Below are positions 1 through 54,421 of a DNA stretch of 54,421 bases, one piece after another. The DNA is from a virus, in IMG/VR virus record IMGVR_UViG_3300049737_000325, positions 1 through 54,421 of that record; one strand, written 5' to 3'. Positions within the stretch are counted from its first letter, which is position 1, and the number at the start of each line of letters is the position of its first letter. Under the pieces are notes generated by a model. The model searched no databases and was not told where the DNA came from. It worked only from the letters and a program-made list of their open reading frames with translations. The translations under genes were made by a program, and so were the position numbers.

Positions 1-162
1 TCTGTTACTTAATTCTGATTTAATTAGATTTCTTATGAACCCGCTAACGGATATGGGACGAGTCTCATTATCCAAAGCGTCGTTCAGAATAATCCTGTTT
101 ACTTCCCTGACTTCCTCTTCGGTAAGCAGTACTTGTAATTTTTTTGTTAGTTTATCGCTCAT
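1..162 (-). CDS. Partial small protein, ribbon-helix-helix-like (3' end off window)
   Basis: The frame opens with ATG at 162 and stays open for 54 codons to the left edge, so the C-terminus lies outside the window. The visible product begins MSDKLTKKLQVLLTEEEV and continues with a helix and a turn around SVSGFIRNLIKSE. A short beta-like strand followed by two helices with SVSxFIRNLI is typical of ribbon-helix-helix DNA-binding proteins of phages and plasmids. That family call is inference from pattern only. It follows the gp19 terminator, so it is transcribed separately. Its promoter is not obvious; the leader is AT-rich. Confidence 0.5.
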   Translation of the reverse strand, partial: MSDKLTKKLQVLLTEEEVREVNRIILNDALDNETRPISVSGFIRNLIKSELSNR

Positions 163-204
163 AATCTCTTATTAACTGAATATTATATTATGTTTTTTAA
201 AGTT

Positions 205-237
205 AAAAAAAGAACGTGTTGTTTAGACACGTTCTTT
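205..237 (-). terminator. Rho-independent terminator after gp19
   Basis: An 11-bp perfect stem (209-219 with 227-237, arm AAAGAACGTGT) has a 7-nt loop and is followed on the minus strand by a U-run (205-210). It lies just past the gp19 stop codon and closes the gp17-gp18-gp19 tail region. Confidence 0.9.
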
Positions 238-254
238 ATACTTAATTTATTAAA

Positions 255-812
255 TTAGTTCAACTCTTCTGAAAAAGTATCACACTTCCAACCTACTTCT
301 AATGCTACTGCGTCAGCTGACTCGTAGTTAAGTTCACCAACAAGGTTTACACCTGAAGTGATGAAACAATCATCTAAAGTAATTTTTCTGTAAATATCAC
401 CTTCTCTGTTAAATTGTACAACAACTATTGTACCAACATAATTCTTTTTAAGACCCATTTCTCCAGTTTCTGGATTATATTGAGCTCTATACCATTGTCT
501 TAATGTTTTATACAAGTAAGCTTGGTTAGAATCATTTAAGTTAAGCGAGAAGCTAACTGTAATATCAATTGCAGTTGCACCAGGCATACCAGCGTAAGAT
601 CTATCGGAAAACTTATATTTTTGTCCGATTGCATCTACTGCAGGAGCCATAGTATCTAATCCACTGATTGAATTAACGTGTTGTAAAAGGAACTCTTGTC
701 CAGCAACTCCATCCGGTGGTAAAATTGTTACCTCGAATAGGTTAGCTTGAACGGGCTCGAAGTTTCTTCCCTTCTTGCTAGTTTGGTCCTCTGAATAATG
801 TGGTAAAGCCAT
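255..812 (-). CDS. 19: Tail tube protein gp19
   Basis: This 185-residue protein (T4 gp19 is 163) is the likely tail tube monomer, which stacks in hexameric rings inside the contractile sheath. It starts with the family-like segment FEVTILPPDG near residue 27 and has the alternating-strand composition of tube proteins, ending GWKCDTFSEELN. It lies directly downstream of the sheath gene gp18, the same order as T4 genes 18-19. A GATATATAA/TATAAATA late promoter lies 21 nt upstream, and a strong terminator follows. The identification rests on order, size and sequence style. Confidence 0.85.
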   Translation of the reverse strand: MALPHYSEDQTSKKGRNFEPVQANLFEVTILPPDGVAGQEFLLQHVNSISGLDTMAPAVDAIGQKYKFSDRSYAGMPGATAIDITVSFSLNLNDSNQAYLYKTLRQWYRAQYNPETGEMGLKKNYVGTIVVVQFNREGDIYRKITLDDCFITSGVNLVGELNYESADAVALEVGWKCDTFSEELN

Positions 813-833
813 ATCTTTAATTTCTTATTTTAT

Positions 834-842
834 TTATATATC
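834..842 (-). promoter_or_regulatory. Late promoter of gp19
   Basis: The minus strand reads GATATATAAATA here, which contains the exact T4 late-promoter octamer TATAAATA. It ends 21 nt before the gp19 ATG. Confidence 0.75.
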
Positions 843-851
843 GTTGTTTTC

Positions 852-3692
852 TTATGCAAAGTTACCCGTTGCGATTTCACCTGTATTTAATACTGTTACT
901 CTCGATACTAAGATTTCAAGACCTTTAACTGGTTCTACGAACGTATCTAAGATTCCCATGTTGTTATCGATAACCTCAGACGTGTTGTTTGAGCCATCCA
1001 TGATATTCTTATAGTCGTATACACCACCATCTTTCTTCACTGATTCCATAAAGTTATCAGCTAGAGTTTTGATCTCTAATCTAGTTTGAGCGCTATTGAA
1101 TTCAAATAGGTAGTTCTTAAGGATTTCTGCAAGACCGTCTTCAATGTAAATTAATACTTCTCTTACGTGAGCTGAAGATAATGCTGATTGAACTCCTTGT
1201 TGTGCAGTCTTGTTACCTTTAATAGTTAAACCTACGCCTCTTTCGAATACGATTGGGTTGTAACCAAATGGCTCAAGAATATCTCTATCATTCTTATCAA
1301 ATGAGAACTCTAAAGATTGTACTCCAGTACCACCTACAACTCCTCTTCTTGGACCTGCGATGATTGACCATGGTAATGCATCTAAATATTTGTCAATATA
1401 GTTGTTTGATACGTAAGCTGCTGGTGGAATTACTTTAGTTCTTCCATTCTCAATTACATTAAGACCAGGACCGTAGTAGAATGCGTAAGATGCACCTTCG
1501 TTGATCGATGGTAATGTGTAAAGAGATGTTGGATTAGTATCTAAGTTACCTCCTGTTGCAACGTGACGTACATTAAATCCGTAAGGAGCAAATGAGTCTT
1601 TAAACGTTGGGTTAGTTGCTGCTTTAAGTTCTTTCACCATTGGTGCGTTAAGAATTGCTGCTGCATTTTGTCTTTCTTTACATAAGAATGATAATTCTTC
1701 CTTATTTAAGATTGATCCGTTCTCTAAAGAACCAAATGTATCAACTACATATCTAAATGTAATGTTGTCTTTATCTACTAAAGCGTTACCTAAACCAGTA
1801 CCTGGCTTAATTGCTGCTAGTAATTCTGCAATTGTTTTTGCAGTTTGTGTTCCACCTTCTAATGGGAATGTCTTATAGAATCCAGAAGCGTCTTCGTATC
1901 TCTTAAGTGCGTAAGCTGGTCTTAAAGAAACTACTCTGTGAGTTTCAAATCTATAATAAGTTACATCATCTACAAATGTTTTAACGATTTTCTTAACTCT
2001 AGATAGTTTACCACCATCACCTGGTATATACATTCCTACTTTAATATCAGCGTTTAATACACCAACACCATTGTAAGAATAAGTAAAGCTACCTGCGCCA
2101 TTGTCATCCCAGTTCCAACCAGCACTTAGTGTAGGGAACATTTCTGCTCTATGGTTTGGAGATAATGTCCAAACATCAAAACTAGTATTGATTTTAGTTA
2201 TGTAGACACCTAATTCAACTGCTTGTGCATTTGCGTAGTCTGTACTAAATCCAATATTTCCAACTGGAGATATAGTTACAACACCAGTTACGTTATCAAC
2301 TTCAATGTTATTGATTGCTACATATTCACCTGCATTTTCAGATAGTAAGAATGCGTCTCCACCTGTTTGTAAATCACCATAATCAAATGGTCCAGCTGAA
2401 ATTACTAAGTTACCATCACCATCAACTATGATAGATACTGGGTTTTGCCATGTTGCAGAAACTCCAGTTTCGAATTTTTCATAAGATTTAGAGATATTAC
2501 CTAAAGCAGTAATAACTACATCACCACCTATATCTTCTATCTTATCGATTTTAACAAATTCTTTATCAACTAGTGCTTTTAAATATTTAGCATCAGTAAG
2601 TTCTGGGCTAAGTGCAGCTGCAGTAGCTGTTCCATCTTTAATAGTTAATACTGCACCATCAACAGAAACTATAGCACCGAATTGGGTTAAATCTATATTG
2701 TTGCTAGTTTTTTCTTGATTTACTTTATGTGATAATACTTCATAATCTTGGTAGATGTCAAAGTTATTACCGATTAAATCGATTTGTGGAAGTGCATCTT
2801 CTTGTACAGCACAGAATAAACCTGTTCTTCTAGCCTCCATATTAATTAGAGTTTCGATGTACATTTGATTACCTTCAGCATCAATAAATTCAGGGATTAA
2901 AGATAATCCATTATATTGTGCTAAAAGAGTTACTTCTCTTAATCCAGCGAATTTAGCAAATTGTGATTTTAATAAACCATCTTGATCAAAATAGTCTCCG
3001 TAGTTAGGATCATTGTTTAATTCAGTAGCGTCAAATTTACCTTTAAATACAAATACATCTACTAAGTAGTCTGATACGTATTCATCAGCTTCAACTCCTT
3101 CTGGAATGTTAGTTTCACCATACCACTCTCTTGCAGTTAATTCAAAACCTCTAGTATCAGCAGCTTGTCTGACGATAATTGTAATAGGATCTTGTTTAAT
3201 GTTTACGAAAGTGATTCCGTGGTTAGTATCTTCTGAAACAGCAGTTAATAACTTTTCATCAGAAGGATTCCAAAACTTATCAATATCAAATACATCGCTA
3301 AATTTCTTAGCTAATACATCAGATGCTTGAATAGTGTTAGCAGATAAACCTTCCGCAGAAGAGTTAGTTGCTGGAGAGAATACTGATACTTTATCAGCGT
3401 CATCATCAGCAGTTAAGTTTAATGCTAAAATTGGTCCTCTAGATAAAGCTTCAATAGCTGATCTGTGGAAGAACATGTTTTTCTTTTCTAGTGACTTATC
3501 AATACCACCGAAAACTTGTTTAAATTGTTCAACATCTTCTACTAATACTGGAGTATTGTAAGGACCTTTGTTAGATCTACCTACAACCAATCTAATAGTC
3601 TCAGCTGGGATGTTCACGGTTTGTGATTTGTCAAACTCTAAGCGATATACGCCTGAGCTTTTGAACTGTAGTAATTGAGGACTTAATGCCAT
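852..3692 (-). CDS. 18: Contractile tail sheath protein gp18
   Basis: This 946-residue sheath protein is clearly longer than T4 gp18 (659). The N-terminus (SPQLLQFKSSGVYRLEFDKS) and the 'RLVVGRSNKGPYNTPVLVED' segment near residues 34-53 match the conserved sheath start, and the C-terminal third carries the conserved core (PWSIIAGPRRGVV, LEPFGYNPIVFERGVGLTIKGNKTAQ within about 760-840). The extra length is in the middle (about residues 330-600), rich in Gly, Val and Asp, and is probably inserted surface domains. It sits between gp17 and gp19 as in T4 and has its own late promoter. The protein would polymerise around the gp19 tube and contract on infection. Confidence 0.93.
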   Translation of the reverse strand: MALSPQLLQFKSSGVYRLEFDKSQTVNIPAETIRLVVGRSNKGPYNTPVLVEDVEQFKQVFGGIDKSLEKKNMFFHRSAIEALSRGPILALNLTADDDADKVSVFSPATNSSAEGLSANTIQASDVLAKKFSDVFDIDKFWNPSDEKLLTAVSEDTNHGITFVNIKQDPITIIVRQAADTRGFELTAREWYGETNIPEGVEADEYVSDYLVDVFVFKGKFDATELNNDPNYGDYFDQDGLLKSQFAKFAGLREVTLLAQYNGLSLIPEFIDAEGNQMYIETLINMEARRTGLFCAVQEDALPQIDLIGNNFDIYQDYEVLSHKVNQEKTSNNIDLTQFGAIVSVDGAVLTIKDGTATAAALSPELTDAKYLKALVDKEFVKIDKIEDIGGDVVITALGNISKSYEKFETGVSATWQNPVSIIVDGDGNLVISAGPFDYGDLQTGGDAFLLSENAGEYVAINNIEVDNVTGVVTISPVGNIGFSTDYANAQAVELGVYITKINTSFDVWTLSPNHRAEMFPTLSAGWNWDDNGAGSFTYSYNGVGVLNADIKVGMYIPGDGGKLSRVKKIVKTFVDDVTYYRFETHRVVSLRPAYALKRYEDASGFYKTFPLEGGTQTAKTIAELLAAIKPGTGLGNALVDKDNITFRYVVDTFGSLENGSILNKEELSFLCKERQNAAAILNAPMVKELKAATNPTFKDSFAPYGFNVRHVATGGNLDTNPTSLYTLPSINEGASYAFYYGPGLNVIENGRTKVIPPAAYVSNNYIDKYLDALPWSIIAGPRRGVVGGTGVQSLEFSFDKNDRDILEPFGYNPIVFERGVGLTIKGNKTAQQGVQSALSSAHVREVLIYIEDGLAEILKNYLFEFNSAQTRLEIKTLADNFMESVKKDGGVYDYKNIMDGSNNTSEVIDNNMGILDTFVEPVKGLEILVSRVTVLNTGEIATGNFA

Positions 3693-3724
3693 AATCTTTT
3701 AGTTGTTATTTTTTAATTCTTTTA

Positions 3725-3733
3725 TTATATATC
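3725..3733 (-). promoter_or_regulatory. Late promoter of gp18
   Basis: Exact GATATATAA on the minus strand, 32 nt before the gp18 ATG, followed by an A-rich leader. Confidence 0.7.
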
Positions 3734-3750
3734 CTTGTCTTTTTGCAAAT

Positions 3751-5583
3751 TTATTTAAGTAGGTCATAAATATCATATTGTAAATCTCCTTGCTGGTCAC
3801 TGTCTTTAAATAAGATGCTTTCCATCTCGTCGTGAACCGCAGGATCTATGAAATCTAAGATCTCCTCAATGAAATCTGCATAATCCGTTGTATTAAAAAA
3901 TTCAGTCGCAGTAATACATGTCATAATAACATCATCGTTCCCCATTTGAGCGCCATAACTACCGTTTGGTAAAGTACCAAATAAGGATGCCTCAGTCACT
4001 GTAACTTCATCAGTTAAATCTATTCTATTTATCTTATACAATTTTGCAAAGTTCTGACAAAAGATAGCTTTATTGTCAGATTTTAGTTTTATTCCTGGTT
4101 TTATTGTCTTTGCGTCGTGTCTATGTCTGAATTTTACTATCATCTCATCGTCAAAATCATTTCTTTGTGGAAATATACTTCTTAGATACTGGAATAAAAC
4201 TGTACCATAAGTATTATACTCTACAATCATTTTTACGTTTTCAGAGTTAAAGACGTCTACTGCTAAAGTATAAAGTACTTTCGCAAAATCTTCGATGACA
4301 TGTTCATTAGATTTAAACCTAGCAACTTGTTCAAATTTAAAAAAGTCGTACATCGCACCAGGATTAATAACGTTCTTAATTTCTTCTGAATTCATCGGAG
4401 CGACTTTAAAAATATTAATAACGGAGGAATCACCACCATTACCTTCTGCAATATCTACTGAGAACAACCAAAAGTTTTCAGTATCTTTACAAGTATCAAT
4501 ATCAAAGTTTGGATCCCATTCTAAGAAGCCCTTTGTATCAATACTAATATAGTCGAATTCATTAAAGTCATGATAGACATAAGGCTTCATTCTCTTTCTC
4601 ATCTTCTTCATATCGACTGGGTCTAATAAGAGGTTGGATGAGGAAACGAATTCATTCCCATATTGTTTATTAAAGGCTTCAATCGAACCTAGGTTAGCAA
4701 GCTCTCTTTCATACCATGCCTCGTCTCTATCTGGATGTTGCCACCAATCTATTCTCGTTGCTAAGTATTCATTATCATTACGATCTGCCGCAGCATAGAT
4801 TTGATAGAACTTATTAAATCCGTTTGGTGTAGATGTAATTGTTATTCTTGAGACTTTCGATGAGGATAATGTAGGATATACATTCTCGTAGAAAGAATCA
4901 GCAATCGATGGATGGACGTGGGCAAACTCATCTAGGTATAGATTATGGATTGTAAAACCAATACCAGATTTTGCTGTGGTTGATTGTCCTATTAGTCGAC
5001 AACCATTATCACATCTCACATTCATGACATCATATTTAATAATACCAGGTTTCATAAAGAACGGTAGGTTCTCGATTACTGTTTTGGCTTTATCAATAAT
5101 TTCTTTTGTTGAATCAGATTTATTCGCAAGTAGCAAAGTATTCTTATCCATATTAAAGGTAACATACCATGCATTAAAAATAGATGCGGTAACTGTTTTA
5201 CCCATTTGTCGAGCAGCAAGAACAATATTAAATCTATCATTCTGGAAATTCCTCAACATATCCTTCTGGTAATCTCTCAACTTTACTTGTTGAATACCCT
5301 CATCGGTCATTACTACTGCATACTTCTCTGCAAAATAGACAATGTCCTTGGCACATCTAGCTAACTCGGTAATTTCCTCATCAGTATATTCAAATACAAT
5401 ATTACCCTTCTTTAGAAATTGTCTACCCTCGTAGAATGGTAACTTAATCTTAGGACGATAACCCTGGTCCATAGCCACTAACAGATCATCGATCTGTCGG
5501 GTAGACCATACAATCCTATCAGCAGAAGCATTAACTCCTTCTTCTTTTGGGATCCATTTATTATCTCCTATTCCGTCTGACAT
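3751..5583 (-). CDS. 17: Terminase large subunit gp17 (packaging ATPase and nuclease)
   Basis: This 610-residue protein matches T4 gp17 in length (610). The ATPase half has Walker A ARQMGKT (124-130), Walker B LYLDEF (215-220) and the coupling motif STPNG (251-255). The C-terminal RNase H-like nuclease half begins near FSVDIAEGNGG (about 375), with Asp in SVDIAEG as the likely first metal ligand and a late acidic motif at NDDVIMTC. It packs and cuts concatemeric DNA at the portal. The gp16-like gene lies immediately upstream (stop and start one base apart), so the two subunits are translationally close. It has no promoter of its own and is co-transcribed with gp16. Confidence 0.96.
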   Translation of the reverse strand: MSDGIGDNKWIPKEEGVNASADRIVWSTRQIDDLLVAMDQGYRPKIKLPFYEGRQFLKKGNIVFEYTDEEITELARCAKDIVYFAEKYAVVMTDEGIQQVKLRDYQKDMLRNFQNDRFNIVLAARQMGKTVTASIFNAWYVTFNMDKNTLLLANKSDSTKEIIDKAKTVIENLPFFMKPGIIKYDVMNVRCDNGCRLIGQSTTAKSGIGFTIHNLYLDEFAHVHPSIADSFYENVYPTLSSSKVSRITITSTPNGFNKFYQIYAAADRNDNEYLATRIDWWQHPDRDEAWYERELANLGSIEAFNKQYGNEFVSSSNLLLDPVDMKKMRKRMKPYVYHDFNEFDYISIDTKGFLEWDPNFDIDTCKDTENFWLFSVDIAEGNGGDSSVINIFKVAPMNSEEIKNVINPGAMYDFFKFEQVARFKSNEHVIEDFAKVLYTLAVDVFNSENVKMIVEYNTYGTVLFQYLRSIFPQRNDFDDEMIVKFRHRHDAKTIKPGIKLKSDNKAIFCQNFAKLYKINRIDLTDEVTVTEASLFGTLPNGSYGAQMGNDDVIMTCITATEFFNTTDYADFIEEILDFIDPAVHDEMESILFKDSDQQGDLQYDIYDLLK

Positions 5584-5584
5584 A

Positions 5585-6241
5585 TTATTCTTCTGTTGGT
5601 TCTACGTCTTCAATATCATCTTCTGACGCTCCGTGAATACCTGCTTGTATTGCAGCCATTAAGTCTTTTGTACCTCTTTGAATATTTTTATTACTAGAAT
5701 CTCCGCCAGCACCTTCAATTTCAGATTGATTTGCTCGTTGTTGATATATCTCAATATCTCTAGCAATTCTTTTTGTGCCCTCTTCTGCAGCCATTAAATA
5801 CATGGTCTGAGATTTAATAATATCTAACATTGACTTTTGTAAAGTTGCTAACACCTCAAACATTCTAGGTGCTAATTCACCAGAGTCAATTGTTTCTAGT
5901 AGAGTAGTTAGTGCTTTTTCACCTGCTTGTAACTGGTATATTAATGACGCCATTGTCATTTCATCCATTTGTTTTTTAGCAGCGATATATTCGTCTTTTT
6001 CAATAATATCTGCATCGAGATAAAACTTCATAAGACTGGTTATAGTCTTTTGTGCCTTCTTAGTTGCACCAGACTTTAATTCAGTATAATTAACCTGTGG
6101 CGCTAGGGCAGTAGGTTTAGCTTGAATTGGCAAATCTTTAGGATCGTTTTCAACATCAAGTGGACTATCTCCAATCAATGCATCTAATTCTAATCTAATA
6201 TCATCTGCTTGTTCAGCTATTGTCTTTTTCTTTTCACTCAT
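5585..6241 (-). CDS. 16: Terminase small subunit gp16
   Basis: This 218-residue, mainly helical and acidic protein lies just before gp17, as gene 16 does in T4 (164 residues). The central part (about 60-170) is predicted helix and coiled coil, with the run MKFYLDADIIEKDEYIAAKK resembling T4-type gp16. A long helix (MFEVLATLQKSMLDIIKSQ) probably oligomerises. N- and C-terminal tails are low-complexity and acidic. It would form the ring that stimulates the gp17 ATPase and regulates cutting. Called from position and helical layout. Confidence 0.75.
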   Translation of the reverse strand: MSEKKKTIAEQADDIRLELDALIGDSPLDVENDPKDLPIQAKPTALAPQVNYTELKSGATKKAQKTITSLMKFYLDADIIEKDEYIAAKKQMDEMTMASLIYQLQAGEKALTTLLETIDSGELAPRMFEVLATLQKSMLDIIKSQTMYLMAAEEGTKRIARDIEIYQQRANQSEIEGAGGDSSNKNIQRGTKDLMAAIQAGIHGASEDDIEDVEPTEE

Positions 6242-6257
6242 AATATTATATTATATA

Positions 6258-6266
6258 ATATATATC
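6258..6266 (-). promoter_or_regulatory. Probable late promoter of gp16-gp17
   Basis: GATATATAT on the minus strand (one mismatch to the nonamer), 16 nt before the gp16 ATG, in a very AT-rich gap of 68 nt. Confidence 0.5.
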
Positions 6267-6309
6267 TATGTTAGTTTGTGTAACAAATTTAATCTATTTG
6301 TGTTACAAA

Positions 6310-8256
6310 TTACCTATTTTGGTTATACTTTCTTAATTGTATCGAAGGAATTGCGTTATCAATAATATGTGTTAGTCTATTATCTCTAACAATATATTGC
6401 TGTAACATATTCGTGTGTTGGTCTTTACCGATAATCTTAGTGTACAATCTAATATTAGTCATTGCTAATTTACCTGGCATTAAAGCCCATTTCTGTGATG
6501 TTACCCAACCTTGACTAGTACTTAATTCAAAATTCTGGTCCATTACATTAATTAACGTATCTGAGACTGACATTGCAGTTAATGTATTACTCTTAGGATT
6601 TAATTGATATACATTAGCAGATGTATTTAAATATGTATTATTAAGGTTATAGATAACACCATACCATTCTCCATTTATTGGCTGTGTATCAAATGGATAT
6701 GTTAATGTAAGATCATTTATATAAGCCTTAACGTGTGTTTTATTTACAGTTAATTTAAGCCCTTTAGTTCCAGTCATTCCATCAAATAAAGTTTGCTCTG
6801 CAGAATCAGATGTAAAATTAGGTTTAAACCATGCAGAGAATGCAAGATTATCTTTTGTAGATAGTTGTGAGAATTTCTTATAGACTAAACACTCAATACC
6901 TAAATCTTTTACAGATTCTAGATCATAATTGTTTTTACTAATAATAGTCCATTTATTTCTTAACTCACCATCACTAATAACTAATCCATTGTGAATTCTT
7001 TCTCTAATACCATCACCAACTTCTGAGAACATTGTTTGATATTGTTCTGGTTTAGTTGATTGTCTGTACTCATCTTGAATTTCTTCTCCAAATACTTCTT
7101 CAACTCCAGTATAAAGATCGTCTAATGTTTGATCTATTGCAACTCCAGCTGCATCGTCTCCTACTATTGTAGAAGTTCTCTCTTCGTACTTCTTTAACAT
7201 TACTCTCCAGTAAGTCATAGACTGATTAAATTCATCAGCAAAACTAACTGAACTTACCTCGTACATTCTATTCATTATTGGAATGTACATATAATCTCTT
7301 GGTCTTGGAGCAATATTAGTACCGAATGCTTTTTCCATTTGACCTTTTGTAATATGAATTTCAAAATCTTCAAAGCCCATACCAAAAATATCGTATGTAA
7401 ACTCTCTAGTTGGCATTGCATTATCTGGAACGACAATTTTAAGATCTGACATATCCTTTACATTGTATAAAGAATACTCCATTAATACAACATCCTTAGA
7501 TCTCTTATCAGGTTCTACTCTAAAATACTTTGTATTATGTCCCCACATTTCTGAAGCCAATTCACTTATTTCAGAATAAATTGCAGTTGGTCTACTTAAA
7601 TTATATGGGTCATATATTGGATCTGAGCAATCAATTACAATATTAGTACATCCTGCAACATAAGGATCGTCACAATCTGTACATAATTGAGGACATGATT
7701 GAATAGTTCCTGCTTCTGTTTCTAATTCAAATGTAACTGATAAAAGACTAACTGTATGTAATAAAGATAGTCTATTTACTTCAGCTTTAACATCTATCCA
7801 CAATGGTTTTAATGGATCAAATTCTAAATTAGTAATAGCAACACCTAAAGGTTTTAATGGAGACATTTCACCACCATCACTGCCTACTGCATTTTGTGAC
7901 CATCTATATTCAAATGTAAAGTTATTATCAGTATCTGGGAATTCATACCATTTTGCTGCTTCTGCAGTAAATGTAGCATCTTCTACAGTAGTAATAGTAT
8001 TTGCTATAATTGTATCTACTGTAAAAGTTTGAGAACCTACGATAAACTGATCACCAGGAGTAAGAGTCCATGCAACGCCAGTACCAATAATAGTTTTAGA
8101 ACCTGCCGTTAATTGTACTGTTCCAATACTGGTTGGTGAATTAACACCATACAGAATAGACCAATTCAGAACCTTTTTTACGTCTAAGTAAGGTTCTTGT
8201 AATTTAGCGAAGAAATAGTCTCCGATTGCGCTTGCTGTAAAATTTGTTACTGCCAT
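6310..8256 (-). CDS. Neck-like structural protein (gp14-like core plus LamG-like domain)
   Basis: This 648-residue protein has its own late promoter and sits next to gp16. Residues about 1-170 are beta-rich and suggest Ig- or fibre-like folds. The middle (about 225-385) contains FEIHITKGQM and PRPRDYMYIPIMNRMYEV, closely resembling the conserved part of T4 gp14 neck proteins (PRxxDxIYxP followed by a Y/F-E-V strand). The last third (about 440-630) has AFSAWFKPN, DGMTGTKGLKLTV and NGEWYGVIYN, the pattern of a concanavalin/LamG carbohydrate-binding sandwich. A CxxC-type cysteine cluster (CPQLCTDCDDPYVAGC, about 187-202) could bind a metal. gp14 assignment is tentative; the LamG-like domain suggests surface exposure. 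Confidence 0.5.
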   Translation of the reverse strand: MAVTNFTASAIGDYFFAKLQEPYLDVKKVLNWSILYGVNSPTSIGTVQLTAGSKTIIGTGVAWTLTPGDQFIVGSQTFTVDTIIANTITTVEDATFTAEAAKWYEFPDTDNNFTFEYRWSQNAVGSDGGEMSPLKPLGVAITNLEFDPLKPLWIDVKAEVNRLSLLHTVSLLSVTFELETEAGTIQSCPQLCTDCDDPYVAGCTNIVIDCSDPIYDPYNLSRPTAIYSEISELASEMWGHNTKYFRVEPDKRSKDVVLMEYSLYNVKDMSDLKIVVPDNAMPTREFTYDIFGMGFEDFEIHITKGQMEKAFGTNIAPRPRDYMYIPIMNRMYEVSSVSFADEFNQSMTYWRVMLKKYEERTSTIVGDDAAGVAIDQTLDDLYTGVEEVFGEEIQDEYRQSTKPEQYQTMFSEVGDGIRERIHNGLVISDGELRNKWTIISKNNYDLESVKDLGIECLVYKKFSQLSTKDNLAFSAWFKPNFTSDSAEQTLFDGMTGTKGLKLTVNKTHVKAYINDLTLTYPFDTQPINGEWYGVIYNLNNTYLNTSANVYQLNPKSNTLTAMSVSDTLINVMDQNFELSTSQGWVTSQKWALMPGKLAMTNIRLYTKIIGKDQHTNMLQQYIVRDNRLTHIIDNAIPSIQLRKYNQNR

Positions 8257-8286
8257 TAATGAAAGAAGCTAGGCTTCTATTTTTTA

Positions 8287-8295
8287 TTATATATC
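8287..8295 (-). promoter_or_regulatory. Late promoter of the neck-like gene
   Basis: Exact GATATATAA on the minus strand, 30 nt before the ATG at 8256. It overlaps the stop codon of the gene upstream. Confidence 0.65.
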
Positions 8296-8937
8296 TGACT
8301 CCCAATCAGTGATTAAAAGCATTTCAGGATTATCTCCTTCATGATGCTCTAAAGCTTGTATAAATGTATTAGTTACTGCCAATACTTCGACTGTATTATT
8401 TTCAGCCTGGAATAGATCTAAAGAGCTTAAAAAATCTCTTAATTTAAATATTTTAAACTTTTCATATTCTTTAAAGAGGCCTGCTTTTATTAAAATAGAA
8501 TTAGCCAACTTAAGTTCATGTTGTTCATTAAACATATCGAACATTCTCATAGAGCCTCTTAGTGTTTTAATATCGTATTTAATAGTTTTTACCTGATCTA
8601 CTTTTACAATTCTATTATAGCTAGAGTTTGCATTAAGATTTACTCTAATAAATGATAGGTTTGGCATTGATTGAAAGATCTGCCATATAAAATAAATTGA
8701 AGTAGCTTCTTTATGAATATTAATATCGCTTACTGTACGAAATCTGTTAACCTCATTTGAAAACTTTTTATTTAAATATTGTTCCATACGATCTTTGCTA
8801 ACTAAAAAACTAAAAGAAGTCATAGATCTGGAGTTGGTATCTCTACTGATAATACCCCATAACTTTAAATCTATAGAATTATACTTGTATAAAGTAATAT
8901 CTATAATCTCTGTAAAAATATCATTTGCCTGTTGCAT
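8287..8937 (-). CDS. Unknown protein, 216 aa
   Basis: I do not recognise this protein. It is soluble, mixed alpha/beta and slightly basic in the middle (RIVKVDQVKTIKYDIKTLRG), with no membrane segment or signal peptide. Its start overlaps the end of the gp62-like gene by 17 nt, so it is probably translated from the same message as RNase H, the 53-aa gene and gp62. That context favours a DNA-metabolism or regulatory role over a virion role, but this is inference only. Confidence 0.6.
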   Translation of the reverse strand: MQQANDIFTEIIDITLYKYNSIDLKLWGIISRDTNSRSMTSFSFLVSKDRMEQYLNKKFSNEVNRFRTVSDINIHKEATSIYFIWQIFQSMPNLSFIRVNLNANSSYNRIVKVDQVKTIKYDIKTLRGSMRMFDMFNEQHELKLANSILIKAGLFKEYEKFKIFKLRDFLSSLDLFQAENNTVEVLAVTNTFIQALEHHEGDNPEMLLITDWESDI

Positions 8938-9355
8938 ATACCTCTATCTGTTCTTCAATTTTTTTTAAATCTGCGTATAGAGAATCCTTAGCGAATACTT
9001 TTAATTCGTTAAACTCTCTATTGCCGATCTCATTTTTATTCATATAAATCTCTACAGCTCTTTCGCTTGGATTATATTTATCTGGCGTATTTTTCTTAGC
9101 TTTTTTAGTCTTAGTATAAAACCACCGTGGAACAGATTGAAATCTAGAGGCAACTACTGACCAGCATTCTACCACATTACCACCATTTATGCCATTAACA
9201 TTAAACATCTGTGCATTTGCAGGATATTTAATTGACATAAAACGATTTATCATAAAGTGGTGTCGCCTTTTAGTATGTTGTTTTATTTTCTTATATTGTT
9301 GTGGCTTTGTAAACATTATTTTTACAAAGTCAAACAGTTTAGTATCGTCTAGCAT
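8921..9355 (-). CDS. 62: Probable clamp loader small subunit gp62
   Basis: The 144-residue product contains FMINRFMSIKYPANAQMFN (about 34-52), then W...VPRWFYTKTKK (about 66-85) and a final helical part with ERAVEIYMNK. This follows the pattern of T4-type and cyanophage gp62 (V/M-INR-x-L/M-S, A-x-x-M/F-N, a basic W-K segment, then helices with YYxxSxxKA). gp62 pairs with gp44 to load the gp45 clamp. In T4 gene 62 directly follows 44; here RNase H and a 53-aa gene intervene on the same strand. Called from motif spacing by eye; the protein is shorter than T4 gp62 (187). Confidence 0.55.
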   Translation of the reverse strand: MLDDTKLFDFVKIMFTKPQQYKKIKQHTKRRHHFMINRFMSIKYPANAQMFNVNGINGGNVVECWSVVASRFQSVPRWFYTKTKKAKKNTPDKYNPSERAVEIYMNKNEIGNREFNELKVFAKDSLYADLKKIEEQIEVYATGK

Positions 9356-9374
9356 GTTAGTTATATGTTCTTAA

Positions 9375-9391
9375 AGGGTAAAGTTTACCCT
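9375..9391 (-). terminator. Possible weak terminator or hairpin
   Basis: A near-perfect palindrome AGGGTAAA-n-TTTACCCT overlaps the stop codon of the 53-aa gene and is followed on the minus strand by TTTAAG. It is short, so it may only slow transcription before gp62. Confidence 0.35.
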
Positions 9392-9546
9392 ATTAGTGTG
9401 TTAAATGCATGTTGATGTGCATCCACTTTTGAAAGATTATGAAGCATCTCTATTTTAGTAGCAAGTTCTATAACTTCTGGTTTTAGACCATGCGCGTTTG
9501 CTTCTGCTAATATTTCTTCAATTTGAATATAATCCGTTAATGTCAT
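9385..9546 (-). CDS. Small helical protein, 53 aa
   Basis: ATG at 9546 opens 53 codons ending TAA at 9385; the product starts MTLTDYIQIEEILAEANAHG. It is predicted to be mostly helix (two amphipathic helices, no cysteines). The start lies two bases from the RNase H stop, and gp62 starts 30 nt beyond its own stop, so it is tightly packed in the operon. Dense packing and codon use like its neighbours argue that it is real. Function unknown. Confidence 0.65.
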   Translation of the reverse strand: MTLTDYIQIEEILAEANAHGLKPEVIELATKIEMLHNLSKVDAHQHAFNTLIG

Positions 9547-9547
9547 A

Positions 9548-10810
9548 TTAGAATAACTTTTTACTTGGGTCTTTCTTAACCTTTTTTGTTTTCTTACCTA
9601 CTAGTTTCATTGGAGAACCTTTAGGCTCTTCCGGGACATCCATGCCTGCAAAAGGATCTGGTGCGAACGTATTCTTTTTAGCTCCTTCTAGCCAATCAGT
9701 TCCTTCTAGGATTTTATCCATTTCCATAATAGATTCTCTAGACTCAATTGCACCTTCCCAATCTTTTTCTATTGCAGCATAAATAGCTTTTTGAATTGGA
9801 TCTGGAATAGTTTTATTATGCAATAACATTAGTGAAATGTTTTGAGTAAGATTAGTCTTAATTAAAGTTAAAGAACTATGTCCAACTACTCGGTAAATAA
9901 TATCTGATAAGATGTCTTTAGCCTCTGATGAGAATAAGAAGTCAATTGTAAAGCCTTTGTATTCTTTAATGTATTGATTCCAAATACTTTCTGCAGTCTT
10001 ATCAGTAATAGCGTAATTACGTAACTTGCCATTCTTCATTTCTTTTTGCCATGTTACAACTGATGCGATATTATCTGATTTATCACCTGTTAGTATTTTC
10101 TTGAATATGAATTCATCACAGTCAACTTCTACAATACTGATTTTATTAGCGTTGACCCAGTCAAGAATATCTCTTTGATAATCATCACGCAACATGTGTT
10201 GTCCACCCATATTGAATAACATATCATCTTCTGTCATATCTTTAGATGCTGAAGTTTCCATATCTTTACTGAAGCCTTCATAAGCATAAAGAGTCTTTTT
10301 AGTATTGTAGTACCATAGTGTATGAGCATCGTTAGTTTGTGAATAGTTAACTAATTGAATTAGATCTCGGTCACCTGACCATACAATACATGATTTACCC
10401 CTAGCATTTAGAGCAGCTGACCATCCAAAAATAACATCATCTGCTTCTGCGCCTTGTATCTGGTGTACTGTAACACCTTTACTAGCTACAATCTTCTGAA
10501 ATTCTTCATAGACTGCATATACTGCGGTCCAATCAACATTACTATTTTGTTTACGAGTACCTTTATATTGTGCACTAGGAAATAGATCTTTACGCCATGA
10601 CTTAGAGTCTACCGCAAGAACTACATCATCTACAAACATTTTTAATTTACGCATTTCTGATGCGAAGTCAATAGACAGTTTACGCATAAATTGCGCTTTT
10701 TGTTTATCGTCATCTAATAGTTTACCTTGCTTTGGCTTTGGTAAAACGAAAAGGCGACTGAATACAAAATAGTTACCGTCGATTAAGAGTGTGTGTTTTC
10801 CCACTTTCAT
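9548..10810 (-). CDS. rnh: RNase H / 5'-3' flap exonuclease (T4 Rnh-like)
   Basis: This 420-residue enzyme of the FEN/PIN superfamily would remove RNA primers and flaps during lagging-strand synthesis. Metal-binding acids are visible: LLIDGN (D11), VVLAVDSK (D68), GAEADDVI (E122, D124, D125), WSGDRDL (D147, D149) and TGDKSDN (about 247-253), the helix-hairpin-helix entry. It is longer than T4 RNase H (305), with an insertion in the middle and a Lys-rich C-terminal tail (GKKTKKVKKDPSKKLF) that could bind DNA or a partner. It lies after gp44 and is preceded by one copy of the 31-bp repeated promoter-like element. Confidence 0.9.
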   Translation of the reverse strand: MKVGKHTLLIDGNYFVFSRLFVLPKPKQGKLLDDDKQKAQFMRKLSIDFASEMRKLKMFVDDVVLAVDSKSWRKDLFPSAQYKGTRKQNSNVDWTAVYAVYEEFQKIVASKGVTVHQIQGAEADDVIFGWSAALNARGKSCIVWSGDRDLIQLVNYSQTNDAHTLWYYNTKKTLYAYEGFSKDMETSASKDMTEDDMLFNMGGQHMLRDDYQRDILDWVNANKISIVEVDCDEFIFKKILTGDKSDNIASVVTWQKEMKNGKLRNYAITDKTAESIWNQYIKEYKGFTIDFLFSSEAKDILSDIIYRVVGHSSLTLIKTNLTQNISLMLLHNKTIPDPIQKAIYAAIEKDWEGAIESRESIMEMDKILEGTDWLEGAKKNTFAPDPFAGMDVPEEPKGSPMKLVGKKTKKVKKDPSKKLF

Positions 10811-10838
10811 ACTTTTATTTCTTTAAATATCTATGTAC

Positions 10839-10869
10839 AATATACGAAAAATAATTGACATAAAAAAAT
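10839..10869 (-). promoter_or_regulatory. 31-bp repeated promoter-like element, copy 1 (RNase H operon)
   Basis: These 31 bp are identical to 44594-44624. Read on the minus strand the core is ATGTCAATTATTTTTCGTAT followed by ATT, with TATATT as a plausible -10/-7 box. It sits 28 nt before the RNase H ATG and after the gp44 stop. Two identical intergenic copies before non-virion genes suggest an early or middle promoter. Confidence 0.6.
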
Positions 10870-10884
10870 TATTTAACACTTATT

Positions 10885-11841
10885 TTAGCTTTTAATTATT
10901 CCTTGTATCTCGTATATACAACTTAGCATTGTAATTACGGGATCTATTACATGAACTCTTTGCGCTTGGTGTTTAGCTACAGAAATAATGATCTGTGGGA
11001 TATGCTTAACGGATTGCAATTGTTCTTGTTGTATATATTCTATAAATTCTTCGCCTAATGTTTGTAATATATCATCTATTCTATTAGAGTAATTACTTAC
11101 TAACATTTGGTAATTCTTTGCAGGATCCGTCTCATTAAATACTAATTCAAATACATCTTTATAGACTGAGTTGAATCGTTTTACATCACCTACTGTAATA
11201 TTATTTGTTCCTTGTGTTTTATACCCTTGTAGTTTGTTAAGCGTAGATCTTAAATCTGGGAAGTTACGCCTAACAAATTCTACTAGAGCTTCTTTCTCAA
11301 TTGTCATCTCCTCTTGTTTACAAATATCATATACTCTGCGAATATACTTCTTTGTTAACTCATTCTCTTCTTCTTTATCAAAGTCAAAATTAATAACTTC
11401 AAATCTAGATAGGATAGGATCTGGTAATTTGTTAATATAATTACATGTTGCAATAAATCTTGAATTAGATGCAAAGGTCTCCATTGTAGCACGAAGTGCT
11501 TTAAAGAATTGATCAGATACACCGTCAATCTCATCTAGAATTACTACCTTAAACATACCTGGTTCGTCCATTATAGATACAGTTGAACAAAAATCAGTAA
11601 TTCTGGTTCTAATCACATCAACAGATGTGTCTGTGGACGCGTTGATGTACAAATAAGGAAGTTTAAACTGATTTACTATGGCTTTTGCACAAGAAGTCTT
11701 ACCTGTCCCTGGTGAGCCCGTTAACAGCATATTCTGAACTAGCCCATCTTTAAACTTATTCATTACCGCGTCTGGTAATATTAATTGTTCTAGGGTAGAA
11801 GGTCTGTACTTCTCTGTAAATAATTGATTAATTGATTGCAT
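10885..11841 (-). CDS. 44: Sliding clamp loader large subunit gp44
   Basis: This 318-residue AAA+ ATPase matches T4 gp44 (319). Walker A is TGSPGTGKTS (41-50), Walker B VVILDEID (about 99-106), sensor 1 is near RFIATCNYINK, and the arginine-finger region is ILSRFEVI. The start MQSINQLFTEKYRPSTLEQL carries the KYRP motif of clamp loaders. It loads gp45 onto primer-template with gp62. It is the first gene leftward from the divergent gap at 11842-11905, with the plus-strand gene on the other side. Confidence 0.95.
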   Translation of the reverse strand: MQSINQLFTEKYRPSTLEQLILPDAVMNKFKDGLVQNMLLTGSPGTGKTSCAKAIVNQFKLPYLYINASTDTSVDVIRTRITDFCSTVSIMDEPGMFKVVILDEIDGVSDQFFKALRATMETFASNSRFIATCNYINKLPDPILSRFEVINFDFDKEEENELTKKYIRRVYDICKQEEMTIEKEALVEFVRRNFPDLRSTLNKLQGYKTQGTNNITVGDVKRFNSVYKDVFELVFNETDPAKNYQMLVSNYSNRIDDILQTLGEEFIEYIQQEQLQSVKHIPQIIISVAKHQAQRVHVIDPVITMLSCIYEIQGIIKS

Positions 11842-11905
11842 ACAATATTATGTTTAATTGTTATAGTGCCAAGTGGCTAAAATGTTTCATAGATAAATAT
11901 AGTAT

Positions 11906-12394
11906 ATGAGTATACGCATTGAAAAGACTGGTGGTCCTTGGCCCGCAAACAGATATGGTATCATCTTAAAGTACTTACCACGATTCTTAAGAAAGTTTCT
12001 AATAACTCAAAGAAATCTTGCAAAGTGGTCAGATGATGACCAATTCATGGAGTGTGTTTTAAGAATGCAAAGACCTAGATCTAGTACTTCTAATAAAATT
12101 TATTGGGATATGAGAACTGATACTGCCCTATCTGAAAAAGGATTAGAGCGTTCATATAATACAGTCGAATGGTATTGTGCTATTTCACTTAAACCTATTA
12201 AGTCTAAGTTTATGAACTTCGATCTTAAGAATTTTATCCATCCAGAATATTATGATGTGTTAGATGCTCCAATGGTAGATAGTCGTATACTTAAATCATC
12301 AGTTGACTTTCGTAAAAAATGTAAAAAACTCCTGCTCGCAGAACGAGAGGAGTTTCTTAAACTTGCTAAAAAGAACGCTAGGCGCTCTCTTTAA
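11906..12394 (+). CDS. Unknown basic protein, only plus-strand gene
   Basis: This 162-residue protein starts MSIRIEKTGGPWPANRYGII and is rich in Lys and Arg, especially at the C-terminus (KKCKKLLLAEREEFLKLAKK). No signal peptide or membrane segment is visible, and I do not recognise the family. It is divergent from gp44 and convergent with the 712-aa core-like gene, ending 2 nt from that gene's stop. AGATAAATATAGTATATG just before the start resembles a late-type TATAAATA box and may be its promoter. The basic, Trp- and Tyr-containing composition would fit a nucleic-acid-binding protein, as inference. Confidence 0.75.
   Translation: MSIRIEKTGGPWPANRYGIILKYLPRFLRKFLITQRNLAKWSDDDQFMECVLRMQRPRSSTSNKIYWDMRTDTALSEKGLERSYNTVEWYCAISLKPIKSKFMNFDLKNFIHPEYYDVLDAPMVDSRILKSSVDFRKKCKKLLLAEREEFLKLAKKNARRSL
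12326..12355. terminator. Hairpin inside the plus gene, likely terminator for the convergent gene
   Basis: Arms AAACTCCT-g-CTCG and CGAG-AGGAGTTT pair almost perfectly around a 5-nt loop. On the minus strand the hairpin is followed by TTTTTTAC, so it would end transcripts of the 712-aa gene 42-71 nt past its stop; on the plus strand it is followed by TTTCTT. It is embedded in the coding end of the plus-strand gene. Confidence 0.6.
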
Positions 12395-12396
12395 TA

Positions 12397-14535
12397 TTAC
12401 ATTAACGCTTTAAATTTATCAGCAACAGACATACCTTCATAAAGTTTAATCTTCTTAGGTAATTCTTCTTTTGCTTCTTCAATTTCAACTGCTTCAAATT
12501 GTAAAGAATCAATTCTGATATTCATTGCAGCCATTTCCATTGGCTCTGTACCATCTTCATAGTCCACGGTTGCGAACAGTTCACCCATTTTTATGATTTT
12601 AAATCTTCCAGGGAATCTAACATTCTCACCGTAAACTGTTTCACCTTTCTCAACAGCTTTCATAGCTTTCTTTAATTTAGGGTGTAAACCTTCTTCAATT
12701 ACTTCAGCTTCTTCAAGTTGATAAGCATTATCATCTCCAACTTGATCAGCATGACCTGAGATGCCTGCTAGTTTCATAACAGCTGCTTTATCGCCACTGT
12801 AATTTAATTCATCATAACCATCTCCAAATGGATCTTTATCTATAGATATTTTCACGCCTAATTTCTTAGCTTGTGCTTTTAAGTATTTGTAATCATCTTC
12901 TGTATAAGACATTAAACCATTTAATGAAGCTTCAACTAGAATACGGTTAGGATCTAAATCATAATCTACGGAGTTGGTTTGTGGTTTTGATTTGCTTAAT
13001 GCTACAGCCGCGGCTAAATCTCTTTTCAAAGCGTCGATGTCTTCAGCAGGATCTTTCTTACCTTCAGCCATTGCGATTTTAGCCGTTAACAACTTAACTC
13101 TAATTACTGCCGTATCTTTAGGGGAAGTTTCTACCGGTAAAGCATCTAGTTCTCCTTGTGCAGCATCTATAGCCGCCTTTACTTTTTTCTCATCGAATTT
13201 TTTATCATCATCATTTAAGTCCTGATCCGTGCTCATTGCATCCATATCAGATTCAAAATCTTTAAGCTGTGCTTTTGTTGAATCTAGAATTGCTTTAAGA
13301 GTTTCTTCACCCTTATCTTTATCTGTACCTTCTGCATCAGCAAATGTTGTTGCTGAAAGACCTTCCTTTAATGCATTATATTTTTTTTGGCTTTCTAGAG
13401 TGTCTTTCTTTGCAGCTTTAATTGCAACTTTTTCTTCGTCAGTTGGTTTTTTCTTATTTAATAATTCAAAATCAGTACCTTCAAGTTTAGCAAGATATTC
13501 CTGGTGAGCTTTAATAAATTCTCTAACCTTTGTCTTAGCTTCTTTCATTTCTTCTTTATCTCCTTCTCCTTCTTTTGCTTCTTTATCAGAATAAGATTTA
13601 AGATCTTCTGAAATTTTAGCCTTTTCTTCTGCAAGATATTCTTTTTGCTTTTTCGATTGTTTAGCTATCCTTTCTTGTACTCTCTTCTGGATCTCTTCTT
13701 CCTTGTCACCGCCCTTAGCGTATTCCAGTTCTATTGCTCCATTCTTTTCAATTTTTTCCATGGCCATCTTGTCATCAATTGATAACTTCTGTTCAGCCCA
13801 TCTAAGTTTTAAATCTTCAGATTCAATAGGATTGTCTTTTTCTACTTTTGTAATTTTAGCAGTTATATCTCTAATAGTATTATCTAGTTTTGCAGTTAAC
13901 TTGGCCGTTGCTGTTTTAAGTTGCACGTCAGCTTGAGCTTTAGCCTTATCTTGTAATGCATCTCTCTTAGCTCTTAGCTTTTGCTTAGCGGCAAGATTCT
14001 CTGCTGCATCGATTTCTGCCTTAGATTTTGCAGATAATTTATCATACATGTCCGCTTGCATCTCATCAGATTTTACAGCTAGCTCTTTTAATTTTTGAGT
14101 TTTAGTAATCTCTGCTTTTAACAAATTCTTTTTCATTGTAGGGTAAGTACCCATAACTGTAGAGTATGATTTTGCTGATGCAATAGATTTCATAATCTTA
14201 GCCATAAAACCTTCTTCAGCTTCATTTAGAGCAGCCTCAGTTAATTCTTCAGCAAATACATTAAATTCTAAAAGTACAGATTCTGTAATTGATTTAGAAA
14301 GTGCTTCTAGGTTAGTTAAGATAGCATCAACATCTTGTACAATTTCTGCTCTAACTTTATCACCAGAACTAATAATGGTTTCTGCTCCGGTAGGTTTAGC
14401 AACTACTTTATCAACTGTAATAGATGCTGTTTCAGTCTTGCCGGCTGGCGCTACTGTTTGGTTTGGTTTAGAAAGATCACTTGCTGCGAAGTCTTCGTAT
14501 AATGCAAGTGGTTTCTTTAGGTTTAATTTTTTCAT
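12397..14535 (-). CDS. Long coiled-coil head-core-like protein, 712 aa
   Basis: Residues about 120-480 are Lys/Glu/Ala-rich continuous helix, a long coiled coil with repeated KAK and EEK patterns. The N-terminus has LALYEDFAASD (10-20), like a capsid-targeting peptide, followed by LTE|A (100) and LNE|A (105), both matching the T4 gp21 cleavage rule (L/I-x-E then small residue). The C-terminus has a small beta-rich part (RFPGRFKIIKMGELFATVDYED) and ends KLYEGMSVADKFKALM, with KLYE also at the likely gp23 cleavage site. It lies right after gp23 and has its own late promoter. I infer an internal core or scaffold component processed during head maturation. Confidence 0.65.
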   Translation of the reverse strand: MKKLNLKKPLALYEDFAASDLSKPNQTVAPAGKTETASITVDKVVAKPTGAETIISSGDKVRAEIVQDVDAILTNLEALSKSITESVLLEFNVFAEELTEAALNEAEEGFMAKIMKSIASAKSYSTVMGTYPTMKKNLLKAEITKTQKLKELAVKSDEMQADMYDKLSAKSKAEIDAAENLAAKQKLRAKRDALQDKAKAQADVQLKTATAKLTAKLDNTIRDITAKITKVEKDNPIESEDLKLRWAEQKLSIDDKMAMEKIEKNGAIELEYAKGGDKEEEIQKRVQERIAKQSKKQKEYLAEEKAKISEDLKSYSDKEAKEGEGDKEEMKEAKTKVREFIKAHQEYLAKLEGTDFELLNKKKPTDEEKVAIKAAKKDTLESQKKYNALKEGLSATTFADAEGTDKDKGEETLKAILDSTKAQLKDFESDMDAMSTDQDLNDDDKKFDEKKVKAAIDAAQGELDALPVETSPKDTAVIRVKLLTAKIAMAEGKKDPAEDIDALKRDLAAAVALSKSKPQTNSVDYDLDPNRILVEASLNGLMSYTEDDYKYLKAQAKKLGVKISIDKDPFGDGYDELNYSGDKAAVMKLAGISGHADQVGDDNAYQLEEAEVIEEGLHPKLKKAMKAVEKGETVYGENVRFPGRFKIIKMGELFATVDYEDGTEPMEMAAMNIRIDSLQFEAVEIEEAKEELPKKIKLYEGMSVADKFKALM

Positions 14536-14573
14536 ATTAGGTTTATTAATTTTCTTTTAAATTACTAATTAGA

Positions 14574-14582
14574 TTATATATC
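14574..14582 (-). promoter_or_regulatory. Late promoter of the 712-aa core-like gene
   Basis: Exact GATATATAA on the minus strand, 38 nt before the ATG at 14535 and just past the gp23 terminator. Confidence 0.65.
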
Positions 14583-14607
14583 TTCCTTTATTCACTAAAA
14601 AAACTAC

Positions 14608-14639
14608 AAAAAAAAAGACCCTCAATTAAGAGGGTCTTT
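14608..14639 (-). terminator. Strong terminator after gp23
   Basis: A 10-bp perfect stem (AAAGACCCTC with GAGGGTCTTT) has a 6-nt loop and a 9-U run on the minus strand. It lies 23 nt past the gp23 stop and isolates the abundant capsid message from the next gene. Confidence 0.93.
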
Positions 14640-14661
14640 AATATAAAATTTAGACTATAAA

Positions 14662-16050
14662 TTATAGTTCAAAGTTAGCTAATGAGAATTTCTCATATTG
14701 AGTTCCTGGGTGGAATCCAGCTTTAACTAATGCGTATCTAGATTTTACAGCTACTTTCGGAGCCATAGTTCCTTCAACGATAGTTTGTACTGATTCAGCC
14801 ATTAAGTAAGGCATGAATACTAATCCAGGTCCGTTACCGTCACCTTTTCTACCAATTAAGATCTCAACATCGTCGAAAGCTACAGATGGGTCAGTATAAA
14901 CGTTGATACCAGCGATTGATCCTAAAGGATAAATTGCACCAGCAACTTGGTTTATTGTTTGAGCCATTGGGTAAGCTACGAAACCAGCAACACCTTGTAA
15001 AGCAGATGCAACTTTTCCACCTACTACAGCGAAGTTACCAGCACCTCTTCTACCTCTTTGCGCGATTAAGTTACCAGCAGCTAAGATTGCAGTTAAGATT
15101 CTTCTGTGTGAATCACCTTTAGTTTCACCAGAGTTAGCAGTGATAGCAATGTCCATAGTTTTAGGAACACCACCATCTAAACCGAATAGGTTAGTTCCAG
15201 CGATAGATCTCATCGTTAATAAGATGTGATTGTTAATAGACTGAGTTAATTCGTTAGTTAAAACTGCTTCTACTTGAGCAACAGCATCAACACCGAATTG
15301 TTTAAGATCTTGAACTTGCTCTCTTGTTACGGCAGCAGCAACTTGGAAAGTTTCAGCAGCAACGCTTTTAGAGAATAAGCTTAAGCCCATTACTTTGTCT
15401 GGAGTAGATTCACCTAAACCTCTTGACATTGGAGCTCCAAGACCAAGCTTGTCTTTAGCACCAGAAAATTCAGGAATATGATCTTCTAAAGCAGGTACTA
15501 ATTCAGCATCAGCATAAGTTACTGTTACTAGACCAGCTTCTAAAGTAGCAGCTCCTAATTTGATGATGTTTAAACCATCAATTCTAGAAGTTCCAACTTT
15601 TACATCACCAGCTGATTCAGCTAATGCAGTTCTAATGTAAGTTGGGTGTACAGTACCATCAGCTCCTCCGTTTGCAACGTCAGCACCTAAAGTTCCTCCT
15701 TCGTATACGAAGTCAAGGTAAGATAGTAATCCCATTGGTCCAGCCATAGGTACAACAGGTACTAGGTCTAAACCGATAGTTTGTGCAGCTACTTGCATAG
15801 CTAAAGGTAAAAGAGTTGGAGCTTTATCTCCAGATCCGTTTGCATTACCTGTTGGAAAACTTGTGTTTCCCATACCTGCTAAGTTCATACCAGGATTTAA
15901 AGACATGATGTTCGCGTCTTCATAAAGCTTGTGATTGTGACAGTATTCTGACATCCAAGCTAGTTTGCTAGATTCATTGATTCCTGTTGCTTCCTCAATA
16001 ATAGGAGCCCAAGTACCTCTGATCTCAGCTTCGTTAATTAAATTTGCCAT
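14662..16050 (-). CDS. 23: Major capsid protein gp23
   Basis: This 462-residue protein follows the gp21/22 gene, as in T4 (521 residues). The N-terminal 44 residues are a likely cleaved propeptide: KLYE|D at 41-45 fits the gp21 protease rule. The HK97-fold body shows conserved gp23 features such as LVPVVPMAGPMGLLSYLDF (about 95-113), a peptide like SLFSKSVAAETFQVAAAVTREQVQDLKQFGVD (E-loop/spine region) and a final GFHPGTQYEKFSLANFEL. A segment starting SLNPGM at 50-75 recurs in the 246-aa protein at 45887-46627. The leader is about 110 nt, and a strong terminator follows. Confidence 0.95.
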   Translation of the reverse strand: MANLINEAEIRGTWAPIIEEATGINESSKLAWMSEYCHNHKLYEDANIMSLNPGMNLAGMGNTSFPTGNANGSGDKAPTLLPLAMQVAAQTIGLDLVPVVPMAGPMGLLSYLDFVYEGGTLGADVANGGADGTVHPTYIRTALAESAGDVKVGTSRIDGLNIIKLGAATLEAGLVTVTYADAELVPALEDHIPEFSGAKDKLGLGAPMSRGLGESTPDKVMGLSLFSKSVAAETFQVAAAVTREQVQDLKQFGVDAVAQVEAVLTNELTQSINNHILLTMRSIAGTNLFGLDGGVPKTMDIAITANSGETKGDSHRRILTAILAAGNLIAQRGRRGAGNFAVVGGKVASALQGVAGFVAYPMAQTINQVAGAIYPLGSIAGINVYTDPSVAFDDVEILIGRKGDGNGPGLVFMPYLMAESVQTIVEGTMAPKVAVKSRYALVKAGFHPGTQYEKFSLANFEL

Positions 16051-16162
16051 TTTGATTTTTATTATTTTTAATGGTTTTTATGTTTCTCGCGATTATTCGT
16101 TTGAAACTCGACTTGCTTGAGTGTTCTGCTTCTGTCACTCTTTTATCGTCGATATTGTTATT
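16051..16162 (-). promoter_or_regulatory. Long 5' leader of gp23
   Basis: About 112 nt separate the promoter-like box from the gp23 ATG, far more than for other virion genes here (3-39 nt). A possible stem GAGTG...CACTC and a GTCGAG/CTC pairing lie near 16100-16140. No ORF is present. A translational control element is possible but not shown. Confidence 0.35.
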
Positions 16163-16171
16163 TTATATATA
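16163..16171 (-). promoter_or_regulatory. Probable late promoter of gp23
   Basis: TATATATAA on the minus strand (one mismatch to the nonamer) adjoins the stop codon of the gp21/22 gene. Confidence 0.5.
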
Positions 16172-17914
16172 TTACTTTTTAAATCTTTTGTTTAAAGCTG
16201 CAGCCATATCAGATACATCGTAAAGTGGCTCGTTCTTCTTCTCAGCAACTGCTGATTCGTTAACTGCCGCTAACTTTTCTAGGTCAACTTTTACCTCTCT
16301 TAGATCTCTAGTTTCCCAGAAGTTTCTAACTTGATACTCAGTATTTAGAGTATGGTATTTAGCTTGAGCTTTAATTTGTGTTTGTTTTGCTTCAGTTAAA
16401 GACTGAAATTTTTCTTTATATTCTGCAGGTGCAGATGACATAAAGAATGGTTCAGCGCTCTTAGCTTCAACAACAGCTTCAGCGTTTTCAATGATTGCAC
16501 TAATTTGCGCTTCATTCATAAATGATCTTTTTGCAACCTTAGCTCTAACTTCAGATTTAGCATCTTCGTTTAAAGTGTTGTAAGATTCTTGTATGCTATT
16601 AGATACTACATTTAAGAATGCAGGAGCTTCATTTTCTTTAACTTGTGCAGCTTCTACTAATGCGTCTAATTTAGAAGCGATTTCGTTCTTGTAAGATTCT
16701 AATGGATCGTGTACTCCGTCTTCACCTTCAGCTTCTTCATCAGATTCTCCAGGTTCAGCTTCTTCAGATTCTTCATCTGCAGTTACATCTTTAGTTTCAT
16801 CTTCTAATTCTTCAGCAGGCTCACCGATGTCACCTTTAGGATCTACATCACCTTCTTTAGAGTTATCACCAACTTCTTCTAAATCAGCTTCTTCTTTTTC
16901 AGCAGCAGGATCTTCTTCTTCAACTACTTCTTCTGCACCTTCACCAGCCTCATCATCTTCAACTACTTCTTCTGCACCTTCACCAGCCTCATCATCTTCA
17001 ACTACTTCTTCTGCACCTTCACCAGCTTCATCATCTTCAACTACTTCTTCTGCACCTTCACCAGCCTCATCATCTTCAACTACTTCTTCTGCACCTTCAC
17101 CAGCCTCATCATCTTCAACTACTTCTTCTTCAACAAATTCTTCAGCGTTTTCTTTATCATCTTTAGAAACATCTTCTACTGGATATTCTTCATCGCCTAC
17201 TTTAAATGTCTTTTCGCCTTTTGCAATTGCTTCTGCTCTTGCAGCACCAAATTCATTTCCTTCTTCAACTTCTTCAGTTTCTTCAACCTCTTCAGTTTCT
17301 TCAACCTCTTCAGTTTCTTCAACTTCTTCAGTTTCTTCAACTTCTTCAGTTTCTTCAACTTCTTCAGCATGATGTGCTTCATCAGCTTCTTCAACTTCTT
17401 CAGTTTCTTCAACCTCTTCAGTAGTTTCGTCAACTAAGCTTTCATTAATAGATGATGCAATATATTCAGCGTATTCTGATACAGACTGTAAATTTTCTTT
17501 TAAGTACTCAACGTATTCTAAAAGATTTTTATGAGTGTCAGTACCTTCATTATGAGATTCTGCTAAATAATCAGCGAAATCTTTAACTTTAGAAATACCT
17601 TCAGCTAAATGTTCAGAGTATTGAATACCTTGATCTAATTTTTCAGCTAGAGTCTCAGTATAAGATATACCTTGGTCTGCTTTTTCAGCGACGTGTTCCG
17701 AATATTGGATTGACTCGTCTAATTTGCCAGCTAAATACTCAACATATTCTGAGAGGGTATTTACGCTTTCAACTATGTGATCGTTGTGAGATTTTACATC
17801 TTCTAACGTTTCGTCTTCGTTTGTTGCGCCGATAGACTCTTTAATGCTTTTAATTTCATTAGCTAAGTACTCAGAATACTTATTGAAATCTTCAGCTTTT
17901 ACAAATTCTGCCAT
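16172..17914 (-). CDS. 22: Candidate nested scaffold product gp22 from internal start
   Basis: In frame with the fused gene, ATG at 17914 (Met209) begins MAEFVKAEDFNKYSEYLANE. The 25 bases before it are almost all A and T with an ATAATAATAAAAAC run, the same style as the leaders before gp23 and gp20. Met209 falls at the point where the protease domain ends, matching the gp21/gp22 border of T4. A separate 580-residue scaffold could thus be made in excess of protease, as the nested lambda C/Nu3 pair does. No experiment shows use of this start. Confidence 0.45.
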   Translation of the reverse strand: MAEFVKAEDFNKYSEYLANEIKSIKESIGATNEDETLEDVKSHNDHIVESVNTLSEYVEYLAGKLDESIQYSEHVAEKADQGISYTETLAEKLDQGIQYSEHLAEGISKVKDFADYLAESHNEGTDTHKNLLEYVEYLKENLQSVSEYAEYIASSINESLVDETTEEVEETEEVEEADEAHHAEEVEETEEVEETEEVEETEEVEETEEVEETEEVEEGNEFGAARAEAIAKGEKTFKVGDEEYPVEDVSKDDKENAEEFVEEEVVEDDEAGEGAEEVVEDDEAGEGAEEVVEDDEAGEGAEEVVEDDEAGEGAEEVVEDDEAGEGAEEVVEEEDPAAEKEEADLEEVGDNSKEGDVDPKGDIGEPAEELEDETKDVTADEESEEAEPGESDEEAEGEDGVHDPLESYKNEIASKLDALVEAAQVKENEAPAFLNVVSNSIQESYNTLNEDAKSEVRAKVAKRSFMNEAQISAIIENAEAVVEAKSAEPFFMSSAPAEYKEKFQSLTEAKQTQIKAQAKYHTLNTEYQVRNFWETRDLREVKVDLEKLAAVNESAVAEKKNEPLYDVSDMAAALNKRFKK

Positions 17915-18538
17915 GTTTTTATTATTATTTGTTTCTATATTTGTTTCAGTAATTTCTTGTGCTACTTCAAGTGCTTCTTGGTTTTCACCATTCATTTCAT
18001 ATATCCATAAACCAGAGTTATCATCAAATCCATAAGATTCGTTAACTCTTTTTAATTCAGCGTTGGCAAATCCAGGATCTGCTACTAAATCGTAAGTGAA
18101 TAATTGTTTGATTTTTACCTTTCCGTTAGATTCAACGGCTCCGGCTGCTCTTGATGAGATTTGTAAGGGTACTCCAGCATCTACTAGTGCTTTAGCTTGA
18201 CGTCCTGCGTCAGTATCTAATAGTTTGATTTTACCTCTTACTTCTTTTGATTCTTTGTCGTAATATAATTCTTCAATTATGTGAGACACACTCTTAAGGG
18301 AAATATCGAATTGCTGAGGATGATCTAATTCTCCTAATAACTTAGAAGACTTGATCTTGTCTTGCAATGCTTCTATCTGAGGAACGTATTCGCTCTCAGT
18401 ATAGATACGATTGTTTTTATTCTTTTGGTCAATTTGACCAAAGATACCTTCTAGAATGTAATCTTTATTCTCAGTTTCAGCTACGCTTAGTTGAGATGAA
18501 GACATTTCAACAATTAATAAGTTGTTGTTCTTTGCCAT
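16172..18538 (-). CDS. 21-22: Fused prohead protease gp21 and scaffold gp22
   Basis: The 788-residue product joins two T4 genes. Residues 1-208 are gp21-like (T4 gp21 is 212): YILEGIFGQIDQKNKNNRIY, catalytic His in LLGELDHP, catalytic Ser in LQISSRA, then LFTYDLVADPGFANA. Residues about 209-390 are heptad-like repeats (YSEYLA, YVEYLAGKLDESI, YSEHVAEKADQGI), a scaffold coiled coil. Next come Glu-rich EETEEV repeats, a GNEFGAARAEAI...YPV motif, five EDDEAGEGAEEVV repeats and a helical C-terminus (about 640-788). Sites like ITE|T near 195-199 could allow self-release. It lies between the gp67-like gene and gp23, as in T4. An internal ATG at the fusion joint (17914) has a typical A-rich leader. 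Confidence 0.88.
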   Translation of the reverse strand: MAKNNNLLIVEMSSSQLSVAETENKDYILEGIFGQIDQKNKNNRIYTESEYVPQIEALQDKIKSSKLLGELDHPQQFDISLKSVSHIIEELYYDKESKEVRGKIKLLDTDAGRQAKALVDAGVPLQISSRAAGAVESNGKVKIKQLFTYDLVADPGFANAELKRVNESYGFDDNSGLWIYEMNGENQEALEVAQEITETNIETNNNKNMAEFVKAEDFNKYSEYLANEIKSIKESIGATNEDETLEDVKSHNDHIVESVNTLSEYVEYLAGKLDESIQYSEHVAEKADQGISYTETLAEKLDQGIQYSEHLAEGISKVKDFADYLAESHNEGTDTHKNLLEYVEYLKENLQSVSEYAEYIASSINESLVDETTEEVEETEEVEEADEAHHAEEVEETEEVEETEEVEETEEVEETEEVEETEEVEEGNEFGAARAEAIAKGEKTFKVGDEEYPVEDVSKDDKENAEEFVEEEVVEDDEAGEGAEEVVEDDEAGEGAEEVVEDDEAGEGAEEVVEDDEAGEGAEEVVEDDEAGEGAEEVVEEEDPAAEKEEADLEEVGDNSKEGDVDPKGDIGEPAEELEDETKDVTADEESEEAEPGESDEEAEGEDGVHDPLESYKNEIASKLDALVEAAQVKENEAPAFLNVVSNSIQESYNTLNEDAKSEVRAKVAKRSFMNEAQISAIIENAEAVVEAKSAEPFFMSSAPAEYKEKFQSLTEAKQTQIKAQAKYHTLNTEYQVRNFWETRDLREVKVDLEKLAAVNESAVAEKKNEPLYDVSDMAAALNKRFKK
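16920..17114. repeat. Five tandem 39-bp repeats (13-residue acidic repeat)
   Basis: Five near-identical 39-bp units encode VVEDDEAGEGAEE in the scaffold part of the fused gp21/22 gene. One copy differs by a single base (agctt for agcct). The near-identity at DNA level points to recent expansion or gene conversion, so copy number may vary between isolates. Confidence 0.9.
17263..17440. repeat. 18-bp repeat tract encoding EETEEV
   Basis: Short units of tcttcagtttcttcaac type encode about eight EVEETE blocks, interrupted by an ADEAHHAEE insert. The tract is purine-biased on the minus strand and low in complexity. It lies between the coiled coil and the AAR motif of the scaffold. Confidence 0.85.
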
Positions 18539-18560
18539 AACTATGGTTTATCTATTTTTA

Positions 18561-18569
18561 TTATATATC
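18561..18569 (-). promoter_or_regulatory. Late promoter of gp21/22
   Basis: Exact GATATATAA on the minus strand, 22 nt before the ATG at 18538. Confidence 0.7.
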
Positions 18570-18599
18570 TATTTGTATTATGCAATTATCTTAATATCT

Positions 18600-18941
18600 T
18601 TAGATGTCTAAATCCAGGCCGCCACCGTCTTTATCATCTTTCTTTTCTTCTTCACCTTCAGCTTCTTTTTCCTCTTCGGCGTCTTCGGCTGATTTATCTA
18701 AGAAATATGCTGTTAAAACATCCATTTCTCCTTCAGCAAATGCATCGTTTCCATATTCTTTATAGAAGTAATCCTTAAAATCGTTTTCAGTTTGGCAAGC
18801 AGTAATAGCTCCTAAAATTTCTGCAGATTTAATTATTTTACCAGAGTCTAACTTCTGATCTTCTACATATATCTTAGAATCTTCTCCAGCTTTTAGTGAA
18901 TTTTCTGATACGAATTGTTCAAATGTTGTAATAATCTTCAT
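18600..18941 (-). CDS. Small acidic prohead core protein (gp67-like position)
   Basis: This 113-residue protein lies between portal gp20 and protease gp21, the place of T4 genes 67 and 68, which encode internal prohead core proteins. The start MKIITTFEQFVSENSLKAG resembles the T4 capsid-targeting peptide (Phe-x-x-Phe then a Glu), and the last 30 residues are almost all Glu, Asp, Lys and Gly, ending GGGLDLDI. An internal core role is inferred from position, N-terminal motif and acidic tail. A late-promoter nonamer ends only 3 nt before the ATG. Confidence 0.65.
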   Translation of the reverse strand: MKIITTFEQFVSENSLKAGEDSKIYVEDQKLDSGKIIKSAEILGAITACQTENDFKDYFYKEYGNDAFAEGEMDVLTAYFLDKSAEDAEEEKEAEGEEEKKDDKDGGGLDLDI

Positions 18942-18944
18942 GTT

Positions 18945-18953
18945 TTATATATC
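18945..18953 (-). promoter_or_regulatory. Late promoter abutting the gp67-like start
   Basis: Exact GATATATAA, followed by AAC and the ATG at 18941. If transcription starts 6-7 nt past the box, as at T4 late promoters, the mRNA would be almost leaderless. Confidence 0.55.
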
Positions 18954-18982
18954 TCTTTTTCTTAGCTATCTAGGGTTATTCA

Positions 18983-20581
18983 TTAAAAGCCCATTCCGTC
19001 GTCCTCTGGTTCAGGCTCATCGGCTGCTGATTTTCTTTCTTTTGCTTTAAATGCGTCGTTAGCTCTAATCTCATCATCAGATAATTTCAAGTACTTTCTA
19101 ACTAAGTATTCTTGATCGAAGTAGTATTCTTCTTCCATAGTTTCTTGGTTAGTTGTCATTAAACTATCTCTCATACTTGAAATGAAGTCTAATCTTAACT
19201 GCATAATTTCTTGCTCTTTTAATTCAGCAAACATATTCTCTTCATTATACCTTAAGGCTACTTGAGTTTTAAACTGAGGATCGTCAGTAAACTCTGGGTA
19301 CTTAAGACACATTTGAATGTATAATGGTTTAACTAAGATTTCTTGGAAGACTGATCTTAATCTTTTAATAAACTTACCGAATTTAATTTCATCTCTAACC
19401 ATACCATCACCTGCTAATGCATAGTCACCGCCATCATCTTCGTATAAGAATCTGTTGTAAGGTATTTTAGAAACCTCTTTAAGTTTATCTTGGAAGTATT
19501 TAACTGCTTCAGTATCTGAAAGATCTGGTCCTTCAGAACTAAGAGTTTCAATTTCTGGTGTTTCTCCATCTTTAGAAGGTAACCAGTATTCTTTAGAGAA
19601 TTGTAACATTGGCTTACCATCAGTTTCTAATGTTCCTGATTCAAAGTCAAAGTCAACTACCTCTTTATAGTTATTCATTAACTGAGCTAACGATTGCTTT
19701 GCTCTAGTTTTAGATTTACCACCTACAGGTATAATAAACTTCATTCTGAATGAAGCATTGGTCACTGCCCAGATTACTCTGGTGTGTTCCATAATTCTAA
19801 GTAGGTTAAATGATCTAATTAATCTTTCAACGTAACTAACTCTAGATGCTGTTGAAAGTGAAGAATAAGAAATGTAAATGATTTGAGAATCATATAACAC
19901 TCTTTCTTTTACTGGATCATCTTTATATTGTACCCAAACTTTCTTACCATCATCTTTATTGTAACCAGGCATTAGAGTTACAGGATCTATCTCTTTAAAA
20001 CCTATAATCTCCTTTTGGTCTGGGGAATAAATTATTTCAAATGATAAGTAACCATCTACTAAGAACTTTCTAAAGAAGTACCATGCTGATTGTTCACCAT
20101 TAAAACCAAAGTAGTGATAGATTTGTCTAAAGTATTTGTTAAGGTCTTTTTGTACATCATCTGATACATCGAGTCCCATAATCTCAGGTTGGCAAAAGAA
20201 GTTTTTATCATCGTATACCACTGCTTCATCACAAAGTATATCTAGAATATCTTCTACCTCATCGTTCATTGAGAACCTTCTTAATTCATCTCTCTTTCCA
20301 GGGTAATCAGTATCAAAGAACGGTACGTTCTTCTTCATGTTTATATCTCCCATGGATAGTGCAGCAAATGCACCGTAAATATCGTCATTATCTAATCCGA
20401 ACGGGTTCATCTCTCTGTAACCGAACTGATCTTCCATTGGACCAATCGCTTGAGACTGTCTAAGTACCATGTCATCATAACGCATACCAAAAGAACTTAG
20501 CGTCTTCAAAGCATTGGAGAGGCTAAATGGTCTTGAGTTAGAACTAAGTGGTCCGTTTCGTTTGTCAGTAAATCCTGCCAT
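18983..20581 (-). CDS. 20: Portal protein gp20
   Basis: The 532-residue portal (T4 gp20 is 524) forms the dodecameric vertex through which DNA is packed and to which the neck attaches. Typical gp20 features are an N-terminal clip/wing, RRFSMNDEVEDILDILCDEAVVYD (about 100-123), VDGYLSFEIIYSP, GFKEIDPVTLMPGY, RSFNLLRIMEHTRVIWAVTNASFRMKFIIPVG (stem) and a long C-terminal crown helix with QEILVKPLYIQM. The tail after about residue 500 is charged and flexible. Own late promoter; followed by the gp67-like gene. Confidence 0.94.
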   Translation of the reverse strand: MAGFTDKRNGPLSSNSRPFSLSNALKTLSSFGMRYDDMVLRQSQAIGPMEDQFGYREMNPFGLDNDDIYGAFAALSMGDINMKKNVPFFDTDYPGKRDELRRFSMNDEVEDILDILCDEAVVYDDKNFFCQPEIMGLDVSDDVQKDLNKYFRQIYHYFGFNGEQSAWYFFRKFLVDGYLSFEIIYSPDQKEIIGFKEIDPVTLMPGYNKDDGKKVWVQYKDDPVKERVLYDSQIIYISYSSLSTASRVSYVERLIRSFNLLRIMEHTRVIWAVTNASFRMKFIIPVGGKSKTRAKQSLAQLMNNYKEVVDFDFESGTLETDGKPMLQFSKEYWLPSKDGETPEIETLSSEGPDLSDTEAVKYFQDKLKEVSKIPYNRFLYEDDGGDYALAGDGMVRDEIKFGKFIKRLRSVFQEILVKPLYIQMCLKYPEFTDDPQFKTQVALRYNEENMFAELKEQEIMQLRLDFISSMRDSLMTTNQETMEEEYYFDQEYLVRKYLKLSDDEIRANDAFKAKERKSAADEPEPEDDGMGF

Positions 20582-20601
20582 AATATAGTATTATTTCTGT
20601 T

Positions 20602-20610
20602 TTATATATC
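20602..20610 (-). promoter_or_regulatory. Late promoter of gp20
   Basis: Exact GATATATAA on the minus strand, 20 nt before the gp20 ATG. Confidence 0.7.
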
Positions 20611-21207
20611 TCATTTATTTAGATGGTTTCTGAAGGCTGCTCTTATCTTGCCAACTGATGAGCCATTTAGCTCTAAAAAGTCGCAAAGCGCTATCTCAGC
20701 CCATCGTTCGTATGCCACTACAACTTGTTGAGATTTACGAGTTGTTGCATATTGTCTAATTGCAAAATCAAAGCCATATCTCTTTAGGAATGATTTAGCT
20801 CCTTGATATGATAATGATAATGGTCCTTGTGCTCTAGCGTTCTCCATTTTAGCACCTCTATTCTGTCCGTTGATATAGCCCTTATATTGCTCATAGACAA
20901 AATCTAAGAGGTCTTGCTTTACAGGGACTGGTAACATATTAAGATTAATACCCATGTCATTACCTGTGTCTGAGCGGTTCAGTGCCAATACTACTGGATT
21001 ACTGTCCCACCATTCTGCTGCAATAGGGTTCTCATATCTAAACACATATATCTTACCTTGTTGGAATGGACCTGCTGATCTAGCTACTGCTTTTTCTCTA
21101 ACAGCTTTTTTAGAAGTATTAAACCAATCTTCTGCTGCGCTAGCTGCTCTTGCCATTCCTCCAGCGTCTTTACTTAATTGTGATATGTTTTTCTTTATCT
21201 CTCCCAT
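20611..21207 (-). CDS. Unknown virion-region protein, 198 aa
   Basis: The start overlaps the last base of the gp4-like stop codon, so it is co-translated with gp4. The segment GKIYVFRYENPIAAEWWDSNPVVLAL (about 51-76), followed by GINLNMLPVPVKQDLLDFVYEQYKGYI, is like a pattern seen in several myovirus proteins of unknown role (aromatic strand, WD..P, G-NL-LP, then helix). The C-terminal part is helical and basic. Position between gp4 and portal suggests a head-completion, neck or baseplate function; T4 has the baseplate gene 53 after gene 4, but I see no clear match to gp53. Confidence 0.6.
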   Translation of the reverse strand: MGEIKKNISQLSKDAGGMARAASAAEDWFNTSKKAVREKAVARSAGPFQQGKIYVFRYENPIAAEWWDSNPVVLALNRSDTGNDMGINLNMLPVPVKQDLLDFVYEQYKGYINGQNRGAKMENARAQGPLSLSYQGAKSFLKRYGFDFAIRQYATTRKSQQVVVAYERWAEIALCDFLELNGSSVGKIRAAFRNHLNK

Positions 21208-21686
21208 TATTTAAGCGTCTTTTCAGTTAAGACTATAAATCGCCAACCTCTGTTTTCACACCAGGCATTTGCATAAGCATATTTATCTCTATTTTTAATA
21301 TACTGTTCTGCTAAAAATTTATAGGAGTTAAGTGCCTTTTTAGATTTCTTTAAAGGCGGTTTAGGTTTTTTAATCTGTGCTTCTGGCTTTATTTCAACTA
21401 GCCATTCTACTGGTGGCTCATCGCCAGTACCAGCTGTTTTCATATAAAAGTCCGGATAATAAATGTGTTCTTTTTTATCCGCAGTCCACCTGTATTTAAT
21501 TTTAACAGGTTCACTTGACCATTTTAATACATTATCTTTAGTATCGCACATAATACAGAACTTTCTTTCCCAAGAGGAACGATAAATGATCGGCGTTGGG
21601 CCGATATACTTATCTGGATTTTCAGGAGTAAAATACCCCTGTACAAATCCTGAATTGCCACTAGGTTTTAAGTTCTTTATTGACAT
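21207..21686 (-). CDS. 4: Head completion protein gp4 (endonuclease-like fold)
   Basis: This 159-residue protein (T4 gp4 is about 150) shows the family signature: NPDKYIGPTPIIYRSSWERKFC (24-45), WSSEPVKIKY, IYYPDFYMK and EWLVEIKPEAQ. The E...D(F)...E-x-K layout is that of a TnsA-like/restriction-endonuclease fold; the last two elements are the expected metal-binding acids and Lys. In T4, gp4 (with gp50/65) completes the head before tail joining. It is tightly coupled to the gp55 gene upstream (one-base overlap) and the 198-aa gene downstream. Confidence 0.9.
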   Translation of the reverse strand: MSIKNLKPSGNSGFVQGYFTPENPDKYIGPTPIIYRSSWERKFCIMCDTKDNVLKWSSEPVKIKYRWTADKKEHIYYPDFYMKTAGTGDEPPVEWLVEIKPEAQIKKPKPPLKKSKKALNSYKFLAEQYIKNRDKYAYANAWCENRGWRFIVLTEKTLK

Positions 21687-22063
21687 TAAATATTAAACAT
21701 TCCGGATTCGCCATCACCACCTCTAGTGTTAATACGATCCATTGACATTGTGTTTTTATATTTCGTTGGATGAATTTTATTCCAGCCCTTTGCATAACCT
21801 CTCTTTGCAATCTCTGTAAAGTATGCAAATGCATTGGTATATTTAGGGTTAAAATTTCTCCAGTACTTAAGAAGGTCTAATATAGCAAACTGCATACAAT
21901 CATTCTTGTCGTCTTCGTTTAAATATACTAGTTTTCTAATTGCTCTTTCAGCGATTAGTATCAACATCTTCTCAGCGTCTTTCGTTAACTTATCATCTTC
22001 TAAAGATAATACAATCTGATTGTACAAATCTTTGTTATTTAAATAATTCTTTTTTCTAGGCAC
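21686..22063 (-). CDS. 55: Late-transcription sigma factor gp55
   Basis: This 125-residue protein resembles T4 gp55, the sigma-family factor that directs host RNA polymerase to late promoters: RAIRKLVYLNEDDKNDCMQFAILDLLKYWRNFNPKYTNAFAYFTEIAKRGYAKGWNKIHP corresponds to a sigma-2-like helix pair (residues about 40-95). It is shorter than T4 gp55 (185). The C-terminus ends SGMFNI, possibly the hydrophobic peptide by which gp55 binds the gp45 clamp (inference). GATATATAA boxes across the window would be its targets. It is clustered with gp4, the 198-aa gene and the terminator at 22101-22129. Confidence 0.85.
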   Translation of the reverse strand: MPRKKNYLNNKDLYNQIVLSLEDDKLTKDAEKMLILIAERAIRKLVYLNEDDKNDCMQFAILDLLKYWRNFNPKYTNAFAYFTEIAKRGYAKGWNKIHPTKYKNTMSMDRINTRGGDGESGMFNI

Positions 22064-22097
22064 AGTAGTTAATTTCTATTTGATTACTAGTTATATG

Positions 22098-22129
22098 AAA
22101 AAAAGCCCATTTGTTTCGAATGGGCTTTT
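22098..22129 (-). terminator. Terminator after the 398-aa gene
   Basis: An 11-bp stem (AAAAGCCCATT with AATGGGCTTTT) has a 7-nt loop and a U-run on the minus strand. It lies 25 nt past the stop at 22155 and before gp55. Confidence 0.9.
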
Positions 22130-22154
22130 CAGTCAGTATGTTAAGAGAGTATGA

Positions 22155-23351
22155 TTATACTGTGTCTTCGGATGAAATGTTAATCTTATACTTTTCTACT
22201 CTAAATGGTTTGTTTTCTACAAACACAGTTAAAATATCATTTTTACCTGCTTGGTTAAATTCTACAGAGTCTACTTTAACAGCACTATCTTCTGCAATAC
22301 CTTCAACTCCTGATTTTAATGTAGCATCTACATATCCATCTTCGATCGTTAGTGTATCATTTTCTAGGGCTTCAACTTCTTCGCTAATTCTAGTAATTTC
22401 AGAACCTATTAAGTTATCTGCTGCTTTAATGTCCGGTATGTTTCTATCAGCTTCTGCTAATCTACCCTTTTGGTCATATAAGAAAGATAGCATCTCTTTG
22501 TAAAGATTTATCTTTTCTAATTTTTTACCTGTTGATATTGCTGCAGATTCTAAAAGATCTTTAAACTGTTCAGTAATATCTGCTCCAGTTTGTTCTTTTA
22601 CGTAGTCTATTGCTGCATCACTTAGCATTTTTTCAAAGCTAGCTAATTTAGTAGTTTCGTTTACTCTGAATACAAAAGCATTTTTCTCTGCTCTCATAGT
22701 TACTACAGTAACGTCTCCTTGTGTAGCTTCAGTTACAAAATCTAAAACTTTATATGAGTTATAGTTTTCACATGCTAATTGAAATGCTTCGATTAATTTC
22801 TTATCTGCATATTTAATATATGCTGATGCAAAGAATACTTCAGATAGTTTATCTTGAGAACCAATTGGCATTTCGATATTACCTGCTTTATATAAGTTTT
22901 CGTTTACGTCGTATGAAAATTTTACTGTTAGGCTATTAGCTTTCGCTTCGTTTATTGCAGCTTTAGTAAGATTGATTTCTTTATTAGCTTCTGTTAAGGC
23001 TCCGGATTTTTCATCTTTGCCATAAGAAATTCTAAGTTCTTTTGCAGTCTTTTCTAGGAATGTCAGCTTTTCAGTTAGAGCTAAATAGTTATCAAAATTT
23101 TCTATTGAACCTTCTTGTATTTTAGTTACTGAAGATTTAGCATTGTAATCATAGTAAAAAGAGATACCAGATTCGTTAATATCGAATATTTTACCTGCTG
23201 CAACTAGAGTTCTAAAAGTATCATTAGTTTCAGTGATAGCTTCAATATGACTTCCTGTGATTTTAAAATCACCTCCAGCTGCATGGAAGATATAACCTTG
23301 TCCTTGTTCTAGAATTGGTGATTTAATTTCTTTGTTAAATGTATTTGTCAT
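22155..23351 (-). CDS. Unknown virion-region protein, 398 aa
   Basis: I do not recognise this protein. It starts MTNTFNKEIKSPILEQGQGY and is mixed, with a beta-rich N-terminal part (about 1-75), a helical middle (LALTEKLTFLEKTAKELRIS; later RISEEVEALENDTLTI) and beta strands at the end (ILTVFVENKPFRVEKYKINISS). An upstream TTG at 23387 is in frame, but a late-promoter box overlaps that region, so I take the ATG at 23351. It is a single cistron with its own late-type box and terminator, between gp15-like and gp55; a structural or assembly protein is likely. Confidence 0.7.
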   Translation of the reverse strand: MTNTFNKEIKSPILEQGQGYIFHAAGGDFKITGSHIEAITETNDTFRTLVAAGKIFDINESGISFYYDYNAKSSVTKIQEGSIENFDNYLALTEKLTFLEKTAKELRISYGKDEKSGALTEANKEINLTKAAINEAKANSLTVKFSYDVNENLYKAGNIEMPIGSQDKLSEVFFASAYIKYADKKLIEAFQLACENYNSYKVLDFVTEATQGDVTVVTMRAEKNAFVFRVNETTKLASFEKMLSDAAIDYVKEQTGADITEQFKDLLESAAISTGKKLEKINLYKEMLSFLYDQKGRLAEADRNIPDIKAADNLIGSEITRISEEVEALENDTLTIEDGYVDATLKSGVEGIAEDSAVKVDSVEFNQAGKNDILTVFVENKPFRVEKYKINISSEDTV

Positions 23352-23376
23352 TATCAAATTTTTATGTTTTCTTAAT

Positions 23377-23385
23377 GTATATATC
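23377..23385 (-). promoter_or_regulatory. Probable late promoter of the 398-aa gene
   Basis: GATATATAC (one mismatch), 25 nt before the ATG at 23351. It overlaps the end of the gp15-like gene. Confidence 0.5.
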
Positions 23386-24469
23386 AATCATTTTCTTCAT
23401 CTAGTTTCTCACCCCATGGAAATTGCTTTGCTTTCACTTCGTAGTTGTCTCCCATTAGCGCACTATTTGGATTACCCATGCCCGGTGTAGTTAGATTACT
23501 ATTACCAATAGCAAACATTCTATTAGATTGTTTTCTACGTCTACTAAGACGTTTAATTTGAGATTCTGTTGTTAATTGCTTTCCTAATGTTTCTAAAATA
23601 ACAGGGTCTGTTACGTTAATACCAGTCTCAGTTTTAATCCACTCTTCTCCATTAGATTCCCATTTAGCTGGTTCATAATTATCATAATATACTCTAGGAA
23701 ATGCGGTTGCATCTAAGAATCCATTAGGATCTATATAGTCTCCAACAGTACCATTAGCATAAGAAGTTCTAGTGAATTTTCTATAAACATCTTCTTCAAA
23801 ATCAAATGATGGTATAAATGAATTAATTTCTAATGAGAAACTAACTTTATGATTTTGTTTATCATCAAATGAATATTCAACAGGTCTTTCTTGTTCATAA
23901 TCATCTGGCATCATATACTCAGATGTAATTCTATAAGTACCCTCTTCTAAATGACCAGCATCTACATGATAGAAATTAGCTTTGTACATTTTTTTTACAA
24001 TAGCCTCTGTAACTTTAAATAGATCTAATTGGCTTGATACTAAAATTTCAACATCAACTCCAATTGTACATGGTATCATTTCAAATTCTGCAACATAGCC
24101 TTCCATTAGGCCATCTTCATTCATCATCATATAATGACCCATATTTCTTTTGTTAACTAATTTAGATGGATCTACTGCAAACGATGATAGATTTACAATA
24201 CCTCTTGGTACTTTATCGTAATTACCGTCTGCAAACTCTCCGTTAGGATCACAGCTTTCGCCATTTGCATTAGAAAACAAGAAACTATCTTTCATAAAAT
24301 TCTCATCTCCAGATACTGCATAAAAGAAAGGCACATCAATTTCTGCCCTTTCATCATTACTGATCTGTCTATAAAAACTAAGTTTACTATTAAGATCAGC
24401 TAATAAGCCGACAATAACATGTCTAATAACTGAATCGTCTTTGTTGAATTTTAAATTATATGTAGCCAT
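23384..24469 (-). CDS. 15: Tail sheath terminator gp15-like
   Basis: This 361-residue protein (T4 gp15 is 272) follows the gp15 layout: an N-terminal IRHVIVGLLADLNSKLSFYRQ, a strand with DVPFFYAV, RGIVNLSSFAVDP, a Y/F-E-L/M strand with a long helix LDLFKVTEAIVKKMYKANFYHVDA, and HKVSFSLEINSFIPSFD, which parallels T4 WSLTFEVNGWMYP. gp15 caps the sheath and tube at the neck. It ends in a basic RLSRRRKQSNR segment not expected in T4. Neighbours and late promoter fit a neck/tail protein. Confidence 0.65.
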   Translation of the reverse strand: MATYNLKFNKDDSVIRHVIVGLLADLNSKLSFYRQISNDERAEIDVPFFYAVSGDENFMKDSFLFSNANGESCDPNGEFADGNYDKVPRGIVNLSSFAVDPSKLVNKRNMGHYMMMNEDGLMEGYVAEFEMIPCTIGVDVEILVSSQLDLFKVTEAIVKKMYKANFYHVDAGHLEEGTYRITSEYMMPDDYEQERPVEYSFDDKQNHKVSFSLEINSFIPSFDFEEDVYRKFTRTSYANGTVGDYIDPNGFLDATAFPRVYYDNYEPAKWESNGEEWIKTETGINVTDPVILETLGKQLTTESQIKRLSRRRKQSNRMFAIGNSNLTTPGMGNPNSALMGDNYEVKAKQFPWGEKLDEEND

Positions 24470-24472
24470 AGG

Positions 24473-24481
24473 TTATATATC
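24473..24481 (-). promoter_or_regulatory. Late promoter abutting the gp15-like start
   Basis: Exact GATATATAA, then CCT and the ATG at 24469. This would again give a nearly leaderless mRNA. Confidence 0.55.
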
Positions 24482-24497
24482 TTCATTTACTGGAAAC

Positions 24498-24529
24498 AAA
24501 AATGGCCAATATTTCTATTGGCCATTTTT
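24498..24529 (-). terminator. Terminator after the 248-aa gene
   Basis: A 14-bp perfect stem (AAAAATGGCCAATA with TATTGGCCATTTTT) has a 4-nt loop and ends in U-rich sequence. It lies 19 nt past the stop at 24548. Confidence 0.93.
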
Positions 24530-24547
24530 AATTAAATTTAATTATAG

Positions 24548-25294
24548 TTATGCTTCACAACTTCCAAGAGTAGGATTAGTATCTAATAGTTGATGTGCTT
24601 GCGCTGTTGTTGATCTAACAACTACATAAGTTTCAGAATCGAAAACGAGTCCTTCAGCGACCAGTACCTCATTAGCTTCGTATGCGCTAAAACGTGCCAA
24701 TTCACTTGATGATGTTTTTAGTATGTAAGTGGTACTTCCACCACATGCTGTAACCTCATAATAGAAATCTGTAGGAGTAGGATCTTCTTTATTGCCACCT
24801 TCGTCGCCTTGGTTGCTATTTACTCCGTCGTAATTAGTCCAAGCTCCAAGAGTTGTTGCGTTTATAGCTGCTACTGCCTCTGCGTCATTTGCGAATGTTC
24901 CAATACCTAAGCTATTTGCAATACCTAAGAAATCTGCTTGAGTAGGAACTCCTTTAAATGCTAGTTTTCTAGCTGTTCCATCAAAACCATATCCTTCTAC
25001 TACATCCCCAGGTACATAATCTGGAGTATCAATTGTACCTTCTGTGTTAAATGATTGTGTTAATCCGTCATTAATTTCTGCTGTATAACAAATAATTGAA
25101 TGAAATCTATCTTCATCGGGTCCCATCGTCCACTCAAAACCTGAAAATTCTTGTCCTGGAACTCCATCTCCACCTTGAAATGGAGTGATGAAATTATCTT
25201 GAACAATCAATCTTGCGCCATGTTCTGTATAGCCAGGGAAGTTATATGATTGTGTTACGGGCTTATACCCAAAATGTCTTGCTAAAACTGCCAT
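24548..25294 (-). CDS. Unknown virion-like protein, 248 aa
   Basis: I do not recognise this protein. It starts MAVLARHFGYKPVTQSYNFP; residues about 100-170 are Gly/Asn/Asp-rich, and the C-terminal part is beta-rich (YEVTACGGSTTYILKTSSS...TYVVVRSTTAQAHQLL) and ends with Cys in GSCEA. It is a single gene with its own late promoter and a strong terminator, which suggests high expression late in infection, for example as a decoration, fibre or other virion surface protein (inference). Confidence 0.65.
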   Translation of the reverse strand: MAVLARHFGYKPVTQSYNFPGYTEHGARLIVQDNFITPFQGGDGVPGQEFSGFEWTMGPDEDRFHSIICYTAEINDGLTQSFNTEGTIDTPDYVPGDVVEGYGFDGTARKLAFKGVPTQADFLGIANSLGIGTFANDAEAVAAINATTLGAWTNYDGVNSNQGDEGGNKEDPTPTDFYYEVTACGGSTTYILKTSSSELARFSAYEANEVLVAEGLVFDSETYVVVRSTTAQAHQLLDTNPTLGSCEA

Positions 25295-25326
25295 AATTTT
25301 ATTTGTTGTTTATTTTATTTCTTTTA

Positions 25327-25335
25327 TTATATATC
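25327..25335 (-). promoter_or_regulatory. Late promoter of the 248-aa gene
   Basis: Exact GATATATAA, 32 nt before the ATG at 25294, just after the gp46 stop. Confidence 0.7.
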
Positions 25336-25339
25336 CTAG

Positions 25340-27010
25340 TTAATCTATATTTTCGATAGTAAACTTAGAAAAACCGTTCTCTCTATATATTTGTATCTTC
25401 TTATCAAAAATCTCATGTGGTAAAACAGAATGGTTAATAACAAATGTATTTATTTCATGTTCTTTAATTACTTGATTTAAAATCTTCAATATGTTGTATA
25501 CACCGTCATGATCTACTGAAGATAATAACTCATCTAGGAATAAAAGGTTTAGTTGTGGGAATCTTAACTTTAAGATTTTAATGATTGCGATAATAACAAT
25601 AAAGTCTGCTTTCTTACGCTCACCTGTTGAAAGTGTCATTGGATTAATATCTTCACCTAGGTGATTAATAATACAATTAAACTTCTCATCAAATCTAATA
25701 TGAAATTGCAGGTGCATCGTTTGTGCCATTGCAGCTATATTAGTATTAAGTCCTGGTAGAATAGTTTTAACTGCTAAATTCTTTACGCCATCTTCACCTA
25801 AGATATTTTCTACAACTTCCATAAAGTTATAGTCTGTATTTAAGGTATCTTTACTTGTAGATTTCTCAGCTTCTTTCTCTTCAAACTCTGTAATAAGACC
25901 TCTTAAGTGATCGAAGTCTGCACCCTCTGGAGTATCTTTTAATTTAACTAGTTCTCCTTTGAGCCCTCGCATTGTTACTTTATTATCTGAGATCTGGCCC
26001 TCTAGTTCTAATTTAGACTCTCTTGCTGTAATTACTTTTTCTTGTAATACATCCATCTCGGCCTTAATTGATTTAATCTGATCTGTACTAGATTCTATTT
26101 TATCTGCAAATTCTACTTTCTGAGTTTTGTGCCAATCTGAAGTTAACTTAGTTTCACATGTTGGGCAATGTCCACTCTCATATAACTTTAACTTCTTATT
26201 TAGATAATCAATCTCTCTTTTAATATCTCCGGCTTCTGTGCGCTTCTCGTTATATTGAGTATTGAAGGTATTCATTGCACCCTCTTCTTTTTTACGATTA
26301 GCTTCAATATCTAATACCACTTCATGAAGAGCTACTAGCTCATCTTTTAATTCTTGGATTTTAGATTTATTTGCAGTTTTAGATTCTTCTAATAAAGTGT
26401 TTAGTTTACCTCTAACAGATCCGATTGAATTCATTATCTCATTTAACTCAGCATCAAAAGCATCAATATCATATTTAATATCTCTGCGTTCGTCTTTGAT
26501 TTGCTTTTGCATATCATTAAGAATAGAGAAACCAAACATTCTATCAATGATCTGTTTCTTATCCGAGTTAGACATGGTTAAGAAAGATTTAAAATCATTT
26601 ACTGATAAGATAATTATATTTTTAAATACATGATATGGAATACCAAATACTTCATCTTCTAAATATTCTTGTACAGATTTCTTACCTGCTTTATCAAACT
26701 CAACTCCATTAATTAAGACGCTAAATCTATTTGGAGCAATACCTCTTTCAATTTCGATCTTCATAGTACCACATTGTAAACCAATCTTTACATGAAGTTC
26801 TTTATTAATACGATTAGGTAGATCTGCTAATTTAACACCTTCTACTTTACCGTATAAACCATAGATAATAGCATTAGCAATAGTGGTTTTACCGTGACCA
26901 TTTTTACCTAGAGTTAAAAATAACTCTGATGTATCTTGTTTAAATTCTATTCTTTGTTTTTGATTTCCGTAGGAAGCAAAATTCTTAAATTCAATATAGT
27001 CTATTCTCAT
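25340..27010 (-). CDS. 46: Recombination nuclease subunit gp46 (Rad50/SbcC-like)
   Basis: This 556-residue SMC-like ATPase (T4 gp46 is 560) has Walker A GKNGHGKTT (35-43), long coiled-coil arms (about 170-420), a zinc hook CPTCETKL (about 278-285), signature LSTGERKK and Walker B LLFLDELLSSVD near the C-terminus. With gp47 it resects DNA ends for recombination-dependent replication and helps degrade host DNA. It starts right after gp47 (adjacent bases), so the two subunits are coupled. Confidence 0.95.
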   Translation of the reverse strand: MRIDYIEFKNFASYGNQKQRIEFKQDTSELFLTLGKNGHGKTTIANAIIYGLYGKVEGVKLADLPNRINKELHVKIGLQCGTMKIEIERGIAPNRFSVLINGVEFDKAGKKSVQEYLEDEVFGIPYHVFKNIIILSVNDFKSFLTMSNSDKKQIIDRMFGFSILNDMQKQIKDERRDIKYDIDAFDAELNEIMNSIGSVRGKLNTLLEESKTANKSKIQELKDELVALHEVVLDIEANRKKEEGAMNTFNTQYNEKRTEAGDIKREIDYLNKKLKLYESGHCPTCETKLTSDWHKTQKVEFADKIESSTDQIKSIKAEMDVLQEKVITARESKLELEGQISDNKVTMRGLKGELVKLKDTPEGADFDHLRGLITEFEEKEAEKSTSKDTLNTDYNFMEVVENILGEDGVKNLAVKTILPGLNTNIAAMAQTMHLQFHIRFDEKFNCIINHLGEDINPMTLSTGERKKADFIVIIAIIKILKLRFPQLNLLFLDELLSSVDHDGVYNILKILNQVIKEHEINTFVINHSVLPHEIFDKKIQIYRENGFSKFTIENID

Positions 27011-28126
27011 TTACTTTTCGGTATCGTAATTGTAGGCACATTGGGTATACAATTGTTTTAACTTGCTCTTTAGTCTTATAGTTAAATCATCATCTTGTTT
27101 CATACCATCTACGTACATGTTACATAAATTAAGGATATTATAGTTCTTATACATTTCCTCAATTTCATTAATGTCATAAAAGTCTTTATCAATATACGAA
27201 TCTTCTTCGTAAATATTTGGTTCTAGTTTTCTAGATATATGTTGAATTTCATTAACCAACTGGCTCAGTGCATTGGTTGTAGCGATTTGCGAAGGCACGA
27301 ATAGATCTACAAAGTTATTTCTTATTTGTTCCTTAAACTTGCCAAGAGGCATGTCATATAGCGCTTTAATATTATACCTTAAGAATTTAGGAGAATCGTT
27401 GTTCTCAAAGAACGTCTCTTCCATTGTTTCTAGATTTACCAGGTCAAATCCTTTTGGATTATCTCGATCTGATCTAGTTAGTTGGTAAGGCACTCCGACC
27501 ATTAATAATTTACCACGCTCTTGTCTAAAGTGAATATGACCACTATAAACTCTTGTATACTTATCGTAAATATTAGAATCAGTACCATGCTCATTCTTAA
27601 CTTTAGCATTAAGGTAAATACCTCTAACTTCTGAGTGACAATATACTATATCTGCTTGCGGGTATTCTGCTAAAGTTTCTGCTTCATGTTCAGCATCTCT
27701 TCTCCATGGCATTAGTAAAATGTTTTTACCAGACCAATTTAATAACTCAGGCTCTTTGTAAACCTGTACATTAGGAATCCATTTTAAACTATCGATCGAT
27801 GAGATGTCATTTGATTTCTTAGCCCAAATATCATGGTTACCACATATTACATAACATGGAAGAATTTGACCTAATCTTTCAAATAGATCCACGGCATAGC
27901 TTAATACTTTAATATTAATAGATTGTCTATTATCAAAGGTATCTCCTACTTGTACTAGGACATCACCAGGCTGTACCTGAGCTTTTAAGATAGGGATAAA
28001 TGTGTTTTCAAAAAAGTCTTTTTGGATATTCAGCCACTCGACTGAATTTGCTCTTACACCAAAGTGTAAGTCTCCAAGGACCCATACTCTTTTGGCTCCT
28101 TGTTTAATTACTTTGGGTTCAATCAT
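27011..28126 (-). CDS. 47: Recombination nuclease subunit gp47 (Mre11/SbcD-like)
   Basis: This 371-residue metallophosphoesterase (T4 gp47 is 339) has the Mre11 motifs: GDLHFG (18-23), GDTFDNR, CGNHDIWA, YCHSEV and YSGHIHFRQ. The C-terminal part is helical and should bind gp46. Directly downstream is gp46 with no gap; the 145-aa gene lies immediately upstream. Class and partner are well supported by the metal-ligand motifs. Confidence 0.95.
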   Translation of the reverse strand: MIEPKVIKQGAKRVWVLGDLHFGVRANSVEWLNIQKDFFENTFIPILKAQVQPGDVLVQVGDTFDNRQSINIKVLSYAVDLFERLGQILPCYVICGNHDIWAKKSNDISSIDSLKWIPNVQVYKEPELLNWSGKNILLMPWRRDAEHEAETLAEYPQADIVYCHSEVRGIYLNAKVKNEHGTDSNIYDKYTRVYSGHIHFRQERGKLLMVGVPYQLTRSDRDNPKGFDLVNLETMEETFFENNDSPKFLRYNIKALYDMPLGKFKEQIRNNFVDLFVPSQIATTNALSQLVNEIQHISRKLEPNIYEEDSYIDKDFYDINEIEEMYKNYNILNLCNMYVDGMKQDDDLTIRLKSKLKQLYTQCAYNYDTEK

Positions 28127-28564
28127 TTAAAATAATCTTTTAATGTTCTTCTTTTCTAAAATACCTGTTTTGTTATCGAGCTCTTGAATAAGATCTTCTT
28201 TATATACGTTTGAAAGTGAGCTGTAAAATTTTGCTGGTTTAATATCGAAGTAAATACATAGTTCACTAAATAAATCTATATTAGACCACTTAGGTCCTAT
28301 CTCGTCAATAATATATCCATATACATTATTAATGTCATTCTTTTTAAGTTTATTACATCTACCTAAATCATCTATTTCATTAAATACTTTAAATCTAGAA
28401 ATAGTAATCAATTCATGGATCTTTCTAGCGATCATTTCGTAATGTATTCTATCTTCTTCGTCTTGATTATTTTTTACAGACGGATCTAACTCAAAGCTAA
28501 TATTACCGAGTTCAAATTCTGGAGTGTCAAAACTATTATTAAAAATTTTATCATTTTTTGCCAT
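28127..28564 (-). CDS. Unknown helical protein, 145 aa
   Basis: The protein is acidic at the N-terminus and helical from about residue 35 (EMIARKIHELITISRFKVFNEI), with two more helical parts and a basic end KKNIKRLF. It lies between gp41 and gp47 without spacing on the gp47 side. I see no enzyme motif. A small regulator of replication or late transcription (for example a gp33-type co-activator, given the hydrophobic C-terminal end) is conceivable but weakly supported. Confidence 0.55.
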   Translation of the reverse strand: MAKNDKIFNNSFDTPEFELGNISFELDPSVKNNQDEEDRIHYEMIARKIHELITISRFKVFNEIDDLGRCNKLKKNDINNVYGYIIDEIGPKWSNIDLFSELCIYFDIKPAKFYSSLSNVYKEDLIQELDNKTGILEKKNIKRLF

Positions 28565-28581
28565 ATTGTTTTGTTTGTTTT

Positions 28582-29898
28582 TTAAATACCGTGAATACTT
28601 GAAGTACTAATTTCCTCGGTTTCGACTAGTCGCATATAGTTATAGTCTATGTTAAGTTTGCATTTATTACCTTTACCTTCTCCATCTCTAATCTTAAGTA
28701 CCTTTAACCAGTATTCTTGGTTAGCACGCATTAAGTCGTCTTGGATAATACCCAACATTACATCGGCTGTATGTGAAAGACCTGCAGATTCTGCAACGTC
28801 GCCCATAGAAATATCTGAAGAGTTATAGCCGTTTCTGTTTATTTGTGTTGCGGTAACGATCAACCAGTCATTACGCATTCCCATAGCACGAAGGTCTTCT
28901 GCAATTTGCTTGATCTTCATATATGTATTCTCCGTATTTTGGTTACGATAATTAGCTAAGATGTTAATATAGTCAATAACAACTGCTCCTACTTTAATTT
29001 GTAATTCTTCTTCTATTTGACTAACGTATGCTTCAATATCTAATACAGTAGCCTGTGATGTTGGGAATTGTTTTACGTATAAAGAACCTGGAGGTGTAAA
29101 TCCATCTCCAACAGTTTCTAGTCTACGTTTAATATGATCTCGGTTCTTTGCCTTTTCAGCGTATTCATTAATATTAATATTAAGAAGATTAGAACCTATT
29201 CTTTTTACGAATTTATGAGCTGCCATTTCTGCAGTAATTACTACAGTATTAGTTCCCATTTTGACAAAGTTGGCTGCATCATTTGCTAAGTAAATAGATT
29301 TACCGATGTTTTGTTCACCTGCATAAACGACTAAGTTACCGCCCTTGTCATAACCACCACCTAACATTCTATCTAAGAAGTTATATCCAGTACTTACTTT
29401 TTCGTTTTCTTTCTGATCATGTGAATCAAAGTTAAAAAAGTCAAGTCCTAAATCAGAATTAAATGTTAAATTATTTCTGTCATTAATTAAGCCTTTAACT
29501 TTTGTAACAATAGATTCTACATTTTCTGGATTAACATCTGTTGTTTTAATAAATTCAATAGTATCTGTTAAAGATGTATTGAAAGTTCTCCATTTAATCC
29601 AGGCTTCTGCAGTTCCTGTTAACCATTCTTCATCATACTTATCTAGATCTACATCAAAGATCATGTCTAACGTATTTTCTCCAACACGTTCTTTAGATTT
29701 AGGATGGTTTTGAACTAAGAGCTTTAAGTTTTCTTTAGTTGGAGTCTCATTAAATTTGCTATAAAACTTATTAGCTAAATAACTTAAAGCATCAAGTTCT
29801 TCTGATGTATAAAAGTTATATTTAATTGCCTGTAAATACTTAACTCTTTCTAATGAGAGTCTAAAGAATAATTTTTCAAAGTCTTGTCCGAACTGCAT
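28582..29898 (-). CDS. 41: Replicative DNA helicase gp41 (DnaB family)
   Basis: This 438-residue hexameric helicase (T4 gp41 is 475) has a helical N-terminal domain, then STGYNFLDRMLGGG and Walker A GEQNIGKS near residue 193. Walker B region is GAVVIDYINIL, and later motifs include IVTATQINRNG and the arginine-finger end KIRDGEGKGNKCKLNIDYNYMRL. It unwinds the lagging-strand template 5'-3'. It is followed by the 145-aa gene, gp47 and gp46 in one run. Confidence 0.93.
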   Translation of the reverse strand: MQFGQDFEKLFFRLSLERVKYLQAIKYNFYTSEELDALSYLANKFYSKFNETPTKENLKLLVQNHPKSKERVGENTLDMIFDVDLDKYDEEWLTGTAEAWIKWRTFNTSLTDTIEFIKTTDVNPENVESIVTKVKGLINDRNNLTFNSDLGLDFFNFDSHDQKENEKVSTGYNFLDRMLGGGYDKGGNLVVYAGEQNIGKSIYLANDAANFVKMGTNTVVITAEMAAHKFVKRIGSNLLNININEYAEKAKNRDHIKRRLETVGDGFTPPGSLYVKQFPTSQATVLDIEAYVSQIEEELQIKVGAVVIDYINILANYRNQNTENTYMKIKQIAEDLRAMGMRNDWLIVTATQINRNGYNSSDISMGDVAESAGLSHTADVMLGIIQDDLMRANQEYWLKVLKIRDGEGKGNKCKLNIDYNYMRLVETEEISTSSIHGI

Positions 29899-29905
29899 AT
29901 TGTTT

Positions 29906-30487
29906 TTATTGTTCTATGGTTAATATACCGTTTTGTTTAGAATAAGGCTCCTTTTCCCATAGATTAATTGCTAAAGCTTGACGAGTACCTTTAGTAACTG
30001 TTTTAACAGTGTGTACATGTTGTCCAGCTTGAAATATAATAAATCTATTAGGTTTAGCCTTAATTACCTCTGGTGGCATGTCAGCACCGTCTGAGTAAAC
30101 ATGTAATTCTCCTCCTTCAAAGCTTTGTCCTGCTGGATAATATACACTTCCGATAACAGGTGTTACAATCTCACCGGTCTTTTTGTGCCAAGCTTCGTCT
30201 TTATCAAAATGAGGTTCTAAAAAATCATTCCATCCTGAGTTAAGTTCTTTAGCTGTTTGAATTCCAGTCCAATATTCAAATCCATCAATAGAAAATGTAG
30301 TTGAAATTGGGCAATGATCTCCCCATGCATATTCAATGATCTTTTTAGCCGTATTCGTAGCTGGTGAATTCCACCAACCACTATACCATTTAAATACACC
30401 AGGTTCTTTAAATAAAGAAGGTTTATTTAATTCTATCTCTGCTAAAAGATCTTTGTCTTGTATAAAATTATCAAATACTGCTATCAT
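29906..30487 (-). CDS. 2-oxoglutarate/Fe(II) oxygenase (prolyl 4-hydroxylase-like)
   Basis: This 193-residue protein has the 2OG oxygenase layout: iron ligands H and D in EPHFDKDE (about 94-101), a jelly-roll core VIGSVYYPAGQSFEGGELHVY, and the distal His in GQHVHTV with the 2OG-binding Arg in GTRQALAINLW. Such genes are common in T4-like phages of marine hosts; substrates are unknown (protein Pro, or others). It is coupled to the 99-aa gene upstream (4-nt overlap) and gp41 downstream. Confidence 0.85.
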   Translation of the reverse strand: MIAVFDNFIQDKDLLAEIELNKPSLFKEPGVFKWYSGWWNSPATNTAKKIIEYAWGDHCPISTTFSIDGFEYWTGIQTAKELNSGWNDFLEPHFDKDEAWHKKTGEIVTPVIGSVYYPAGQSFEGGELHVYSDGADMPPEVIKAKPNRFIIFQAGQHVHTVKTVTKGTRQALAINLWEKEPYSKQNGILTIEQ

Positions 30488-30783
30488 GCGAATGGGTTTT
30501 TTATTATTTTAAATGCCTCTTTGCCAGGCTCGTTATTGGTTTGTTCACATAAACCTAATGTAACTAATTCCTTTGCAGATTCTAATATTTTATCGTGATC
30601 TGCTTCTGGAAATCTATAAGTTTTTAATGCGTGGAATGTAAAAGAACCCTTGTATCTGTCAGGGTTCCTATTACTTAATTTTACTTCAGCTTGTAAAACG
30701 TCGAGTGCAGTTGGATAATCTGGTAGATCTTTTTCTATTCCTAAAATATACTTGATCGGTAGTTTATCCTTATTAATCTTCAT
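30484..30783 (-). CDS. Unknown small protein, 99 aa
   Basis: The gene starts within the last codons of uvsX (11-nt overlap) and ends inside the start of the oxygenase gene. The product is basic and mixed alpha/beta (YKGSFTFHALKTYRFPEADHDK) with a helix LESAKELVTLGLCEQ that could be winged-helix-like. I cannot assign a family. Overlaps on both sides show it is real and co-translated. Confidence 0.65.
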   Translation of the reverse strand: MKINKDKLPIKYILGIEKDLPDYPTALDVLQAEVKLSNRNPDRYKGSFTFHALKTYRFPEADHDKILESAKELVTLGLCEQTNNEPGKEAFKIIKNPFA

Positions 30784-31885
30784 TCTCTGCTTCTAGTAAC
30801 TCATCTACGTTTAGCTCTCTATGCTCAGTACTGTAATTGAATAGTGGCTGAATTCTCTTTTCAATCTTTTGTAGAATCTCTTCTGTAAATACTTTATCTG
30901 TAAAAAACTCTGCATTAGGTACTGCTTCATCTAAGTGTTTACAAATCCAACCTCTTGCTGTAGCCTTAGGTGTTTTAACTCCCTTTTCAATACTACCCTT
31001 TGCAATACCAATATCTTCCCAGTCAATATATTGTTCTAGGCCAACAAATCTATTCATACCCTCTGTAAAGTGTAAGTGGAATTTGATTGGATGTGGCTTT
31101 GCAAATCTATTTTTATTTGGTTTTGCTGTTACAATAATACCAGTCTTTTCACCACCTTCTTTAAGTTGTGCTTTACCTAAGAATAAAACTATTGAAGCTG
31201 CATATTCTGGTCCAGTACCACCACCTGCTACAGTCTGAGAAATAAATGACTGTGTTTGATATGTGTGGTTAGTAAAGATAAATGGTATCTTAAGATCTGC
31301 AAGTGGAGTCATAATGATTCTAAAGATAGACTTTAAGATTTTAGATCTAGTCATATCTGATTTTTCAGATCCGGTTTTAGCATCATCAATTTCTTTTGCA
31401 GTTGCTAAGTTACCTGCTGAATCTAAAATAATCATTACTTTAGGTGTTTCACCACCAGCTCTTTTTACCTCTTGCATTTTAGAGGTAATTGTAGTTACTG
31501 ATTGTCTAAACTCTTGTACAGTATTACATGGTTGGTAATTGACTTTATTAGTATCAATACCAAACTTCTTCATCAACTCTCTATCAACTGCTGCTTCTGA
31601 ATCATAAAAGATAACACTATATCCCATATCAATTGCTCTTGCAATCGAGTTTAAAATTAGGTATGTTTTACCAGTTCCTGAAGGTCCTGCAATTGAACAA
31701 GATCTATTGTTAGGCCATCCACCAAATAGTGAACCACTAACACATGCGTTTAAATGATAGTTACCAGTATCGATCCACTCTGTAACTTCACTAAAGCTAG
31801 AATGTTCCATAACTGAACCTAGCGGATTAAGATCTGCTAGTTCTTTATTAATGTCATCAAAACTAAATGTTTTCTTTTTTGCCAT
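30773..31885 (-). CDS. uvsX: UvsX recombinase (RecA-like)
   Basis: From the ATG at 31885 (MAKKKTFSFDDINKELAD) the protein is 370 residues (T4 UvsX is 391). It has Walker A AGPSGTGKT, a Walker B-type strand VMIILDSAGN, SIVLFLGKAQLKE and a TNHTYQTQS segment in the loop region, as in phage UvsX. An in-frame upstream ATG at 31948 would add 21 residues and overlap the small gene at 31929, so I prefer the later start, which has the AAAGAATACA-type A-rich leader. It drives strand exchange in recombination-dependent replication. Confidence 0.93.
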   Translation of the reverse strand: MAKKKTFSFDDINKELADLNPLGSVMEHSSFSEVTEWIDTGNYHLNACVSGSLFGGWPNNRSCSIAGPSGTGKTYLILNSIARAIDMGYSVIFYDSEAAVDRELMKKFGIDTNKVNYQPCNTVQEFRQSVTTITSKMQEVKRAGGETPKVMIILDSAGNLATAKEIDDAKTGSEKSDMTRSKILKSIFRIIMTPLADLKIPFIFTNHTYQTQSFISQTVAGGGTGPEYAASIVLFLGKAQLKEGGEKTGIIVTAKPNKNRFAKPHPIKFHLHFTEGMNRFVGLEQYIDWEDIGIAKGSIEKGVKTPKATARGWICKHLDEAVPNAEFFTDKVFTEEILQKIEKRIQPLFNYSTEHRELNVDELLEAENED

Positions 31886-31928
31886 TGTATTCTTTTGTTT
31901 ATTATTATATGTGAAAAGCTTAAATTGT

Positions 31929-32132
31929 TTAGAGTATAACTCCGTCATCTCCGAACTCAGCCTTTTCTTTTGCTCGTAGTGTATCTAAGTCTTCTGTTAA
32001 ATTATGAGCCTTTCTCTCTAGGTCTCTAATTTGATCCTGCACATCAGCCAACCCATGTAAAATTCTTTGATATTCTTTTACATATTCTTGTTGAGCTTCT
32101 GGTAAATCTTTTATATTAATTCTATCTGCCAT
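31929..32132 (-). CDS. Small coiled-coil protein, 67 aa
   Basis: The product MADRINIKDLPEAQQEYVKE continues with heptads (ILHGLADVQDQIRDLERKAHNLTEDLDTLRAKEK), a single coiled coil that should dimerise. It lies just before uvsX. T4 has UvsY and Dda near UvsX-type genes, but this sequence is too short to call UvsY. Function unknown. Confidence 0.65.
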   Translation of the reverse strand: MADRINIKDLPEAQQEYVKEYQRILHGLADVQDQIRDLERKAHNLTEDLDTLRAKEKAEFGDDGVIL

Positions 32133-32143
32133 GATCGCTTATA

Positions 32144-32356
32144 TTAATCTATTGCTCGATGTGCTATAGTATCAATATCTTCATCAACAAGCTCAATAGT
32201 ATCTTCTGGGAATTCTATTTTTAATTGATTTGGATCTGTCACGTTATTTCTTTGTGCCCAATAAACTTGCCTTACATTTTTACCAAGTTCTTGATCGTTA
32301 GGATATAGTTCTACTAGATCCATGATTTGTTTAAAATTATTAATTGGTTTATCCAT
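32144..32356 (-). CDS. Small acidic protein, 70 aa
   Basis: I choose the ATG at 32356 (MDKPINNFKQIMDLVELYPN) over an in-frame ATG at 32386, which would lie inside the 3' end of the DNA polymerase gene. The product is acidic at the C-terminus (FPEDTIELVDEDIDTIAHRA). No family recognised. It sits between gp43 C-part and the 67-aa gene in the same run. Confidence 0.6.
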   Translation of the reverse strand: MDKPINNFKQIMDLVELYPNDQELGKNVRQVYWAQRNNVTDPNQLKIEFPEDTIELVDEDIDTIAHRAID

Positions 32357-32366
32357 AATGTTTATT

Positions 32367-33575
32367 TTAAAATAATGCCGAAGCATAAATTAGGTTTGTG
32401 TCTAATGTTTGTAATCCTATTGCAGTTAATACTCTATTAAGAGGATCGATCATACATTTTTCAAATTGAGTATCGTAATCTACTTGTGGTGCAATTTCAT
32501 AAGGATGTTCGTTTGGCATATATGCATAAACTTCTGATATTGGTGTTTTACAATTGTAAATCTTTAGCTTTTCACCATTACCAATTACCTTATATTTGTT
32601 TTTATATTTTGAATTTTGGTTCAATAAGTAGTTATAGTAACCTGCAGCTTTTACATTTGCTGGACATTTAAGTCCTACTTGAAATTCAATTTGATCGTCA
32701 ACAATATACTTGTCAATATTATTAGTTCTACGATTAAATGAAATATCATCTATGTTTGCAAGTTGAAATTCTTTCTTGCTAGTTTTCATAAACTGTACAA
32801 GTTCTTGAAGTTCTTCTGCACCTGGTGTTTGCTGAGATTTAAATAAAATCTTTAGTGCTTCTACTAGCTTTTGTCTAGCAAACTTTGGTGTTGATGATTG
32901 AATAGTATCAAAGCCGATTGTTTTTACCTTCTTTAAATGAGGGTGTCTATCAGTAACTTCTAGTTTATCATCCCATGCAATGTTTTGAATATACTTTTTC
33001 TTAGACATCCAAATACCATTATATGCTAATGATTCTAATTCAAAGAATAAGAAATTATCTGTGTTTCTAAGTTCTGCATATTTATGCATGGTTGCGGTAA
33101 TATAATCCTTAAGTCTAAATGCGTAAAATGCTAATATGAATTCATCAAGTGGTAAAGCCTTCTCTTCGTCTTTCCAAACAATAGTTTCATAAAGATCTTG
33201 GAACTGTACGTAACATGAATCTGTATCAATATAGATTACCGCTGGTTTTTCAACTTTACCTTTAACAGTTAAGCCGAATTGTTCATGTACTTTAGTGTCC
33301 TTGTGCCAAAACTCATTTACATACTTATTAAGTATGGTTTCAGAATATAGAATTGCGTTCTTACCTTGTTTCGTAATAGATTCTGCAATATCAATATTGA
33401 AGAAGTGAAACCACTTGTTACCGAATGCACCGTAGATAGAGTTAAGAGTTAATTTTACTGCTTGTTCATAAGCGGTATATTTAGCAGATAGCTGCTTGTA
33501 ATGACTTACAAGCAGCTCTGCATCTTCTCTACTAAGTTGATCGATTGGTTTCTCAGTAAGTGACTCTATATTCAT
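32367..33575 (-). CDS. 43B: DNA polymerase gp43, C-terminal part (motifs B and C)
   Basis: This 402-residue family B polymerase fragment contains palm motif B KLTLNSIYGAFGNKW (41-55) and motif C VIYIDTDSCYV (113-123, catalytic D117 and D119), then the thumb with KKKYIQNIAWDDK. The ATG start and about 40 leading residues precede motif B. Exonuclease motifs and motif A are on the separate gene at 38153-39559. The sum of both parts is 870 residues against 898 for T4 gp43, so nothing essential seems lost. The parts should assemble into one enzyme. The sliding clamp gene is directly upstream (3-nt gap). Confidence 0.94.
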   Translation of the reverse strand: MNIESLTEKPIDQLSREDAELLVSHYKQLSAKYTAYEQAVKLTLNSIYGAFGNKWFHFFNIDIAESITKQGKNAILYSETILNKYVNEFWHKDTKVHEQFGLTVKGKVEKPAVIYIDTDSCYVQFQDLYETIVWKDEEKALPLDEFILAFYAFRLKDYITATMHKYAELRNTDNFLFFELESLAYNGIWMSKKKYIQNIAWDDKLEVTDRHPHLKKVKTIGFDTIQSSTPKFARQKLVEALKILFKSQQTPGAEELQELVQFMKTSKKEFQLANIDDISFNRRTNNIDKYIVDDQIEFQVGLKCPANVKAAGYYNYLLNQNSKYKNKYKVIGNGEKLKIYNCKTPISEVYAYMPNEHPYEIAPQVDYDTQFEKCMIDPLNRVLTAIGLQTLDTNLIYASALF

Positions 33576-33578
33576 ATA

Positions 33579-34322
33579 TTAAGCTGTTTGACAAGTTGAA
33601 ACAGTTAATAGTGTTTGGGATTCTACTGATTGAAATACAATCTTAGAGTCTGAGATATGTACTTTTTGTTCTTCTCTATCTAAAAGATTTAAATACTTCT
33701 TATAGACAGTTACTTCTCCATTACCATTTGATTCTGGATTAATTGTAGCGTTAAATGATTTTCCACTTACAGCTACTCCTGTGCCATTTGCTTTTACGCT
33801 AAATGTTTCTTCTTTATCAAGTCCAAATAAGTTCTTTACTTTACCGATGGTATGTGTGTCCATGTTAAAGCTAAACTTAGTATTGTCAATAGCAAAGATA
33901 GCTGCTTGTTGGTCTGGTGATAAATCTTTAAAACCTAATGAAGGCTCTGAACAAGATAATGTAATTTCTAATTCATCATTAAACATTCTCAATGAAGATG
34001 CGATTAATTCGCCTTCTTGTTCAATGAATTCTAATTCTCCTTTAATAGCGTCTGCATCAAAGTGTTTGATAGCTTCGATAACCTTTGCTCCTTCAAAGAA
34101 GGCAACCTTCATTTCTAGGTCAGTATCAGGCCATTCGCTGATTTGAAAAATCTTATCACATTCAACGGCATGTGATTTTACAGCATCTCTTTGTGGGAGA
34201 TATACTGCGGAAGTTATTTGTCCATCTTTGATTTTCATGTAGACAAATGAGTCAATTAGTTTAACTCGGTTAATAAAACCTGTTAAAGCGTGTTGGTCAA
34301 TTCGATCAATTTGTAGTTTCAT
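33579..34322 (-). CDS. 45: Sliding clamp gp45
   Basis: This 247-residue protein (T4 gp45 is 228) has the clamp style: beta-alpha-beta repeats with no enzymatic motif, a first half ending ELEITLSCSEPSLGF and a second half DNTKFSFNMDTHTIGKVKNLFGLDKEETFSVKANGTGVAVSG, resembling T4 gp45. It would form the trimeric ring that tethers gp43 and also activates late transcription with gp55. It is the first gene after the terminator at 34377-34409 and is joined to gp43B downstream. Confidence 0.8.
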   Translation of the reverse strand: MKLQIDRIDQHALTGFINRVKLIDSFVYMKIKDGQITSAVYLPQRDAVKSHAVECDKIFQISEWPDTDLEMKVAFFEGAKVIEAIKHFDADAIKGELEFIEQEGELIASSLRMFNDELEITLSCSEPSLGFKDLSPDQQAAIFAIDNTKFSFNMDTHTIGKVKNLFGLDKEETFSVKANGTGVAVSGKSFNATINPESNGNGEVTVYKKYLNLLDREEQKVHISDSKIVFQSVESQTLLTVSTCQTA

Positions 34323-34376
34323 CTAAATATATTTTTGTTTGATAGTTATACTAGTAAAGTGCTAGTTTGTTTCATT

Positions 34377-34409
34377 AAAAAAGCCCAGGATCCTAGAAAC
34401 CTGGGCTTT
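34377..34409 (-). terminator. Terminator after the outer-membrane-like gene
   Basis: A 10-bp perfect stem (AAAGCCCAGG with CCTGGGCTTT) has a 10-nt loop and a U-run on the minus strand, 20 nt past the stop at 34429. It separates that gene from gp45. Confidence 0.92.
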
Positions 34410-34428
34410 AAACCAAATTAGATTTAGC

Positions 34429-34845
34429 TTAGAATTTTAAGCCGAACCCAATTTGAAGGTTAGTTGTTTCAGCTCCTAAATCGTAAACGATTTTTGGATC
34501 TACAAACATTGCTCCTTTGTGGAACTCAAACATTTTACCTACACCTAATTGAGCTTGATCGAAATCAAAGTCGTTTAGTGCAACGTAGCCAAAGAATCCT
34601 TTATGGAAGTATCTTCCTTCTAGACCTAAGACCATGTCTTCTGTTGAGTCTGCTTGTGTCAAATTCATTCCAACCATATAGTTGTCAGAAAAAGCATAGC
34701 CAATTGTTGGCTGGATTGATAACTCAGTCCATGCCGTGTTAGTAATATCGCCAGTACCTACGTACCAGTCACCTTTTGCGTTTTGCGCGTTTGCACCTAA
34801 AGTTGTTAAGACAACTAGTGCCATTGATAAAATAAAATTTTTCAT
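34429..34845 (-). CDS. Secreted outer-membrane beta-barrel-like protein
   Basis: This 138-residue product starts MKNFILSMALVVLTTLGANAQ, a Sec signal peptide with a likely cut after ANA (residue 20). The mature part is made of short alternating strands (IQPTIGYAFSDNYMVGMNL, LGLEGRYFHKGFFGYVAL) and ends LQIGFGLKF with a terminal Phe, the mark of outer-membrane barrels. Style and Gln after the cut are typical of Bacteroidota outer membrane proteins. It is a single cistron between terminators, inserted between the gp43 halves. Receptor masking or superinfection exclusion (as for phage Lom- or Cor-type proteins) is a possible role by inference. Confidence 0.75.
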   Translation of the reverse strand: MKNFILSMALVVLTTLGANAQNAKGDWYVGTGDITNTAWTELSIQPTIGYAFSDNYMVGMNLTQADSTEDMVLGLEGRYFHKGFFGYVALNDFDFDQAQLGVGKMFEFHKGAMFVDPKIVYDLGAETTNLQIGFGLKF

Positions 34846-34877
34846 AATAAATTAATTTGGTTTGTAAAATCTTCTAC

Positions 34878-34979
34878 TCAGTCTGCAGTTTGCAGTATTC
34901 TAGGATTAGATGTAGAAGTAACTGCTACTTGTGTTTGAGCAGTATGGGTTAATATTTTTGTTAACGAATGATTGTTCAT
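34878..34979 (-). CDS. Possible 33-codon leader ORF
   Basis: ATG at 34979 opens 33 codons (MNNHSLTKILTHTAQTQVAV...) ending TGA at 34878, in the 293-nt gap before the outer-membrane-like gene. An A-rich TTAACAAAGAA lies upstream. Its end is 32 nt from the next ATG, so a leader-peptide role is possible. Shortness keeps confidence low. Confidence 0.25.
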   Translation of the reverse strand: MNNHSLTKILTHTAQTQVAVTSTSNPRILQTAD

Positions 34980-35025
34980 TTCTTTGTTAATGTAACAGTT
35001 TATACAGAGTATCTGTGCTTTGTTC

Positions 35026-35033
35026 CAAAAATA
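35026..35033 (-). promoter_or_regulatory. Possible Bacteroidota-type -7 box
   Basis: TATTTTTG on the minus strand fits the Bacteroidota -7 consensus TAnnTTTG, between the nrdA terminator and the outer-membrane-like gene. No convincing -33 TTTG at the right spacing is visible. Confidence 0.3.
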
Positions 35034-35046
35034 ATTAACAAACTTG

Positions 35047-35086
35047 TAAAAAAAGTAAGGCCAGGAAGTAGCGAACCCCTGGCCTT
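35047..35086 (-). terminator. Terminator after nrdA
   Basis: A 9-bp perfect stem (AAGGCCAGG with CCTGGCCTT) has a 12-nt loop and is followed by ACTTTTTTT on the minus strand. A second 6-bp hairpin (CCGAGA/TCTCGG, 35090-35105) stands just upstream of it, after the nrdA stop. Confidence 0.9.
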
Positions 35087-35138
35087 GATCCGAGAACTAT
35101 CTCGGTCCTAAGAAGTGGACTTAACCACAACTAAATTA

Positions 35139-36965
35139 TTATCCGTCGCAGCTTAAGCAATCTGGATCCATTGCTGCTTGTGCAATATCTCCTCTTAATA
35201 CGGATTCTGTTCTCATATAATAGAGAGTTTTAACTCCTTCTTTAAAGGCTTCTAAATGTACTTTATTAATAAACTTAGAATCTGCTTCATTAGGGAATGC
35301 TAAATTTAAACTTACAGCCTGATCAACATATTGTTGTCTAATACCTGCTTGTTTTACCAATTCTAATTGATTAATTTCTTTAAATGTTTTAAAGATATTC
35401 TTAATAGGCACGTATTGGTCTTGTTCTAATTCAGGTAAAGCGTCTAATTTATTTTTAGTAATTATATTTTCTTTATTTGTAATACTAGTAGCTACTTTAA
35501 CATAGTAATCTTCAATAAATTCTAGTCCTTGTACAGAGCCGCCATCTGTTAAGATTTGATCCCATGTTTTTCTAGTATTCTTATTAATAAGTCCTAAGAA
35601 ACCTTCTAATACTGGATTCTTTCTAATAAATGTACCCTTTGCAGTTTGTTCTGTGAACACGTTAGCCGCCCATGGCTCAATACCTGCAGATACATTACCC
35701 GCTAGTTTTGAGTTGCTTACAGTCGGTGCTATAGCTCTCAGGTGAGTGTTTCTCATTCCTGTACCTTTACACCATAATGGTTCGCCCATTTCTAATGCCA
35801 TATCTCTTGAAGCCTTTTCACTTTCAGTTTCTAATTGCTTAAAGATCTTTCTAGTTTCAAATTGTGCTGATAAGCCTTCAAATGGAATACCTCTTTCTTG
35901 TAAATAAGTATGCCATCCAAGAACTCCAAGTCCTAGTGCTCTACCTTTTTCTGCAGATCTTACAGAATTCTCAAAGCCTCTCATGAATTTTGCCTTTTGA
36001 ACAAATTCATCTAGGACTCCGTCAAGGAACCAAGTTGCTGTGTAAATAAGATCTGTATTTTTCCATTCATCATATCTTGCTAAGTTAACAGAAGATAAAC
36101 AACATACAAAAGAATGAGATTCATCTGTGTGTAAAGTAATTTCAGAACAGATATTAGTCATATAAACTTTTAATCCGTTTTGTTTGTATGCATCAGGGTT
36201 AGCTCTATTAATATTGCCCTTAAACATCACGTATGGTTCACCAGTCGCTTTTCTTTTTCTTAAGACTGCAATCCATCTCTTTCTAGCCTCTTTGTCGCCA
36301 GCTTCAATCTTTTGCATAAATCCATCTGGTACTACAACACATTGATGAAGATTAAGAGATTGTCTATTAACATCTCCTTTAGGCTCTCTAATTTCTAGCC
36401 ATTCCCAGAAGTCACCATGTTCAATGTCAATATTAACACTTGCTGCTCCTCTACGCACAGAACCCTGATTGGTTGCCAATATAGTACTGTCGTATATTTT
36501 AGTGAATGGTACAACACCATCGCTCGTTCCATTTCCTGTAATGTTACTTCCAGCGGGTCTGATTTGATTTATACCGATGCCTACTCCACCGCCATGTTTT
36601 GCGAGTAGCATCATTTCTAGGTTTTTAGCACCGATGTCGTGAATAGAATCTGCTACATCAATACCAAAACATGAAATAGGAAGACCTCTTTCTAGCCCTG
36701 TGTTTGATAGAACTGGGCTAGCTAAGTTTAACCATCCCTTCCATATATAATCAAAGAACTTTGTTGCTAGTTCTGGTTTATTAAGACGTCTTGCTACTGT
36801 AGTTGATACTCTCCAATATGCGTCTTTTGGTTTTTCATCTCCAAACAGATACCCTGCTGAGATTGTTTTTACGTAGACTTCGGTGTTTGCCCAAAGTGGA
36901 AAATCCACCCCGAGTTCCCATCCTAAATGTTCTCCGTGGTTTTTTTGTTTAGTTTCTTGTGCCAT
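35139..36965 (-). CDS. nrdA: Ribonucleotide reductase large subunit NrdA (class I)
   Basis: This 608-residue enzyme reduces ribonucleotides for phage DNA synthesis. The first active-site Cys is in LPISCFGID (about 94), the catalytic loop is NICSEITL (about 291, with N, C and E), the partner Cys lies in SFVCCLSSVNL and the redox tail is CLSCDG (603-608). The length is short because the N-terminal ATP cone found in many NrdA proteins is absent; this suggests no dATP shut-off. It lies 9 nt after nrdB, so the two form an operon inside the gap between the gp43 parts. Confidence 0.95.
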   Translation of the reverse strand: MAQETKQKNHGEHLGWELGVDFPLWANTEVYVKTISAGYLFGDEKPKDAYWRVSTTVARRLNKPELATKFFDYIWKGWLNLASPVLSNTGLERGLPISCFGIDVADSIHDIGAKNLEMMLLAKHGGGVGIGINQIRPAGSNITGNGTSDGVVPFTKIYDSTILATNQGSVRRGAASVNIDIEHGDFWEWLEIREPKGDVNRQSLNLHQCVVVPDGFMQKIEAGDKEARKRWIAVLRKRKATGEPYVMFKGNINRANPDAYKQNGLKVYMTNICSEITLHTDESHSFVCCLSSVNLARYDEWKNTDLIYTATWFLDGVLDEFVQKAKFMRGFENSVRSAEKGRALGLGVLGWHTYLQERGIPFEGLSAQFETRKIFKQLETESEKASRDMALEMGEPLWCKGTGMRNTHLRAIAPTVSNSKLAGNVSAGIEPWAANVFTEQTAKGTFIRKNPVLEGFLGLINKNTRKTWDQILTDGGSVQGLEFIEDYYVKVATSITNKENIITKNKLDALPELEQDQYVPIKNIFKTFKEINQLELVKQAGIRQQYVDQAVSLNLAFPNEADSKFINKVHLEAFKEGVKTLYYMRTESVLRGDIAQAAMDPDCLSCDG

Positions 36966-36974
36966 ATAATTGTA

Positions 36975-37976
36975 TTAATCAAATAAGTTATCGTCGTCCC
37001 AGTTTTCACCTTCTCCAGCTTTAGCGTAGTCAGTTGGTCTAACTGCAAAAAAGTCTGTGTGAGTGTGACCTCCGGTTAAATGGTAGAACCATTCTAGTTG
37101 ATCGGCTGCTTCCTCATCATATTCAAATGCTGATTCGTAACCTAATTCAACTAATTTTTCATTAGCTCTCTTAGTAATGAAATGTTTTAGATCGCTAGCC
37201 TTTAAATTGTCTAGGTCTCCGTTTTCAAAGATCTTATCAATAAAGTTATGTTCTAAATAAATGATAAGTTCTGCTGCTTTTAATACGTCTGCTTGAACCG
37301 ATTGTTTCAAGTCTGGGTATTCTTCACACATGTGTCTGAATAATTTACATCCCATTCTAGAATGTAAAGATTCATCTCTTACTGACCACTTCATTTGTTG
37401 GCCAATACCTTTTAATAAGTTTCTCATTTGGAATGAGTATAAAACTGCAAAAGAACTATAAAGTGAACAACCCTCTGCAAACGCCGAAAAAATTGCAAGA
37501 GACCTAGCAACCTCATTTCTGGCTTGCTTACTTACCTTTAAATCTTTATGAGTATACGGTGCAGTAGTCGATGTTAATAGCTCAAATTTCTCTGCAGTTG
37601 CAGGTTCATGTAAAAAAGCTTCAAAATCCTCAAGACCTAAAGTCTCGTTTAAATAAGAATAAGCAGTTGCATGAATAGTCTCTTGTGAGCCGAACATCAT
37701 TGCCATTTGTTTTATCTCATGCTTTGGAAACCATTGAGTTACAAATTGAGTCCAGTAATCAGATACTGCACATTCAGTTTGTGCAAAACCTAAAAGAATA
37801 TTTCCGACTAAATGTTTTTCATGGGGTAATAGATTTTCATTCCAATCTTTTACGTCTCCTTGCATGGAGATCTCAGTGTGCAGCCAGAATGCTTGCGCTT
37901 GTTTTAACCAACCCTCTGTATAATATTCAGGGTATTCAAATGGTTTAAACGGAATTCTTTCAGTAAATAATGACAT
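36975..37976 (-). CDS. nrdB: Ribonucleotide reductase small subunit NrdB (class I)
   Basis: This 333-residue ferritin-fold protein has the di-iron ligands: AQTECAVSDYW (first Glu), SQETIHATAYSY (Glu, His and the radical Tyr four residues later), FAEGCSLYSSF (Glu) and RDESLHSRMG (Glu, His). It supplies the tyrosyl radical for NrdA. It is the first gene after the gp43N terminator; no clear promoter is seen in the 72-nt leader. Confidence 0.95.
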   Translation of the reverse strand: MSLFTERIPFKPFEYPEYYTEGWLKQAQAFWLHTEISMQGDVKDWNENLLPHEKHLVGNILLGFAQTECAVSDYWTQFVTQWFPKHEIKQMAMMFGSQETIHATAYSYLNETLGLEDFEAFLHEPATAEKFELLTSTTAPYTHKDLKVSKQARNEVARSLAIFSAFAEGCSLYSSFAVLYSFQMRNLLKGIGQQMKWSVRDESLHSRMGCKLFRHMCEEYPDLKQSVQADVLKAAELIIYLEHNFIDKIFENGDLDNLKASDLKHFITKRANEKLVELGYESAFEYDEEAADQLEWFYHLTGGHTHTDFFAVRPTDYAKAGEGENWDDDNLFD

Positions 37977-38048
37977 TTGGTATATTTTGTTTTTTAGTTG
38001 TGTTTAATTTTAATTATTACTTCATTTTAAGTAAAGGTCCTTTAGACT

Positions 38049-38069
38049 AAAAAAGGTCTGTCTAGACCT
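38049..38069 (-). terminator. Terminator after gp43 N-part
   Basis: Stem AGGTCT with AGACCT (loop GTCT region) is followed by TTTTTT on the minus strand, 84-104 nt past the gp43N stop. Confidence 0.8.
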
Positions 38070-38098
38070 GATTCAATCTCTTAATACCTAATAAACGA

Positions 38099-38139
38099 CG
38101 GTAGTAATACTTGATGAATTATATATCGTATTACTGCCG
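38099..38139. repeat. 12-bp inverted repeat with promoter box in the loop
   Basis: Arms CGGTAGTAATAC (38099-38110) and GTATTACTGCCG (38128-38139) pair with one mismatch. The 17-nt loop contains an exact GATATATAA (38119-38127). It lies after the gp43N stop and before the terminator. Confidence 0.75.
38119..38127 (-). promoter_or_regulatory. Late promoter without a nearby gene
   Basis: Exact GATATATAA on the minus strand. The next start codon (nrdB) is 142 nt away, and a terminator lies in between, so a transcript of about 60 nt is predicted. Confidence 0.45.
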
Positions 38140-38152
38140 GGGTTTATTGAAT

Positions 38153-39559
38153 TTAGAGCTTAAATTTTTTTGTCAATTCGTCGGCTTTTGTGTAATATTC
38201 ATAAGATGTTTTCTTATACTCTTTTCTTTGGCCATATAAATCACCTAGAATCTTTTTAAGAATACTATCTTCTTTTTTATACACAACTCCATTTTCGCAT
38301 ACAATAACAGATTCATCTTTACGACGTTCTTTTATTTCTGCTTCTCCTACCATCTCAATAAATGCATCCGGTGAAATGTTAAACTGTCTCATTATAGATG
38401 GATATAGTGATGCAAAATCAAATGCACTTACACCACCATAATAACCCACAATAGGCTGTTTAACAAAAGCACCTTCATACTTAGCTTCTTTTTTACTGTC
38501 TGCTTTGTCGTATTCTACACCAATACGTTGTCCTTGCTCTGTTAACTTACGAGCAATTAAAGATTCAGTAACAGCCACCGGGGAGGCAGCTTTATATAAT
38601 GGCATTCTTGTAATCGTAGCTAAGGTTAAAAGAACTTCCATAGATCTAAGTTTCTGATCTATGTAATAAACTAAACAAGAGTCAATTACGTTATAGAAGA
38701 CATATTTCTTAAAGTCATTCTCGTAAAGATCTTGTAAAGATCCACTATATTGTATTTTACTAATACCGCCAAGCACTGCACCAGATACAAATGCTAACGC
38801 GTTAGATTCTTTTACAGCAACCGAACGATCGTACTTATCATATAATTGCATGTAATCTAAGATACCCATGTGTAGAGGTCTAGAGTCTTTTCTATCTAAA
38901 GCGCCAGTGATTGCAACCTTTTCTAAATCTATTTGTAAGATTTTACAACGGTTTACAATATACTGCCAGTCATAGTTAATAAAGTTCCATCCTGTCATCA
39001 TAGGGAATTTAGGTAAAAACTTATGTAGGAAAGTATAAACCATATCATACTCCGACTTAAATTTGTAATAACTAAATTCCCAATCAGAATCATAATTCTT
39101 GAGATGCTCATTAGTGTCATCTTCAATAGCTTTGATTTGTTTAGAGTCTAGATCTTCAAGGCCTAATACAATAGCCTTTTTATCTGGGGTAATAATTGAG
39201 AATGTTAATATTCGAGATTTAGCTTCTTCAGGTTTTGGAAAACCATCTACAATTTCAGTCTCAATATCAACAAAATATGTTTTAGGCATATTAAACTCAA
39301 AGATTTCTTCTTGATCTTTTTCTGGTAGACCATCCATAAAGTAAAGAAGTGAAAACTTATTAAAGGATCTAGAAATAGATTTCTTAAGTGGTCGCCCGTC
39401 CCAATTTGTAGTGGAACGATCTTTCCATTTATCATTATCTTTTGCTACAACCCAATTCTGAAATTTATCAATTCCATATCGTTTAAATGATACTGTACCC
39501 TCTTTGTTATAGTAAGATACAATTACTTCTTTCTCTTTTTGCTCAATATCTAATAACAT
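38153..39559 (-). CDS. 43A: DNA polymerase gp43, N-terminal part (exonuclease and motif A)
   Basis: This 468-residue fragment has the 3'-5' exonuclease motifs: Exo I YFVDIETE (D98, E100), Exo II GWNFINYDWQY, Exo III YNVIDSCLVYYID. It continues into the palm with motif A FDFASLYPSIMR (catalytic Asp about 381) and the fingers peptide GQRKEYKKT whose Arg and Lys bind dNTP. It stops soon after, before motif B. The rest is at 32367-33575. The stop is genuine, with a terminator and other genes following, so this is a true two-gene enzyme. The start overlaps the dUTPase stop by one base (TAATG). Confidence 0.94.
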   Translation of the reverse strand: MLLDIEQKEKEVIVSYYNKEGTVSFKRYGIDKFQNWVVAKDNDKWKDRSTTNWDGRPLKKSISRSFNKFSLLYFMDGLPEKDQEEIFEFNMPKTYFVDIETEIVDGFPKPEEAKSRILTFSIITPDKKAIVLGLEDLDSKQIKAIEDDTNEHLKNYDSDWEFSYYKFKSEYDMVYTFLHKFLPKFPMMTGWNFINYDWQYIVNRCKILQIDLEKVAITGALDRKDSRPLHMGILDYMQLYDKYDRSVAVKESNALAFVSGAVLGGISKIQYSGSLQDLYENDFKKYVFYNVIDSCLVYYIDQKLRSMEVLLTLATITRMPLYKAASPVAVTESLIARKLTEQGQRIGVEYDKADSKKEAKYEGAFVKQPIVGYYGGVSAFDFASLYPSIMRQFNISPDAFIEMVGEAEIKERRKDESVIVCENGVVYKKEDSILKKILGDLYGQRKEYKKTSYEYYTKADELTKKFKL

Positions 39560-40026
39560 TAATAGCCTCTTTTTTGACGTTGAACATTCTCTTCTGCTTT
39601 CGCAAAATAGTAATTGTAAGCGGTCTTTGCGTCAAGGCCTATGGACGCGGCATAATTAATAAAGAAGTGTAGAATATCTACCCATTCCATATATAGTTCT
39701 TTTTTATCATCTTCAGATAAATCAGAAACTTTCTTATTATCAAATGTTGAGAAGTCTTTCTTCCAGTATTTCCATACTGCATTTCCACTTCCGTCTTTGA
39801 TTCCACCAAGAGCATCTGTCATTTCGTGAATTTCATCAATTACAGCATGAGTATTACAGTGCCAGAAATTCATTACATCTCGTAATGACATTTCTTCGAA
39901 GTTAAAACCATAGGTTTTTTCTTGCATGTTTTTTTGATGAGACATGATGTCTGCTAAGTGTGTTGTTGATTCTGCATAGAAGTCTTTTACTTCTAAGTCT
40001 TTGCATTCGTTATCTATATTTGCCAT
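39559..40026 (-). CDS. dUTPase, dimeric all-alpha type
   Basis: This 155-residue all-helical protein fits the dimeric dUTPase/MazG-related superfamily: DEIHEMTDALGGIK (about 66-79) and YMEWVDILHFFINYAASIGL (ExxD motif), then AYNYYFAKAEENVQRQKRGY. It would hydrolyse dUTP (or dUDP) to dUMP, keeping uracil out of DNA and feeding dTMP synthesis beside the NrdA/B pair. The neighbouring polymerase gene starts within its stop codon. Confidence 0.85.
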   Translation of the reverse strand: MANIDNECKDLEVKDFYAESTTHLADIMSHQKNMQEKTYGFNFEEMSLRDVMNFWHCNTHAVIDEIHEMTDALGGIKDGSGNAVWKYWKKDFSTFDNKKVSDLSEDDKKELYMEWVDILHFFINYAASIGLDAKTAYNYYFAKAEENVQRQKRGY

Positions 40027-40056
40027 CGCTACTTTATTTAATTATTATAGTTAGAT

Positions 40057-40953
40057 TTACTTATCTGTTTCAAGTATTTCACCCCAAGCTCTTTCAGACT
40101 TTGTTAACAATTTTGTGTTAATATCTTCTGGTTTAGGGTCTCCACCTACATTCCAAAACCAGGCGCCAGGAGTACCATGCTTTTTCATGAACTCCCAAGC
40201 CTTCGCATCGTAGTTCATTGCCGATGGAAATGGTGGATTATATTGTGGATCTACATTTTGTGTAAATGCTTTTGGGTGAGACCATACTTCTGCAATACCT
40301 CTTTCGCCCTTCTTAATATTTCTTGCTACTGCAACTCCATTAAACTTAGCATCAGGCCAGGCTATTTGCAGAGACCTCTGTAGAACGCCAGTGGATATTG
40401 CTGACCATACTTCATCAGGGTACCCATGTGTTTCTGCAATAGTATGCGCGACCTTCACAGCAGCCGCTGTAACTAGCTCATGTTTAAGTCCTAAGGGAAT
40501 AAAGAATGCATTGTTTGCTTCTGCCCATTTCTTTGCGTGAGCATTTAAGACTGGCATTGCTGCAATTCTTTTAAATTTCATTTCAGCTCCCATTTCTACA
40601 CAGATCGCTTGATGATCTGAAATCTCTTTTTGTGATGGACTGAATAGAACAAGTTTCTTATTATACTTTTTTGCTAGGTATGCTAATGAGATACCTGCAA
40701 ATCCATATCTAGGTTGAACATAAACTAGAGTATCTTGTCTACAAGTGCTAACTAGAATATCTCCAAATCTACATTTAGATCCAAAGCCCATCATGTCTTC
40801 TCTTACCACTTTAAATCCTTCATGGTCTACTAATTGTGGAGCCTCGAAAGGATCTACCCAGTCACCTGCTAAATCTAACCATGCCTGTTTATTTGGCATC
40901 ATCAGATTTAAGTCTTGATTGTAAAGTGATGTTGTGTGGTTATTATGTGCCAT
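40057..40953 (-). CDS. PLP-dependent enzyme (fold type II-like)
   Basis: This 298-residue protein has MMGFGSKCRFGD with candidate PLP lysine K60, then VYVQPRYGFAGISLAYLAKKYNKKLVLF (a beta-alpha unit as in cysteine-synthase/ACC-deaminase relatives), a GAEMKFKR strand and a AISTGVLQR segment near 190 in place of the usual phosphate-binding Gly loop. Active chemistry is unknown. PLP enzymes occur in thymine-hypermodification gene sets of some phages, and its two upstream neighbours may fit such a set (inference). The start overlaps the end of the next gene upstream by 11 nt. Confidence 0.65.
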   Translation of the reverse strand: MAHNNHTTSLYNQDLNLMMPNKQAWLDLAGDWVDPFEAPQLVDHEGFKVVREDMMGFGSKCRFGDILVSTCRQDTLVYVQPRYGFAGISLAYLAKKYNKKLVLFSPSQKEISDHQAICVEMGAEMKFKRIAAMPVLNAHAKKWAEANNAFFIPLGLKHELVTAAAVKVAHTIAETHGYPDEVWSAISTGVLQRSLQIAWPDAKFNGVAVARNIKKGERGIAEVWSHPKAFTQNVDPQYNPPFPSAMNYDAKAWEFMKKHGTPGAWFWNVGGDPKPEDINTKLLTKSERAWGEILETDK

Positions 40954-42172
40954 ATAATTCTTTTACTTTTTGTTTGTATTCTTCTACGTTTGTACTAGCT
41001 GCTTTTAGAACTTTATCATCTGATGGAAATGAAGTCATACCATTAAATGTTTCTAATAGCCCTAAATCTAACATAGCCTTTTGTCTACCGTATGGATGAT
41101 CTTTAATAGTTGAGGAATTCCATAGAGTGTCCATATTAATATGTGAATAATCTGCACCTGGTCTTAGATAGTTTTCAATCCATCTGATAAAATCACATGC
41201 AACATCCTCAGCGTTATATGGAAGACTACCAGTATCTTCATAAATCTTAGTCATAACTGCATCCAAGAACTCTTCAGACTTCTTACCTTTCTTTTCTACA
41301 GGATCTGCAAGATAACCAATACATTCTACTGCATTAGTACCATAATAGAACATTGATTCTCTATTCATAAATTCTGGGTACCAATCACATACATCTGCAA
41401 TAACTGCAGCATACTGGAATCTATAAGCTCTTAATCCGTTATCGGCATTCCACTTAAACATCCATTCTCCTAACTCTCTTAAATCCTTCTTACCACCTTC
41501 TCTTAAGTAGCCTGCCATGTCTCTTGCAAGTCTTGGTGCAAATTCACATAGGAAATAATCACCACCTTTTTTGTAAACATATTCTGGTTCTTTAAAACTA
41601 GCCATACCAACAAATGAGTCTTCACCTAAATCCGGCTTTGGTGGCTTAGGGAATGCTGGAAACTGATAACCAACTGACGTGTAAAAAGAAGTTGGGTGAT
41701 GTTTTACCTTCTCACACATATCTTCAATAGACTCACAATCATGTAAATCAAATAAGATTGTATTATGATAACCAGATGGTTTAGTTGCGTAATTAATTGC
41801 AGAACCACAAACTCTATGTAGAATAAAGATGTACAAGTATTCTTCTAGTCCAAAAGTATCTCTCTTACCAGTCCAGTTTTTTGCAACCTCTTCTCTTTGG
41901 GGGTAAATTTTACCAGCCTGCATGTGTTTCCAATAGGGATGCTCTGGAGTCCAGCCATAAAATACATCATTTATGATCTGGCTAAAACCTGCGTACTTTC
42001 GTTCAACGACATCATATAGCTGAATCTGTTCCATTAGCGGATCGTTCATTCCACTATCGGCATGATCTACCATACCTAGATTTGAACGCTCTTGTTGCTT
42101 TAATGCCAGGTCATAATACCTGATGAACTCATCATAATATTTAGTTGTCTTAATTTGAACTTTGTTACTCAT
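40943..42172 (-). CDS. Helical protein, possible base-modification pyrophosphorylase/glycosylase-like
   Basis: This 409-residue protein is largely helical. It contains NDPLMEQIQLYDVVERKYAGFSQIINDVF (about 48-76) and YIFILHRVCGSAINY, the pattern (DPIL..., NvxRxxDr..., then F-R) I associate with alpha-glutamyl/putrescinyl-thymine pyrophosphorylase and HMU-kinase helical families of hypermodifying phages. A Trp/Tyr-rich middle and KWNADNGLRAYRFQYAAVI follow. The match is weak and by eye; the enzyme might also be an unrelated phage family. Its ATG lies inside the stop of the 54-aa gene. Confidence 0.45.
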   Translation of the reverse strand: MSNKVQIKTTKYYDEFIRYYDLALKQQERSNLGMVDHADSGMNDPLMEQIQLYDVVERKYAGFSQIINDVFYGWTPEHPYWKHMQAGKIYPQREEVAKNWTGKRDTFGLEEYLYIFILHRVCGSAINYATKPSGYHNTILFDLHDCESIEDMCEKVKHHPTSFYTSVGYQFPAFPKPPKPDLGEDSFVGMASFKEPEYVYKKGGDYFLCEFAPRLARDMAGYLREGGKKDLRELGEWMFKWNADNGLRAYRFQYAAVIADVCDWYPEFMNRESMFYYGTNAVECIGYLADPVEKKGKKSEEFLDAVMTKIYEDTGSLPYNAEDVACDFIRWIENYLRPGADYSHINMDTLWNSSTIKDHPYGRQKAMLDLGLLETFNGMTSFPSDDKVLKAASTNVEEYKQKVKELYGT

Positions 42173-42329
42173 TCACTTCTATGATTTCCCAATTGAAAGC
42201 ACTTCGGTTTCTTTGGTATTGTGACATAGACCACTCTATATCTTCGGTTTTTATTTCGATAACATGTGGTGCTGCTGCACACATTTTAGATTCGGTTATT
42301 GGTGTAATTTGGATTTGGTATGTTTTCAT
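42165..42329 (-). CDS. Small protein, 54 aa
   Basis: ATG at 42329 opens 54 codons (MKTYQIQITPITESKMCAAA...) ending TAA at 42165. The start lies one base past the SGNH-like gene stop, and its stop overlaps the next gene's ATG in the order ATGAGTAA. Such packing shows translational coupling in this operon. Two strands then a helix with WSMSQYQRNRSAFNW; function unknown. Confidence 0.65.
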   Translation of the reverse strand: MKTYQIQITPITESKMCAAAPHVIEIKTEDIEWSMSQYQRNRSAFNWEIIEVNE

Positions 42330-42330
42330 T

Positions 42331-43422
42331 TTAAAATAGTGCGAGTGTTGCTTTGGTTAGTTTTGAGTTAGGTTCATTTTTAACTAGATCCCAACGATAA
42401 TACTCTCGTGCAATATGAACTGACTTAGGCTTTTCCATAACATCAAATGTTAACTCTCCAAAAGAGTTTAGGTAAACATCCGGATGTCTCCAAGTCTTCC
42501 AGTCATTTCTTTCACACATATCGGTTACCATTTGATTAAACTGTTTTACCAGTTCAGTTCTTTCAGCCCAACTACCTGCAAATGGAGTATCTTTATAGTA
42601 CCCTGTTTTTGGTAGAGGTCTGGATTCATTTTCAATTGGTAGAGCTTGAACAACTTCAATATTATCAATTTCTAAATCGATTAGTTGTTGTTCATAAATA
42701 GCCATCATATCTTTTAGAGCTTTGCTAGGATTAGCTTGTCTCATAAGATGATGTCTAATATCTATATTCCCTAGATAGATCCTAAGCTCTTGGATTTCTT
42801 CTGGTACATAAGAACGAAGGCCTCGTCTTAACGTACCGAATAGAGTTAATCCATCATTTCGATCGGTCATATACCCTGGGGTATATTGACTAAAAGAATG
42901 TGAGTCTCCAAAGCAAAGCGACTTTGTCTTTTGGATTCGGTCTACTCTGGGAATACTAGCGCAGATTTCCTTAGCATCTTCTATACGAACCTCTAGGGTT
43001 TTAAAAAGATCTGAACCTGTCTTTAAACGTTTCTCAATTAGAGTACCTACACAAGGCATATCGTGATGTAGTGAATACATCCTAACACCTTTTGAAAATA
43101 ATCTAATTACTTGATTGTATAAATCATCATTAGCACCTCCAAATATATTGAAGTTGCCTTTAAATTCCATACCATGTTCTAATAATATTACATGGAAATT
43201 CTCTTCCCAATGAGTTACAACATCTGTAATTACTGTAACATCAGTATATCCAGCTGCAGTTAATTGGTTTGCAAGTTTAAAAGCCCAACCTGATTTATGT
43301 GATTGTGGCTTCGGACTTAGTTTACCTACTAGAGCTGCAATACCTATTTTAGTATTTTTATCTTTCTCTAAATCAGTAAAATATATTTGGTTATTGGTTG
43401 TCATCGATTCCAGCATCTGCAT
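42331..43422 (-). CDS. Two-domain protein, SGNH-hydrolase-like C-terminal half
   Basis: The N-terminal half (about 25-160) looks like a Rossmann unit (KIGIAALVGKLSPKPQSHKS, then GYTDVTVITDVV). The C-terminal half has SLCFGDSHSFSQ (Ser of GDS-H block I), YLGNIDIRHHL (Gly/Asn block) and KSVHIAREYYRW (candidate catalytic His), the order of SGNH hydrolases/esterases. Substrate unknown. It overlaps the DUF6378-like gene end by 32 nt. Adjacent to two genes with modification-like features, it might act on a nucleobase or sugar adduct (inference). Confidence 0.5.
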   Translation of the reverse strand: MQMLESMTTNNQIYFTDLEKDKNTKIGIAALVGKLSPKPQSHKSGWAFKLANQLTAAGYTDVTVITDVVTHWEENFHVILLEHGMEFKGNFNIFGGANDDLYNQVIRLFSKGVRMYSLHHDMPCVGTLIEKRLKTGSDLFKTLEVRIEDAKEICASIPRVDRIQKTKSLCFGDSHSFSQYTPGYMTDRNDGLTLFGTLRRGLRSYVPEEIQELRIYLGNIDIRHHLMRQANPSKALKDMMAIYEQQLIDLEIDNIEVVQALPIENESRPLPKTGYYKDTPFAGSWAERTELVKQFNQMVTDMCERNDWKTWRHPDVYLNSFGELTFDVMEKPKSVHIAREYYRWDLVKNEPNSKLTKATLALF

Positions 43423-43720
43423 CAGTTAAATTAATAGGCTTTTCAGTATCGCCATAGCCATACTTCTTAATATAATTATCTAAGCCGCCAATATATGCGA
43501 CTGCATCTAGAAGATTATCCTCTTTATAGTTGTAAGAGTGTCTGCTTAATTTAAGTGCAACAAGTGCTGCATACATGTCGGCTCCAGTAAATTCTTTACC
43601 TGTCATGCCTGAACAAACCATGGCAGCTCTTCGCATGCCTTCTTCGAAAGGACCATATTGGCGTTCTTTCTCTTCTGATCTGTGGTTAATGATTTTGTCT
43701 GCTTCGTTTAATATGTTCAT
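43391..43720 (-). CDS. DUF6378-like protein, 109 aa
   Basis: The pattern RQYGPFEEGMRRAAMVCSGM, DMYAALVALKLSRHSYNYKEDNLLDAVAYIGGLDNYI matches phage DUF6378 proteins (RxxxYG at the start, K-x-x-R then D-x-x-D-x-x-x-Y). The helical D/E/H pattern resembles MazG-like nucleotide hydrolases, so a nucleotide-processing role is plausible. It is the second gene of the run that starts with the phosphoesterase. Confidence 0.65.
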   Translation of the reverse strand: MNILNEADKIINHRSEEKERQYGPFEEGMRRAAMVCSGMTGKEFTGADMYAALVALKLSRHSYNYKEDNLLDAVAYIGGLDNYIKKYGYGDTEKPINLTDADAGIDDNQ

Positions 43721-43769
43721 AGAACTAGATTTAATTAATCTTTATAGAGGAATAGCCTCGTTTGTTTCA

Positions 43770-44450
43770 CTATAATTCGTAGATAACTGGAACTAAATTC
43801 GAGATAACCAAGTACTCATACGGGAGCGCATCAACAAAATAGTGGTTATCGTCATAGTCGATCACTTTCATATTAGTATGTCCAACGACTTGTATAATAG
43901 TATCATTAAGAGGATTACGTCTTAGGGCTTGAGGTCTAATCCACATTGGACCTTCACCATCATAATTACCATACATTTCCATACCACTATGATTAAACGA
44001 TCTCTTATCATAAGACCATAGATCATTAATTTGTTCTGGGATATTACCACCTTCTGGGAAATTGGCCTCATACCACACTTTCGAAACGCCAGCATGTGTA
44101 AATAAAAACTTATCTACCTGATATGCTACTTGTAAATGTTCTTTAGTTTCTTTTAAGAGTTCACCAATTTCTGGTGCGTGCCATACATTATATCCACCGT
44201 ATCTTCCACCACAATCTGACATATAGTGAAAGTCATGATTACCGATCAGCATAGTTACTTTAACATCAGTAGATTCCTTCCATGCAATAATCTCTTTGTA
44301 ATTATAGATTTGTTCTACATGTGAAACTGAGAATGAATCAAAATAGTCTCCAATGAATACAAACTCAGTAGCATCAGGATTCAGCTCGATAATCTTCTTC
44401 CAACTCACGTGTCCGTGAATGTCTCCTATTACTACTATTTTACTCATCAT
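43770..44450 (-). CDS. Calcineurin-like serine/threonine phosphatase or phosphoesterase
   Basis: This 226-residue metallophosphoesterase has the motifs GDIHGH (8-13), GDYFD, IGNHDFHY and FTHAGVS near residue 120, and a late GHTNMK, all of the PPP/ApaH class, with two metals expected. T4-like phages carry similar protein phosphatases. The gene starts inside the stop of the 46-aa gene (ATGATGAGTAA). Cellular substrate unknown. Confidence 0.85.
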   Translation of the reverse strand: MMSKIVVIGDIHGHVSWKKIIELNPDATEFVFIGDYFDSFSVSHVEQIYNYKEIIAWKESTDVKVTMLIGNHDFHYMSDCGGRYGGYNVWHAPEIGELLKETKEHLQVAYQVDKFLFTHAGVSKVWYEANFPEGGNIPEQINDLWSYDKRSFNHSGMEMYGNYDGEGPMWIRPQALRRNPLNDTIIQVVGHTNMKVIDYDDNHYFVDALPYEYLVISNLVPVIYEL

Positions 44451-44580
44451 TTTTACCTTTATGCTTCTTAGTACGTCTATATTTCTTTTTGTTTCTCACT
44501 GGAGTCGGCATACGCAAAGCATCTAACCACTCTTGTAGTGTTAGATTTACTTCTTTTAATTTTTTGCTTTTGTCGTCCAT
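44440..44580 (-). CDS. Small basic protein, 46 aa
   Basis: ATG at 44580 opens 46 codons (MDDKSKKLKEVNLTLQEWLD...) ending TAA at 44440, overlapping the phosphatase ATG. The C-terminal half is a run of Lys, Arg, Tyr and His (RNKKKYRRTKKHKGK), likely nucleic-acid-binding. It is the first gene behind the 31-bp promoter-like element, and overlap with the next gene supports it. Confidence 0.7.
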   Translation of the reverse strand: MDDKSKKLKEVNLTLQEWLDALRMPTPVRNKKKYRRTKKHKGKNDE

Positions 44581-44593
44581 GGTTTATAGTACT

Positions 44594-44624
44594 AATATAC
44601 GAAAAATAATTGACATAAAAAAAT
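44594..44624 (-). promoter_or_regulatory. 31-bp repeated promoter-like element, copy 2
   Basis: Identical over 31 bp to 10839-10869, with GTAC shared just downstream after a one-base indel. It lies 13 nt before the 46-aa ATG and after the CCA-enzyme stop. Confidence 0.6.
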
Positions 44625-44634
44625 CTAGAGGCAA

Positions 44635-45792
44635 TTATTTTGCAAGAATTGCAAACTTTTCTGCTTCGATCTGTTTGATCTTAAGTGCAACATCCGGGCC
44701 TTTAACTCCGAATTCCTTCATAACATCTTTACCATTTGTAGATGGCTTGTATTTAAAAAAGGCTTTAATCATTTTAGCATCTAATCTATTAATCTTTACA
44801 AACTCTAAAATAACCTTCTTATCAAGTCCGCTATTTTTAAATTGCTTATGTGTATCAAACACATTCGCTGGATCAAATGTCATTAAGTTCTTTAAGAATA
44901 CAACTGCACTAATTTCATCATTTGAAAATGTAGCCTTGTTCATTTCTTTCTTAAGAATATCTGTATCGTTTGCCATAAACAAATGAGTCAATTGAATTAA
45001 CCAATTATTTGTATCGATAAACTTTTCGCTAATAGGCAATGTCGGGAACATGATATTCCATAGCTTAAATTCAGAAACCATTTCTAAGTATTTCTTAGCA
45101 GACTTTGCAGTCGTTACTGATTTCTTAAATTCATCTCTGATTCTTTCTGGGCTAATACCTTCTAAACTATTATCTGTTAGAATTGCTTCTGCAGTTTCTT
45201 TTTCTAATTTACTTCCAGTTCTACCAGCAAATCTTAAGGCTCTTAATTTTCTAAGTGGATCTTCTGCAAATCTATCCGCAGCAACTCCAACCGTTCTAAT
45301 CTTTGAGTTCTTTATATCTTCTAAGCCACCTACAAGATCCACAACCTCTTCTCTACCCATGTCATAGAATAATGCATTAATAGTTAGATCTCGTCTTAGA
45401 ACGTCCTTATCTATTGTAGAGTACTCCACGGCATCAGGTCTTCGGCCTTTACCAATATCTTCTCTAAATGTTGCAACCTCAACTCCAGCTGGATCTGATG
45501 GTACGTTTACAATAACCACACCAAATTGATGTCCAACTTCTCCGGTGGTTGTGTAACCTGCATTAGTAACTATTTCAATAACTTCTGCTGGAAATGCATC
45601 TGTTGCTAAATCAAAGTCTTTTGGCTTCTTACCAAGTAGTGCATCTCGAACTGCACCTCCAACTACAAAAAGTTCTTTACCATTCTTTTTAAATAGTTTA
45701 TGCAGATCTAATATATCAGAAGGCACATTCATCTTAAGTGAATTCTTTGCCTCTGTTAAAAGTCTAAAATCTGTGAAGTTTTGTAAGTTCAT
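44635..45792 (-). CDS. cca: CCA tRNA nucleotidyltransferase with capsid-targeting-like start
   Basis: This 385-residue class II nucleotidyltransferase adds or repairs the tRNA 3' CCA end. Motifs: FVVGGAVRDALLGKKPKDFDLATD (42-65, catalytic Asp pair DFD), RRDLTINALFYDM, EDPLRKLRALRFA and SPERIRDEF. The first 14 residues, MNLQNFTDFRLLTE, are not part of the enzyme fold and resemble the T4 capsid-targeting peptide: Phe-x-x-Phe, then LTE|A, a match to the gp21 cleavage rule. This suggests the enzyme is packaged in the head and injected. A late promoter ends 3 nt before the ATG. It could equally be a cytoplasmic late enzyme. Confidence 0.92.
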   Translation of the reverse strand: MNLQNFTDFRLLTEAKNSLKMNVPSDILDLHKLFKKNGKELFVVGGAVRDALLGKKPKDFDLATDAFPAEVIEIVTNAGYTTTGEVGHQFGVVIVNVPSDPAGVEVATFREDIGKGRRPDAVEYSTIDKDVLRRDLTINALFYDMGREEVVDLVGGLEDIKNSKIRTVGVAADRFAEDPLRKLRALRFAGRTGSKLEKETAEAILTDNSLEGISPERIRDEFKKSVTTAKSAKKYLEMVSEFKLWNIMFPTLPISEKFIDTNNWLIQLTHLFMANDTDILKKEMNKATFSNDEISAVVFLKNLMTFDPANVFDTHKQFKNSGLDKKVILEFVKINRLDAKMIKAFFKYKPSTNGKDVMKEFGVKGPDVALKIKQIEAEKFAILAK

Positions 45793-45795
45793 TAA

Positions 45796-45804
45796 TTATA
45801 TATC
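45796..45804 (-). promoter_or_regulatory. Late promoter abutting the CCA enzyme start
   Basis: Exact GATATATAA, then TTA and the ATG at 45792; a nearly leaderless late mRNA is predicted. Confidence 0.6.
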
Positions 45805-45828
45805 TTGTTTATTACAGTACTAACATAA

Positions 45829-45861
45829 TAAAAAAGCCTGAAACTAAAAAGTATCAGGCTT
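45829..45861 (-). terminator. Terminator after the 246-aa gene
   Basis: An 8-bp stem (AAGCCTGA with TCAGGCTT) has a 12-nt loop and a U-run on the minus strand, 26 nt past the stop at 45887. Confidence 0.85.
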
Positions 45862-45886
45862 ATTATTTTATTAAAGTTATTAACAA

Positions 45887-46627
45887 TTATCCCATTGCTG
45901 CTTCAATGTCCCATTGAATTCTTTGTAATGGATCGTCGCCTCTAAATTCTTTCTTCACCCATGCAATTAATCCAGGTTCGAACTTAGCATTTTGTGCCAT
46001 TTCAAAACCAAAGCTTGAGTCGTGTCCACCTCCATCATTATCGTATGCTAGATCAGAAATCCACTTATCATACTTCTTTTGGTTCCACTTTACTTTCTTA
46101 ATTTTTTTAGCATGAGGTCCGTCTCCTAATGTAGAAGTGGCAGCCATGTAACTTCCAGGTTTAAATACACCAAGATCTTTACCAGTCTCATCGTACTTGA
46201 TTTCTTTTCTAAATCTTCTTAATGAATATTCACCACCTTTAAGCTGTGTTCTAGGAACTACTTCTCCTTGAGATGCACCAATAGCTATTTTTCTTTCTTC
46301 AGCTTTTTTAGGATCTGTTTCAAAATGTAGATCTCTAACTGCATTTTCAAATAAAGCCGCTTCATAAATATTATCAACCATCGATTCATTAACAAACGTT
46401 GAGAATTGTGTATATAAATTAAAAGATTCCATTTCTAATTTCTTTTTTGTATTATCCTTCTTAGCCTCTTCTTCATCATCATCTATATCTGCTACTGAAA
46501 GAACGTCTCCAGAACCTACTGTAGTTGCTGTTGGTAAAACTGGGTCTCCAATACCTCCAATAGTCATACCTGGATTTAAAGATACTGCTCCTGCTGAATT
46601 TTCTTCTAATGATTTATCTTCTGACAT
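45887..46627 (-). CDS. Protein with capsid N-arm copy and capsid-targeting-like motif, 246 aa
   Basis: Residues 16-41 (SLNPGMTIGGIGD ... GSGD) match residues 50-75 of gp23 (SLNPGMNLAGMGN ... GSGD) at 14 of 26 positions by my alignment. An acidic linker (DDDEEEAKKD) and then MESFNLYTQFSTFVNES (67-83) follow, a Phe-rich capsid-targeting-like stretch, and DNIYE|A at 86-91 fits the gp21 cleavage rule. The rest is a soluble, basic domain (KKIKKVKWNQKKYDKWISDLAYD). I infer a head protein that uses the gp23 arm to join the capsid or core. Alternatively an internal start at Met67 could make a separate packaged product. Confidence 0.6.
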   Translation of the reverse strand: MSEDKSLEENSAGAVSLNPGMTIGGIGDPVLPTATTVGSGDVLSVADIDDDEEEAKKDNTKKKLEMESFNLYTQFSTFVNESMVDNIYEAALFENAVRDLHFETDPKKAEERKIAIGASQGEVVPRTQLKGGEYSLRRFRKEIKYDETGKDLGVFKPGSYMAATSTLGDGPHAKKIKKVKWNQKKYDKWISDLAYDNDGGGHDSSFGFEMAQNAKFEPGLIAWVKKEFRGDDPLQRIQWDIEAAMG

Positions 46628-46641
46628 AGTGTTTTGTTATA

Positions 46642-48753
46642 TTACCAAGCGTAATCAAATCCTTCGATTTTAGCTATTTTTTCTTTAAGTGATAAAGCGT
46701 AATTCTTAATCTCTCTTTTATACCAAGATTCAGATGAACCAAATCTTTTTTCAGATTCTTCTTCTTGTCTAACATAATCACAGTATCTAGAATAATCATC
46801 TAATATATTTGACATGTGATTAGAAGCATCTCTAAGTTTTACTTCTTTACCTTTTGCGTTTTCACCAATTTTGATTTCCTCATATCTAGTCTTTTTACCA
46901 CTAGCTAAACCTGCTTTAATTTGATCGGTTAACTGGTCGATTGCATCTGCTACCATTTTATCTAATGGCATTGTTGCAGCCTTAGTAGCTAGAATTTGGT
47001 GGTATCTGTCGTTGTTAGCTTTCTTAAAGTCTTTATCATTTGTAAATGCAATTGCACCACGTTTAGCTTCAGCTCTAGCTGCTCTTAATTGTGCAGTAGA
47101 ATACTTTTGTCTAATTAGGTCTAGGTTAATAACAAGAACTCTATCAGAAACTTCTGCGATTCTTTTACCATTATTAAGTCCAGTTCCTGACCAGCCTCTG
47201 TATTTATGTGATACACCAACTTGGCCATCTTTACCTTTTTTACCGTCTTTCTTAAATGATTTATTTCTTGAATATCTAGACCAGTCATTAGTATAGAATT
47301 CTCTATCACCAGACATTGCTGCTATTAAAAGACCTCCACCTGGTACAGTTTTTAAAGCACCATAACCAGCATCATAAGGAGTATATGGATTTTCTTTTTC
47401 GTTATCAGATATAAAGAATAGTATATGCTTTGATCCACCGTGTTCTTTAAACACCTTAGTTGGATCATTACTTACGATCATATCCTCATCACCTACTTTA
47501 TCTAATGCAACCTGAGCTAATTGGTAAAAACCACCAGCTAGTGACTTTAAATTTTGCTTACCGTATTTACCTTCTTTGTTACTCATCAAAACGCTAGCTA
47601 GTAAGCTACTACCTAATGCTTCGTTTAAGAATCCGTTTGCTCCAATAAAGTCAGAGAATGATTCATGTAAAAATGTATTTTCCATATCTGTTGTTTGTGT
47701 TTTAATATTTTCTAGAAGACCGATAGCAATACCATTGACTTCTCTATCTCCTTTGTCAACATACTTTTTATTAAGGATCATAAAGGTAAATCCATCTGCT
47801 GTTACTTGGTAATGTGGCATCATGCCTGTACCAAAGTCGTATTTATATTTAGCTGCTTTTAATTCTTTACCAACGTCCATAAATGATTTAGCTTTACCTA
47901 CTAATTCAGCAAGCTTATCTAAGTGTGTTCCAGCGTCATCCTTTTCGTTAACTACTGATTCGTCAATACCTTTGTAAATTAAAGTGTCCCAATGAACATC
48001 TTCTACCTCATCTCTATAATCAGCATATACGTCAACTTCCCAATTACCACCTTCTTGATCTACTCCCATGAAATAAAGATCTTTACCCTCATTACCGTGG
48101 TCATCAATTACATCATAGTCGTCAAATTCTATTTCGTATTTTTTACCTTTATATTTAACAACAGCATTAGGCCAATCAGATTTTGTAACCTTAATCTTTT
48201 CTTCTAGTTTTTCAGCGTTAGCCTCTTCAATATACTCTCCAAGTTCTGGATCGTCCCATCCATTAGGAGATGCTAAAACTGATTGTAGATCTTCTCTTGA
48301 ACCTGTTAGCTCAACTTCTGGCCAACCACTCGGTCCACTAGGATCTAGAATTTCCATTGTAACTTTATGTTTCTTTAAAAGTTTTTTAAGTGTCTTTGAT
48401 TTAGGATCCATTGCATCCATAACTACAGTAGCTTCACATATAGGAAAAGCCCTTAATGTAGGTAAGTCTAATTCGCTTAGAATTCTAAGACCCCACTTTG
48501 AAAGTTTAATACCATCTTCAGAAACATTAAAATATTTTGAATTAGTATTTCTCCATCTATTAGGACTTGCAGATACTTTTGAAATTATTTTAGAAAACTC
48601 TTCTTCAGTAATTACACCATCTTTCACTGCCTTTAAAACTTCATTTCTAACGCTAGCAGTTTTTCCAACAGTAGATGCTGGGTGGTTTTCAGTATATTTT
48701 CTTTTAATTGTTATTTTCTTACCTTCTTTTAAGAAGTCTTCTAAGTTTTTCAT
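46642..48753 (-). CDS. Probable internal head protein with two packaging-like modules, 703 aa
   Basis: The start MKNLEDFLKE|G mirrors the 10-residue T4 IPIII targeting peptide MKTYQEFIAE|A. A second such segment is at 361-378 (FLHESFSDFIGANGFLNE|A). Between them, residues about 185-250 have a basic/acidic beta-rich region (KYKGKKYEIEFDDYDVIDDHG). The C-terminal half contains HILFFISDNEKENPYTPYDAGYG, and a charged helical end with RYCDYVRQEEESEKRF. I recognise no enzyme motif. Cleavage at both sites would give a 368-residue and a 325-residue chain. Unknown activity; packaged role is inference. Confidence 0.6.
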   Translation of the reverse strand: MKNLEDFLKEGKKITIKRKYTENHPASTVGKTASVRNEVLKAVKDGVITEEEFSKIISKVSASPNRWRNTNSKYFNVSEDGIKLSKWGLRILSELDLPTLRAFPICEATVVMDAMDPKSKTLKKLLKKHKVTMEILDPSGPSGWPEVELTGSREDLQSVLASPNGWDDPELGEYIEEANAEKLEEKIKVTKSDWPNAVVKYKGKKYEIEFDDYDVIDDHGNEGKDLYFMGVDQEGGNWEVDVYADYRDEVEDVHWDTLIYKGIDESVVNEKDDAGTHLDKLAELVGKAKSFMDVGKELKAAKYKYDFGTGMMPHYQVTADGFTFMILNKKYVDKGDREVNGIAIGLLENIKTQTTDMENTFLHESFSDFIGANGFLNEALGSSLLASVLMSNKEGKYGKQNLKSLAGGFYQLAQVALDKVGDEDMIVSNDPTKVFKEHGGSKHILFFISDNEKENPYTPYDAGYGALKTVPGGGLLIAAMSGDREFYTNDWSRYSRNKSFKKDGKKGKDGQVGVSHKYRGWSGTGLNNGKRIAEVSDRVLVINLDLIRQKYSTAQLRAARAEAKRGAIAFTNDKDFKKANNDRYHQILATKAATMPLDKMVADAIDQLTDQIKAGLASGKKTRYEEIKIGENAKGKEVKLRDASNHMSNILDDYSRYCDYVRQEEESEKRFGSSESWYKREIKNYALSLKEKIAKIEGFDYAW

Positions 48754-48755
48754 GA

Positions 48756-49172
48756 TTATTTAGCTTTAATTTTTGCTTGATGGCCATTAGTTTCTGTATA
48801 CTGAAATGCAAATTTAGACTTTGCAAATAAAGTACCCATTGTAAAGGAAATAAAAGTACCTTCTGGATTTTTCATTGCTATATTGTATGCATCCCCAGCA
48901 GAAGCTTCATCATCAAAAATACCAATAATATTCTTTGAGGTTGCAGATCCCATTCTAATTTCACCTTGTAATCTAACAGATTGACCATTAAAATCTACAT
49001 TGTTATGTGCCATTAATAAATACTTAGTTGCACCCTTTTCTGGAAGGTTATCAGCATGTTCGCCAAATTCAGTTCTAGTATTAAAGTAATAAGATCCAAA
49101 TGGTATTGATTCGTTTACTTCTTCGTTTCTTACGTTTCCAGTAAAGCTTTCGAAAGATTCTATATTATTCAT
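48756..49172 (-). CDS. Small late protein with capsid-targeting-like start, 138 aa
   Basis: It starts MNNIESFESFTGNVRNEEVN, again Phe-x-x-Phe near residues 7-10, then VNE|S, a looser match to the cleavage rule. The remainder is a beta-rich small domain (YYFNTRTEFGEH, KYLLMAHNNVDFNGQ, GTFISFTMGTLF) with no recognised motif. A near-match late box lies 18 nt upstream. The 703-aa gene follows 2 nt later. Packaging is inferred from the N-terminus and block context. Confidence 0.5.
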   Translation of the reverse strand: MNNIESFESFTGNVRNEEVNESIPFGSYYFNTRTEFGEHADNLPEKGATKYLLMAHNNVDFNGQSVRLQGEIRMGSATSKNIIGIFDDEASAGDAYNIAMKNPEGTFISFTMGTLFAKSKFAFQYTETNGHQAKIKAK

Positions 49173-49190
49173 ATTAATATTCTATTTTGT

Positions 49191-49199
49191 TTATATATT
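49191..49199 (-). promoter_or_regulatory. Probable late promoter of the 138-aa gene
   Basis: AATATATAA (one mismatch to the nonamer) on the minus strand, 18 nt before the ATG at 49172. It overlaps the stop of the 619-aa gene. Confidence 0.5.
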
Positions 49200-51050
49200 C
49201 TTAATAAATTTATTGAATGTTTGAAACTCTATCTCGCTAGATTCTGCCACTACTCCAACAGAGTCTTCCAGTTTAGACTTTAATTCAGCATACATATTAT
49301 GTAATGCCTTTGGCGTTAACTTCTTAAAGAGTTTCTCATCACCATCTAACATTGCATTTCTTACTTGAGTTGCTGAAATATTCTTACCTGTTCTAGGGAT
49401 TTCAAATAAACCAAAATCATCTCTAACTCCTAAGTCATCTCTATATTCTTGCTTATCTACTTGATAACCATAAGTCTTCATTCTATCACTTCCTGTTCCC
49501 CATAATACTGGTTCGTATTTTGGTCTCATTGCATTAAACATAGTGTCAATACCTCCAGTTGGAATTACGAAAACTTCTTCAATTGGATATTTAGATTTTA
49601 AAGAGTTAATCATTGCTACTTGAGTTGCCTCATCATAAGGTCTTTTAAATGCATCCTCTTTTTTCTTGTTCTTAGCTTTTACTAATAAGATTACTACCGG
49701 GTGTCCATTTTGCTTATGAATAGTTTCGACTACTTTAGCATGGCCTAGTGTAAATGGTTGGAATCTACCAACAAACATATTAACTAATTTCTTACCTTGT
49801 TCTGGGTAATCTACTTTTAACGCTTCAGTAATTGGACTTACTTGAGTGCTAATTTTCTTATTAAGTAAATATTGATTAAAATTCATGACATCATTTTCGT
49901 TAGCTTCTGCCATGATTAAAGAGTCTATCTTTTCTATAATTGAATTAATGTTATTCATTAGATCTGCATTAATAAGATCTGTCTCTTTATTTCTTTTCTT
50001 TCTAAAACTACCTAATGTTATTTTAAATAATTCGGAAAGTATTTTATCTTGTACTAGAGTTAGTGTTTTTTCGTTCTGTAAAAACTTATGATTTAATTCA
50101 AACATAGGTGATTCTGAAAAATCTGCAGAATCAAATTTAGCACCAATATATTTAGTTGCGTTCTTTTCAATATAGTTATTAAAAACTTCTGACATTAATT
50201 CTAAATATCTTTTGTCAGTTTCCTCTTCTGTTAATTTAATATCTTCAAATTCAAATTGAGTTAAGTGTTCTACAATATCTAATATTGTAATTTGATACAT
50301 GTCAGATGGTTTTCTATCTTCGCTTGGTTTTTTATTAAACTTCTCTAGTTTAAATGATTGTAAAGATTTGCCATCATGAAAATTAACTATAAATCCTGCA
50401 ACATCCTTTGAAAGATTATTCATTAAAGTAGATTGCTTCATGTTCTCATTAAATATACTAAATACAGCTCTTGTAAATGAAGGCTTATCTTTATCTTCAA
50501 ACGTCTGTTCAAATTCATTGATTGACATTGATAACATTCTTTTAAGCGCATCTTTTTGGCCTGAATGTAATTGACCTTCAAATATTACTGGAGGTGGACC
50601 AACTTCTAATATGCCTGCCCACTTCATAAGTACTTTACTATCTCTAATTACCTTTCTAACCTTATTAGGATTAGAAGGCTGCATTACTTGTATATGTGTT
50701 AAGATTAAATTGGATTTAGGTAATATGTCATATTCTATATCCATTGTTTTACTATCACCAACATATTCAAATCCAAATTTCCAATCAAATGGCATATCAT
50801 CAACAGAGTCTTTTGATACAGATTTAAAGTGTCTAATTGCATTTTCATAATATCTAACAATAGTACGATCTACTACATTCATAGGATCTTTAGATCCTGA
50901 TTTATAGTATAAAAAACCATTACCATTTCTTTGAACATGAAATGATGAACCATTAATTTTTTCAGTTACAATACATTTGTTACTTAATAATGTATCAATG
51001 TCTGAAATATTAGCTCCTTCAAAATATGTTTTTAAATTATGTAGTGCCAT
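49191..51050 (-). CDS. RNA ligase-like and NMN adenylyltransferase fusion, 619 aa
   Basis: Residues about 1-260 form a nucleotidyltransferase ligase domain: motif I EKINGSS (K31), FGFEYVGD (about 92-99), GFIVNFHDG and the motif V-like FKLEKFNKK. Residues about 260-400 are helical. Residues about 423-600 are an NMN adenylyltransferase: GRFQPFTLGH (428-437, the xxGH nucleotide loop) and ISATQVR (558-564). Between them NFNQYLLNKK (390-399) and PITE|A (406-410) look like a targeting motif and a gp21 cleavage site, and IEFQTFNKFI ends the chain. Processing would release a free NAD-making domain. Activities are predicted only. Confidence 0.75.
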   Translation of the reverse strand: MALHNLKTYFEGANISDIDTLLSNKCIVTEKINGSSFHVQRNGNGFLYYKSGSKDPMNVVDRTIVRYYENAIRHFKSVSKDSVDDMPFDWKFGFEYVGDSKTMDIEYDILPKSNLILTHIQVMQPSNPNKVRKVIRDSKVLMKWAGILEVGPPPVIFEGQLHSGQKDALKRMLSMSINEFEQTFEDKDKPSFTRAVFSIFNENMKQSTLMNNLSKDVAGFIVNFHDGKSLQSFKLEKFNKKPSEDRKPSDMYQITILDIVEHLTQFEFEDIKLTEEETDKRYLELMSEVFNNYIEKNATKYIGAKFDSADFSESPMFELNHKFLQNEKTLTLVQDKILSELFKITLGSFRKKRNKETDLINADLMNNINSIIEKIDSLIMAEANENDVMNFNQYLLNKKISTQVSPITEALKVDYPEQGKKLVNMFVGRFQPFTLGHAKVVETIHKQNGHPVVILLVKAKNKKKEDAFKRPYDEATQVAMINSLKSKYPIEEVFVIPTGGIDTMFNAMRPKYEPVLWGTGSDRMKTYGYQVDKQEYRDDLGVRDDFGLFEIPRTGKNISATQVRNAMLDGDEKLFKKLTPKALHNMYAELKSKLEDSVGVVAESSEIEFQTFNKFIKNI

Positions 51051-52321
51051 TATCTTCCGTATTTTATGATACCCATTAGCTGGTTAATCGCAGCAAAAGT
51101 ACCTGTTAGTTTAAAGGTTTTTCCTTTAAATTTAAAGACCACGCCTTCTGTTGGGATGATCGACTCAATACCACCAATTCCCTCTAGTCTTTTTAGTTCT
51201 TTTTCAACCTTTTCAATTTGAGTAAGGTCGCCATTCTTTTTAATCTTGCCAGCTTCAGTTCTAATCTGATTATGTAATCTTGCTTTTTCAGCATCTGGAT
51301 TAGCAGCTACAAAATTAGAAGCGTTCTTTAAAACATCTGCACCTAACTCTAAAAATAGATTCTCAAAAGGTAAAATGTTTTCTTTATACTTCTTATTTCT
51401 TTGACCATCAAAATCTTTAACAGCCTTATTTTGTTCCGGTGTTAATTCCTTCTTTAATGCAGTTAACTTAAGTGTCTTCTTATCTAAGTAAGCCCATCTT
51501 AAAAGTAAACCCTCTTTATGTGCAGGGTCTAGGTCTGCAAAATTCTCTTCGATTTGGCTTCTCCACCACATCTCGTGATACATTTTAACCTCATCTTGAT
51601 CTGATAGACTATAAGTATCTCTCAGTTTATTTATTGCCTTTTCGTAATAGCCGACTCTCTCATCAAAGTTAATGTCTTTTCCTAACTTTAAAATTTGAGG
51701 GGGAATTATTGTAAACGTCTTTTGAACATCTGACTTTAATTCTTTAAGAGCTTTAACTAAATCACCAGCAACATTTTGCTTTCCAGTTTGATTACCTTCA
51801 CCATCAGTCTCTACAATACCATGAAATTGTATAACATCTCTGTCATAATAGATAACATTAGGATTTTTAGAGTAAATTAGTTCCATATTAACGAAATTCA
51901 ATCCGTTGGCGAACATTGATTGATCCTTAAGCGCTGGGAGCGCCTCTGCTAGATCTTTAGCAGCAAAGATATATGTTTCTTCAACCAGCTTTGACGCGTG
52001 GCCAGTAAACATCTTAATGATACCATTTAGGTCTAGTGGATTTATCATTTGCCCTTTATTTCTGGCAAACATTGCTTGACCATCTTTTACAGTTGCAAAT
52101 AGGTTTTGACCATCAGTCTTTTCAGTTGCAGCCTCTTCGAAATCTAACCCACCTTGTAATGAAGATTTAACAATAATCTTGAAATCTGCAAAAGTTAATG
52201 AGTGGTCATCGAAAGGGTGCATCATGTGTCCTGCTGCTCCACCTTCAAATATGAAATCCTCCAAGCTGTTCACCTGGAGTTTCTCGTTTAAAAATTCTGT
52301 AAAATTAGTGTATATCTTCAT
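51050..52321 (-). CDS. KxDG nucleotidyltransferase/ligase-like protein with targeting start, 423 aa
   Basis: Motif I is EKTDGQN with K68 in the KxDG box, followed by an RNKG strand, the motif III-like NMELIYSK, and C-terminal EGVVFK (392-397) and FKGKTFKLTG (398-407) as motifs IV and V. That set marks the covalent nucleotidyltransferase family of DNA and RNA ligases. The N-terminus has two targeting-like pieces, MKIYTNFTEFLNE|K and SLEDFIFE|G (19-27), the latter nearly identical to the first residues of the 703-aa protein. It ends where the 619-aa gene begins (1-base overlap). Substrate (DNA or RNA) cannot be told from sequence; a fully active ligase is not certain. Confidence 0.65.
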   Translation of the reverse strand: MKIYTNFTEFLNEKLQVNSLEDFIFEGGAAGHMMHPFDDHSLTFADFKIIVKSSLQGGLDFEEAATEKTDGQNLFATVKDGQAMFARNKGQMINPLDLNGIIKMFTGHASKLVEETYIFAAKDLAEALPALKDQSMFANGLNFVNMELIYSKNPNVIYYDRDVIQFHGIVETDGEGNQTGKQNVAGDLVKALKELKSDVQKTFTIIPPQILKLGKDINFDERVGYYEKAINKLRDTYSLSDQDEVKMYHEMWWRSQIEENFADLDPAHKEGLLLRWAYLDKKTLKLTALKKELTPEQNKAVKDFDGQRNKKYKENILPFENLFLELGADVLKNASNFVAANPDAEKARLHNQIRTEAGKIKKNGDLTQIEKVEKELKRLEGIGGIESIIPTEGVVFKFKGKTFKLTGTFAAINQLMGIIKYGR

Positions 52322-52329
52322 AAGAAGTC

Positions 52330-53523
52330 TTAGGCTTTTTCAGTTTCTTCAACTTCTTCTTTTATTACTGGGAAGTTCTTTCCGTTAAATTCAAATTCTT
52401 CAGCATCTTCTTCAATTGCTTTTGCTCTTGCTGCTAAAAATGCATTACCTTCATTCATTACAGACTCATTAGCCCATATCAATTCAAATGCATCTACAAT
52501 TTTTTGAGCAGTATCACTATGTCCGAATCCGTCTAAGAATAAAGCCATACCTTCAACAATACCGATACCTGACCATCCTGCAGCGTTTGCCATGAATGCT
52601 CCTTTATCATCTAATAAATTAATGATTGTCTTTTTACCAACTGGAACTGACATACCACCAAGGCTATCAAGTTCTACCATTACGGTTGTGATCTTACCTT
52701 TGATTGCTTTACTTACTGGATCTCTATAAGAGTGGAAGTTAGCATCTGTTAAAGCCTCTGCCATCATATATTTACATACTCCTAAAATAACGCCAGGTGC
52801 TGCTAACGCAGGGTGCTCCATAAAGAATTTCTCTATTGATTTATTTACTTTCTTAGCATCTCTTGCATTACCTTTACTTGGTTTGAATGCTTCATTAACT
52901 GCAGATTCGCTAACAGTAAGCGACTCGAATGCTGGTAAAAGTCCAGTTTCAGCGTAAACATCTGCCATATACCAGCTGCCATCTCTTTGGTCAAATAAAT
53001 AGACAAATTCAGCACCCCCTTTCTCAGACGCATCTCTTAAAAAATCATTTATTTTTTTAGCATCACCATCTAGTGTGGTTTTATCTCCGTAAAAGTTAAT
53101 CTTACTTGGGTCAGCTTCTAAACCAGAAGCCCCACCTTTCTTTAATAAAGCGCTAACGCCAGATCCATCTTTGTAACCCTTTTTAATAGTAGGTAGCATG
53201 TGGTCTGGATAACCGTCGTAATGCATGTATACTGCAGAAATCTTACCTCTTTTATTGATAATACCTATTTGAGAACGTGTGCCTTCTTCAATAATTGCTA
53301 TTGCTTCTGAAATTTCTGAAGCACCTAGCTTTTCATAGAATTTAGTTTTATCCTCTTCTTTAAGCTCTTTAACAGAAGTTACTCCGAATTCGCTTAATAA
53401 AGATTTAAATTGATTTGCAGCAGTGTCTCTTGCGATTGATTGTTCCTCTTCTACTTTTGCTGCTTTTACAGCTAAATTAGACTTAGCAAAGTCTTGAAAG
53501 GATTGTAGTTTGTGTGAACTCAT
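52330..53523 (-). CDS. Late protein with phage DGYP domain and AAR...PV motif, 397 aa
   Basis: It begins MSSHKLQSFQDFAKSN, another Phe-x-x-Phe targeting-like start. Residues about 85-200 hold KISAVYMHYDGYPDHMLPTI and GASGLEADPSKINFYGDKTT, the 'Y-x-H-x-DGYP' domain found in many phage proteins of unknown function. Residues about 205-345 are a separate helical domain. The end, GNAFLAARAKAI...FPVIKEEVEETEKA, matches a motif in the gp21/22 fusion (GNEFGAARAEAI...YPV). It has its own late promoter, which overlaps the uvsW stop. Packaging is inferred; biochemical role unknown. Confidence 0.6.
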   Translation of the reverse strand: MSSHKLQSFQDFAKSNLAVKAAKVEEEQSIARDTAANQFKSLLSEFGVTSVKELKEEDKTKFYEKLGASEISEAIAIIEEGTRSQIGIINKRGKISAVYMHYDGYPDHMLPTIKKGYKDGSGVSALLKKGGASGLEADPSKINFYGDKTTLDGDAKKINDFLRDASEKGGAEFVYLFDQRDGSWYMADVYAETGLLPAFESLTVSESAVNEAFKPSKGNARDAKKVNKSIEKFFMEHPALAAPGVILGVCKYMMAEALTDANFHSYRDPVSKAIKGKITTVMVELDSLGGMSVPVGKKTIINLLDDKGAFMANAAGWSGIGIVEGMALFLDGFGHSDTAQKIVDAFELIWANESVMNEGNAFLAARAKAIEEDAEEFEFNGKNFPVIKEEVEETEKA

Positions 53524-53562
53524 TTTTATTAAGTTTATTTTATACTTTCTTGTACTATAGTA

Positions 53563-53571
53563 TTATATATC
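53563..53571 (-). promoter_or_regulatory. Late promoter of the 397-aa gene
   Basis: Exact GATATATAA overlapping the uvsW stop codon, 39 nt before the ATG at 53523. Confidence 0.65.
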
Positions 53572-54421
53572 TCCATCAAATTGCACATTTTTTACCTCAA
53601 ACGGAAACTTCTGTTCCTTATAGATCTTTTGGCGTGCTTTTGAGTGTCGAATTAAATAATTATCCCAATCAGGGGAGGATAAGTCATCTACAAAATCAAT
53701 AATGTTTACCTCTGATTTGGTATGATGTTTTCTTAAACCTCTACCAATTGATTGTCTAATTATGACTTCCGATTTAAACGATTCTGTAAAGAATATGTTG
53801 TGGATTTTATTAATCGAAATACCGGTCGAGAAGGTACCATAAGAGGCAACAATAACCACTTGAGCGCCTGCTTCCATCTTTTTCTTGTATTCTTCTCTAA
53901 TGTCTTTGTCGGTATTTCCATCCACGTAGTATATTGGCTTATCACTATCTTGGCGTAGCTTTTCATATATTCTTTTACCGTGTTCAATCCTGTGGAAAAG
54001 AACAAGACTATTGCCCCGTACTCTGGAAATAATGTTTGTAATGAAAGCAAGACGCCCTGTTGAATTAATAACATAATTGCTTTCAAATTTGTATACATCT
54101 TTGCTCTCATATCTATTTTGGGACATCTCGTAAAAAGCGTTCTTAGTACTTTGTGGAGCATAATCCATTTTTATTACCTTTACATTACAACCAGCAATAT
54201 GGCCTTCATCTTGTAATAGTGCTGCTGTAATTTCTGTAATCACCGGTCCGGTGTGAGCCATTAAGGTTAGTCGATCTAAAGTCTTTGCCTTTGGAATTGT
54301 ACCTGAAAGACCAAACCTATAGTTGGCTGCTGTACATTTCTGTAGGATAGTTTTAATAGAAGTTGATTTAGCCTTATGTGTCTCATCAATAATTACTGCA
54401 TCAAACTGCTCAAAGTATTCT
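53563..54421 (-). CDS. uvsW: UvsW-type DNA/RNA helicase, C-terminal part (5' end off window)
   Basis: The frame stays open from the stop at 53563 to the window edge, 286 visible codons; the first visible residues are EYFEQFDAVIIDETHKAKST, with DETH as helicase motif II and FGLSGTIP as motif III. Later motifs include NSLVLFHRIEHGK (IV), VIVASYGTFSTGISI (V) and RQSIGRGLRKH (VI). It is therefore an SF2 helicase close to T4 UvsW, which acts on branched DNA and R-loops and shuts off origin replication. An internal ATG at 54261 is not the start, because motif II lies upstream of it. Confidence 0.93.
   Translation of the reverse strand, partial: EYFEQFDAVIIDETHKAKSTSIKTILQKCTAANYRFGLSGTIPKAKTLDRLTLMAHTGPVITEITAALLQDEGHIAGCNVKVIKMDYAPQSTKNAFYEMSQNRYESKDVYKFESNYVINSTGRLAFITNIISRVRGNSLVLFHRIEHGKRIYEKLRQDSDKPIYYVDGNTDKDIREEYKKKMEAGAQVVIVASYGTFSTGISINKIHNIFFTESFKSEVIIRQSIGRGLRKHHTKSEVNIIDFVDDLSSPDWDNYLIRHSKARQKIYKEQKFPFEVKNVQFDGDI

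Follow-up and report, generated by a model that had tools for sequence, protein, structure and literature searches.

The question raised by this locus is why a second protein of a T4-like phage should carry a copy of the N-terminal arm of that phage's own major capsid protein. The window, meaning the whole stretch of DNA analysed, is a 54,421-base virus record from a giant T4-like phage. In T4, residues 66–91 of the processed capsid protein (gp23*) form the N-fist (PMC7136217), a name that is used below for the copies as well. The features concerned are as follows, with a bar marking each cut; for proteins of the window, the cuts are predicted.

14662..16050, minus strand: gp23 major capsid protein (PF07068, E 5.7e-44)
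15826..15903, minus strand: gp23 residues 50–75, mature N-arm segment, with the cut predicted at KLYE44|D45
16172..18538, minus strand: gp21-like prohead protease (PF03420, E 8e-12; phrog_207 head maturation protease, E 5.6e-40)
45887..46627, minus strand: ORF of the 246-aa head-type protein with an N-fist copy, with 24 relatives among viral contigs
46601..46627, minus strand: propeptide MSEDKSLEE predicted from sequence, with a gp21-type site LEE|N at its end
46505..46582, minus strand: N-fist copy, residues 16–41, SLNPGMTIGGIGDPVLPTATTVGSGD
46433..46504, minus strand: acidic-then-lysine linker read from the sequence, residues 42–65, DDDEEEAKKDNTKKK
46385..46432, minus strand: residues 66–81, MESFNLYTQFSTFVNE, capsid-targeting-like, with a second predicted site VNE|S at the end
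45890..46384, minus strand: conserved C-terminal putative cargo domain, residues 82–246 (alignment A2)
48756..49172, minus strand: 138-aa protein near the 246-aa gene, whose homologue carries the N-fist module in a related phage (L075, G021)

The match in the window is genuine. The sequence-only reading had reported that residues 16–41 of the 246-aa protein agree with gp23 residues 50–75 (SLNPGMNLAGMGNTSFPTGNANGSGD) at 14 of 26 positions, and this count was confirmed. When both full proteins were compared by BLASTP, the arm segment alone was aligned (15/30, E 6e-6). A Smith-Waterman comparison of the gp23 arm with every ORF of the window gave the 246-aa protein a score of 80, against a maximum of 46 for shuffled arms (n = 20) and also for arms from other phages (n = 12). 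A chance match of low-complexity Gly/Ser/Pro sequence would suit a segment rich in G, S, P and T, but it is refuted by the shuffled-arm and mismatched-arm controls, the permutation test and the synteny described below. The same reading took the segment for the mature capsid N-arm, and this too held: in gp23 it lies just past the predicted KLYE|D cut, and the copy lies past an LxE| site of its own, SLEE|N. The window segment would correspond to the T4 N-fist by position rather than by structure, and for the huge phages in general the equivalence is likewise presumed from position. The gp23 N-fist is probably the source of the copied segment. Among phage records, the window gp23 is closest to that of LR756500, a 462-kb uncultured phage (52.5%), with Lak phages next.

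Outside the arm, the 246-aa protein does not resemble gp23. PF07068, the HK97-fold domain, had no match in it, and no Pfam family scored above the cut-off for the whole protein, nor did any family for its C-terminal domain. The AlphaFold model (pLDDT 57, pTM 0.31) leaves the arm unstructured and is too poor for a fold search. The linker contains 5 K/R against 11 D/E residues, acidic first and then KKK; it is thus more acidic than basic, so the idea of a DNA-binding tail cannot apply to all carriers. A targeting-like motif, FNLYTQFSTFVNE, lies internally at residues 69–81 and resembles the T4 sequence MKTYQEFIAE. It is followed directly by the cargo domain, and in the alignment of relatives (A2) its last residue, E81, is nearly invariant. 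The gene is flanked by a 703-aa ORF and a nucleotidyltransferase-like ORF, and no primase was read among the neighbouring ORFs. The predicted maker of the cuts, judged by its family matches, is the gp21-like protease at 16172..18538. This ORF runs on into long acidic repeats (EVEETEEVEE, VVEDDEAGEGAEE) and may perhaps be a protease-scaffold fusion. Elsewhere in the window, the ORFs at 32367–33575 and 38153–39559 appear to resemble the C- and N-terminal parts, respectively, of a family B DNA polymerase; between these polymerase-like halves lie an ORF resembling a sliding clamp and genes resembling those of ribonucleotide reductase.

Relatives of the 246-aa protein are encoded by 24 viral contigs, and in most of them the arm is present in the form N/ITPG..GGMGxVxLPx..GSGD. 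In three (G017, G018 and G021), the C-terminal domain occurs without the arm. Instead, another ORF opens with the arm, and in all three cases a run of lysines and a sequence resembling a targeting signal come next. The 138-aa protein of the window shares 50% identity over 132 aa (E 5e-40) with the carrier ORF of G021. The arm thus behaves as a module that changes carriers, retained while fused to different cargo among relatives, and a lysine run follows it in most carriers. Some relatives are multidomain polyproteins (L016 4551, 669 aa; L024 2925, 853 aa; L073, 433 aa; L074, 537 aa), their domains being split by ESVVNE/ESVITE motifs that resemble repeated protease sites; the arm lies near the start of these proteins, or mid-protein in L024. 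In a further ORF (L014 524–2239), a DUF3008 (PF11450) module is fused ahead of the arm (E 1.3e-9), and a weaker match to the same family was found in the LR756500 carrier ORF (L062).

Searches by tblastn against phages with the whole 246-aa protein or its 72-aa N-terminal part found nothing; the link to other phages surfaced only in searches that took the arm of the phage concerned as query. A profile built from 15 arms (A1) was searched in 24 records. It recovered gp23 and at least one non-capsid ORF in the window, in four further contigs (G023, G024, G012, G015) and in LR756500, PTm1, LR756502, LR745206 and LR756501, the weakest matches (LR756501, LR745206 and LR756502) having E values of 0.005 to 0.8 and then being judged by sequence. 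Because arms differ between lineages, the gp23 N-arm of each phage was also compared with that phage's own genome, and in 9 of the 11 genomes or contigs a single non-capsid ORF was prominent: gp61.1 of T4, 61.1 of JS98, proteins of the cyanophages S-SSM7 and P-HM2, ORF-299 of PTm1, and ORFs in Lak-A2, 121Q, LR756504 and the window. No copy was found by this search in pT24 or Ackermannvirus rabagast. In T4, gp61.1 was the sole outstanding ORF besides gp23 (71, against a shuffled maximum of 44). Own arms scored 59–103 and mismatched arms at most 51, except for LR756504, where the arms of sister huge phages match too. The shared stretches are lineage-specific, such as GATIGTNWSS in LR756502, TNVGPINTQTT in P-HM2 and GVGDPVP in Lak-A2. 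The earlier view that such borrowing is unusual was therefore not borne out, as the copy is a general feature of T4-like phages, with cases in T4 (gp61.1), in cyanophages and in huge phages. The objection that the match is unconserved and hence accidental fails, since most relatives of the 246-aa protein have the arm and the three contigs whose relative is without it have it on another ORF.

The register of the copies relative to the maturation cut is kept. In almost every carrier that bears a leader, the arm follows closely on a motif of the form [LIVMF]xE, as in gp21 sites, and the glutamate column of A1 is invariant; a binomial figure for these sites exaggerates their significance, the positions having been placed by hand and the carriers not being independent of one another. 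The cyanophage copies begin with the arm at the N-terminus, without a leader and in the register of mature gp23; in S-RIM8 the copy reads M|TIATAGTGGF against LSE|TLATAGTGGF in gp23. Such adjacency to an LxE| site or N-terminus, together with carriers that look like core cargo, could also mean that the segment is recognised before docking by a partner common to both proteins, for instance the scaffold core or gp21. The copy would then turn its carrier into an efficient substrate of the protease or a passenger of the core and would have no role in the mature shell. This explanation is judged unlikely. Other T4 substrates of gp21 (the internal proteins, gp22, gp67 and gp24) are not among the own-arm hits, the N-terminal cyanophage copies have no leader to cut, and the T4 capsid-targeting sequence of about 10 residues is sufficient for incorporation and processing (PMC9026906, PMC9958956).

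In T4 and its Straboviridae counterparts, the 61.1 gene lies near the primase gene 61, and the cyanophage copies lie beside gp61 too, which argues for one old gene in Straboviridae and cyanophages. The 61.1 gene of JS98 (L136) has the T4 late-promoter consensus TATAAATA 21 bases before its start, and the Konradin copy is preceded by CATAAATA, with one mismatch to that consensus; late promoters at these two copies only, one of them imperfect, are weak evidence. A location beside replication genes and outside the head operon would be compatible with a decoy or competitor that binds a host factor or a capsid-sensing defence, or slows gp23 assembly, and sensing of major capsid proteins by defence systems is known. 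The targeting-type leaders and protease sites nevertheless point to the prohead, the late-promoter consensus before JS98 61.1 also counts against a decoy, and conservation from phages of E. coli to those of cyanobacteria speaks against a single host target. A decoy is accordingly regarded as very improbable.

The copies also track the gp23 of their own phage. Across 13 lineages with one representative each, the mean score of own pairs was 92, against 35 with the gp23 of other lineages, and none of 100,000 permutations reached the observed sum. Among nine huge or PTm-type phages, the corresponding values were 97 and 48 (1 of 100,000 permutations). Some carriers had been picked because they matched the gp23 of the same phage, a choice that tilts the comparison towards own pairs; the mismatched-arm control, run to gauge this bias, leaves the co-divergence standing. 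The tracking of arm and gp23 holds at the scale of lineages only: within Straboviridae, 61.1 matches the gp23 of other members equally well or better than its own, and for LR756504, G015 and G012 the gp23 of another lineage ranks first or equal.

Functionless gene conversion or duplication from gp23, if repeated, would keep copies alike as well. The window pair has different codons at only 3 of its 12 identical residues and the LR756502 pair at 1 of 10, and gene conversion is possible for these two pairs, which are close in DNA. The corresponding figures of 5/5 in JS98, 3/5 in T4, 5/8 in Lak-A2 and 6/11 in P-HM2 speak against it, as does the register to the cleavage site or N-terminus that the copies have kept. 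That many pairs keep their identity despite changed codons suggests selection acting on the protein, and conversion without function is likewise regarded as very improbable.

Among the closest known proteins is T4 gp61.1 (phrog_1823/phrog_2086), which matches gp23 residues 58–94, the N-fist included. Like the window protein, it copies the N-fist of the phage's own gp23 behind an LxE|-type site. In gp61.1 a lysine-rich stretch comes after the copy; in the window protein the lysines come only after acidic residues. It begins MKTFKEFIKE|D, close to the internal-protein sequence MKTYQEFIAE|A, and the semi-tryptic N-terminus for its predicted cut is DMVAGDSGGNPENIS. It differs from the window protein in being 54 aa long, in having the targeting-type sequence ahead of the arm and in adjoining primase gene 61; in the window protein the arm comes first, followed by the acidic linker, the targeting-like sequence and the cargo domain, and its gene has other neighbours. 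As there is no primase neighbour in the window, the 246-aa protein is considered to work like gp61.1 and is not filed as its orthologue. The cyanophage proteins of phrog_696 ("major head protein"), together with S-SSM7_213 and PHM2_171, also have an N-fist copy matched to their own gp23 and lie beside gp61, but there the arm is at the extreme N-terminus without a leader and the C-terminal domains differ. The phrog_696 label appears to derive from the arm alone. A Klebsiella phage protein (L142 1150–1647) is also annotated as a major head or capsid protein, and in it as in the phrog_696 proteins apparently only the N-fist copy resembles gp23. Such labels on several copies indicate that annotation tools registered the similarity and left it unexplained.

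In T4 gp23* itself, the N-fist occupies the same place after the maturation cut as the copy does, there as part of an HK97-fold shell subunit. The T4 internal proteins IPI–IPIII and Alt also reside in the head and bear a targeting propeptide that gp21 cuts, but no N-fist copy was seen in them, gp61.1 being the one T4 protein besides gp23 in which the segment appeared. Encapsulin cargo-loading peptides are short peptides that hold cargo inside an HK97-fold shell. They may offer an analogy of working, with the difference that here the peptide copies the arm of the shell protein itself.

The preferred reading, to which a probability of roughly 0.6 is assigned, is that the carriers are prohead-processed head proteins that dock the N-fist in trans into the shell and so anchor a basic tail or cargo. 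The 246-aa protein would be built into the prohead; in T4, the first ten residues of the internal proteins (MKTYQEFIAE) target them to the head (PMC9026906). The gp21-like protease would then cut it at SLEE|N and probably also at VNE|S. The first cut would create a mature N-terminus imitating the N-fist of processed gp23*, and both together would release the cargo domain from an N-fist peptide some 70 residues long. The T4 N-fist contacts four subunits in two capsomers, is disordered in the unexpanded prohead and becomes ordered on expansion (PMC9958956, PMC7136217). An N-fist supplied in trans may thus dock on gp23 as the shell expands and the gp23 N-fists move into place, occupying a site left empty by gp23 arms. 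Such a site may lie next to the portal, where the N-fists of the five facing subunits are disordered in T4 (PMC9958956, PMC7136217), or alternatively next to vertex subunits that have no N-fist. Through the docked N-fist, either the cargo or the attached basic tail (which may sit on DNA) would be anchored to the shell. The initial suggestion that the 246-aa protein may dock at the site of a capsid subunit thus appears sound, since the N-fist binds neighbouring subunits. That T4-like phages as a whole share a class of head component of this kind, either small or fused to cargo, is rated at even odds; its in-trans N-fist would replace the mature capsid arm in the expanded shell, for instance at the portal or vertices, it would be evolutionarily coupled to the major capsid protein, and in T4 it would be gp61.1.

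In the literature searched, which excluded subscription papers and preprints, gp61.1 was found by name in genome papers only, one of them a table entry, and no function was found for it. No mention was found there of an N-fist copy in a second protein or of a link between gp61.1 and the N-fist, which itself is described in papers on the T4 head. The copies suggest a component of the head, so far overlooked, that fits into the shell, and a testable role follows for gp61.1 and its relatives in cyanophages and huge phages (Lak among them). If docking is true, it would reveal a means by which the heads of T4-like phages hold proteins or DNA on their shell, and it would yield a loading peptide specific to each shell. 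At the portal vertex, the N-fists of T4 gp23 are disordered, and the proposal also bears on what occupies their sites there.
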